Made by a program: the position numbers and the translations under genes. A DNA stretch of 37,130 nucleotides from a virus, in IMG/VR virus record IMGVR_UViG_3300050119_000118, positions 1 through 37,130 of that record; one strand, given 5' to 3'. Below the pieces are notes generated by a model. That model was given only the letters and a program-made list of their open reading frames with translations. It searched no databases and was not told where the DNA came from. This document shows positions 1 to 37,130 of this stretch, piece after piece (position 1 is the first letter of the stretch; each line of letters starts with the position of its first letter).

Positions 1-1
1 T

Positions 2-1111
2 GGCGCGATGCAGGACCCGTGGGCGAGCGAAGGGACGAAGCAACTCGCCTCCACGCTTCTCGCGGCGAAGCTCAAGGGCGCGACGACGGGGCCAATTGTT
101 AAAGACCCGACAACCGGGCAATTCGGGCAATATGACTCGGCCGGCAAGTTCACGCCGATTGCGAACGCGGACAAGGAAACGCAAACGGCGGAACAGAAAA
201 ACTTTGAATATGCGCCGACGCATCCGGGCTTTGCAGAATATCAGAAAAGCCACGGCGCGGAATCGACGAAATCCCATGTTCTCGGCCCTAATGGTGTCCT
301 CGTCGATAACTCTGGGAAAGAGCTTTACAAGGCGCCGCCCGCTGCTGGTGGGACGCCTCCGCAAGTCGATGAAAACGGCAACCCGGTCTATTCGCAATCC
401 GAAAAGGTTATCGGGAACCTCATGCGCCAAGGACTCCCGATCCCTCCGGGCCTTGCTCGGGCTCCTGGGGGCTCGGCCTTAATCAAGCGCGGCCTCGATT
501 ATGCGGCGAGCGTCGGAAACGCGGACCCGGCCCTAGAGGCGCAATCGCGCGGCGCGGCGCACGCGAACCAAAAGGGCGCGGAGTCGGAACAGGAAAAGCT
601 CGGCGGCAATAACGCTTCAATGGGGCAGGCTGCGGTCGAAGCGGGGCAGGCTTTCGATTTGGCGCAAACGGCCTCAGACAACATGCCGCGCGGCGATTGG
701 GTTCCGCTCAATAAGGTCAAGCAATTTTGGCAGGGTCAAACGAGTGACCCTTTACTCGGGAAGCTCCAGGCCGCGAACCTCACGGCGAGCAACCTCGCGG
801 CCCGCGCCATTTCTCCAACTGGTGTCGGAACTGACGAAAGCCGCGAGCATTTCCGCGATCTTCTCAACGAGGCGTCGGGCTCCAACTCTTACAACGCCAA
901 GCTCGCCCAAATGCGGGCGGAAGTTAATCTCGCCAAAACGTCGCCGCCTATCGCAATGGAAATGCTGCGCCAGCATCGCCTTGAGGCTTTCCAGAAAGCG
1001 CAAGACGCAACGGCCGCTTCGCGTGGGGACTCCGCTACGCCTGCGGCTCCTGCGGCTCCAAGCGGCCCGGCTCATTACAATTTTGACGCGAAGGGGAACC
1101 TCATTCAATGA
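2..1111 (+). CDS. Internal virion (ejection) protein, 5'-truncated by window edge
   Basis: The reading frame is open to the left edge; the first ATG is at 8 but the true start may lie outside. About 367 residues are visible. The protein is rich in Ala, Gly, Gln and Asn, has no membrane segment, and its last residues (HYNFDAKGNLIQ) resemble the C-termini of phage internal virion proteins. It sits between the neck genes (other end of the window) and the tail fibre genes, where P22-like phages encode proteins ejected with the DNA. Its stop overlaps the next ATG (ATGA). No enzymatic motif was seen. The role is inferred mostly from position and composition. Confidence 0.72.
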   Translation, partial: GAMQDPWASEGTKQLASTLLAAKLKGATTGPIVKDPTTGQFGQYDSAGKFTPIANADKETQTAEQKNFEYAPTHPGFAEYQKSHGAESTKSHVLGPNGVLVDNSGKELYKAPPAAGGTPPQVDENGNPVYSQSEKVIGNLMRQGLPIPPGLARAPGGSALIKRGLDYAASVGNADPALEAQSRGAAHANQKGAESEQEKLGGNNASMGQAAVEAGQAFDLAQTASDNMPRGDWVPLNKVKQFWQGQTSDPLLGKLQAANLTASNLAARAISPTGVGTDESREHFRDLLNEASGSNSYNAKLAQMRAEVNLAKTSPPIAMEMLRQHRLEAFQKAQDATAASRGDSATPAAPAAPSGPAHYNFDAKGNLIQ

Positions 1112-3291
1112 GCGTCACAGCTTCCGGCCCCGATGGCTCGACCTTCTCCTTCCCTGACGAGACGCCCCCGGACGTGGTGCGCGGCGCGCTTGCCAAGCAT
1201 TACGGGTGGTCGGACGGCTCGACGCCTCGCGGCGGTCCAGACTCGGCCCCGGCTTCTGGCGACATAGACCATAGTTGGCCCGCTCGCTTAGCTGATAATA
1301 TGCGCGCGGTCGCCAGTGGCGCGACGCTTGGGGCTTCGCCGCGTATCGCGGCGGCGCTCGAATCCGCTACGGGGCTCGGCGGTGAGGCTGGCGATTATTC
1401 CGGCAACCTCGCGCGGCGGCAGAACACTGAGGACGAATACGCGAAAGCCCATCCGGTTCTTAGCAGGATTGGGAATTTGACGGGCAACGTCGCGGGCCTC
1501 GCGGCCGTGAGTGAAGTTCCGGGCCTCGCGGCGCTACTCCCTGACGCGGCTCCCACGCTGCTCGGCAAGATCGGGCAGGGAATGGCGGGCGGAGCGGCGG
1601 TTGGCACGGTCCAGGGCGTCAATGATGCGCCGGACTGGTCTGACGTCGGCGCGACCGTTAATAGCGCGTTCCAAGGCGCGGGCTCTGGCGCGATCCTCGG
1701 CGGCGGGTTCCCTCTTGTCGCGAAGGGCGTCGGCAAGTCCTTTTCCGCTCTGGCGGACGCGCTGGGCGATTTCGGCCCCGACATATCCAAGCCGGCCGGC
1801 CGTATCCTGGCGAAGGCGTTGCGGGCTTCCGAGCCGGGCGCGGTGGAATCGCAAGCCGCGACGCTCGGCCCTGACGCCATGCTTTTGGATACGGCCCCTT
1901 CGATGCTTCGCAAGGGGCAGGGCGCGGCCGGCAACTCAGAGGAAGCGCAAAACATCCTGGCGGCGGCGCTCGGCAAGCGCGAGGCGGCGACGACGGGTCG
2001 GCTTACCTCGGACGTTAACGACAATTTTGGGACGGCTGTCGAGCCCATACAGGCGCAACAGGACATTGCGGACCATCGCTCCACGGTCGATAGCGCGAAT
2101 TATGGCGCCGCCCTCGGGCAAAGCCTCGCGCATCCGGCCCCGCCTCCGGTGGACGTGCAGCCGGTCATTGATCGGGTGAACGGCCTGATTAGCGAGTCGG
2201 CCCCTGGGACGGATATTCACAAGGCGCTGACGCGCGTGCACGATATGCTGCACGCGCCGAACCCGGACGCCGACGCCCTCGTATCGAATGCGGCAAACGA
2301 TGCGCGGACAAATCCGAACGGCGACCGCATGTCGGCGGCGGAATATCGGGCGCGGTTTACCGGGCGCGACGGCTCGACCGTAGCGCCGTCGATGATCCCG
2401 CAAACGCGCGCTGACCTTCTCCACGAGGTCAAAAAGGAACTCGACAAGGCGATAGAATACCCGGATGACGCGGCGCTTGGATTGCCGGGCGGGGCGCTCA
2501 AGACGGGGCAGGCCCGCTTGAAACAGGCGCGCTTTTCGCTGAATGACGCGCTTGAAACGCAAGTGCCGGGCTATGCGGAGGCGAACGCGGCCAGCGCGGC
2601 CCTAGCGAAGCGCGGCGAGGCGGTGGCGTCTGGCTCCAAGCTGCTGCGTGCCGATGCCCCTTGGCCCGATCGGGTAGCCGGCGAGCGCGCGGCAATGCAA
2701 CCCGGCGAGCGGGCGGCGCACGCGATGGGCCTTCGCGGCGCGATGGAAGGAAAAATCCGCCATACCGCAAACGACATAACCGCCGGCAAATACATTGTCG
2801 GCGGCGAAGGTGATTTTAACCGCGACACGTTGGGGCATGTGTTCGGCGAACAGCCGAAACAGAACTTCGTCAACGCCGTCGAGCGTGAACGCAAGTTCGC
2901 GGATACGACGGCCCGGCAACTCGGAAACTCGGAAACCGCCCCACGCGCGCAAGCCATCAAAGAAATGGCGCCCTTTAGAATCGGCACGGTTTCGACGATC
3001 GGGCATGCGATCTCTAAGGGAATCGATAAGTTCGGCGGCGGCGCGATCGACAAGGTTTTGGGCGACGTAACGAAAAGCTACCCGGAAGTCGCGCGAATTC
3101 TCTCGTCGAGCGGCCCACAGCGCGACGCCTATGTCCGGGCTCTCCGCGCCAGCGAAACGCGAAGCGGCGCGAACGCGGTCAAAGGTCAATCGTTCGGGAA
3201 TAGGGCGGCTCTGGCGGCTGCTCTGCTTGCGAATGGCGCGCTTCACTCCGGTCCCAAAGCCAACCCCAGGCGAGTAAGGCTAGGCAACTGA
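1108..3291 (+). CDS. Large internal virion (ejection) protein
   Basis: 727 residues. The N-terminus holds a short motif common in phage ejection proteins: 'GPDGSTFSFPDETPPDVV' followed by 'ALAKHYG'. A Gly/Ala-rich amphipathic stretch (about residues 90-215) could insert in membranes; the rest is mostly helical and charged. The ATG overlaps the previous stop (ATGA), so the two are probably translationally coupled. The likely role is to leave the capsid with the genome and help span the host envelope. No lytic transglycosylase motif was recognised. The last 113 bases are overlapped on the other strand by a possible membrane-protein gene. Confidence 0.75.
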   Translation: MSVTASGPDGSTFSFPDETPPDVVRGALAKHYGWSDGSTPRGGPDSAPASGDIDHSWPARLADNMRAVASGATLGASPRIAAALESATGLGGEAGDYSGNLARRQNTEDEYAKAHPVLSRIGNLTGNVAGLAAVSEVPGLAALLPDAAPTLLGKIGQGMAGGAAVGTVQGVNDAPDWSDVGATVNSAFQGAGSGAILGGGFPLVAKGVGKSFSALADALGDFGPDISKPAGRILAKALRASEPGAVESQAATLGPDAMLLDTAPSMLRKGQGAAGNSEEAQNILAAALGKREAATTGRLTSDVNDNFGTAVEPIQAQQDIADHRSTVDSANYGAALGQSLAHPAPPPVDVQPVIDRVNGLISESAPGTDIHKALTRVHDMLHAPNPDADALVSNAANDARTNPNGDRMSAAEYRARFTGRDGSTVAPSMIPQTRADLLHEVKKELDKAIEYPDDAALGLPGGALKTGQARLKQARFSLNDALETQVPGYAEANAASAALAKRGEAVASGSKLLRADAPWPDRVAGERAAMQPGERAAHAMGLRGAMEGKIRHTANDITAGKYIVGGEGDFNRDTLGHVFGEQPKQNFVNAVERERKFADTTARQLGNSETAPRAQAIKEMAPFRIGTVSTIGHAISKGIDKFGGGAIDKVLGDVTKSYPEVARILSSSGPQRDAYVRALRASETRSGANAVKGQSFGNRAALAAALLANGALHSGPKANPRRVRLGN

Positions 3292-3412
3292 CGGCACAAA
3301 CCGCCATGCCTACAGCGAAACCATAATCCGCGAAAACGCCGTTCAAGCCGACCGCCATCAACTTCAAGATGGCGATAAGCACGACTGAGCAAACAATCCC
3401 CTTAAGCAACAT
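3179..3412 (-). CDS. Possible small membrane protein, antisense to tail genes
   Basis: 77 residues from ATG at 3412. It has two strongly hydrophobic segments (about residues 2-26 and 30-50, the second ending AWGWLW) and a charged tail. The start has a strong ribosome site on this strand (AGGGGAG, six bases before ATG). It fills an otherwise unusual gap of more than 100 bases between the ejection gene and the tail collar gene, overlapping the 3' end of the first. Codons use G/C third bases like real genes here. Against it: every neighbour is on the plus strand and no promoter was recognised. It could be a regulatory or exclusion membrane peptide; the function is unknown. Confidence 0.45.
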   Translation of the reverse strand: MLLKGIVCSVVLIAILKLMAVGLNGVFADYGFAVGMAVCAVSCLALLAWGWLWDRSEARHSQAEQPPEPPYSRTIDL

Positions 3413-3962
3413 TCGAGGCTCCCCTGTGGCAAGAAATTCGAGCGGCCAATACACCCTTCCGCCCGGCGACGCGGCGGTCCCCGGTGGGCCAATCTCAAGC
3501 CTCGCATACAACGGCCAAAATAGCGATTTCGCGGCCGAACTGACTAATTCGCTCGACCGCCTTGGGCGTGGGGCGATGGAAGCCAACTTTCCAATGGGGG
3601 CTAATCGCATCGTCGGCATGGCGGACCCGATCGCCGCGACCGATGCCGCGACGAAGGAATATGTCGATAATCCTTCTACCGTCCCGGCGACCGTCACGGC
3701 GGCAATTGCGGCGGCCGTCGCGGCGGCAGTCGCGGCGAACTTTCCGATATTCACAGGAATGGTTATTTTCACAGGCGAGAATTATCTCCCGACCGGTTAT
3801 CTGGCTTGCAATGGGGCGCTCGTATCGCGGACTACTTACGCGGCGTTGTTCGCGATTATCGGGGTCAACTACGGGGCCGGCGACGGTTCCACGACATTCG
3901 AGCTCCCCAACTACGCGACATTTGATCCATCGGGCTATTTTGCCGGCTACATCAAAATATAA
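3369..3962 (+). CDS. Tail collar / short tail fibre protein
   Basis: 197 residues if started at ATG 3369. The segment after SSGQYTLPPG up to DRLGRG is the usual N-terminal region of podovirus tail fibres; 'MGANRIVGMADPIAATDAAT' followed by KEYVD is the classic phase-repeat of fibre shafts; the C-terminus (TGYLACNGALVSRTTYAALF, then YGAGDGSTTFELPNY) is a phage tail-collar domain, probably exposed at the fibre tip. The start is uncertain: ATG 3369 lacks a ribosome site, whereas GTG 3426 has GAGG seven bases upstream and would avoid overlap with the opposite-strand gene. Role: receptor binding or tail tip decoration. Confidence 0.82.
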   Translation: MAISTTEQTIPLSNIRGSPVARNSSGQYTLPPGDAAVPGGPISSLAYNGQNSDFAAELTNSLDRLGRGAMEANFPMGANRIVGMADPIAATDAATKEYVDNPSTVPATVTAAIAAAVAAAVAANFPIFTGMVIFTGENYLPTGYLACNGALVSRTTYAALFAIIGVNYGAGDGSTTFELPNYATFDPSGYFAGYIKI

Positions 3963-3974
3963 GGCCGCGCGCGC

Positions 3975-4250
3975 ATGACCTACACTCCGCAAACCGTCAA
4001 TTTCCCGCCCGCGTCGGCCGCCGCCGTGGTTACGCGCGACCAAATGCGCCAAGCGCTGTTGGCGCAAGGCGTCCTTGAAACGGTCGATGAGGCGACGCCC
4101 GCCGCGAACAACGTCGCCTCGTCCGCTTACATGACGGGGCCGCTGCTCACGTCCACCGGGCCAGCCGCCGCGTTCATCCAATCGACGCTGGCCTACACCA
4201 CGGCGCAAATGAACACGCTTTTCGCGCTGGCCGCGACCTTCACCTACTGA
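3975..4250 (+). CDS. Small tail-associated protein of unknown function
   Basis: 91 residues, soluble, Ala/Thr-rich, without recognisable domain, cysteine or membrane segment. It lies 12 bases after the collar gene and 8 bases before the tail spike gene, so it is probably part of the tail fibre complex or a fibre chaperone. The ribosome site is poor, suggesting coupling to the upstream gene. Function not recognised. Confidence 0.7.
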   Translation: MTYTPQTVNFPPASAAAVVTRDQMRQALLAQGVLETVDEATPAANNVASSAYMTGPLLTSTGPAAAFIQSTLAYTTAQMNTLFALAATFTY

Positions 4251-4258
4251 GGCTACAC

Positions 4259-6247
4259 ATGAAAATCGTTCAATTCCTGCGGCTGCTGGTCGCGGGCGCG
4301 CTGCTGGCTTGCTCGGCTCCCGCCTCGGGCCAGGTCTTTACGTCTCTGACGTGGGGCGTCAATCGCGCGTCGCCGTCGGCGGCGCCCGTCTGCCTGATGA
4401 AAAATGGGACTTGTCTCATCCAAATCGGCACGGCGAATCTTTTAACCGGAGCTTGGACGCCCAGCTCTGGCGGCTCCGGCAGCCCGGTTGCATCGGTCGG
4501 CAGTTCCAACGGCTCATTGACAGTCAGCCCGACGACGGGACCCGTCAATTTGCTGCTCAATCCCGCGCACGCGAATTCTTGGTCTTCCCCGCAAACTTTC
4601 GGGGTCGGCGACATTGTTTTGAACGGGGCCGGAACGGGCTGCGCCGGATTTGCGAGCGGCGTTCTGGGGCCAATTACCTGCCCTACGGGCGGCTCCGCGT
4701 ATCCGTCCTTTGACTTGCGCGCCATCTTCACGGCGGGCGGAACTGATAACGGCCCTCTATCCGTGGCTTGGATGGCGACAAATCCGAGTGGGCTTTACTC
4801 CCTCAATTCGCCAAATACGGTTGGCGGCGTGGAATATTACTTCTCGTCACCGCTTGATCTTGCCAACTTCGGTCTTAACATCGACTGCGGCGGCGGTGGT
4901 TTCCGCGCCGACAATGTCCATCTTGTTTTCGCGGCGGGCGTCGATGGTGTAATCGAGGATTGGGGCTCTACCTCCGATGTTCGCGGGTGTTCGATTATTT
5001 CCCTGGGGATATTTGCGAGTTCAGGGCCGATCACGTCCGGTATCACGGTGATCCCAGCCGTTACTTCCTTTGCTGTGACAGACCTAACGGTCCCATTTTT
5101 CGCCGCCGGTGACGGCGTAATTATGCTGGGCGGAACCAAAACCGATGTCGCATTGGCGACGCCGCCCGGCGCCTATCTAGCCTCGGTCAGTGGAGCGACG
5201 GTAACTCTCGCGACGGGATTCGCCGTTACCACGACGCCCGTTTACGAATCCGCGTATCTTTTCCGCCTACCGGCCGCCAAGGCCTCGACGGTGACGACGA
5301 CCACCGGTAGCACTACCGTCACCACGACGGGAGGTCCATATCTATGGGTTCCGGGCGACCTGATTTGGTCTGACGCATTCCCCTATGGCACGACCGTTTT
5401 GACGACGCTCGGCTCTTTAGGCGCTCAAACGCTCACTATGACCAACGCCTATATGGACGCGACGGTTCTCGCCACGAAAACCCACACTGCCGGCAGTGGG
5501 AAGATGTGGTTGATCCCCGCCGCGTTTAAGCGGCGGGCGTCCGGGGAGAGCCATAATGTCTATGAGATCGGCTGGCCGACCGGTATGCAAATGTCATGCA
5601 CTAGTGGCGGAAGCGACAATTGCGACAATAGCCGGGACTACGGCTTCGGAAGCGAGCGCTCCATAGTCGGGCGATGGGTTGGAGGCAACAACACGGGATC
5701 GTCGCTTTCTATTGGAGCGTTTTATAACACCAGTTTGCGTTTTGGTATATTAGAGGGAGGGTCGCTTGGAAGCTATTATTTCGGTGAGACTTACGAGGGA
5801 TACGAAAGCGGGACTGCTTATACTGACGTTGTGCTTAACTGCAACGACAGCAACAATTCTACGTTTTTCGGCTATTATCAAAATAGCCCAAATGGAAGTT
5901 GCGGAAACTCCACCGACCCATACAATACCAACCCCTCGAATCCCGCTGAGGGTGGGACAGTTAAGGCACTCTCAATAGGGCCAACGTCTGTCTCTATTGC
6001 AGGATTGCCAAGCCTTACTGGCAACGCTTTATCCGGCGCTTTCCTCTACCTCGATGCGTCGGTTGCGGGCGGCTATATTTATAATGTAGTTACGATCGCG
6101 ACACTCAATACTTGCAGCGCATATCCTGGGACAACTCAGGTAATCAGCAATGGCATTGCGTCGCCAACCTATCGCCAAGCGGTATCGACAACGGGAACCA
6201 CAAGGCAATTGGTGTTTTGCGACGGCACTAGTTGGACTTATCACTGA
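4259..6247 (+). CDS. Tail spike/fibre-like protein with lipoprotein-type signal peptide
   Basis: 662 residues, preceded by GAGG six bases before ATG. Residues 1-18 look like a bacterial lipoprotein signal: positive start (MKIVQFLR), hydrophobic core, and lipobox L-L-A-C with Cys18; a Sec cleavage near residue 25 is an alternative. The remainder is Gly/Ser/Thr/Asn-rich and beta-prone, with Cys scattered, as in receptor-binding spikes. Two beta modules (about residues 270-340 and 345-400) resemble the repeated modules of other virion proteins here. GC falls in the last third (from about 5690), suggesting an acquired receptor-binding end. A phage tail protein with an export signal is unusual; a surface-displayed or exclusion role is possible. 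Confidence 0.7.
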   Translation: MKIVQFLRLLVAGALLACSAPASGQVFTSLTWGVNRASPSAAPVCLMKNGTCLIQIGTANLLTGAWTPSSGGSGSPVASVGSSNGSLTVSPTTGPVNLLLNPAHANSWSSPQTFGVGDIVLNGAGTGCAGFASGVLGPITCPTGGSAYPSFDLRAIFTAGGTDNGPLSVAWMATNPSGLYSLNSPNTVGGVEYYFSSPLDLANFGLNIDCGGGGFRADNVHLVFAAGVDGVIEDWGSTSDVRGCSIISLGIFASSGPITSGITVIPAVTSFAVTDLTVPFFAAGDGVIMLGGTKTDVALATPPGAYLASVSGATVTLATGFAVTTTPVYESAYLFRLPAAKASTVTTTTGSTTVTTTGGPYLWVPGDLIWSDAFPYGTTVLTTLGSLGAQTLTMTNAYMDATVLATKTHTAGSGKMWLIPAAFKRRASGESHNVYEIGWPTGMQMSCTSGGSDNCDNSRDYGFGSERSIVGRWVGGNNTGSSLSIGAFYNTSLRFGILEGGSLGSYYFGETYEGYESGTAYTDVVLNCNDSNNSTFFGYYQNSPNGSCGNSTDPYNTNPSNPAEGGTVKALSIGPTSVSIAGLPSLTGNALSGAFLYLDASVAGGYIYNVVTIATLNTCSAYPGTTQVISNGIASPTYRQAVSTTGTTRQLVFCDGTSWTYH

Positions 6248-6400
6248 CGCATATCCCCCGCGCGTCTACTGATGTATTTTTGCAACACTTCCCGCTCAAG
6301 CGTTGTGGATAGCCGGGAAACCGCCCCCGCGCGCCGCGATCTTGGCCGCATAGTGCTCCGCGCTCTACTCGCTTCGCTCCCCAAAAACTGAGGGCAAATC
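6248..6400. promoter_or_regulatory. Non-coding leader before the outer-membrane protein gene
   Basis: 153 bases with no credible gene. It holds an imperfect hairpin at 6283-6305 (CAACACTT / AAGCGTTG, one mismatch) and, at 6304-6312, a DnaA-box-like sequence on the minus strand (CTATCCACA, one mismatch to TTATCCACA). A promoter for the downstream gene would be expected here, but no convincing -35/-10 pair was found. The ribosome site of the next gene (GAGG, seven bases before ATG) is at its end. Confidence 0.4.
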
Positions 6401-7381
6401 ATGAAAACTCGCTTGTTTATCGCGGTGGCGCTGTTCGCGTCGCTGGTCGGCCTCGGCTACTGCGTCCAGGCCAATGCGGCGGACCTTCCGTCAACGAAGG
6501 CCCCTCCCGCGCCCCTCCTGGTGGTCGCCCCGGTCGATTACTGGTCGGGCGGCTACGGCGGCATCCTCGCCGGGGTCGGGTTCTCGACCGGCGTCGGCAA
6601 TCTGGAAGCCTTCTCAAACGGCGTCTATCAGTCCGGCCTTAACGGCCCCTATCCGGTTTATACGGCCTATGCGCTGGGCGTCCCGGCGACCGTCAAGCCG
6701 AACACTGACGGCTTCCTGACGGGCGGAACGCTCGGTTACAATTTCCGGTCTGGCTCGTTCGTCTATGGCGCCGAGTTCGACGCGGTGTCGAACGTGACGC
6801 CTGCGGGAACCTCGACCTTCGTTACGCCGGGCCTCGGCGTTGCTCCCTCCGTGGCCCAGATTGGCCGCGCCTGGAATTATGCCGGCACGGCTGACGTCCG
6901 CCTTGGCTACCTCGTCTCGCCGGGGGTGCTGGTCTACGGCAAGGGCGGGCTCGCCTGGGCGCATGAAAATACCGGCGTTCAGTCGTTCGGCTCGGCTATG
7001 GCCGCGACCTACGGCAACGCCGCGTCGTCTTCGCTCGTCGCCGGATGGAACCTCGGCGCGGGCGTCGAGGCGCTGATCGGCTCGGGCTGGTCAGTCAAGG
7101 CCGAATATAAATTCGTCTCGCTGGCGAAACAGACGGCCAGCTTTGGCGGGTTCTCCTACGGCGATGCTCCCGGCACGGGCGCGCTGTCCACTTATCTCGT
7201 CTCGTATCGCCCGCAAGAGCATGTCGTGACGGTCGGCTTGAATTATCACTTCAACGCCTTCGCCGCGCCGACGATCGCGGGCTTGCCTTATGCGCCGGTG
7301 AGCGCCGCGCAGTTGCAGACTTACGCCAGCGGCCTGCCGGTTCCGGTGGCGCTTTCCACCCTTCCCATCCCGATCAAGTAA
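6401..7381 (+). CDS. Outer-membrane beta-barrel protein (Omp25/RopB-type), probable moron
   Basis: 326 residues. A clear Sec signal peptide (MKTRLFIAVALFASLVGLGY..., cleavage after VQANA) is followed by ADLPSTKAPP, the mature start typical of Hyphomicrobiales Omp25/RopB-like porin-family proteins. Alternating beta-strand sequence follows, including YKFVSLAKQ and VTVGLNYHFN, near-final strand signatures of OmpA-like eight-stranded barrels; a 40-residue Pro/Ala-rich tail follows. It stands alone, with a 153-base leader upstream and a terminator just downstream, between tail and lysis genes. That is the arrangement of a moron expressed separately from phage development. Likely role: altering the host surface, for example superinfection exclusion (inference). 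Confidence 0.85.
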   Translation: MKTRLFIAVALFASLVGLGYCVQANAADLPSTKAPPAPLLVVAPVDYWSGGYGGILAGVGFSTGVGNLEAFSNGVYQSGLNGPYPVYTAYALGVPATVKPNTDGFLTGGTLGYNFRSGSFVYGAEFDAVSNVTPAGTSTFVTPGLGVAPSVAQIGRAWNYAGTADVRLGYLVSPGVLVYGKGGLAWAHENTGVQSFGSAMAATYGNAASSSLVAGWNLGAGVEALIGSGWSVKAEYKFVSLAKQTASFGGFSYGDAPGTGALSTYLVSYRPQEHVVTVGLNYHFNAFAAPTIAGLPYAPVSAAQLQTYASGLPVPVALSTLPIPIK

Positions 7382-7400
7382 TCCCCCTTGGTCGAACCTT

Positions 7401-7436
7401 GCGCCGCGTGATCCAAAAACTCGCGCGGCGTTTTTT
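7401..7436 (+). terminator. Rho-independent terminator after the outer-membrane protein gene
   Basis: Stem CGCCGCG (7402-7408) and CGCGGCG (7424-7430) with a 15-base loop, followed directly by six T (7431-7436). It lies 20 bases after the stop and ends 20 bases before the endolysin gene, so it separates the two transcripts unless antitermination acts. Confidence 0.8.
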
Positions 7437-7456
7437 GTAACTTTTGGGAGTGGAAA

Positions 7457-7915
7457 ATGGCTGAATTCGACGTGAAAAGCCCGCGCATCATGCGGGTGCT
7501 GATGGACCATTTTGGGCTCGAGGATTTCCAGGCGGCCGGCGCGCTCGGCAACTTCGGCCGCGAGTCGGCGGGGCTCGTCATCCTGCACGAAATAGGCAAG
7601 CCCGCGAATGAGGGCGGCGACGGCTGGGCGATGTGGACTGGCCCGCGCCGTCTGGCGTTCCATGCGTGGTGCGGAAAGCACGGCTGTTTTTGGGAGTCCG
7701 ATGAGGCCAATCTTGGCTTTCTGATTCTCGAACTATCGACCAACTTCAAGGCGACGGTGATCGGCCTGCGCGCCGCGAAGACGGTCGAAGACGCCACGCG
7801 CTCATTCGAGAAAACCTACGAAATGGCGGGCGTGGTCGCGCTGTCGGACCGCATCAAATACGCGCGCTCGGCGCTCGCCGCGTTCCGCGTTTCTCCGTTC
7901 GCGAAGGCGGCTTGA
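7457..7915 (+). CDS. Endolysin, phage tail-lysozyme type
   Basis: 152 residues with ribosome site GGGAG. It matches the phage tail-lysozyme (Phage_lysozyme2) fold: 'DFQAAGALGNFGRESAGL' gives the helix with the probable catalytic Glu36, and GWAMWTGPRR (residues 56-65) is the conserved second motif. It should cleave the peptidoglycan glycan strand. There is no signal peptide or membrane anchor, so it would need a holin; two candidate membrane proteins follow. As the first gene of the lysis cassette it starts after a terminator, so late transcription must read through it. Confidence 0.88.
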   Translation: MAEFDVKSPRIMRVLMDHFGLEDFQAAGALGNFGRESAGLVILHEIGKPANEGGDGWAMWTGPRRLAFHAWCGKHGCFWESDEANLGFLILELSTNFKATVIGLRAAKTVEDATRSFEKTYEMAGVVALSDRIKYARSALAAFRVSPFAKAA

Positions 7916-7926
7916 GGGAGTGCCAG

Positions 7927-8034
7927 ATGGTCCATCTGATCTTCAATGACTACGGGGTTTTTACCCTCTGCCTCGCCCTCGAATTCTGCGTCTATTCCTA
8001 TCCTCGGTTCGTCGCCGACATAGACCGGCTCTGA
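7927..8034 (+). CDS. Small membrane peptide in lysis cassette
   Basis: 35 residues from ATG 7927, with a very strong ribosome site (GAGGGAG, six bases upstream). One hydrophobic segment runs from about residue 10 to 24 (GVFTLCLALEFCVYS). It lies between the endolysin and holin candidates. It could be a holin regulator or pinholin-like peptide; the sequence gives no family. Confidence 0.6.
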   Translation: MVHLIFNDYGVFTLCLALEFCVYSYPRFVADIDRL

Positions 8035-8045
8035 AAGGTTCAAAA

Positions 8046-8264
8046 ATGTTCTCGATCAATCCTAATGTCTCGGCTTTGCTCAATGTGGGCGTGGCTGTCG
8101 CTGGGGCGCTGGGCGGCGCTACGGCGGAATTTACAACGCTGCTCGGCCAGGGGCCGGGCGCGAAAATGGCGGCCTCGGCGGCCCTCGCGGCGCTGTTGCT
8201 TGGCTCGGTCAACTCCGCGCTGCACGGCCTATCGAGCCCCAAGCCCGGTGCACTCGCCTCCTAA
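8046..8264 (+). CDS. Holin candidate
   Basis: 72 residues, ribosome site AAGG. Two hydrophobic segments (about residues 10-26 and 40-58) are joined by a short Gly-rich linker, and the tail is short. Size, topology and position after the endolysin fit a small class II holin that would permeabilise the inner membrane and release the endolysin. No family signature was recognised, so this is positional. Confidence 0.65.
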   Translation: MFSINPNVSALLNVGVAVAGALGGATAEFTTLLGQGPGAKMAASAALAALLLGSVNSALHGLSSPKPGALAS

Positions 8265-8288
8265 CACTCGAACGATGGGGCTGCGGCC

Positions 8289-8555
8289 ATGCCGGGCACA
8301 CAAGAGAGAGACGAGGCGGGCTGCTGCCTCGACGCCTTCCTTCGGGAAGCGGACGGCGCGGGGCTCGATTTCCGCACGGCAAAGGGGCGCGCGGACGCCT
8401 ATCAATCGCTCATGTGGGCGGGCACCTGGAAGCGGCGATGGGACTCGATCGCCTATAAGATAGGGAACGCCTTTTTAACGGCGCTCGCGCTGGGGATGCT
8501 GATGATCGCCGGCTGGGGCGCTGCTCTTTGGGGCGGTCACATCAAGGTCGATTAG
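8289..8555 (+). CDS. Membrane protein of lysis cassette, unknown
   Basis: 88 residues with a charged N-terminal half (contains two adjacent Cys) and one C-terminal membrane segment (about residues 60-82, ending AGWGAALWGG). It is the last rightward gene before the convergent early operon; only 16 bases separate the two opposed stops. A role in lysis or its timing is likely, but the topology does not match a classical i-spanin, which has an N-terminal anchor. Confidence 0.7.
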   Translation: MPGTQERDEAGCCLDAFLREADGAGLDFRTAKGRADAYQSLMWAGTWKRRWDSIAYKIGNAFLTALALGMLMIAGWGAALWGGHIKVD

Positions 8556-8571
8556 TGGGTGGGGGGGGCGC

Positions 8572-8880
8572 TCACATGTGCCCCAATAACCATTGGCCGA
8601 CGCGCGAGTCCGCGAAGGCGAAAAACAGCCGATGTATCAACGCAAACCCCAGCGCAATCGCGAATAGGGCTAAACATCCGGCCCCAATTGCCAGCGCGGC
8701 GCCGATTGCCATTTCAAAGCCTGCCATTATCATTTTTGCTTCCTTTATTTTTCCGATACTTAGCGCGGGAATTCCCGCACCCGGTTCTGGTGCGGGCTTA
8801 GGTTCGTTCTCGCTATCGTCCCGCGATAGCTTCCCCATAGCCTGCCGCGCCAACCTCTCGCGGTCGGCGGCGCGCGTCAT
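8572..8880 (-). CDS. Membrane protein, last gene of the leftward early operon
   Basis: 102 residues. A charged, Pro-rich N-terminal half is followed by a long hydrophobic segment (about residues 52-85, Ala/Ile/Gly-rich), probably one or two membrane passes. It overlaps the preceding gene by ATGA. Function not recognised. Confidence 0.7.
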   Translation of the reverse strand: MTRAADRERLARQAMGKLSRDDSENEPKPAPEPGAGIPALSIGKIKEAKMIMAGFEMAIGAALAIGAGCLALFAIALGFALIHRLFFAFADSRVGQWLLGHM

Positions 8881-9095
8881 TTAGAGGCCTCCAACTCAGC
8901 GAAGCGAGAAGCGACGAGGCGCGCGCGTTCCAAGATCGGGAGCTCGCGCCCGACGAGCGCCGCGTTGATGGCGTTTATCTCGTCGTGCTCGGCGGCGTAG
9001 GCCGCTATTATGCGGCCGTTGCGCTCGATCGTGTCGTGTTGGCGCTCGACGACCGCCTTTAAGCGCTCGATCTCCCTATCGTCACACTCGCTCAT
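8877..9095 (-). CDS. Small coiled-coil protein
   Basis: 72 residues, almost wholly helical and charged (DDREIERLKAVVERQHDTIE near the N-terminus), consistent with a short coiled coil. It overlaps both neighbours by four bases (ATGA), so it is translationally coupled. No family recognised. Confidence 0.72.
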   Translation of the reverse strand: MSECDDREIERLKAVVERQHDTIERNGRIIAAYAAEHDEINAINAALVGRELPILERARLVASRFAELEASK

Positions 9096-9343
9096 TTGCG
9101 CTGGCTCCTTGCCTTGCGGCGCGCCGCCCGGTTCCCGGGGTCTTCGCTAAGGTTTGTCCCCGTGACGACGTAGCGCTTGCCGCCCGGCGTGGTGACGACC
9201 GCGCCCTCGGGTAGCGTGACTCGGCCGCCTGCGTTTATGTAAACGTCGTCGCCCAGGGCGTAGCCCCTGCCGGGGCTCGGTGGCCGCGTCTCGTAGATTG
9301 GGGCGGCGCGTTCCGCCTCGCGCTTCAATGCCGTTTCTTCCAT
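9092..9343 (-). CDS. Small basic-tailed protein of unknown function
   Basis: 83 residues when started at ATG 9343, whose A is the last base of the recT stop (TGATG). A longer frame to 9427 exists but would run inside recT. The middle (GRGYALGDDVYINAGGRVTL) looks like a small beta fold and the C-terminus is strongly basic (RRKARSQRK), suggesting nucleic-acid contact. Function unknown. Confidence 0.7.
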   Translation of the reverse strand: MEETALKREAERAAPIYETRPPSPGRGYALGDDVYINAGGRVTLPEGAVVTTPGGKRYVVTGTNLSEDPGNRAARRKARSQRK

Positions 9344-10734
9344 CACAGCGCCCTCCGGTCTGCCTTCTTCGCGACGTCGATAAGCTGCCGCATGTGTGGG
9401 TTGATGATGTCGAGGTCTTTGACGCACAGCCCGCTATACCAGCGGTCAAGCCCGTCATGCGCTTTGCGGCCGTTCTCCGCGTGGGCGGTCCCTTCCTCGA
9501 TCAAGGCCTTTAGCGCGGGGTTTGGGGCTTCTCTCGCCTGCGCCTTGGCGGTCAAGTCGGCCATAAGCTCGTCTGTCAGTTCGAGCCCGTCGTCGGGGTT
9601 CGGCGGCGTGCGCTTCGCTGCGGCGGCTTCCTCGGCCTCGATGGCGCGTTTGCTTGCCTCCACGGCGGCGAGCGCGGCTTCTTCCTCGGCCTCGCGGCGC
9701 TCATCTTCCTTGCGGCGCTTGGCCTGTATGGCGGCCTCGGCGTCGTTCCCGGCTTTGATCGCAGCTGCGGTTCGCTTCTGCTCTGCGAGGGCGTTGGCGA
9801 CGCGGGCGGCTTCTTCCTCGCGCATCTTGGCGAAGCGCTTGCCTCTTTCCGCCGCGTCCATCACTTCGGCCTCGTCTTCCGGCTGCTTCGCGTCCTTCGC
9901 TGCCCGTCTCTCGGCCTCCATCGCGGCGAGTTTCCTCCCGTGGGCCTTGGCCTTGGCGTCGTCCTCGGCCGCGTGCAGCAGCTCAAGCTGCGTAAGCTCG
10001 TCTTGGAAGCTCTCGGGCTCGGATTTGATTGCGCCGCGATCCTCGATCATTCCGCGATCGACAAACCGTTCCGGCTCTTCCCGCGGGATCGCGGGCGGCT
10101 CCTTGCGCGTCACGTCATTCGCGCGCGTCGCTCGCATGTTGTCCGTGAGGTCTTCAAGCTCGTCTGGCGAATAGACGCCCAACATAATGTCGCTGGCGTA
10201 TAAGCGGCCCCATTCGCGCGAGCCGCGATATGCGAGCATGTTGCGCGGGTTTTTCTTCCATTGCTCGTTATCGGTACGCCATTGTCCGACCGTCCCGGCG
10301 ATAGAACGCGAGTCTGTCTCGCCGGGGATGGTCCCGCTAACGACAATCCCGAAGGCGTCGCCCGGTTTGTCGTTCCATTCATAGGAGAGGCGCACGCCAA
10401 GCTTCGCGGCGATGATCGCGGAAATCAGCTTGCCTTCGTAGCAGATTTTACCTTTCACGATCGAAACGCATTGCGCCACGGCGAAGGGGTCCGCGTTCCA
10501 TCGCGACGCTTGATTGACGACCAAAAAGCAGTTGCCCAAAACGGCGTCGGGCTCAAGCGGGCGCTTGTCCTTGATGGTGAGCGAGTCGGGGATTAGGCTG
10601 CTGCAAGCCATTACCTTGGCAATGCGCATCATGTGCTCGAACCGACTTGAATCGAGAATTCCTACAGGGTCGTGAACAATAAGGCGTTCAAGGGGCTTCG
10701 ATATTGCGGGTAGGTTTTCTTGGACTGCGCTCAT
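9343..10734 (-). CDS. recT: RecT-family single-strand annealing protein with long helical extension
   Basis: 463 residues. Residues 30-195 carry the RecT-family pattern: 'RFEHMMRIAKVMACSSLIPD', then LGNCFLVVNQASRWNADPFA, then ICYEGKLISAIIAAKLG, and an end region AYRGSREWGRLYASDIMLG. Such proteins anneal complementary single strands in phage recombination. Residues about 235-400 are Glu/Ala/Lys/Arg-rich and predicted helical, longer than the usual family tail. The ribosome site is AGAGGA. No recognisable 5'-3' exonuclease partner adjoins it; the gene transcribed just before it is a candidate helper of unknown function. Confidence 0.85.
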   Translation of the reverse strand: MSAVQENLPAISKPLERLIVHDPVGILDSSRFEHMMRIAKVMACSSLIPDSLTIKDKRPLEPDAVLGNCFLVVNQASRWNADPFAVAQCVSIVKGKICYEGKLISAIIAAKLGVRLSYEWNDKPGDAFGIVVSGTIPGETDSRSIAGTVGQWRTDNEQWKKNPRNMLAYRGSREWGRLYASDIMLGVYSPDELEDLTDNMRATRANDVTRKEPPAIPREEPERFVDRGMIEDRGAIKSEPESFQDELTQLELLHAAEDDAKAKAHGRKLAAMEAERRAAKDAKQPEDEAEVMDAAERGKRFAKMREEEAARVANALAEQKRTAAAIKAGNDAEAAIQAKRRKEDERREAEEEAALAAVEASKRAIEAEEAAAAKRTPPNPDDGLELTDELMADLTAKAQAREAPNPALKALIEEGTAHAENGRKAHDGLDRWYSGLCVKDLDIINPHMRQLIDVAKKADRRAL

Positions 10735-10774
10735 AATTTGTTCCTCTTGTTGGCTTCTTGCTCTAGTAGCCCAT

Positions 10775-10786
10775 CGGCAATTGCCG
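10775..10786. repeat. 12-bp perfect palindrome in the recT leader
   Basis: CGGCAATTGCCG, self-complementary, in the 70-base gap between the stop of the upstream early gene and recT. It is the only sizeable gap in the leftward operon between 8572 and 14875. It may be an RNA hairpin or a protein-binding site; there is no T-tract, so it is not a terminator. Confidence 0.45.
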
Positions 10787-10804
10787 GGCTCGGAATTATT
10801 CGGA

Positions 10805-11788
10805 CTAGGCTTCTACTTTACGAACGCCTGGGACGGTGATCCCTGCGGCGCCGGCGCGCTTGGCGAGTTTTTTGATAGTCTCGGTTAGTTCCTCGGCCAC
10901 TTCGTCTTGCGTGGCGAAAAACGCGCAAGCGGCCGGCAAGTCGTCAACTTCGTAGGTCGTGACCTTGCGGGCCTTGTGGGTGACGCGGATGGTTCCGACC
11001 GTGGCGGCCTTCGCCTCGATCTCCTTGAACGGCTCTGGGGCTGGCGGCGGCGCTTGAAACACCGCGGCGTCGTGTGCGGCTGCGGCCTGGGCCTTCTCGT
11101 GCTCAATGCGCGCGAGGCGGTTTGCCTCATACGCGGCCTGCTCGCGGCGCTTGTTCTCGGCCTTGAGCCAGTCGAGCCCGATCGAGCGGATGCGGATTTT
11201 TAGGGCGGCGGCCTTTTCAATGATGGGGCCAAGCCATTTCGCGTCGATCTGCCGGCCGGCCTCCAGGTGCGGGGCCTTTTCCTCCTTGTTAAGCGCCTTC
11301 GCCTTGTTCTCCAGCTTGCCGAATTCGATCGCGTAATTCTCGCACTTGTCGGCCTCGGCCTGAGTCGTCGGCAATCGGCCCGGCAACTCCGTGAGCCATT
11401 CGACGACGGCCTTCGCGTGGGCCTCGATCTCTGCCAACAGCGCGGCGTCGGGTGTCGGCGCGGGCGCGTCCTCGGGCGGGTTGTTGTGCCCGCTTGTGAC
11501 GATTGCGGGCACTTGCTCGGGCCACGGCTCGCCGCGCTGCTTCGCGAGATAAACCTCGCGCGTGATCGGCGAGCGGCCAATGAAGCCAAAAAGGTCGTCG
11601 ATCTCGTCAAGGTGGCGCGGCGTGTAACCGCTCGTCACCTGACAAATGTATTCGCCGTCTTCTTTCCAAATCGCCACGGCGCGCTTGTTGCTGTCGCGAT
11701 AGAATCCGCAATGCGGCGTTCCCGGCGTCATCTCGGGGCGATCTCCGCGAATGGCGGCTTTCCAGAAGTCGTAGTCGGCCTGGCTCAT
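10805..11788 (-). CDS. Early phage protein next to recT, function unknown
   Basis: 327 residues. The N-terminal 75 residues (ADYDFWKAAIRGDRPEMTPG, then GFYRDSNKRAVAIW) look like a small beta domain seen in phage early proteins; residues 115-235 are helical and charged (KLENKAKALNKEEKAPHLEA), and the C-terminal 60 residues include a beta hairpin (TIRVTHKARKVTTYEV). The layout recalls proteins encoded beside RecT in other phages. It could be a recombination accessory factor; the sequence does not show nuclease motifs. Confidence 0.75.
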   Translation of the reverse strand: MSQADYDFWKAAIRGDRPEMTPGTPHCGFYRDSNKRAVAIWKEDGEYICQVTSGYTPRHLDEIDDLFGFIGRSPITREVYLAKQRGEPWPEQVPAIVTSGHNNPPEDAPAPTPDAALLAEIEAHAKAVVEWLTELPGRLPTTQAEADKCENYAIEFGKLENKAKALNKEEKAPHLEAGRQIDAKWLGPIIEKAAALKIRIRSIGLDWLKAENKRREQAAYEANRLARIEHEKAQAAAAHDAAVFQAPPPAPEPFKEIEAKAATVGTIRVTHKARKVTTYEVDDLPAACAFFATQDEVAEELTETIKKLAKRAGAAGITVPGVRKVEA

Positions 11789-12345
11789 TTGCGATTTACC
11801 TTCTCAAGGAGTCCGGTGAAGCGCTTTTCGAGGATTTCGATTCTATCAAGCGCGTGGTGGTAGCGGGTGGTCATGGCGTCGGCGGCGGCGGAAACGCGGG
11901 CAATTTCGGTCGGGTAGTCTTTCGTCCTGGCGTCGATGTGGAGCCCTAAAGCGTTGATGTTTTCCAAGTTGGTTTGATCGCGGCGGTTTACGTGATCCGT
12001 GAGCGCCTTAATGCTGCTTTGGAGGTTTTCGCAGTTCTTGTTGATGACGCGAATATCCTCTGAATAGTCTACCATAAGCGCGGGGTGCACCGGCGCTGCT
12101 GGCTGTTTCCCGATGCGCCCAAAGCACTCGGCCCTGATGCTTTTAATGTTGGAGTTGTTGTATTCAGGGCCAAGTTCGGCCGCGATCGTCGTATCGTTGG
12201 CGTTGGGGTCTTTGTATTTACAAAGGCCACTCTCTAGAAGCTCGATGCGCTCCGTTAGAAGCGCATGGGCTGCGAGCCGCTGGGTGAAGGTGAGGGTATT
12301 GACGGGTCGAAGCGATTTGCCGCGCGTGCGGTATAGGGCCTTCAT
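11785..12345 (-). CDS. Putative DNA-binding coiled-coil protein
   Basis: 186 residues. Residues about 48-78 ('DTTIAAELGPEYNNSNIKSI' then RAECFG) resemble a winged-helix pattern found in phage early regulators; residues about 95-180 are helical with heptad-like spacing. The ATG follows a TAATG junction with the tiny gene upstream, and the stop overlaps the next gene (ATGA). Function unknown; a regulatory role is possible. Confidence 0.72.
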   Translation of the reverse strand: MKALYRTRGKSLRPVNTLTFTQRLAAHALLTERIELLESGLCKYKDPNANDTTIAAELGPEYNNSNIKSIRAECFGRIGKQPAAPVHPALMVDYSEDIRVINKNCENLQSSIKALTDHVNRRDQTNLENINALGLHIDARTKDYPTEIARVSAAADAMTTRYHHALDRIEILEKRFTGLLEKVNRK

Positions 12346-12464
12346 TAGTTTTTCCCGCTAGCGATGGCGGCTCCAGCGATGAAGAGCCACCCGAATACAA
12401 CGATGACGAGCCACGCGGCCGCGCCCAAAGACAGAAACGGGTGGTCGATAAGGAAGTCGATCAA
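12345..12464 (-). CDS. Tiny membrane peptide, TTG start
   Basis: 39 residues. The TTG at 12464 overlaps the previous stop (TTGA), with ribosome site GAGGAG eight bases upstream; the TAA overlaps the next ATG (TAATG). One strong membrane segment spans residues 13-35 (GAAAWLVIVVFGWLFIAGAA). Perfect coupling on both sides supports it as real although it is short. Confidence 0.6.
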   Translation of the reverse strand: MIDFLIDHPFLSLGAAAWLVIVVFGWLFIAGAAIASGKN

Positions 12465-12688
12465 GCCGCGATCTCCTCCAGTTCGTCGGTGAAAACAGCG
12501 CCGCGCCAGCCGTCGGCGGCGTCAACGTAGTAAAGCTCTCGCGGAATGTTGCTGCTGATGCAGAATTCGCGGCAAACGGTGACGACTTGCCCGTTGTGGA
12601 TGGCGTATGGGTTGCCTGGGTCCGTCTGGCGGATTGGGATGTAGCGAAAGATACGGCGTTCTCCCGGCTGAGGGGTGCTCGTGCTCAT
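12461..12688 (-). CDS. Small early protein, unknown
   Basis: 75 residues, soluble, with two Cys (VCREFCISS), Arg-rich N-terminal half and acidic end (DELEEIAA). It overlaps the tiny genes on both sides by four bases (ATGA upstream, TTGA downstream). Possibly a small beta-barrel; no family recognised. Confidence 0.7.
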   Translation of the reverse strand: MSTSTPQPGERRIFRYIPIRQTDPGNPYAIHNGQVVTVCREFCISSNIPRELYYVDAADGWRGAVFTDELEEIAA

Positions 12689-12737
12689 GACGTGAAAGCT
12701 CCAAGGCTTGAGAGGATGGCGCCCGCCACGACGGCGG
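12683..12737. repeat. Direct repeat copy A (tiny-gene 3' end)
   Basis: 55 bases that match 14144-14196 (53 bases) apart from a two-base gap (GTGAAAGC here, GTAAGC there). It covers the coding end of the 41-residue membrane peptide and the stop/start overlap with the following gene. Confidence 0.85.
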
Positions 12738-12810
12738 CGGAAATGAGCGCCATCGCTGTAATGGCGAGGCCGTCCGCGAGAGTGGTGGGATAGACGGGGT
12801 CTTGTTGCAT
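12685..12810 (-). CDS. Tiny membrane peptide
   Basis: 41 residues from ATG 12810 with ribosome site GGAG. Residues 13-37 form a membrane segment (LAITAMALISAAVVAGAILS). The stop overlaps the next ATG (ATGA). Its 3' end is duplicated about 1.4 kb upstream (14144-14196), where the copy is fused to a zinc-binding protein; its start region is also duplicated at the neighbouring gene. Confidence 0.6.
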   Translation of the reverse strand: MQQDPVYPTTLADGLAITAMALISAAVVAGAILSSLGAFTS

Positions 12811-12831
12811 GGTGGGGCTCCGGGGTTAGGC
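12808..12831. repeat. 24-bp stop / ribosome-site / start cassette, copy 1
   Basis: Identical to 13675-13698. Read on the minus strand it is GCC TAA, a spacer with CGGAG, and the ATG of the next gene. Here it links the repeat protein to the 41-residue membrane peptide. Confidence 0.9.
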
Positions 12832-13677
12832 TTCTTCGACAAGCTTGCCATTATTCGCGACAAGCCAAACATCAGCAGCAACCCCATCTGTGCCGGCACA
12901 CCCAGTCGCAAAGCCGATGCATTTTCCGCTGGAGTCGTATTCCGCGATGGCGATCCACGTTCCCGCTGCAGCTTTGGCGCGCGAGTCGTTGCCCGCCGAC
13001 GCAATGACGCTGTTCGCGCCTTTCGCTTCATTCTTCGTGTAGTCGCCGCTGCTGGCGTTCGTCGCGTAGTCGCCGCTGCTGGCGTTCTTCGCGTAGTCGC
13101 CGCTGCTGGCGTTCTTCGCGTAGTCGCCGCTGCTGGCGTTCTTCGCGTAGTCGCCGCTGCTGGCGTTCTTCGCGTAGTTGCCGCTGCTGGCGTTCTTCGC
13201 GGAGCGGCCGCTGCTGGCGTTCGTCGCGGAGTCGCCGCTGCTGGCGTTCTTCGCGTAGTCGCCGCTGTCAACTTTCGTTTTATCGAACGCCCATTTGATC
13301 GCTTTGGAGATAAACTTCGGCAGGCTCAATTCGGCTTTGATGATGATTGTCGCCGAGGCGATCTTGCTGTCGCCATCATGACAAGCGAGCGTTCCAGAAA
13401 CTTCCACCTCTGCAAAGCGTGAATCAAATGGGTCGTAATATGACCAAACATCAAGCGGGTCTTCGCAGGAATGGAAGCCGCTCTCGCAAATGACGACCGG
13501 GCCTTCATGCGCATAGGATTTTCCGACTTCGAATTGGAAGTAGCGGCATTTTAGGTCTTTGTCGAAGCCTTTGAAGGCAGTGAGCGTCACTAGCTCTTGA
13601 GCCGCGACCGGCGCGGGCGCATCGACAACAGCCTCGACTTCCTTCGGCTTAGCGGCCTTCTTCACTTGCGTCTCCAT
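12826..13677 (-). CDS. DUF7666-like protein with 9-residue tandem repeats
   Basis: 283 residues. Residues 30-135 form a domain resembling a phage family (DUF7666-type) with AFKGFDKDLKCRYFQFEVG, ESGFHSCEDPLDVWSYYDP and 'TLACHDGDSKIASATIIIK'. Residues 144-215 are eight tandem copies of NASSG-x-x-A/T-x, mostly NASSGDYAK, likely a beta-solenoid. Residues 220-283 form a small capping domain. It begins and ends in the same 24-bp linker sequence. The repeat number probably varies between relatives. Function unknown; such repeats often mediate binding. Confidence 0.78.
   Translation of the reverse strand: METQVKKAAKPKEVEAVVDAPAPVAAQELVTLTAFKGFDKDLKCRYFQFEVGKSYAHEGPVVICESGFHSCEDPLDVWSYYDPFDSRFAEVEVSGTLACHDGDSKIASATIIIKAELSLPKFISKAIKWAFDKTKVDSGDYAKNASSGDSATNASSGRSAKNASSGNYAKNASSGDYAKNASSGDYAKNASSGDYAKNASSGDYATNASSGDYTKNEAKGANSVIASAGNDSRAKAAAGTWIAIAEYDSSGKCIGFATGCAGTDGVAADVWLVANNGKLVEEA
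13033..13248. repeat. 27-bp in-frame tandem repeat, eight copies
   Basis: Eight near-identical 27-base units encode NASSGDYAK-like nonapeptides on the minus strand. Copies differ by point changes (for example GRS, GNY and DSAT variants). No spacers exist between units, so this is not a CRISPR. Confidence 0.92.
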
Positions 13678-13698
13678 GGTGGGGCTCCGGGGTTAGGC
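13675..13698. repeat. 24-bp stop / ribosome-site / start cassette, copy 2
   Basis: Identical to 12808-12831. Here it links the stop of the 92-residue protein upstream to the ATG of the repeat protein. Confidence 0.9.
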
Positions 13699-13971
13699 GG
13701 CGTCGCGCAAAATATTCTGGATGATGAGAGCGTCGCCCGTTGGCTTCATCCGACCAGGGCGATAAATATCTTCTCGAAGTCCGATTGGACGTTCATCATC
13801 CGGTCTCCCATCGATAGCGGCCTCATAAATATCAAGTGCTCGATCTAGGGGGATGGATGGATTTACGTTGCTCATTCCGCCCTTGCCGCGCTTCGATTTA
13901 ATGATGGAACGTAGTTCGCCGATGCTCTTTTGGCCTGATTGGGCGATGCGTTTTGCTTCTGCTTTATTCAT
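13693..13971 (-). CDS. Small early protein of unknown function
   Basis: 92 residues from ATG 13971, with ribosome site GAGGA; the start overlaps the upstream stop by eight bases. An earlier ATG at 13995 lies inside the upstream gene without a ribosome site and was not used. The N-terminus is basic (MNKAEAKRIAQSGQKSIGEL), the rest helical with charged turns. No domain recognised. Confidence 0.7.
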   Translation of the reverse strand: MNKAEAKRIAQSGQKSIGELRSIIKSKRGKGGMSNVNPSIPLDRALDIYEAAIDGRPDDERPIGLREDIYRPGRMKPTGDALIIQNILRDAA

Positions 13972-14242
13972 CTTCGTCTTCCTCTTCGCCAACAATTACG
14001 CCAGTCCCGTGGCAATCTGGACACGTCGCCGAATACCATCCGCGCGCATCGTCAGGGACGGGTCCGGGTGCTTCGCGTTCGCCGCGCGTGCGTTTTCCGA
14101 TCTCTCCAGTGCCGTTGCAGCGCCTGCATGTCTGGGGAAAGTCGCTCATGACGTAAGCTCCAAGGCTTGAGAGGATGGCGCCCGCCACGACGGCGGATGC
14201 CTCGATCGGCGGAGGCGCGCGCGTCGCGCGCCGTTTTTTCAT
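13964..14242 (-). CDS. Zinc-binding mini-protein with fused membrane-like N-terminus
   Basis: 92 residues from ATG 14242, which overlaps the previous stop (ATGA). Residues 1-31 are basic then hydrophobic (ASAVVAGAILSSLGAYV) and are nearly identical to the end of the 41-residue peptide at 12685. Residues 32-92 begin with Met (14149) and carry two DnaJ-type zinc motifs, CRRCNGTG and CPDCHGTG, with an acidic tail. The original gene probably started at 14149, which still has GGAG eight bases upstream; a two-base deletion in the duplicated segment put the two in frame. Either start may be used. Zinc-ribbon mini-proteins are common in phage early operons. Confidence 0.65.
   Translation of the reverse strand: MKKRRATRAPPPIEASAVVAGAILSSLGAYVMSDFPQTCRRCNGTGEIGKRTRGEREAPGPVPDDARGWYSATCPDCHGTGVIVGEEEDEDE
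14144..14196. repeat. Direct repeat copy B (fused tiny-gene end)
   Basis: Copy of 12683-12737 lacking two bases. The deletion changes the frame so that the hydrophobic peptide runs into the zinc-binding protein instead of stopping. Confidence 0.85.
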
Positions 14243-14577
14243 GCGTCGCCGGAGCCGTCGCCGTCGCCGTCGCCGTCGCCGGAGCCGTCGCGGTAGCCGG
14301 AGCCGTAGCCGGAGCCGTGGCCGTCGCCGTCGCCGTCGCCGTAGCCGGAGCCGTCGCGGTCGCCGTAGCCGTAGCCGTCGCCGGAGCCGTAGCCGGAGCC
14401 GTCGCGGTCGCCGTAGCCGTAGCCGTAGCCGTAGCCGTAGCCGTCGCCGGAGTCGTAGCCGTAGCCGGAGCCGTCGCCGGAGCCGTCGCCGGAGCCGTCG
14501 CCGTCGCCGTAGCCGGAGCCGTCGCGGTAGCCGTAGCCGTAGCCGTAGCCGTAGCCGGAGCCGTCGCCGGAGCTACC
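14239..14577. repeat. GC-rich minisatellite encoding Gly-X repeats
   Basis: Irregular repetition of six-base units (CCGTCG, CCGTAG, CCGGAG types, plus strand) through about 340 bases. All frames are open because of composition; only the minus frame with a ribosome site and coupling to neighbours is accepted as coding. Confidence 0.85.
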
Positions 14578-14589
14578 CCCGATGGACAT
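14239..14589 (-). CDS. Gly-X low-complexity protein
   Basis: 116 residues from ATG 14589, with ribosome site GGGAG seven bases upstream. After MSIGGSS nearly every second residue is Gly, alternating with Ser, Asp, Tyr, rarely Arg or His (SGDGSGYGYGYGYG...). The DNA is a minisatellite of GCC-GTC/GTA-GCC-GGA type triplets, giving long artificial frames on the other strand. Similar Gly-X proteins exist in other phages; function unknown. Length is probably variable by slippage. Confidence 0.65.
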   Translation of the reverse strand: MSIGGSSGDGSGYGYGYGYGYRDGSGYGDGDGSGDGSGDGSGYGYDSGDGYGYGYGYGYGDRDGSGYGSGDGYGYGDRDGSGYGDGDGDGHGSGYGSGYRDGSGDGDGDGDGSGDA

Positions 14590-14875
14590 TTGCGGACTCC
14601 CATTTCTCGGTCGCGTCTGGCGAGACCTCAGTAACTGAGGTGATCTTGCGGAGGTTGATCTTTTTGACGCGGGCGCCGATGCGCGAACCCTTCGCGGGGC
14701 CTTCGCTCGCGAGGCCGCCGAAGCCACCGTTCGCGCTGCTCCAATAGATGCAATTTCGCGCGTTGGTCAGGGTGATGTTGTCGCCGCTCGTGTCTTTCGC
14801 CCACCCGTAAAAAACACCGCGAAACTCCGTCGTAACCAATACCGGCCGATATCCTTGCTCTCTAAGATCGCTCAT
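14573..14875 (-). CDS. First gene of leftward early operon, DUF6948-like
   Basis: 100 residues from ATG 14875, five bases after a strong GGAGG. Earlier in-frame ATGs (14887 and upstream) run into the operator region and were not used. The sequence 'YRPVLVTTEFRGVFYGWAKD' followed by LTNARNCIYWSS and TSVTEVSPDA matches the pattern of small phage proteins grouped as DUF6948. Its leader contains operator O1, so it is the first gene controlled by the adjacent repressor. Function unknown. Confidence 0.75.
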   Translation of the reverse strand: MSDLREQGYRPVLVTTEFRGVFYGWAKDTSGDNITLTNARNCIYWSSANGGFGGLASEGPAKGSRIGARVKKINLRKITSVTEVSPDATEKWESANVHRG

Positions 14876-14909
14876 ATGTGCCTCCATCGGTTTGTTGCGA
14901 TGAGTGAAT

Positions 14910-14926
14910 GTTTGCATAAGGCAAAC
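14910..14926. promoter_or_regulatory. Operator O1
   Basis: GTTTGC ATAAG GCAAAC: perfect 6+6 inverted repeat, in the leader of the leftward operon, 35 bases before its first ATG. Proposed site for the adjacent XRE protein. Confidence 0.75.
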
Positions 14927-14954
14927 GTAAAGGCAATAGGGCGCGCGAAAATAT

Positions 14955-14971
14955 ATTTGCCTCATGCAAAC
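14955..14971. promoter_or_regulatory. Operator O2
   Basis: ATTTGC CTCAT GCAAAC: one mismatch in the outer pair. Read on the minus strand its spacer is ATGAG, similar to the ATAAG and ATAGC of O1 and O3, so it is inverted relative to them. Confidence 0.72.
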
Positions 14972-14999
14972 CTCTCGGAAATATGTCTTGACGAGCGCG

Positions 15000-15016
15000 G
15001 TTTGCATAGCGCAAAC
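15000..15016. promoter_or_regulatory. Operator O3
   Basis: GTTTGC ATAGC GCAAAC: perfect 6+6 inverted repeat ending eight bases before the XRE start, so occupancy should block that gene's own expression. Confidence 0.75.
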
Positions 15017-15023
15017 TAGAATT

Positions 15024-15275
15024 ATGGAAAACAAACGCGAGAAACACCCATTCGCAATTTATCGAGAACGCCACGGGCTTTCACAGGGGGCGCTTGCGAC
15101 GCTTCTTGGGCGTCATCGCTGGACGATAGCGGCAATCGAAATCGGAATTCGGAGCCCGTCCGGGGAGCTGCTTCGTAAGGCTTCCGAGGTGACGGGGATT
15201 TCGGCTGACAGGGTTCTCAACTGGAGCCCTGGCGCGTCGCCAGCCCACTCCGCGAAACATCCGCGCTCGGCCTAA
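15024..15275 (+). CDS. XRE/Cro-type repressor
   Basis: 83 residues from ATG 15024. Residues 12-66 are a helix-turn-helix of the XRE family: YRERHGLSQGALATLLGRHR (positions 13-32), then WTIAAIEIGIRSPSGELLRK with the usual turn and recognition helix. It has no peptidase or oligomerisation domain, so it is Cro-like in size. A longer frame from 14964 would translate the operators and is rejected. No ribosome site was seen. The three adjacent palindromes are its likely targets, giving autoregulation and control of the leftward operon. Confidence 0.85.
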   Translation: MENKREKHPFAIYRERHGLSQGALATLLGRHRWTIAAIEIGIRSPSGELLRKASEVTGISADRVLNWSPGASPAHSAKHPRSA

Positions 15276-15345
15276 TCGCCCTCAATCAATCTTTCACGGC
15301 GCTTCACTCAGCGCATTGGCTAAACACATGCTTGGAGTAACCAAA

Positions 15346-15606
15346 ATGTCGGACGAAGCGCTAAGCAATTCTCCGGACGGCGGCCATTTGCGGGCTTTCG
15401 TGGAACGGATCGAGCGGTTTGATAAGGCAAAGCGCGCGATCGCGGAAAATGTGAAGGAGATTTATAGCGAGGCCAAGGGCCGTGGCTATGACGTTAAAGT
15501 GCTGCGCAAGCTCGTCGCGCTGCGCCGCGTCGACGAATACCAGCGGCAAGTGGAAAATGAGATTTTGTCGCTCTACCTCACAGCTCTCGGAATGGAGCCG
15601 CTTTGA
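15346..15606 (+). CDS. gapR: GapR-family nucleoid-associated protein (DUF2312)
   Basis: 86 residues from ATG 15346 with ribosome site GGAG. It matches the DUF2312/GapR pattern along its length: LRAFVERIERFDKAKRAIAE, VKEIYSEAKGRGYDVKVLRK, LVALRRVDEYQRQ and a final YLTALGM. In Caulobacter GapR binds over-twisted AT-rich DNA and assists topoisomerases during replication. A phage copy placed among replication genes may help replication of phage DNA or modify host chromosome structure. Its stop overlaps the next ATG (TGATG). Confidence 0.88.
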   Translation: MSDEALSNSPDGGHLRAFVERIERFDKAKRAIAENVKEIYSEAKGRGYDVKVLRKLVALRRVDEYQRQVENEILSLYLTALGMEPL

Positions 15607-16067
15607 TGCAGCCTTGCGCAAATCTCCTGACGCCTTGGGCGTCTCCCGTTCCGCGCGATGAGCGGGAAATCGTCTCGTTCTTTGTCCCTGGAAAGCCGCT
15701 CGCCTACCGACGCGCCGGCACGAACGGGAAGCGCCGATATACGCCCGTCTCGCAAGCCTCCTACATGCGCGCGGTGGGACTGATCGCGTCGCGGGCCTTC
15801 GCGGGAATTGGGCCTCTCCCTGGGCCGCTGCGGATGACGGTCGCGGCCTGCTGGGCCTTCCCTAAGAGCTACACGGCGGCGGATCGGCTGCGGCGGTGCA
15901 TGACCGCTGTTCCTGATGCTGACAACGTGGGGAAGCTGATAGCCGACTCGCTCAACGAAATCGCCTATGCCGACGACGCGCAAATCTGCGAGCTTCACGT
16001 ATCCAAGCGGTTCGGGTTGGTCGCGGGCGTCACGGTTTCAATCGAGCAATTGGAGCCGGCGCGTTGA
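15606..16067 (+). CDS. rusA: RusA-family Holliday junction resolvase
   Basis: 153 residues from ATG 15606. Core features of RusA: FFVPGKPLAYRRAG near the N-terminus, PDADNVGKLIADSLN (residues 103-117) with Asp104 and Asp106, and YADDAQICEL (121-130) with the further acidic residues, equivalent to the catalytic Asp set of the family. RusA cuts four-way junctions symmetrically in a metal-dependent way. Its place after GapR and before the DnaA-like gene suggests processing of replication or recombination intermediates before packaging. Confidence 0.87.
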   Translation: MQPCANLLTPWASPVPRDEREIVSFFVPGKPLAYRRAGTNGKRRYTPVSQASYMRAVGLIASRAFAGIGPLPGPLRMTVAACWAFPKSYTAADRLRRCMTAVPDADNVGKLIADSLNEIAYADDAQICELHVSKRFGLVAGVTVSIEQLEPAR

Positions 16068-16660
16068 GCCTCCTTTCTCTCTCGATAAACCCGCGCGGCC
16101 CGCTCTATCAAAAGCAGTTAGAGCGCGAAGCCCGGATAAAAGCCGAAAATCAAGCGGCTCTCGCGACTGCGGTGCGGGCTGAACTCAAGCCGGTTTATGG
16201 GCCTATCGCGCCGCCCGCGCCCGTCGATCCGGCGACGTTCCCGCGCGCGAACCCGACCAGATATTACCCTGCCTCGCGCGTCGCGGTGTTTTGCATCCAA
16301 GAGGCGTGCGCCGCCTATTACGGCGCCACGCTCGGAGACATGCTCTCCCGGCGACGATTCCGCCCCGCGAAAATGGCGCTCGTCGCCGCGTGCTATCTCG
16401 CGCGCGTTCGCCTCGGCGGCTCTTACCCACGCCTCGGGGTGCTGTTTGACGACCGCGACCATTCGTCGATTTTTTGGGCGGTCCGAAAGGTCGCGCTTCT
16501 CGTCGAAGCGGAAGACCCTCAAACGCTTCTCGACCTTCTTTCGATCGAAACGGCCCTCGCAAGGAATCCGGATTATGTCGGCCACACAAAAGAAGCTGAG
16601 CGATTCAGCGCAAATCGAGGCCCTGCGGTTCGCGATCGTCTGCGTCCAAGGGCGCGCTAA
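16064..16660 (+). CDS. DnaA domain IV-like DNA-binding protein, TTG start
   Basis: 198 residues from TTG 16064, overlapping the previous stop (TTGA). Residues 74-148 resemble the C-terminal DNA-binding domain of DnaA: a helical part (SRRRFRPAKMALVAACYLAR) and FDDRDHSSIFWAVRK at 128-142, corresponding to the DnaA signature around GxRDHSTVxHA. There is no AAA+ ATPase domain. It could therefore recognise DnaA-box-like sites without loading helicase by itself, acting as an origin-binding protein or competing with host DnaA. The last 29 codons overlap the next gene in another frame. Confidence 0.8.
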   Translation: MSLLSLSINPRGPLYQKQLEREARIKAENQAALATAVRAELKPVYGPIAPPAPVDPATFPRANPTRYYPASRVAVFCIQEACAAYYGATLGDMLSRRRFRPAKMALVAACYLARVRLGGSYPRLGVLFDDRDHSSIFWAVRKVALLVEAEDPQTLLDLLSIETALARNPDYVGHTKEAERFSANRGPAVRDRLRPRAR

Positions 16661-16766
16661 GGCCACGCAATCTGAGCAAACGATCCACGTCTCACGGTTG
16701 GAATATCTGATCGCGCGGATTGAAAAGGCGCGGGACGCCCGGCCGATGAAAACGCACGCGGGTTAG
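16575..16766 (+). CDS. Small helical protein overlapping the DnaA-like gene
   Basis: 63 residues from ATG 16575 with a weak AAGGA upstream. It overlaps the preceding gene by 86 bases in another frame. The sequence is helical with a basic end (ARIEKARDARPMKTHAG). Coding is supported by the gap it fills before the hairpin region; function unknown. Confidence 0.55.
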   Translation: MSATQKKLSDSAQIEALRFAIVCVQGRAKATQSEQTIHVSRLEYLIARIEKARDARPMKTHAG

Positions 16767-16887
16767 CTTCATCGTGCTAATGAAAAAGAGACGGCGCGCC
16801 CTAGCAAGCACACCGTCTCGAATAACGGCAGCGCCCGGCACAAACGGCGGGCGGCCTATCCACGACGCCCGTAGGAGGGGCAATGTC
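16767..16887. promoter_or_regulatory. Leader with two hairpins
   Basis: 121 bases without a credible gene. Hairpin 1: GAGACGG (16788-16794) and CCGTCTC (16813-16819). Hairpin 2: CGGGCG (16848-16853) and CGCCCG (16866-16871), three bases before the strong ribosome site GGAGGGG. A degenerate DnaA box (CTATCCACG, 16856-16864) lies in the loop of hairpin 2. A start at 16774 in this stretch has no ribosome site and is rejected. Confidence 0.45.
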
Positions 16888-17136
16888 ATGGTGAAACTCA
16901 CCAATAGCGAACCTGTGTCCGAATCTCAAGAGCCTGAGCGTAGCTCGCTCGGGCAGGAACTTATTGAGGTGGCTCTTAACGGGAACCTCTACGGCGGGTT
17001 GGATGTCCCTCAATTGTTGCTCGCCGCTAGGGAGTTTGTCGAATGGTGTTCTGATTACGCCGAGGGCTCTAGGATGTCTGAGGACGAAGCCCGACGCGAG
17101 TTCGTCGCCTTCCTGAAAAAAGGGGTAGCGATGTGA
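16888..17136 (+). CDS. Small acidic protein of the replication operon
   Basis: 82 residues from ATG 16888, with GGAGGGG upstream. The sequence is acidic and helical (GQELIEVALNGNLYGGLDVP, then LLLAAREFVEWCSDYAEG). Its end overlaps the GTG of the replisome organiser (ATGTGA). It may be a partner of that protein; no family recognised. Confidence 0.7.
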   Translation: MVKLTNSEPVSESQEPERSSLGQELIEVALNGNLYGGLDVPQLLLAAREFVEWCSDYAEGSRMSEDEARREFVAFLKKGVAM

Positions 17137-17984
17137 GCCACTGGTTTCGACTTTGGCGCGATATGCCAAATGATCCAAAATGGCGCGTTGTTGCGCGTCG
17201 CAGCAAGCGGCCTGTTCATGAAGTCATCTCTGTTTTCGTTTTCATGCTGAATGATGCCGCTGATTGGTCGCATCGTGGTTGCCTTGAAAATTGGAACGAT
17301 GAGGTCGTCGGCGCGGCTCTCGATTTAGACGCCGAGTGCGTCGAGTCCATCAGGGCCGCGATGCAGGGGCTTGTTCTGGACGGCGACAAAATTTCCGGGT
17401 GGGATAAGCGCCAACCGAAACGCGAAGACCTATCGACGGAACGGGTGAAAGTGTTTCGGGAACGGCAAAAATCCGAAATGAAACGCAATGAAACGCGTTT
17501 CAGGCCTGATGAAACGCAGCGAAACGCACCAGAAGAGAAGAGAATAGATAAGAAAGAACCCTTAATAGAGATACAGGTAACTTCCCTAGAGGGACTGCGC
17601 CAAAAGCGGCCTGCGGCGCCTGTCTCGAAAGCTCTGGTTTTGGAGGCGTCGGCGTTCTTCCGATTTTGGGAAGCATGGCCCAACAAAGTCGGGAAGCCGG
17701 CTGCGGCTGCCGCGTTCCAGAAGGTCGCTTGCGACGCTGACGCGATCATTGCCGGTGTCGAGCGCTACGTCCGCGACAAGCCCCCGGATCGCTCCTGGCT
17801 CAACCCGGCGACGTTCCTGAATCAGCGCCGTTGGGAGGATCAGCCCGCGCCTTTCGCCATTGGCTCGCAGCGCGGGGACAGTTGGGCCTCTATTTTGGGA
17901 GAAATTAACGAAAATGACTGCAAAAACCAAAGCCCTGATGGGAATGTTCGCCGGCTTTCCCTCGTTCCGACCGGCTCCGGCTGA
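17133..17984 (+). CDS. Replisome organiser (phage O-like replication protein)
   Basis: 283 residues from GTG 17133, overlapping the previous stop. Residues 1-95 look like the winged-helix N-terminus of phage replication initiators (MSHWFRLWRDMPNDPKWRVV, then EVISVFVFMLNDAADW). A charged linker (100-150) is followed by a C-terminal domain typical of this class: FFRFWEAWPNKVGKPAAAAA and SWLNPATFLNQRRWEDQP. Such proteins bind the phage origin and recruit the helicase loader. The linker contains a purine-rich tract from 17500 to 17580 with lower GC. Confidence 0.78.
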   Translation: MSHWFRLWRDMPNDPKWRVVARRSKRPVHEVISVFVFMLNDAADWSHRGCLENWNDEVVGAALDLDAECVESIRAAMQGLVLDGDKISGWDKRQPKREDLSTERVKVFRERQKSEMKRNETRFRPDETQRNAPEEKRIDKKEPLIEIQVTSLEGLRQKRPAAPVSKALVLEASAFFRFWEAWPNKVGKPAAAAAFQKVACDADAIIAGVERYVRDKPPDRSWLNPATFLNQRRWEDQPAPFAIGSQRGDSWASILGEINENDCKNQSPDGNVRRLSLVPTGSG

Positions 17985-18420
17985 GGGGAAGCTGGCTATC
18001 GCCGCCTATCTCTCGACGCTTGAGGGGTTCCCCGTGGAAACCGTGCAAGACGGCGCGCGGCAAGCGCTCAAAGCTGGCGGCGCTTTTCCCCCGTCGAGCC
18101 CGGAGTTTTACGAAATCTGCTCCCGCGTCGCGGCCGAGCGCCATGCCGAACAACGCAGGATTTACGAGGCCAAAGCGCCGTGCCTGCCGAGACCGATCGA
18201 AACGCTGTCCGAGGCTGAACGCGAGGCGTCCAAGGCGCGAGTGCAAGCGATGGTCGATGCGTTCAAATACTCAAATTCGATGGCGAGAGCCTCGCAAACG
18301 CCGGCCGAAAAGAAGGCGGATGCGCAATCCTGGCTTGTCGAAAATGCCGGTGGCTTCTGCCAGTCTCCGGTTCGTATCTCGGCCGAATTGGCCGCTCTGT
18401 TCGAGGATCAACGCCGATGA
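17914..18420 (+). CDS. Replication accessory protein, possible helicase loader
   Basis: 168 residues from ATG 17914, overlapping the organiser by 71 bases. An alternative start is ATG 17938. The N-terminal domain (KLAIAAYLSTLEGFPVETVQ, then PPSSPEFYEICSRVAAER) is a pattern found in phage proteins encoded just after the organiser, some of which act like lambda P. No Walker A motif is present, so it is not a DnaC-type ATPase. The role is inferred from position. Confidence 0.65.
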   Translation: MTAKTKALMGMFAGFPSFRPAPAEGKLAIAAYLSTLEGFPVETVQDGARQALKAGGAFPPSSPEFYEICSRVAAERHAEQRRIYEAKAPCLPRPIETLSEAEREASKARVQAMVDAFKYSNSMARASQTPAEKKADAQSWLVENAGGFCQSPVRISAELAALFEDQRR

Positions 18421-18623
18421 TGACGGAAGCGGTAGCGCGGAAAAAATGGTGCCCGTTCGCCGTCCCGTTCGGGACCGAGGGCGGTAATCGAGCGAAAGAT
18501 GGGGCGGTGACTTCGCCTGCTTGCTGCGTCGCGTCGGATTGCATGGCTTGGCGGTGGTCTGACGGTTGGCCAGATGCGAGCACGCCGGGTTTTTGCGGAA
18601 TGGCGGGCGAGCCGGGTCCGTAG
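18417..18623 (+). CDS. Small cysteine-rich, probably metal-binding protein
   Basis: 68 residues from ATG 18417 (ATGATGA overlap). Five Cys are arranged KKWCPF, SPACCVASDCMAWRW and GFCGMAG, a pattern repeatedly seen in short phage early proteins of unknown role. It probably binds zinc or is disulphide-bonded. It closes the replication operon ahead of the palindrome region. Confidence 0.75.
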   Translation: MMTEAVARKKWCPFAVPFGTEGGNRAKDGAVTSPACCVASDCMAWRWSDGWPDASTPGFCGMAGEPGP

Positions 18624-18654
18624 GTTCCCTCCACCGCGCGCATAGGCCCGCAAT

Positions 18655-18713
18655 CTATCCGTATAAGGTATAATATCCGTTGCAACGGATAGCGGGGGTG
18701 ATAAGTCGGATAA
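18655..18713. promoter_or_regulatory. TATCCG cluster with 18-bp palindrome: candidate origin or operator
   Basis: Four copies of a TATCCG core occur within 59 bases: CTATCCGTA (18655-18663, plus), ATATCCGTT (18673-18681, plus), CTATCCGTT (18684-18692, minus) and TTATCCGAC (18705-18713, minus). The two middle copies form the perfect palindrome TATCCGTTGCAACGGATA (18674-18691). The stretch between the first two is AT-rich (TATAAGGTATAATA). The core resembles the first six bases of a DnaA box. Confidence 0.6.
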
Positions 18714-18727
18714 ACTGGTAACAAAAC

Positions 18728-18742
18728 GAGCCCACGGGGCTC
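18728..18742. other. Short hairpin GAGCCC-ACG-GGGCTC
   Basis: Six-base-pair stem with a three-base loop, preceded by ACAAAAC and followed by TTAT. It could act as a weak terminator for the replication operon or as an RNA element in the leader of the NusG-like gene. Confidence 0.35.
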
Positions 18743-18868
18743 TTATCGCTTGCCCCGGTGATGGGGTCGGCGCTTCGGCGTCTGTGGACAGCCCTCGCGA
18801 TTAGCTTGCGCCGCGCTCGCGCTTCAGGGATTTGCTATTTTAGCGAATCGGCAAATCGGGGGGATTGC

Positions 18869-19516
18869 ATGAATGGGCTGGCCGAGAAAGCTTGGTATTG
18901 CGTCGAAGCCGTCGAAGGGCAGGACTCCAAGGCGTGTCTCGGCCTTGCGGTTGCCGGGCTCGTGGTGTGGAGGCCCTTTGACACGCGCCGCGCTGCTGGC
19001 CGCCAAGGTGACGGCGCACGGGCGAGACAGGGAAAGCCCGTGGTTAAAACTGTGGGCGCGCCTCGCGCTGATAGATCGCGCCCGCGCTTCGGCCGGTATT
19101 TTTTCGTTTACGCCGGGCTTACCGAGTGCATCTTCCAGGAAATCCAGCACGCCCCTGGCGTGCGAGGCTTTGTCTGCGCGACTGGCTCGCGTTTCCCGGT
19201 TCCGATCCCTCCCGAGCAAATAGAATTCCTCCGCGTCTCCCCGTCTCCGGTCCAGCGCTCGACCACTTGGCGCGATTGGGGGGTGCTAGGCTCTCAGGTC
19301 GAAATCACACAAGGACCCTTCCACGGCCGCACGGCGCTAATTCGAGGGATTGACCAGAAGGGGATATTCGAGCTAGAGCTAATGCTGTTCGGTCGATTTG
19401 TCAGAGTGATCGCAGAAGCCTCCAACGTCTCGCAAGCTGTCCAGGCCAAGCCGGATAACTCCCGCAAGACGGTGCTAAATCCAGCCGGCCATTTGGTCTC
19501 GGCTGCCGCCGCATGA
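18869..19516 (+). CDS. NusG-like transcription elongation/antitermination protein
   Basis: 215 residues from ATG 18869 with GGGGGGA upstream. Residues 8-125 resemble the NusG N-terminal (NGN) domain: AWYCVEAVEGQDSKACLGL, RPRFGRYFFV (71-80) and HAPGVRGFV (94-102). Residues 140-187 are a KOW domain: 'VEITQGPFHGRTALIRGI' and LMLFGRFVRV. NusG/RfaH-family proteins bind RNA polymerase and reduce pausing or termination. Placed after the early genes and before the late operon, it is a good candidate for a late antiterminator. It is divergent from chromosomal NusG in its region 40-70, which is basic and Gly-rich. Confidence 0.78.
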   Translation: MNGLAEKAWYCVEAVEGQDSKACLGLAVAGLVVWRPFDTRRAAGRQGDGARARQGKPVVKTVGAPRADRSRPRFGRYFFVYAGLTECIFQEIQHAPGVRGFVCATGSRFPVPIPPEQIEFLRVSPSPVQRSTTWRDWGVLGSQVEITQGPFHGRTALIRGIDQKGIFELELMLFGRFVRVIAEASNVSQAVQAKPDNSRKTVLNPAGHLVSAAAA

Positions 19517-19895
19517 GAATTTCAAGGCTCTTGGCTCCCAGCGAGGCGCATGAAACCGCCCGTCATAACGTCAATGTGAAGCGCGAGTGGGACAGCGCCA
19601 GCCTCCAGCCGGGGGTCGTAGATGGGTTAACCGCAAATCCTTGCAGGCCCGGCAAGGCGGTGACAGCGGGAGAGACCGCACCTCTCAGCCGAACGCGATC
19701 CTGTATCGCGCTCCGACTGAGGGGGCCAATTCGCGCGAGCGCGCGTCTGTCGTGGCTTGTAATCCCCAGCAAGCGAAAGCCGAGAGGGTGTTGCCTTTCG
19801 TCCGCCCCGCATACCGTTCGCCGCGCCCCCTGTCGTGGTGGGCTGGGCGGGGCGGCGATAAATTTAACAGGAGCCGCGATGTCCAAGGCCTTTGA
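19513..19895 (+). pseudogene. Possible frameshifted small gene between nusG-like and KTSC genes
   Basis: Two frames share this 362-base gap. Frame from ATG 19513 (ATGA overlap with the previous stop) gives a natural-looking start (MRISRLLAPSEAHETARHNV, then KREWDSASLQPGVVDG) but degenerates to Arg-rich, rare-codon sequence after about residue 45. Frame from GTG 19587, one base back, has high third-position GC and a natural end (ERVLPFVRPAYRSPRPLSWW) and stops at 19895 inside the next gene. The simplest reading is one protein of about 125 residues broken by a -1 shift between 19620 and 19680; a separate 102-residue gene starting at 19587 is the alternative. Confidence 0.4.
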
Positions 19896-20100
19896 AATGG
19901 TCCCGGTAACGTCTTCGTCGCTTTCGGCGGTGGGTCACGACGCGGGCGCGGACGAGCTGCACGTCGAATTCAAAACCGGCGTGCGCTACGTCTATTCGGG
20001 CGTCTCGGCTGAAAAGCACGCGGCGCTGATCTCGGCGGATAGCGTCGGCAAGCATTTCGGCTCGAACATTCGCACGCGCTACCCGGCGAGAAAGCTATGA
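19879..20100 (+). CDS. KTSC-domain protein
   Basis: 73 residues from ATG 19879 with ribosome site GGAG. VTSSSLSAVGHDAGADELHV, then FKTGVRYVYSGVS and HFGSNIRTRYPARKL match the KTSC domain, a small fold (named after the C-terminus of lysyl-tRNA synthetase) often found alone in phages and bacteria; its role is not established. The frame is open upstream to 19513, but the ribosome site and domain boundary favour this start. Confidence 0.82.
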   Translation: MSKAFEMVPVTSSSLSAVGHDAGADELHVEFKTGVRYVYSGVSAEKHAALISADSVGKHFGSNIRTRYPARKL

Positions 20101-20183
20101 TCTGGGAAATCACTTCGCGGGTAGCGTTCGTCCTGCTCGTTTGGCTCGGCGTCTACCTCTGGAAGGCTGCGAAAAATGGCTGA
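20097..20183 (+). CDS. Tiny membrane peptide
   Basis: 28 residues from ATG 20097 (ATGA overlap with the KTSC stop). Residues 8-23 form a hydrophobic segment (RVAFVLLVWLGVYLW) with a basic end (KAAKNG). The end overlaps the next start by eight bases. Coupling on both sides and composition support it. Confidence 0.5.
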   Translation: MIWEITSRVAFVLLVWLGVYLWKAAKNG

Positions 20184-20418
20184 ATACATCGCTCGCCTTT
20201 ACGTGGTGTTCGCCTCGGATACGGACGCGGACGCGGCCACTCGCTTCGCCGCCCTTGAGGCGGCCTGCGGTCCCGGTATCGGATTCAACGCGCCGAAAAA
20301 CCGCGACGGCGTTGTGATGCGCGAGGGCTTGCGGGTTATCCCGGCTGGGTCTGAAATCATCGACGTTGGGTCGGCGGACTTCGCCGGCCTTTACGAAACC
20401 TCGGCGCCGGTGGTTTAG
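20176..20418 (+). CDS. Small protein of unknown function
   Basis: 80 residues. It begins with an alpha/beta-like segment (AEYIARLYVVFASDTDADAA) and contains an odd Gly/Asn turn (GPGIGFNAPKNRDG). It has no cysteine-rich or membrane segment. It is coupled to the tiny membrane gene upstream. Function not recognised. Confidence 0.68.
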   Translation: MAEYIARLYVVFASDTDADAATRFAALEAACGPGIGFNAPKNRDGVVMREGLRVIPAGSEIIDVGSADFAGLYETSAPVV

Positions 20419-20446
20419 CCCGGCCCAAATCCTTTTGGGGAGACTG

Positions 20447-20755
20447 ATGGAAATTGATCCTGCCGCGACTGACGCAGCGACCGCGAAGACAGCCGCCGAT
20501 CCGAATGTGGCGGCGCTCGCCGACGCTGACATGTTCCACGCGCTGCAAATGCCGTCCGTCCGCATCGACGGCGTGCATGTTCTCGCTGGGGCGAACGAAG
20601 TCCGCCTGACGTTCACGGAAAAGGGCGGCGCGGCCTCGAACCTCCGCGCGCACGCCCGCGCCTCGGTCACGATGAGCATTGATACGGCGCTCGCGATTGC
20701 GATGCACATTATCCGCTCGTGCGGTGGGAAGGTTATCGGGCCAGACGATGAGTGA
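20447..20755 (+). CDS. Small protein of unknown function
   Basis: 102 residues from ATG 20447, chosen for ribosome site GGGGAG four bases upstream; an earlier ATG at 20366 lies in the previous gene. Acidic N-terminus, then a beta-rich part (VRIDGVHVLAGANEVRLTFT) and a helical end (IDTALAIAMHIIRSCGG). No family recognised. Confidence 0.7.
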   Translation: MEIDPAATDAATAKTAADPNVAALADADMFHALQMPSVRIDGVHVLAGANEVRLTFTEKGGAASNLRAHARASVTMSIDTALAIAMHIIRSCGGKVIGPDDE

Positions 20756-21110
20756 TCCCGGCCCCTGCAATCGCCGCGTCAGTCGGAAATGGGGGAGCGC
20801 GACTCTCGCCCTGCGCTCGGTCAAGGTGCGCGAACGCCTCGGAAAATCTGCGAAGGTCCGAACTCGGCGCGCGGAATTGCTCGCCCTTTATGGCCCCGCG
20901 ATGTGCCCCGCCATTGATCGGCGGCCGTCGCCCTACTGGAAGGGCCTCGAAAGCTACCTACCTACGAGCACGCAAGTCGAGGAAACGATTGGGGCCATGT
21001 GCCGCGACGGGGAGGCTTTTCGGATAACGCATGGCGACGGTTCGTCGCATCTTGTGTCTCGGGAGGCGGTTTACGCTGGGGTTGATAATGGCCGGGCGCG
21101 GAAATCCTAA
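20748..21110 (+). CDS. Protein preceding terminase, possibly DNA-binding
   Basis: 120 residues from ATG 20748, overlapping the previous gene by eight bases. Basic first half (NRRVSRKWGSATLALRSVKV, then ERLGKSAKVRTRR), and a second half with WKGLESYLPTSTQVEETIGA that could be a small helical DNA-binding fold. The end overlaps the terminase small subunit gene. It might assist packaging; unproven. Confidence 0.65.
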   Translation: MSDPGPCNRRVSRKWGSATLALRSVKVRERLGKSAKVRTRRAELLALYGPAMCPAIDRRPSPYWKGLESYLPTSTQVEETIGAMCRDGEAFRITHGDGSSHLVSREAVYAGVDNGRARKS

Positions 21111-21543
21111 ATTCAAGGCCGCCTATATGGGGCAAGCGAAAAAGCTCTGCAAGCTCGGCGCGACCACGTTTGACCTTGCTGAGTTTTTCGGCGTCTCCGA
21201 TCGCGCGGTTAAAAAGTGGCTGGTGAAAAATCCAGCGTTCGCGGCGGCCGTCAAGGTTGGCAAGAGCACCGCTGATGAGCGAGTGAAGCGAGCGCTTTAC
21301 GAGCGCGCGGTTGGCTATTCATTCACGTCGGAAAAGGTCTTCTGCGCCGAGGGCGTGATCGTCCGCACGGATTTTGTTGAGCACGTCCCGCCCGATGTGG
21401 GCGCGGCGCGTCTCTGGTTGATGAACCGCCTGCCTGATGAGTTCCGCGCCAAGGTGGAACAAGAGTCGGCCGGCAATATCACTGTCGAGGTTATCAATTT
21501 TGCCGGCTACCTTGACGCGCCGAAAGTCACAATCGAAAATTAG
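21088..21543 (+). CDS. terS: Terminase small subunit
   Basis: 151 residues from ATG 21088 (GGGG upstream). Typical layout: KAAYMGQAKKLCKLGATTFD, LAEFFGVSDRAVKKWLVKNP (helix-turn-helix that recognises the packaging site), then DERVKRALYERAVGYS and VPPDVGAARLWLMNRLPDEF. It selects phage DNA and regulates the large subunit. Directly followed by the large subunit gene. Confidence 0.88.
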   Translation: MAGRGNPKFKAAYMGQAKKLCKLGATTFDLAEFFGVSDRAVKKWLVKNPAFAAAVKVGKSTADERVKRALYERAVGYSFTSEKVFCAEGVIVRTDFVEHVPPDVGAARLWLMNRLPDEFRAKVEQESAGNITVEVINFAGYLDAPKVTIEN

Positions 21544-22906
21544 GCTCCCGCACAATTGGGAACCTCGCCCCTATCAAGTCCCGTTGCTGCGCTACATGGC
21601 GCGGGGCGGCAAGCGAGCCCTCGGGGTGTGGCATAGGCGATCGGGCAAGGACGAAGTTTGTCTCCACTGGGCGGCGATCTGCACGCAACAGCGGCCCGCG
21701 ACTTACTGGCACATGCTCCCGGAGTATGCGCAGGGGCGCAAGGCGATTTGGGCGGCGGTCAATCCCCACACGGGCAAACGCCGCATAGACGAGGCTTTTC
21801 CCAAAGAACTGCGGGCGAACACGAATGAGCAGGAAATGTTCATTCGCTTCAAAAATGGCGCGACGTGGCAGGTTGTCGGCTCTGACAACTTCAATTCTAC
21901 GGTCGGCAGTCCTCCTGCTGGTGTGGTGTTTTCTGAGTGGGCTCTTAGTAACCCTGCGGCTTATGGCTATCTGGCCCCGATCCTCGTTGAAAACGATGGT
22001 TGGGCGATGTTCATTACGACTTCGCGGGGTCGCAACCATTGCAAGTCCATGCTCGATATGGCGCGGACGCGCTCTGACTGGTTTGCGGAGGTATTATCCG
22101 CCGATGATACCGGGGCGATTTCCAAGGGAGCGATTGAGGTCCAGCGTCTCGAATATGCTGGGATTTTCGGCCAAGAGGCGGCCGACTCCCTAATAGAGCA
22201 AGAGTATTATTGCTCGTTCGACGCCGCTGTCCTGGGCTCCTACTGGGGCAAGGAAATGCGGATCGCGGAGGCGCAAGGGCGCATCTGCCGCGTTCCGGTC
22301 AATCCCGATCTGCCGGTTCAAACGGCGTGGGACATCGGCGTTTCGGACGCAATGTCGCTTTGGTGTTTTCAGGTCTACCCGGATCATGTCGATGTGGTTG
22401 ACTACTACGAAAACTCGGGCCTGGGTTTCGACCACTATTGCGCTTGGCTCGATGAGCGCGGTTATCACGGGATCGACCACGTTCCCCACGACGCTAAGGT
22501 GCGCGAAGCCGGCGCGCCGGGCGCTCGAACACGAATTGAGACGCTGTTCTCGCTTGGCCGCAAACCAGAACTGGTGCCGGATCAAGGCTTGATGGATGGC
22601 ATTAACGCCGGGCGTCTGACTCTCCCCTTCGCCCGCTTTGACTCGGTGCGCTGCGCGAAGGGCCTCGATTGCCTGCGCGAATATAAGGTGAAGTGGGACG
22701 CCAAAAAGAGGGTGTTCCTCAAGACGCCGGATCACTCCTGGGCGTCGCACGGCGCGGACGCCTGGCGCTACCTCTCGCTGGCGTGGCGCGCTCCGATGCG
22801 GCCGCACGATGAGCCCGCGCCCGAACTGTTCCGGCAAATTACAGACCTGACCTTTGACGAATGGCGCTCGTTTGGCGTCGAGGATGAAAAGGCGGCGCGC
22901 GCTTGA
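21518..22906 (+). CDS. terL: Terminase large subunit (packaging ATPase and nuclease)
   Basis: About 462 residues. ATPase: Walker A-like WHRRSGKDE, Walker B region AGVVFSEWAL, coupling motif TTSRGR. Nuclease: AWDIGVSDAMSLW and the final SHGADAWRYL carry the acidic metal ligands. The N-terminus expected from the family, IRLPHNWEPRPYQ, has no ATG close by: choices are ATG 21437 (deep overlap with terS), TTG 21518 (used here) or a non-standard ATT at 21539 that would overlap the terS stop. It drives DNA into the prohead through the portal and cuts the concatemer. Confidence 0.92.
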   Translation, partial: RRKSQSKIRLPHNWEPRPYQVPLLRYMARGGKRALGVWHRRSGKDEVCLHWAAICTQQRPATYWHMLPEYAQGRKAIWAAVNPHTGKRRIDEAFPKELRANTNEQEMFIRFKNGATWQVVGSDNFNSTVGSPPAGVVFSEWALSNPAAYGYLAPILVENDGWAMFITTSRGRNHCKSMLDMARTRSDWFAEVLSADDTGAISKGAIEVQRLEYAGIFGQEAADSLIEQEYYCSFDAAVLGSYWGKEMRIAEAQGRICRVPVNPDLPVQTAWDIGVSDAMSLWCFQVYPDHVDVVDYYENSGLGFDHYCAWLDERGYHGIDHVPHDAKVREAGAPGARTRIETLFSLGRKPELVPDQGLMDGINAGRLTLPFARFDSVRCAKGLDCLREYKVKWDAKKRVFLKTPDHSWASHGADAWRYLSLAWRAPMRPHDEPAPELFRQITDLTFDEWRSFGVEDEKAARA

Positions 22907-23193
22907 GCGAAGACTTCCCCGGCAACGGAACATTCGACGACGCCTATTGGCGCTCTCGCCTCGTTTCGACGCTTGAGCAACGCAAGGCCGAATGGCGCGC
23001 GCGGGGCTATGGCGACGATCTGTCCCGCTTCGATCTTGGAACAGTTGAGCGCGACGCGCTCGTGGCGCGGCTGGTGAAGATGTCGGACGCGAACAAGGGC
23101 GGATCGTCCGCCGCCGCTACCGTGTGGCTCTGCGGGCTGGTGCGGGCGGTCGAATACGGCGAGACGCACGCCAACGCAAAGGTTTTCAAATGA
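22903..23193 (+). CDS. Small protein between terminase and portal, TTG start
   Basis: 96 residues from TTG 22903 overlapping the terL stop (TTGA). Mainly helical; 'DDAYWRSRLVSTLEQRKAEW' and LVKMSDANKGGSSAAATVWL are visible. The position suggests a head-assembly or packaging accessory; no family recognised. Confidence 0.68.
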   Translation: MSEDFPGNGTFDDAYWRSRLVSTLEQRKAEWRARGYGDDLSRFDLGTVERDALVARLVKMSDANKGGSSAAATVWLCGLVRAVEYGETHANAKVFK

Positions 23194-23429
23194 TCGGGCA
23201 CTATCCAGAGACTTGCGGCGGCCCTGGCTGCTGTTCTCACTGCGCGGCGGAACACCTGCGCGGGCTGGCGGGCCGTGCCATATACGCCTCCATCGCAAAT
23301 AGCGATCTGCTGTCCACCGGCGACGGCGGTGGCGAGGCGCGCGCCCTGTTGCGCAAGGCGCTGCTAATCCTGCCGACGTGCATCACGCGCGATGAAATCA
23401 CGGCGTTCCTCGCGGGGCCGGCTCAGTGA
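23190..23429 (+). CDS. Small cysteine-containing protein upstream of portal
   Basis: 79 residues from ATG 23190 (ATGA overlap). The N-terminus has CGGPGCCSHC, a possible metal site; the rest is helical (LRKALLILPTCITRDEITAF). It overlaps the portal GTG by four bases. Function unknown. Confidence 0.65.
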   Translation: MIGHYPETCGGPGCCSHCAAEHLRGLAGRAIYASIANSDLLSTGDGGGEARALLRKALLILPTCITRDEITAFLAGPAQ

Positions 23430-26017
23430 GCTATCAAGCCTCGGACGGCGACGACAAGGCGACGAAGGACGAAGGCGGCGAGGGCTCCCGCTGGCTGTCG
23501 GAAATCGAGCGCGCGCAAGAGGCTCCGGCTATGCGCGAGTGGCGGCGCCGGTGTGGGGTCATTCGCGAAAATTACCTCTACACGAAAAGCCATGAAACCA
23601 AGGCGCGCCGTTATTCGATGCTCTGGTCGAATATCGAAACGCTTGAGCCGGCCGTCTATTCGCAGACTCCCAAGGGCGTGGTGCAGCGGCGCTTTCGCGA
23701 CGCGGACCCGATCGGGCGCGAAGCCTGCCAGGTGCTTGAGCGCGGGATTAACTTTCAGGTCGATCTAAACGACTTCAACTCGGGCTTTGAGCAAGTCCGG
23801 CATGATTATCTGCTGTTCGCTCGCGGGCTGGCTCGTGTCTATTACGAGCCCGTCATGAAGGAAGCCGCTGACGACACGGCGGACGAAGGCGCGGAACTTG
23901 ACGTTTCCGATATGCTCGGGCCTGACGTCGAAGCGATGGCGGGCGGTCCGGGTCTCGGTTTCGAGGAAAATCTAGGCGTTCCGGGCGACGATGAGGCGGA
24001 AAAGCCACATTCTGAGGGTGCCCCGGTCCAAGCCCCCGACGTGATCGACTTTGAACACGTAAAGATGAAATATGTTCATAGCGACGACTTTGCCCATTCG
24101 ACTGCCCGCATTTGGTCCGAGGTCGATTGGTGCGCGTTTCGCGCTTATCTATCGAAAGACGAATGGGACAAGCGTTTTCCCAAGCAGGCGAACGCCTTTT
24201 CGGCGGACGGCGCGGCGGCGAAGACGGACAATCCGACCGCGCAAGAGGCGCAAGAGGAAAAGGCCGCCGTTTGGGAGATTTGGGACAAGTCCGGCGATCG
24301 CGTTTTGTGGGTGTCCACGGGCGTTGACGGCGTGCTCGATGAGTCCGAGCCATATCTTACGCTAGAAGGCTTTTTCCCGTGCCCTGAGCCCGCCTATGGG
24401 ACGCGCACGAATGATTCGCTGGCCCCGGTCCCTGACTTCATTTTCTACCAGGATCAATGCGACGAAATCGACGGTCTGACGAAGCGCATTGCCTCTCTGA
24501 CGGACTCTCTCAAGCTGGTCGGGTTTTACCCTGGCGGCCCCCAAGGCGAAGGCTTCCCAGAGATTGAACTGGCGGTAAAGCCGGGGATTGAAAACCGCAT
24601 GATCGCGGTGAAGTCTTGGTCGGCCTTTGTCGAGGGCGGCAAGGGCAGCGCGCCTATCGTTTGGCTTCCTATCGCGGAAGTCATGAAGATTATTCAGGGA
24701 TGCGTCGAGCTTCGCAAGCAGCTTATCGAAGACGTTTACCAAATCTTCGGCATTTCCGACATTATGCGCGGCGAAGGCGAAGCGAACGAAACGGCGAAGG
24801 CGCAAGGCATTAAAGCGCAATTTGGCTCGATGCGGATTCGCACGCGACAAAAGGAGCTTTCGCGCTTCTGCCGTGATATGGTCCGGCTGGTCGGCGAGAT
24901 TATCGCAACGCAGTTCCAGCAAGAGACGCTGGCGAAAATGACCAACGTGTCTCTGCCGACGCGGCAAGAGGTCGAGCAACAGTTTCAGCAAGCGATGGTC
25001 GAATACACCAACGCGATGCAGCAATTCCAGATGCAGGCGCAACAAGCGGTTCAGTCGCCGCCGATGGGTGCGCCTGCGGCTCCGGGGGCTGTCGCCCCCG
25101 GACAACCTTCCCAAGCGCCAAAGCCGCCCCAGCCCCCGCAACAGCCTCAGCCCGGCCAGCCCGTCACCTGGGATGATGTGCTTGAGCTATTCAAGGATGG
25201 CGTGACGCGGCGCTTTCGGCTGGATGTCGAGGCGGACTCGACAATCTCCGGTGACGAAAGCCAAGAGCGCAGCGATCGCGCGGCATTCGTCGAGGCGGTA
25301 ACGAATTTCGTCAAGGAATGGGCGCCGATCCTCCAGGCGCAACCGGCGCTCCTGCCGGTCGCAAAGCAAATGCTGCTGTTCCTAGTGCGCGGGTTTCGTG
25401 GCGGCCGCGAACTCGAAGAGACGCTCGAAGAGGCGTTCGACAAGCTCGAAGAGATTGCGGGACAGCCCAAGCCAAACGTCCCGTCTCCAGAATTCCAAAC
25501 CGAGCAAGTCAAGCTGCAAGGCGTCCAGGCGAAGACGCAAGCCGAAGGGCAAAAGGCCGCGCTCGATCTGCAAGCCTCGCAAGCCGACGCGCAAGCCAAG
25601 ATCGCCGCGACGCAATCGCAAGTCCAGTTGAAACAGGCAGAGGCCGCCGCGCAAATGCAGCGCGATCAGCAAGCGCATGATCTGGAACAGGCGCGGGCGG
25701 TGACGCAACTCCAGCACGATCGCGAGCGTCACGGCATGGAAATGGAGAAACACCGCGCCGAATCCTCGCGCGCGGCGCAAGCCCATGCCCAGGCGCAGCA
25801 CGCGGCGACCATGCAAGAGACGCGAAACGCAACCAAAGCCAAGGCGGACGGCGAGGCGGCGAAAGCGAAGAGCGCCGAAGAGGCCAAGCCGAAGGATAGC
25901 GGCAAGCGCGAAGTCATCCGGGGCAAGGATGGCAAGATATCCGGGGTCAAGCTCGCGGACGGGACGACTCGCAAAATCCTACGTGATGACGCGGGCCGCG
26001 TCGTCGGAATCGCATAA
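23426..26017 (+). CDS. Portal protein, P22-like with long C-terminal barrel
   Basis: 863 residues from GTG 23426. The first 540 residues form the portal core, with 'YSMLWSNIETLEPAVYSQTP', AFVEGGKGSAPIVWLPIAEV, then DVYQIFGISDIMRGEGEANE. A Pro/Gln-rich linker (about 545-590) precedes a further helical domain and a long Gln/Ala/Lys-rich coiled coil (about 690-830), comparable to the C-terminal barrel of P22 portal. The last 30 residues (GKDGKISGVKLADGTTRKIL) form a hairpin-like cap. It forms the dodecameric DNA channel at one capsid vertex and docks the terminase and adaptor. Confidence 0.9.
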   Translation: MSYQASDGDDKATKDEGGEGSRWLSEIERAQEAPAMREWRRRCGVIRENYLYTKSHETKARRYSMLWSNIETLEPAVYSQTPKGVVQRRFRDADPIGREACQVLERGINFQVDLNDFNSGFEQVRHDYLLFARGLARVYYEPVMKEAADDTADEGAELDVSDMLGPDVEAMAGGPGLGFEENLGVPGDDEAEKPHSEGAPVQAPDVIDFEHVKMKYVHSDDFAHSTARIWSEVDWCAFRAYLSKDEWDKRFPKQANAFSADGAAAKTDNPTAQEAQEEKAAVWEIWDKSGDRVLWVSTGVDGVLDESEPYLTLEGFFPCPEPAYGTRTNDSLAPVPDFIFYQDQCDEIDGLTKRIASLTDSLKLVGFYPGGPQGEGFPEIELAVKPGIENRMIAVKSWSAFVEGGKGSAPIVWLPIAEVMKIIQGCVELRKQLIEDVYQIFGISDIMRGEGEANETAKAQGIKAQFGSMRIRTRQKELSRFCRDMVRLVGEIIATQFQQETLAKMTNVSLPTRQEVEQQFQQAMVEYTNAMQQFQMQAQQAVQSPPMGAPAAPGAVAPGQPSQAPKPPQPPQQPQPGQPVTWDDVLELFKDGVTRRFRLDVEADSTISGDESQERSDRAAFVEAVTNFVKEWAPILQAQPALLPVAKQMLLFLVRGFRGGRELEETLEEAFDKLEEIAGQPKPNVPSPEFQTEQVKLQGVQAKTQAEGQKAALDLQASQADAQAKIAATQSQVQLKQAEAAAQMQRDQQAHDLEQARAVTQLQHDRERHGMEMEKHRAESSRAAQAHAQAQHAATMQETRNATKAKADGEAAKAKSAEEAKPKDSGKREVIRGKDGKISGVKLADGTTRKILRDDAGRVVGIA

Positions 26018-26029
26018 GGAAAACGACAC

Positions 26030-26452
26030 ATGGTCGCCTATAACAAGTTCAATCTAACCGTTCAGGATGTGGCGAACGCGATCGACAACTTCTCGTCGGA
26101 CGCGCTCAAAATCATGCTGACGAACACCGCGCCGGTCGCGACAAACCATCTCTATACGGATGTGTCGGGAACCGAGCTTGCTTCCGGCAACGGCTACACG
26201 ACGGGCGGCGCGACGGTCTCGGGAACGGGAGACAGCAACGCGAGCGGGGTGGAATCGATCGCCGGCTCGGCGGTGGTCTGGACAAGCGTCACCGGCACGA
26301 TGGGGCCGTTCCGCTACGCCATCCTCTATGACAGCACGTCCGGCAAGTTGCTTGGCTGGTGGGATTATGGCGCGGCGCTCTCGCTCAACGGCGCCAATGG
26401 CGACACGTTCACCGCGACGCCTGCCGGCTCCGTGCTGTTCACGATTACGTAA
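26030..26452 (+). CDS. Virion protein, unknown (head region)
   Basis: 140 residues, beta-rich, Gly/Ser/Thr-rich. Motifs 'DALKIMLTNTAPVATNHLYT' and FRYAILYDSTSGKLLGWWDY are characteristic of a family of phage structural proteins encoded near portal genes. The ribosome site is AAGGA. Probably a decoration or minor head protein. Confidence 0.72.
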   Translation: MVAYNKFNLTVQDVANAIDNFSSDALKIMLTNTAPVATNHLYTDVSGTELASGNGYTTGGATVSGTGDSNASGVESIAGSAVVWTSVTGTMGPFRYAILYDSTSGKLLGWWDYGAALSLNGANGDTFTATPAGSVLFTIT

Positions 26453-26461
26453 GGGGCCGTC

Positions 26462-26635
26462 ATGGCTTATTACAGCGCGCTCGTGGCTGAATGGGCGGCT
26501 CTGAGCGGAACCACGGCGCAAAAGCTCGCCGCGAACCCCGTGCCTTGGTGGTCGGCCACGGTCGCACAGGGCGGGGGTGGTCTCTCTTCACCTGTCGGCG
26601 CGGCCGATCTTAGTTCGGCCGGAGGGCTTGTCTAA
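26462..26635 (+). CDS. Small structural-region protein
   Basis: 57 residues from ATG 26462 with GGGG upstream; the TAA overlaps the next ATG (TAATG). The sequence (EWAALSGTTAQKLAANPVPW, then a Gly run and SPVGAADLSS) is not membrane-like. Coupled placement supports it as a real gene; function unknown. Confidence 0.6.
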   Translation: MAYYSALVAEWAALSGTTAQKLAANPVPWWSATVAQGGGGLSSPVGAADLSSAGGLV

Positions 26636-27099
26636 TGGCAATTGAGAAATGGGTAGCGGGCGCGGCGGCCTCTTATACGGCGGCTTTTGGGTCTGAGATA
26701 AACTCTGGCAGTTTCGTGAACGGCGATAGCGTGCAGAGCAGCGTCGTCATCGCGAACGGAACGAACCTTGATATGTTCATGGACATTTCCGTGTCCCTTG
26801 CGTCGATCACGACCGCCGCGCCGAATTTTGTCGGTTTTAGTATTTATCCGCTTAACCAAGACGGATCGACTTATGGTGACGGTCGTTTTGGATCGCTGGC
26901 GGCGGGCGTGCCAGCGCCGCAGCTTTGGGTGGGCAATATCATCTTTCCTGTGGGCACCCAGGCTTGTGTCGGAACGCTTGAGCGCATAATTTTGCCGCCA
27001 ACCAACTTTGTGCTGGTTCTTTATAATCAAACAGTCTCGACGCTCGCCAGTTCCGGCAACGTGATAAAATATAAGACCTATAACCGATCGATTGCCTAA
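26635..27099 (+). CDS. Virion protein, unknown
   Basis: 154 residues, beta-rich with hydrophobic strands (IIFPVGTQACVGTLERIILP, then TNFVLVLYNQTVS). It resembles small jelly-roll decoration or tail proteins in composition, but no family was recognised. It lies between two other head-region genes of variable type. Confidence 0.65.
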   Translation: MAIEKWVAGAAASYTAAFGSEINSGSFVNGDSVQSSVVIANGTNLDMFMDISVSLASITTAAPNFVGFSIYPLNQDGSTYGDGRFGSLAAGVPAPQLWVGNIIFPVGTQACVGTLERIILPPTNFVLVLYNQTVSTLASSGNVIKYKTYNRSIA

Positions 27100-27102
27100 C
27101 CT

Positions 27103-28680
27103 ATGGCTATCTGGACGCCACGCAAGTTTCAAGTCTTAACAACAAGCCCGCTTGAAAACGAAAACGGTCTTGTCGGGCGCTGGTGTCTTGACGGGACTGG
27201 AACGGACTGGAGCGGGAATAGTAATAACGGCAGTATAGTAGGGGGCGCTTCACCGGCTCAAGGCATTGTTGGCGAGTCGCTTCTTTTTGGTGGGGCCGGT
27301 TCTAATCAATACGTCACTGTCCCAAGTAATGCAACACTGCAACCTGCTAATATAACCTTAACCGCGTGGTTTAATCTAAAGGTAATACCTAGCGGTCCAA
27401 ACTACGCTGCCATAGTATCCATGCCGAGAAGTGCGGCAGTATGGACTGCCCCATATCTTAGTTTCATTCTCCGAATAAATAGCGCGACAGTTATAGAATA
27501 TGATTTAGTATCATCTTCTTATGTTTCATCTACGGCCACGGTTCCAACCATTCTTGTGGGAACGTGGCATCATGTCGCCATGACCTATGCGGGAGGCGTG
27601 CAAACATTATATTTTGATGGAGTTAAGGTAGGTTCAACCTCGTTTACCGGGCCGATAGGATATACGGTTGGTCAGCCGTTGATGATTGGAGCGGATAACG
27701 GCGCTACTCCAGTTGGTGAAATTACTAACGGCTATATTAACGACGTTCGTATTTATAACCGGGGGCTCTCCGGCGCTGAAATAAATGCGATTTATAATCA
27801 GGCGTTGGCCTTTCAGCAAGGCCAGCCCGAAGGCGAGATGCCGGCGCTCTGGACCCCGTCGACGGCCTACTCTCTGGCTCTGGCGTCTGGCTCCTACACG
27901 GTCGCCGGCTCTGCCGCCGTTCTAAAGACGGCGCTTAAGGTTGGGCTCGCGACCGGCGCGTATTCCCTAAGCGGCTCGGCCGCCTCTCTGGTCGCCGCGC
28001 GCAAGATCGCACTCGCGTCCGGGGCTTATTCCCTTGCTGGGTCGGGCGCGTCCTTCAAGGTGGCGTGGCATGTGGCCCTTGCGTCGGGGGCTTATGCGCT
28101 CTCGGGCTCGGCGGCGACGTTCAAAACAGCGCGGGGCCTGCCGCTCGCGGCTGGGGCCTACGCCCTTTCTGGTTCCGCCGCGACTCTCACTTACGCGCCG
28201 GGCTCGCACGCCGCCTATAGCCTCGCGCTCGGATCGGGTTCGTATCTCTTGGCGGGCTCTCCCGCCTCTCTGGTCGCGGTCATCGCGAATCAAATGGATA
28301 TGCACGACGGCGGCGGCGGCAAAAAGAAGCCGCGTCCGCTGCCTTGGACGAAAGAAGACGAAGTCAAGGAAAAGCGCCGGCGCGCGGCGCTCGATGCCGC
28401 GGAGGAAGCCCGGCGCGAGAAGCCTTCCGAAAGCGTGCGGGCTGCTGTCGAGGCCGCTGTCGCCGCGCAAAAGCCAAAGGTTGATGAACCGGAGCCGGCC
28501 CCGTCTGTCGCGCCGGTTGTTGATTTAAAAGTCAACGCGCCAGCGAAGCCCAAAGCCCCCGCGCCTGAGACTGTCGCCCCGCTCGGAAAGATCGCGGTCG
28601 CGAAGGAACTCCCCGGCGAAGACGCGCCGGACGAAGACGCCGACGAAGACGCGATAACCGCGCTCCTGCTCACCCTCTAA
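27103..28680 (+). CDS. LamG-domain virion protein with 20-22-residue repeats
   Basis: 525 residues in three parts. Residues 20-235 are a laminin-G/concanavalin A-like lectin domain (GLVGRWCLDGTGTDWSGNSN, then TWHHVAMTYAGGVQTLYFDG and INDVRIYNRGLSGAEI). Residues 256-395 are six copies of a repeat around LASGAYSLSGSAASL. Residues 400-525 are charged and Pro/Ala/Glu-rich, ending with an acidic stretch. The lectin part is much richer in A+T than the rest, suggesting separate acquisition. It may be a capsid decoration that binds carbohydrate at the cell surface or on particles. Confidence 0.78.
   Translation: MAIWTPRKFQVLTTSPLENENGLVGRWCLDGTGTDWSGNSNNGSIVGGASPAQGIVGESLLFGGAGSNQYVTVPSNATLQPANITLTAWFNLKVIPSGPNYAAIVSMPRSAAVWTAPYLSFILRINSATVIEYDLVSSSYVSSTATVPTILVGTWHHVAMTYAGGVQTLYFDGVKVGSTSFTGPIGYTVGQPLMIGADNGATPVGEITNGYINDVRIYNRGLSGAEINAIYNQALAFQQGQPEGEMPALWTPSTAYSLALASGSYTVAGSAAVLKTALKVGLATGAYSLSGSAASLVAARKIALASGAYSLAGSGASFKVAWHVALASGAYALSGSAATFKTARGLPLAAGAYALSGSAATLTYAPGSHAAYSLALGSGSYLLAGSPASLVAVIANQMDMHDGGGGKKKPRPLPWTKEDEVKEKRRRAALDAAEEARREKPSESVRAAVEAAVAAQKPKVDEPEPAPSVAPVVDLKVNAPAKPKAPAPETVAPLGKIAVAKELPGEDAPDEDADEDAITALLLTL
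27868..28287. repeat. Six-copy 20-22-residue coding repeat
   Basis: Within the LamG protein, six units of the form (V/I)(A/G)LASGAY-S/A-LSGSAASL-x-x-A occur in tandem, with divergence between copies. The DNA is high-GC, unlike the preceding lectin domain. Confidence 0.8.
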
Positions 28681-28697
28681 CGATCGGACGATCCACG

Positions 28698-29093
28698 ATG
28701 GCGCAACTGCGCTCATGCCGCGTCTGCGGCGATTGGCACGATACCTTTGACCCTTGGCCCTCGGCCTGTCGCGGTCACTGGCGCGAACACACGACAAGCC
28801 GCTCGGACCTCCCGGCCCCGGCGATTATCCGCGACGAAATGTCTCCGGTTCGGGGTATGGCGGACGGCGTGACTTATGACAGCAAGAGCGCGCTGCGGGC
28901 CTCGTATCGGGCTCACGGTATGCGCGAAATTGGGAACGATGCGCCCTCGGTCCCGACCGGCCCGGCGCGCGAGAAAATCACTTGCGACGAAATCGCCCAA
29001 GCCGTCGCTAAGGTGAAAGAGGGTTACAAGCCCGAAGTCCCGATCGAGCAAGACACGGGCGATGATCTCGCCTGGGCGGATGCCGCCGCGTAA
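28698..29093 (+). CDS. Small protein with CxxC motif upstream of scaffold
   Basis: 131 residues. The N-terminus has CRVCGDWHDTFDPWPSAC, a likely zinc site; then 'GMADGVTYDSKSALRASYRA' followed by HGMREIGND, a motif of proteins repeatedly found immediately before the scaffold or coat genes of podoviruses. Acidic end. Role in head assembly inferred from position only. Confidence 0.72.
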   Translation: MAQLRSCRVCGDWHDTFDPWPSACRGHWREHTTSRSDLPAPAIIRDEMSPVRGMADGVTYDSKSALRASYRAHGMREIGNDAPSVPTGPAREKITCDEIAQAVAKVKEGYKPEVPIEQDTGDDLAWADAAA

Positions 29094-29109
29094 AGCGCGA
29101 ATACCCCTT

Positions 29110-29125
29110 ACCCCTCCATAGGGGT
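29110..29125. other. Small hairpin ahead of scaffold gene
   Basis: ACCCCT-CCAT-AGGGGT gives a six-base-pair stem with a four-base loop in the 82-base gap before the scaffold gene, without a T-tract. It may be an RNA processing or attenuation element that raises coat and scaffold expression relative to upstream genes. Confidence 0.35.
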
Positions 29126-29175
29126 TATTCCCCTCCGCGCCCGATCAGAAGGGCCGCGCAACCTCCCGAGAAAAC

Positions 29176-30282
29176 ATGACTGACGAATTTGACGGCGTTT
29201 CCGCCGACGCTACCGCTTTGTCTGATGTGGCCCCGGCCGCTCCAGCTGTTCCCGAGCCGGCCCCACAATCCGAGCTCACGACGCGCGACATTATCCGCGC
29301 GGCGGTCGAAAAGCAGAAAGCCGGTGAGGAAAGCCCCGACGCGGCCCCGCGTCCAGACGCGGCGCGGACGGCTGACGGTCGCTATACGGCCCCGGCCGCT
29401 ACGCATGGGGCGGACGGCAAGCCTTTGGCCGCTGGCGCTTCTCCTGCCGTTCCCGCCGCCCCTGTCGATCCTGCTGCGACGCCCGGCGTAGGTCACAACG
29501 GCGGCCCTCCGCTCAACGCGCCGCATTATCTGTCTCCGGAGTCTAAGGCTGCCTGGGCGACGCTGCCAACGCATGTGCAAGCCGATTTTGTCAGGCGCGA
29601 ACGCGAGGCCGCCGATGGCTTCAAGCAATATGAGGGCCTCGGCGGCTACGCCAAGCAGGCGAAGGAAAGCGGGACGAACCTCGCGACGGCGTTCAAAAAC
29701 TACGCTGAAATGGAAAACGGCCTCGGCCGCGATTTCAACACTGGCATTGAGTCGATTTGCAAATGGTATGGCAAGGACCCGCGCGCGATGGTCGTCGCCA
29801 TCGCCACCAAATACGGGCTGATTAAGGGGCAGGCTCCGAGCCTCGCGCCGCTCCCTAAGACGATCGACGAAGACGCGCTTGTTGAGCGCGCCGCCCAAAG
29901 AATTCGCGATGAACACACTTCGCGTCAGGTCGATGAGTCGCTGTCCACTTTCAAGGCGGACCCGGCAAATCGCTACTACGAAAACGTCCGCGAGCACATG
30001 GCTTCCCTCATAGAAGCCGGTCACGCGGAATCGCTCAAGGACGCTTACGAAATGGCGTGCTGGGCTCGTCCCGACATTCGCGCGCTGCTGCTCAAACAAG
30101 CCGCGCCTTCTGCCGGTCCTTCGCCGGCCCCGGCTCTCAAAGCCGCTGCCGCCGCGAAGCACGTCCTCGGGGCTCCGCGCGCCGGTCTCACCCCCGCCGC
30201 CAAGCCCCACGACGAAAACGCCTCCATTCGCGACACGATCCGCGCCGCCGTCACGGCGCAACGCGCAGTCGGCCGCGCCTAA
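29176..30282 (+). CDS. Scaffolding protein
   Basis: 368 residues, acidic and Pro/Ala-rich N-terminus, helical and charged middle (HYLSPESKAAWATLPTHVQA, then DFVRREREAADGFKQYEGLG), no cysteine-rich or enzymatic motif. It lies directly before the coat gene, as scaffolds do, and would guide prohead assembly. Near-identical motifs occur at both ends: TRDIIRAAVEKQKAG (36-50) and IRDTIRAAVTAQRAV (351-365). In other scaffolds the C-terminal helix binds coat; a second copy is unusual. Confidence 0.8.
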   Translation: MTDEFDGVSADATALSDVAPAAPAVPEPAPQSELTTRDIIRAAVEKQKAGEESPDAAPRPDAARTADGRYTAPAATHGADGKPLAAGASPAVPAAPVDPAATPGVGHNGGPPLNAPHYLSPESKAAWATLPTHVQADFVRREREAADGFKQYEGLGGYAKQAKESGTNLATAFKNYAEMENGLGRDFNTGIESICKWYGKDPRAMVVAIATKYGLIKGQAPSLAPLPKTIDEDALVERAAQRIRDEHTSRQVDESLSTFKADPANRYYENVREHMASLIEAGHAESLKDAYEMACWARPDIRALLLKQAAPSAGPSPAPALKAAAAAKHVLGAPRAGLTPAAKPHDENASIRDTIRAAVTAQRAVGRA

Positions 30283-30311
30283 ATCCCCTCATTCCGTAAG
30301 GAAAATACATC

Positions 30312-31316
30312 ATGGCTTCCCCTCTCGTCGTATCGGTTGACTGGGGCGATGTGGTCACGACCACCCTAGAAAATCGCTCCAAGAAGCTCGCCGACAACAT
30401 CACCAACAACAACGCGCTGCTCTATCGCCTCCGCACCAAAGGAAAACAGAAGTTTTTCCACGGCGGCGGTCGCGAGATTATGCAGGAACTCCGTTACGCC
30501 CAGAACCAGACGTTCATGTGGTATTCGGGCTATGAATTCCTCAACGTGTCGCTTAACGACACGATGACGGCGGCCCGCTTCCCGCTCAAGCAGGCGTCCA
30601 TCGCGGTCACACTGTCGGGACTCGAAGAGCTCCAGAACAGCAGCGAAGAGGCGATGATCGACCTCATCGAGGCGCGCGTTGACACTGCCGAGGATACTTT
30701 CTGGAACGCCATGTCTGCCGGCGTCTACTCGGACGGCACGGGCTATGGCGGCAAGCAGATTGGCGGCCTGTCGCTGCTGGTGTCCAAGGTTCCGACCTCG
30801 GGCGTCGTCGGCGGCATTGATCGGAGCGCGCAAGTCTGGTGGCGCAACACCGCCGACAACGCGAACACGGACACGCTGGGCGTCGTCACCTCGACGAATA
30901 TCCAGGCCTACATGAATAAAAATACCATCGCGTTGAAGCGCAACAGCGATGGCGTGAACCTGATCGTGGCGGACTCGAACTATTACACCGCCTATCTGAC
31001 TTCGCTCCAGGCGATTCAGCGCATCACGAACGACGACAAGATGGCCGGCGCCGGCTTCACGGCTCTGGAATATTTCGGCGCGGGCAAGCGCTGCCCGGTA
31101 GTGCTCGACGGCGGCAAAAACGGCCAGATTTCGGCGAACACGATGTATTTTCTGAACGAGGATTACATTCAATATCGGCCGCACGCGCGCCGTAACTTCA
31201 ATGTGATCGGCAAGGATCGGTCGAACGTCAACCAGGATGCCATCGTTCGCATTATGGCCTGGGCGGGAAATCTGACGTGCCTGAACTCCTCACTACAAGG
31301 AGTCCTTTGGCAATGA
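30312..31316 (+). CDS. Major capsid protein
   Basis: 334 residues with ribosome site AAGGA. The sequence fits a family of podovirus coat proteins: 'SVDWGDVVTTTLENRSKKLA', then FHGGGREIMQELRYAQNQTF, EDTFWNAMSAGVYSDGTGYG and a final MYFLNEDYIQYRPHARRNF. It probably has the HK97 fold. It is the main structural shell subunit. The region coding for its last residues contains a hairpin (31285-31303, ACTCCT/AGGAGT). Confidence 0.88.
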   Translation: MASPLVVSVDWGDVVTTTLENRSKKLADNITNNNALLYRLRTKGKQKFFHGGGREIMQELRYAQNQTFMWYSGYEFLNVSLNDTMTAARFPLKQASIAVTLSGLEELQNSSEEAMIDLIEARVDTAEDTFWNAMSAGVYSDGTGYGGKQIGGLSLLVSKVPTSGVVGGIDRSAQVWWRNTADNANTDTLGVVTSTNIQAYMNKNTIALKRNSDGVNLIVADSNYYTAYLTSLQAIQRITNDDKMAGAGFTALEYFGAGKRCPVVLDGGKNGQISANTMYFLNEDYIQYRPHARRNFNVIGKDRSNVNQDAIVRIMAWAGNLTCLNSSLQGVLWQ

Positions 31317-31380
31317 GTGATGGGGCTTGATGCGCTTGGGTTAATCATCTTACGCTCTCCATAACACAGGAGGGCATAAG

Positions 31381-31890
31381 GTGACAGAGCGCGAAAGAAT
31401 ATCCATCGACGAATTGCGGCAACGCCTCGAATACGATCCCGAACTCGGTCTTTGTTTTTGGCTCACGACGCTCGGCGGGAAATGCCGCAAGGGTGAATCC
31501 GCCGGGCGCGTTGGGACGGGTAAATCTGCGGGATACTGGCGCATCAACCTCAACGGGCGTCAGTATCCCCGGTCCAATATTGCCTGGGCTCTCATGACCG
31601 GCGAGTGGCCTCCGCTTCAGGTCGATCATGAGAACGGCAAGCAATGGGACGATCGTTGGTCAAACCTTCGTCTTGCGACTCAATCGCAAAACAAGGCAAA
31701 CGGGCGAGCCTACAAAAACAATTATCTCGGCGTTAAGGGCGTCTGCATCCGTGGCAGCAAATACCAGGCACATGCACAAATCGGCGGCAAGCAAAAGCAC
31801 CTCGGGTATTTCGACACGATTCGAGAAGCCGCACAAGCTGTTTCAGACGCCCACGAGAAAGAATACGGGGCGTTCTCTCGCACCACATAA
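31381..31890 (+). CDS. HNH homing endonuclease with AP2-type domain
   Basis: 169 residues from GTG 31381 with ribosome site GGAGG. The HNH core is NGRQYPRSNIAWALMTGEWP, LQVDHENGKQWDDRWSNLR, then LATQSQNKANGR; the C-terminus (YLGVKGVCIRGSKYQAHAQI, then KHLGYFDTIREAAQAVSDAH) is an AP2-like DNA-binding domain. It sits between the coat gene and another virion gene as a free-standing selfish element, with a 64-base non-coding stretch before it. It would nick or cut DNA of relatives lacking the insertion. Confidence 0.88.
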   Translation: MTERERISIDELRQRLEYDPELGLCFWLTTLGGKCRKGESAGRVGTGKSAGYWRINLNGRQYPRSNIAWALMTGEWPPLQVDHENGKQWDDRWSNLRLATQSQNKANGRAYKNNYLGVKGVCIRGSKYQAHAQIGGKQKHLGYFDTIREAAQAVSDAHEKEYGAFSRTT

Positions 31891-31902
31891 AGGTCAATCA
31901 CC

Positions 31903-32883
31903 ATGACTATCGCAAAGAAGCAATACGAGCAGATCGGCGTCCGGCCGTATCTGCCCGAAGGGCCTTACGGCTCGGCCGGCAACACGCCATTCCCTAATTT
32001 CGCGTATGGCTCGGTAGTCGCCGGCGAGGCGGAAGCGGAATTCGTCTTCCTTGCACTCACCGTCGAAACGACCCTGACGCTCAATCAGGGTGACGTGCTG
32101 GTGTGGGACAACAGCTTCCAGGCTGTCGTTTCTCAGACCGGCTCGGGGGTGCATCCGTTCGGCGCCAGCGTCGGCACGTTCTTCCTTGGCGGCAATCTCG
32201 ATTGCATCGAGGAATTCGCCTCGGGCGGCCAGTGGTCTTACACCTTCCCGGTCGCGGGCGTTTATGGCGTTTGGGTGCAGCGCGCCGGCGTTTCGCTTAT
32301 GAATATCGCGACCGTCAACGCTCAGAGCAAGCCACTCAACACGACCGCCGTCAACGGTCAGGTGAACGCCCCCGCGTCGGCTCTGGCCGGCTCGATGGGG
32401 ATTCAGAACGCCTGGGCGGCCCCGACCTCTTGGACCTTCACGGCGAACACGGTAACGGGCTCAGTCAACCTGACGAATGTGTCACAGTCGAAGGGCCAGG
32501 TGATCGGTCAGACGCTTTCGGGAACGGGTATCCCGAACGGCACTTACATCAAGGATATTCAGGGCGGCATTATCGTGATGTCGGCGGCGGCGACGGCGAC
32601 GGGTTCTGCCGTCACCATTACGGCGGCCAATAACTCGACGTGGGGTTCAACCACGAACGGCTCCCCGGCTCTGGTGGTCCCGAATATCCCCGGCATTTAC
32701 CCGAACCAGACTCTCGCCGGCACGGGCATTGCGGGAACCATTCTTTCGATTACGGGTGGCCCCGGCGCCTACACGCTCAACATGAGCGCGAACGCCACGG
32801 CTACGGCGGCCTCGATCAACTTCACCACCACCATCTACATCGAGGCGTTGCTTCGCTGGCCGCAAATCGGCGTCCAGAACTAA
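31903..32883 (+). CDS. Virion protein with duplicated beta modules
   Basis: 326 residues. The N-terminal 145 residues form one beta-rich domain (TPFPNFAYGSVVAGEAEAEF, then FASGGQWSYTFPVAGVYGVW). Residues 185-241 and 255-309 are two related modules containing GQTLSGTGIPNGTYI and NQTLAGTGIAGTILSI, each followed by strands ending MSAxATA. The same kind of module occurs twice in the nozzle protein. Likely a head decoration or head-fibre protein. Confidence 0.75.
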   Translation: MTIAKKQYEQIGVRPYLPEGPYGSAGNTPFPNFAYGSVVAGEAEAEFVFLALTVETTLTLNQGDVLVWDNSFQAVVSQTGSGVHPFGASVGTFFLGGNLDCIEEFASGGQWSYTFPVAGVYGVWVQRAGVSLMNIATVNAQSKPLNTTAVNGQVNAPASALAGSMGIQNAWAAPTSWTFTANTVTGSVNLTNVSQSKGQVIGQTLSGTGIPNGTYIKDIQGGIIVMSAAATATGSAVTITAANNSTWGSTTNGSPALVVPNIPGIYPNQTLAGTGIAGTILSITGGPGAYTLNMSANATATAASINFTTTIYIEALLRWPQIGVQN

Positions 32884-32992
32884 CAGAATTCGCGGGTCAC
32901 TCCTGCCCGCGTCTTAGCGGCTCGCGCTGCTCCCGGTCGGACGCTTAATCGCGCCCGGCCGGCTTTCCCCTCATGCGCAAGGCGCTTCAACA
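32884..32992. other. Non-coding gap with hairpin
   Basis: 109 bases without a gene. CGCGGG (32891-32896) pairs with CCCGCG (32906-32911) across a nine-base loop, followed by TCTTAG, so it is at best a weak terminator. Nothing else was recognised. Confidence 0.4.
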
Positions 32993-33613
32993 ATGGATGA
33001 TATTTCTCAGATTGCGATCGGTGATCCCACGGCGAGCGTCGATCAGTGGGGAACGGTCGATTATGCCCAGATGAACAAGGGTGTAACGCCGATCTTCATG
33101 GCGATCCCGGTCAAGGATGAGCGCGCCACGGAAGAGACTGGGAAGGCGACCTATAAGGAATTTGAGATTGTTCAAATTCGCGTCGCTGGCGATATGAACA
33201 GCGTCGCGGCGCATCCGGTCGATGACGCGATTAAGGAGCGGTTCGCCGCTCAGTATGAGAAATGGAAAACGAGCCGCGTCGCGCGCACGGTTGATGGAAC
33301 GCCGCTGAAAGAGTGGCCGCTGCTCTCCCCGATTCAGATTGCGGAATTCGACTCGCTCGGCATTTATTCAGTCGAGCACGTCGCGGGCCTCTCCGACCAT
33401 CTCGTGACCAAAATCCAGGATGGCCGCGTGTGGCGCTCCAAGGCGGAAGCCTGGCTTGCCTCGGCCAAGGACAACGCCGCTGCCGCGAAGTTCGGCGCCG
33501 AAAACGAGCGGCTGCGCGAAAGCAATGCCGAACTTAAATCCGAAATGGCGTCGCTGGCGGCCCGGCTGAAAAGCCTCGAAAGCGACGGCAAGCGCGCGAG
33601 CCGCGCGGCTTGA
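32993..33613 (+). CDS. Virion-associated protein, head to neck region
   Basis: 206 residues. Residues 30-70 form a beta part (GVTPIFMAIPVKDERATEET), 100-145 include WPLLSPIQIAEFDSLGIYSV, like a helix-hairpin-helix, and 160-200 are a coiled coil (NERLRESNAELKSEMASLAA). Similar proteins are encoded between coat and adaptor genes in related podoviruses. Function unknown. Confidence 0.72.
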   Translation: MDDISQIAIGDPTASVDQWGTVDYAQMNKGVTPIFMAIPVKDERATEETGKATYKEFEIVQIRVAGDMNSVAAHPVDDAIKERFAAQYEKWKTSRVARTVDGTPLKEWPLLSPIQIAEFDSLGIYSVEHVAGLSDHLVTKIQDGRVWRSKAEAWLASAKDNAAAAKFGAENERLRESNAELKSEMASLAARLKSLESDGKRASRAA

Positions 33614-33705
33614 TCCTCTTCGCCCTCGGGTTCGCGGCGGGCGCTCTGCTCGTCGCGGTCCTCGTCGCCACATGTCTGGCGTTCGCCGCTCAAACCGGTC
33701 CATAA
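33610..33705 (+). CDS. Tiny membrane peptide, TTG start
   Basis: 31 residues from TTG 33610, overlapping the previous stop (TTGA). Almost entirely hydrophobic (FALGFAAGALLVAVLVATCL). It ends two bases before the next ATG, which has no good ribosome site of its own and probably depends on reading through this peptide. Confidence 0.55.
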   Translation: MILFALGFAAGALLVAVLVATCLAFAAQTGP

Positions 33706-33707
33706 AA

Positions 33708-34448
33708 ATGTCGCTGCTCTCGATCGTCAACAACGCCTTTCTGGAACTGTCGGGAGTGGCGAATAACTATCCGTCTGTCTATACGAGCCTCGACTCCTCG
33801 GCGGCGCTGCTGATGCAGCTTGCACAGCGCACAGGGGACGACGTGGCGCGGCGCTGGGGATGGAAAAACCTCAAGGTGCCGGGCGGCATTACCGGCGACG
33901 GAAAAACAACGGTGTGGGCTCTTCCCTCGGATTGGGCGTCGCTCGGCGAGTCGTCGCTTCTCGTCTCGAACCTTTACCCGCTGCTGCCGCTGGCTGGCCC
34001 GATCATGCCGGAGCGGCTGCTTTTGTTGAAAGCGCTGCCGGCGATGCCTATTCGCCCGCTGTGGCGCATGATCGGCGGCAATATTGAAATCTGGCCCGCG
34101 CTGGCGGCCGGCGAACTCGTGACGCTGGAATATCGGTCTTCCTGCTGGGTGCTTGATGTCGATGGCGCGACGCGGCGCCCGCGATGGACAGCCGACCTCA
34201 ACACGTCGCTGATTGACGAAAGCCTGATTGAGCTTGGCGTAATCTGGCGGTGGAAAGAGGCCAAGGGGCTGCAATACGCGGAGCGTTTCGCCGAATATGA
34301 GCGGCGCTTTGACGCGACGGCCGGGCAGGAAGATACGGGCCGGATGGTGTCCATGTCGAACAAGGGCGGAACTTTTGACCCGTCCGCGTTCTTCCCTGGT
34401 TTGATCGCCGACAATTCCGATGCCGGATCGTCGGGGCAATTCTCGTGA
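33708..34448 (+). CDS. Head-to-tail adaptor (P22 gp4-like)
   Basis: 246 residues from ATG 33708. 'SLLSIVNNAFLELSGVANNY' at the start, RRWGWKNLKVPGGITGDGKT and SLIDESLIELGVIWRWKEAK later are features of the portal-binding adaptor of short-tailed phages. It closes the portal ring and receives the nozzle. It overlaps the nozzle GTG (GTGA). Confidence 0.78.
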   Translation: MSLLSIVNNAFLELSGVANNYPSVYTSLDSSAALLMQLAQRTGDDVARRWGWKNLKVPGGITGDGKTTVWALPSDWASLGESSLLVSNLYPLLPLAGPIMPERLLLLKALPAMPIRPLWRMIGGNIEIWPALAAGELVTLEYRSSCWVLDVDGATRRPRWTADLNTSLIDESLIELGVIWRWKEAKGLQYAERFAEYERRFDATAGQEDTGRMVSMSNKGGTFDPSAFFPGLIADNSDAGSSGQFS

Positions 34449-36448
34449 GGCTAAAGCCCGTCGCCTCCAAGCCTCGCGGCGTCGAGGTCGCAAGGCCGTT
34501 CACCCTGCCGGCCCCGACTAAGGGCTGGTGGGTCGGCGGCAATATGTCTCAAGCCCCGGCCGGGACAGCTTATGTCTTGCAGAACGCATTTCCGCGCCTG
34601 GACTATGTGCGCGCGCGCTACGGATCGTTCAGCTGGGCTATGGGGATGCCGGCGAGTCCGGTCACTTCGCTGTGGGTCTGGACTGACGGCGTGCTGTCGA
34701 AAATGATCGCCGCGTGCTCAAACAATATCTATGACGTAACGGCTGATGGCGCGGTCGGTTCTCCGCTGCTATCGGGCCTCGGCGCCCCGAATATCGAGGC
34801 GGCCAACTTTACGAATTTCGCCGGTGATACCGTGCTGTCGATCGTCGATGGCGTCGATTTGCCGATGACCTATGACGGCACGCAATTCACGAAAACCTAT
34901 TCCACGACGGGCACGCTTGGCGTTTACACGGTCACGGGAACGCTTGACGGCACAACGCCAGAAATTACCGCCGTTGTGTGCTCGGACTGGACGCAACTCG
35001 CGGCTAATAGCCCGATTACCGGGGCAGGTATCCCGGCCGGCTCCACGATCCTGTCATGGGATGATGTCGGGCTTACGCTCACGATAAGCGCCGCCACCTC
35101 GGCCGCCGCAAGTGGCGAAACCCTTACTATCGACGGATTCCGCGTTTCCGCCGTCGCCTCGTTCACGAACCTCGCGGTGGGGCAGGCGATAACCACCGGA
35201 AACCCGACCACGAGCGGAATCCCGGACGGAACCTTTATCGCCTCACTGGTTCCTGGGTCGGGCTATCTGACGCTGACTCAGCCCGTCACCGCGACCGGCG
35301 TTGGTGTCGCCATCACGGCCTATTCGACGCCCCCTGTGTGGGGGCTCGCGGGCGCGGGGATGTCGCAAGTCTGGACGTTCAAGGATCGTCTTTATTTCTG
35401 CCAAGCGGATTCGCTCAACGCCTATTACCTCCCGGTCGCCTCGATCGGCGGCGTTGCGACGCTGCTGCCGCTGGCGGGCATATTTCACAAGGGCGGCAAC
35501 CTCGTTGCGGGCGGCGCGTGGTCGGTAACAGCGGTTTCCGGCCCTTACGATGCCTGCTGTTTTGTCACGTCAGAGGGCGAAGTCGCGATCTATTCCGGGC
35601 TGTGGCCCGGTGATACGGCCTGGGCGCTGCAAGGAGTATTCCAGATTTCCAAGCCGCTGGGGATTCGCTGCCTGTTCAAGAGCGGCGGCGATCTGATTAT
35701 CCTCACGGAAGACGGCATAGTGGCTATGTCGGCCGTGATGCAACTCGACCAGTTGTCATTGCAAAACCAAGCTCTCACGGCGTCAATCGCGCCGGCTTGG
35801 CATGACGCCGTTGTCGCTCGTCAGGGGCTATCCGGTTGGGCCGTCTGCACTTGGCCGCGCGAGTCCTTCGCTATTATCAATCTCCCGCAAGCGACGCCAT
35901 CCGATCGGACGCAGTTCGTCACGAATACGCGCTCCGGGGCCTGGGCGAGCTATGTCGGGTGGGACTCGCAGTCTTACGCCGTCCTCGAAAATCAGCTTTA
36001 TTTCGGAACCTCGGCCGGCGTGGTCATGGCTGGGGAAAGCGGCGGTTCCGACAATGGCGCGTCCTATTTGGTGGTCATTTTCCCGTCATTCTCGACGCTC
36101 GGCGCCGATGACGCCCACGGGAAGATTGTCCGTATGGTGCGGCCCAACTTGCTCGCCAACTTTCCCGCCCCGCTGCAAGTCAATGTGAATGTGAATTTCG
36201 ACATTACGATGCCGCCGCCCGCTGGCGTCCTTGGCGGCCCTCTCGGGGGTGCGACGTGGGACGCATCGCTGTGGGACGTGGCGACGTGGGGCGCGACGCT
36301 AAAAACCTTCTCGCAGTGGGCTCCCTGCTACGGGCTCGGGTTTACTGTCGCGCCTATCCTTTCGGGCTCGATAAATTCAGCGGTGCAGTCTGACATTCGG
36401 CTGCTTTCGACGACCGTTCTTTACGAAGGCGGGAGTCTGATGGCGTGA
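34445..36448 (+). CDS. Tail nozzle / packaged DNA stabilisation protein (P22 gp10-like)
   Basis: 667 residues from GTG 34445. The N-terminus (GWWVGGNMSQAPAGTAYVLQ, NAFPRLDYVRARYG) and the propeller-like body with WTFKDRLYFCQADSLNAYYL, IFHKGGNLVAGGAWSVTAVS and YVGWDSQSYAVLENQLYFG fit the nozzle family. Inserted at residues 172-229 and 235-292 are two beta modules (ITGAGIPAGSTILSW, TTSGIPDGTFIASL) like those of the upstream virion protein, which may face outward. It extends the DNA channel and carries tail spikes or fibres. Confidence 0.84.
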   Translation: MRLKPVASKPRGVEVARPFTLPAPTKGWWVGGNMSQAPAGTAYVLQNAFPRLDYVRARYGSFSWAMGMPASPVTSLWVWTDGVLSKMIAACSNNIYDVTADGAVGSPLLSGLGAPNIEAANFTNFAGDTVLSIVDGVDLPMTYDGTQFTKTYSTTGTLGVYTVTGTLDGTTPEITAVVCSDWTQLAANSPITGAGIPAGSTILSWDDVGLTLTISAATSAAASGETLTIDGFRVSAVASFTNLAVGQAITTGNPTTSGIPDGTFIASLVPGSGYLTLTQPVTATGVGVAITAYSTPPVWGLAGAGMSQVWTFKDRLYFCQADSLNAYYLPVASIGGVATLLPLAGIFHKGGNLVAGGAWSVTAVSGPYDACCFVTSEGEVAIYSGLWPGDTAWALQGVFQISKPLGIRCLFKSGGDLIILTEDGIVAMSAVMQLDQLSLQNQALTASIAPAWHDAVVARQGLSGWAVCTWPRESFAIINLPQATPSDRTQFVTNTRSGAWASYVGWDSQSYAVLENQLYFGTSAGVVMAGESGGSDNGASYLVVIFPSFSTLGADDAHGKIVRMVRPNLLANFPAPLQVNVNVNFDITMPPPAGVLGGPLGGATWDASLWDVATWGATLKTFSQWAPCYGLGFTVAPILSGSINSAVQSDIRLLSTTVLYEGGSLMA

Positions 36449-36852
36449 TCGTCCACGATAACGCGGGCGCTAAAGCCTATCTCGACGCGCGCCTGGGGAT
36501 TCGCCTTGTTCCGCCGTTCGTCGGCTATGTGATCATCGCTGGCGGCGAGGCGACGGGCGCGGTCGTTTACAACTCTTGGACGCTCTCTGACGTGCAAATG
36601 ACGGCTGCGCTTGGTCCCGCCGTGTCGCGCCGTGATTTGCGCGCGATCTTCCGCAAGGCGTTTGGAGCCCCGCTCGACGTCTGCCGGGTGTCGTGTGTGA
36701 CGCGCCACGACAACCACGCGGCAATTCGCGGGATGCGCTTGCTTGGATTTGTGAGCGAGGGAATCGCGCTCGACTATTTCGGCCACGATCAACACGGCGC
36801 GCGTTATGTGCTGCTGCGGCGCTCTCAAACCATCATCAAGGATAACCCATGA
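36445..36852 (+). CDS. GNAT-like acetyltransferase of the virion operon
   Basis: 135 residues from GTG 36445 (GTGA overlap). The C-terminal half has CRVSCVTRHDNHAAIRGMRL, LGFVSEGIALDYF, and ARYVLLRR, the last strands and helix of a GNAT fold; the acetyl-CoA loop (Q/R-x-x-G-x-G/A) is poorly conserved. Such genes recur between nozzle and ejection genes in podoviruses. Substrate unknown; it might be structural rather than catalytic. Confidence 0.72.
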   Translation: MIVHDNAGAKAYLDARLGIRLVPPFVGYVIIAGGEATGAVVYNSWTLSDVQMTAALGPAVSRRDLRAIFRKAFGAPLDVCRVSCVTRHDNHAAIRGMRLLGFVSEGIALDYFGHDQHGARYVLLRRSQTIIKDNP

Positions 36853-37130
36853 ACGCCCCGCAATCGCCGAATGTCGCACTCGAAACCTTGCAGCAAACCC
36901 AAGCGAACACTGCGGCGGCGACGCAGCAACAGCAAATGAATATGGTCGATCAGAATAACGCCTATGGGAGTTTGACCTACTCGCCAGACTCAGCGTCTCC
37001 GAGCGGCTATGTGGCGAACACGACGCTTTCTCCGATTGAACAGCAAATTTTCAACGAAGGCACGCAAGCTCAGGCGACGGAGGGCGGAATTGCGAACACT
37101 CTCGCGTCGTCCGGCGCCGGCGCGCTGTCG
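36849..37130 (+). CDS. Internal virion (ejection) protein, 3'-truncated by window edge
   Basis: 94 codons visible from ATG 36849 (ATGA overlap). NTAAATQQQQMNMVDQNNAY, GSLTYSPDS and TTLSPIEQQIFNEGTQAQAT match the N-terminus of a podovirus ejection protein family in which the full protein is usually well over 200 residues. The frame runs off the end and does not continue in frame into position 1. It is the first of the internal proteins whose later members open the window. Confidence 0.75.
   Translation, partial: MNAPQSPNVALETLQQTQANTAAATQQQQMNMVDQNNAYGSLTYSPDSASPSGYVANTTLSPIEQQIFNEGTQAQATEGGIANTLASSGAGALS

Follow-up and report, generated by a model that had tools for sequence, protein, structure and literature searches.

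The immunity region of phage lambda is arranged as OL-PL...cI-OR-PR-cro, in which operators flank the leftward cI gene. Cro is encoded first in the rightward operon, and the divergent early operons carry exonuclease and annealing functions to the left and replication functions to the right. Some virulent phages of Streptococcus thermophilus have lost the lysogeny module and retain remnants of it; their hosts, operators and proteins differ from those considered here. Among the mycobacteriophages, D29 has a deletion of the repressor segment and is still homoimmune with L5 (PMC3203893), and TM4 has lost the integrase/attP segment and probably the repressor too (PMC3203893, PMC5712189, PMC6550527). 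We analysed a stretch of viral DNA of 37,130 nucleotides (IMG/VR record IMGVR_UViG_3300050119_000118, positions 1 to 37,130; hereafter the window), in which three operator-like sites lie between divergent early operons. Judging from a comparison with a cI-carrying relative, we propose, with a probability of about 0.78, that this array is what remains of a lambda-like immunity region whose operators became fused, and that the deletion of cI made a naturally virulent derivative. D29 and TM4 are likewise virulent deletion derivatives of temperate phages, but their deletions are ~3.3-3.6 kb, whereas that proposed here is ~405 bp, ends in operator half-sites and leaves the fused operators visible.

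The three sites are palindromes of the form GTTTGC-N5-GCAAAC. O1 (GTTTGCATAAGGCAAAC, 14910-14926, plus strand) and O3 (GTTTGCATAGCGCAAAC, 15000-15016, plus strand) match this pattern without mismatch, and O2 (14955-14971, minus strand; ATTTGCCTCATGCAAAC, or GTTTGCATGAGGCAAAT on the minus strand) has one (ATTTGC...). Their centres at 14918, 14963 and 15008 are spaced 45/45, and the asymmetric cores (GTTTGCAT-AAG-, GTTTGCAT-GAG- and GTTTGCAT-AGC-) show that O2 is inverted with respect to O1 and O3. Two exact copies were found in the window, compared with none in 100 dinucleotide shuffles, and in 200 runs of a first-order Markov simulation, sites with one mismatch or none averaged 0.155 per genome and never exceeded 2, compared with three within 107 bp in the window. 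The pattern scan, shuffles and simulation thus bear out the preliminary description, which had reported three palindromes in exact 45-bp steps with the middle one inverted. The whole-window search that it had proposed detected no further site within two mismatches of the pattern anywhere in the 37,130 bp.

The start codon (15024) of a Cro-like XRE protein of 83 aa (15024-15275, plus strand; Pfam HTH_3, E 2.6e-11) begins 7 bp past the end of O3. As in a Cro-type repressor, it is a small HTH protein whose gene opens the rightward early operon, which continues with a GapR-family DNA-binding protein (15346-15606, plus strand; Pfam GapR_DNA-bd, E 2.4e-26), a RusA homologue and a replication protein, and it is presumed to be an autorepressor. 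Pfam detected only the HTH domain in it, and a C-terminal oligomerisation domain was not evident. It had only distant matches (<60% identity) in annotated phages and a single unrelated match, a Coproplasma MAG, in the genome collection; a search of the phage nucleotide collection gave no match. The leftward early operon (minus strand) begins with a DUF6948 protein (14573-14875; Pfam PF22253, E 1.2e-21) and includes exonuclease-like and RecT-like proteins, and the rest of the phage encodes portal, major head, tail, amidase and antiterminator proteins. A Gly/Tyr/Asp-rich hexanucleotide repeat with GTAGCC/GTCGCC units lies beside the switch (14052-14603, minus strand). This GYG-repeat gene breaks short-read assemblies: two relatives, G001 and G016, have contigs that stop within or next to it, so that the switch region is often missing from assemblies.

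A standard sigma-70 scan of the region detected no promoter. As weak consensus matches, we note a candidate PR (TTGACG-N18-CAAACT, 14988-15017, plus strand), which has an analogous TTGACA in the relative described below, and, as the best leftward candidate, a putative PL (TTGCCT-N17-AAACAT, 14908-14936, minus strand). O3 lies within the spacer of the candidate PR and O1 within that of the candidate PL. O1 had been placed in the leftward leader, but is probably more than leader sequence. The predicted start of PR is at or near the ATG of the XRE gene, and its mRNA is possibly leaderless.

The closest locus with a cI gene is that of IMGVR_3300031251_000129 (record G002; locus L004, also listed as L008), which encodes a protein 94% identical to the Cro-like XRE. 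Identical 17-mers are present in L004 at 5484-5500 (O1), 5529-5545 (O2, 45 bp on) and 5977-5993 (O3), marking O1, O2 and O3 as the equivalents of OL1, OL2 and OR1. A leftward CI-like gene of 105 aa, a second small XRE with an HTH_3 domain, is located between the second and third of these; a peptidase domain was not found in its product. An additional full site, GTATGCTACAAGCAAAC, is located at 5909, directly before the start of this gene. By its order of genes and sites, the L004 locus is a predicted OL1-OL2-cI-OR-cro region, the lambda layout, with the same topology, Cro first in the rightward operon and similarly divided divergent operons. L004 thus carries both the cI and the cro of a lambda-like bistable switch; the window has a single XRE gene and no second one. 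Unlike lambda, it has no cI, its OL and OR are fused into one array of 107 bp, and its operators are of the type GTTTGC-N5-GCAAAC. The recurrence of the sites beside a nearly identical Cro-like protein, and their absence elsewhere in the window, agree with the earlier proposal that they are putative operators of the Cro-sized XRE between divergent early operons. The further proposal, that the switch is compact and so differs from lambda with its separate OL/OR, finds no support, because the relative has separate OL and OR around cI and the window has the same arrangement minus cI, joined through O2.

BLAST of L004 against the window gave two segments, 14877-14972 and 14962-15356, which meet inside O2. 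The junction is a 10-bp direct repeat, TCATGCAAAC (14962-14971, plus strand), which forms half of O2 and is the longest direct repeat common to the OL (5536) and OR (5941) sides of L004, 405 bp apart. When one TCATGCAAAC and everything up to the other copy, ~405 bp in all, are taken out of L004, the arrangement of the window results, save that the spacers between O2 and O3 differ by 2 bp in length and by point changes. Compared with its temperate relative, the window therefore has the form expected after a clean repressor-gene deletion at the repeat, provided that the cI-carrying form is the older one. Other small genes replace DUF6948 behind the same PL/OL region in L004 (5440-5500, versus 14570-14875 in the window), which is a module exchange right at the operator. 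In the closest genome (IMGVR_3300036908_000044, G001), which is ~96% identical to the window over large parts, the contig break falls inside the operator region and the locus is incomplete. The ends of the window (1 and 37130) lie ~2 kb apart in G001 (13639-15758), so that the record probably falls short of a full genome.

We envisage that in the ancestor OL1-OL2 was followed by a leftward gene for a small CI repressor and then by an OR-type group of operators with PR and cro. Loss of ~405 bp between the TCATGCAAAC half-site in OL2 and its OR copy would have taken cI together with the operator before it and the flank of OR, so that OL1-OL2 came to lie next to OR1; loss of the integrase would have been a separate event that left a C-terminal relic. 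The Cro-like XRE made from PR would presumably bind O1 at PL and O3 at PR, with O2 midway and shared, and on accumulating would turn down both the leftward DUF6948...exonuclease-RecT operon and the rightward Cro-GapR-RusA-replication operon. While CI and Cro would compete for common sites in the relative, Cro alone would act as a lytic early-gene brake in the window. Without CI or an integrase, normal lysogens are probably not formed and the virus can probably only kill its host. Because its operators are intact, the phage should still be repressible by the CI of cI-carrying relatives, and homoimmunity with them is predicted, which reminds us of D29 with L5. The even spacing would follow from the inherited OL spacing plus the OR spacing of the relative (43 bp); thus the 45 bp between O1 and O2 look inherited and the second 45 incidental. 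Counting against the deletion of cI, L004 is the only close relative with cI at the locus, the contig of G001 being broken there, and on the OR side of L004 the partner of O2 amounts to no more than a half-site (CCTCCC-ATCAT-GCAAAC), 43 and not 45 bp from O3.

Similar arrangements were found at other loci. In four of them, L114, L122, L072 and L048, operator-like palindromes flank a small cI-like gene, and every locus has an operator sequence of its own. The layout is thus general across loci with unrelated operators. The DUF6948 proteins of L114 and L116 are 69% and 71% identical, respectively, to that of the window. In L116, three TGCAT-type operators spaced 46 and 33 bp lie between divergent XRE and DUF6948 genes without cI, and the 33-bp pair matches the OL spacing of the cI-carrying L114. 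A cI-carrying parent of L116 was not found, and it is plausible from this arrangement that L116 is a second, independent cI-less fused array. We suggest only tentatively that phages of this group have repeatedly become virulent by losing cI through operator-to-operator deletion, and that a fused, Cro-only array of three operators is functional and maintained. In L007 (388-450), two TTTTGC/GTTTGC-type operators 46 bp apart lie between divergent operons, with an ERF-type gene to their left, a small HTH-like gene on the other side and no evident cI. L007, like L009, has the look of an independent example; neither entered the argument.

The direction of the change was judged from the integrase. 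The window carries a relic of a tyrosine integrase C-terminus (8740-8880, minus strand), which matched residues 321-367 of the G016 integrase by tblastn (74% identity, E 4.4e-15) and is 91.6% identical to its DNA over 95 nt; the G016 integrase occupies the same slot. The relic starts where the integrase has its presumed catalytic tyrosine, which is Met here, and opens a 102-aa ORF (8572-8880, minus strand) whose first ~47 codons are integrase-like and are followed by apparent membrane-protein sequence. Tyrosine integrases are present in two relatives, G002 (beside the RecT region) and G016, and neither the tyrosine (PF00589) nor the serine (PF00239) recombinase family had a match in the window or G001. 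Integration functions have therefore been lost with a remnant, as in virulent derivatives. A relic of the G016 type indicates that the ancestor was temperate, and with a temperate ancestor, deletion of cI is more likely than its insertion. The relic itself polarises the loss of the integrase, and the loss of cI is polarised by association only. On the other side, L114 (a 41.6-kb contig) has cI without a PF00589 integrase, showing that cI and a tyrosine integrase do not always occur together. Searches with GapR and the replication protein returned families too broad to polarise the cI event.

If the order of events were reversed, the compact three-operator switch would be original, and cI would have been inserted into O2 of the relative, duplicating TCATGCAAAC. 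The simple junction in the window is in keeping with this, since an insertion with target duplication would look alike there; the insertion, however, must have brought a full operator (GTATGCTACAAGCAAAC) and a diverged half-site with matching specificity, cI lies between operators in the four other loci, and the integrase relic argues for a temperate ancestor, so we regard the insertion of cI as unlikely. It is very improbable that the sites bind a host regulator, or that the XRE doubles as the CI of a one-regulator switch, because in the relative the sites accompany cro and cI, they are absent elsewhere in the window, the XRE is orthologous to the Cro of a two-repressor locus, and an intact integrase was not found in the window. 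We give the least credence to a triple operator built for the cooperative or looped binding that the preliminary description had proposed, with selection for its equal spacing: the spacing is indeed exact, and 45-46 bp recur in the OL of L004, in L007 and once in L116, but 45 bp correspond to 4.29 turns and place neighbours ~103 degrees apart, the spacing is not conserved on the OR side of L004 (43 or 68 bp) or in L114 and L116 (33 bp), and the XRE has only its HTH domain.

The proposed deletion of cI is an ordinary type of evolutionary event with an unusually clear scar; what sets it apart from D29 and TM4 is that it is small and has its end points in operator half-sites. Our literature search found no paper on such an operator fusion, which is not proof of absence. 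The locus would show, base by base, how a lambda-like switch becomes lytic early-gene control in one step, with operators as the recombination sites. It predicts a phage that kills freely, yet can be held back by the immunity of its temperate relatives. The locus also cautions that regular operator arrays may be deletion scars and not designed architecture.

A longer ORF for the XRE protein, starting from 14964, was dropped, because the corresponding frame of L004 is only three codons long before its stop (ATG CAA ACT TGA). Pairs of similar sites in L006 and L010-L014 were set aside as lying in unrelated contexts, several inside coding repeats. In L011 (10015-10182), six ATTTGC-N5-GCAAAY palindromes form two groups with 21-bp steps inside a coding repeat (CSEQMGV).
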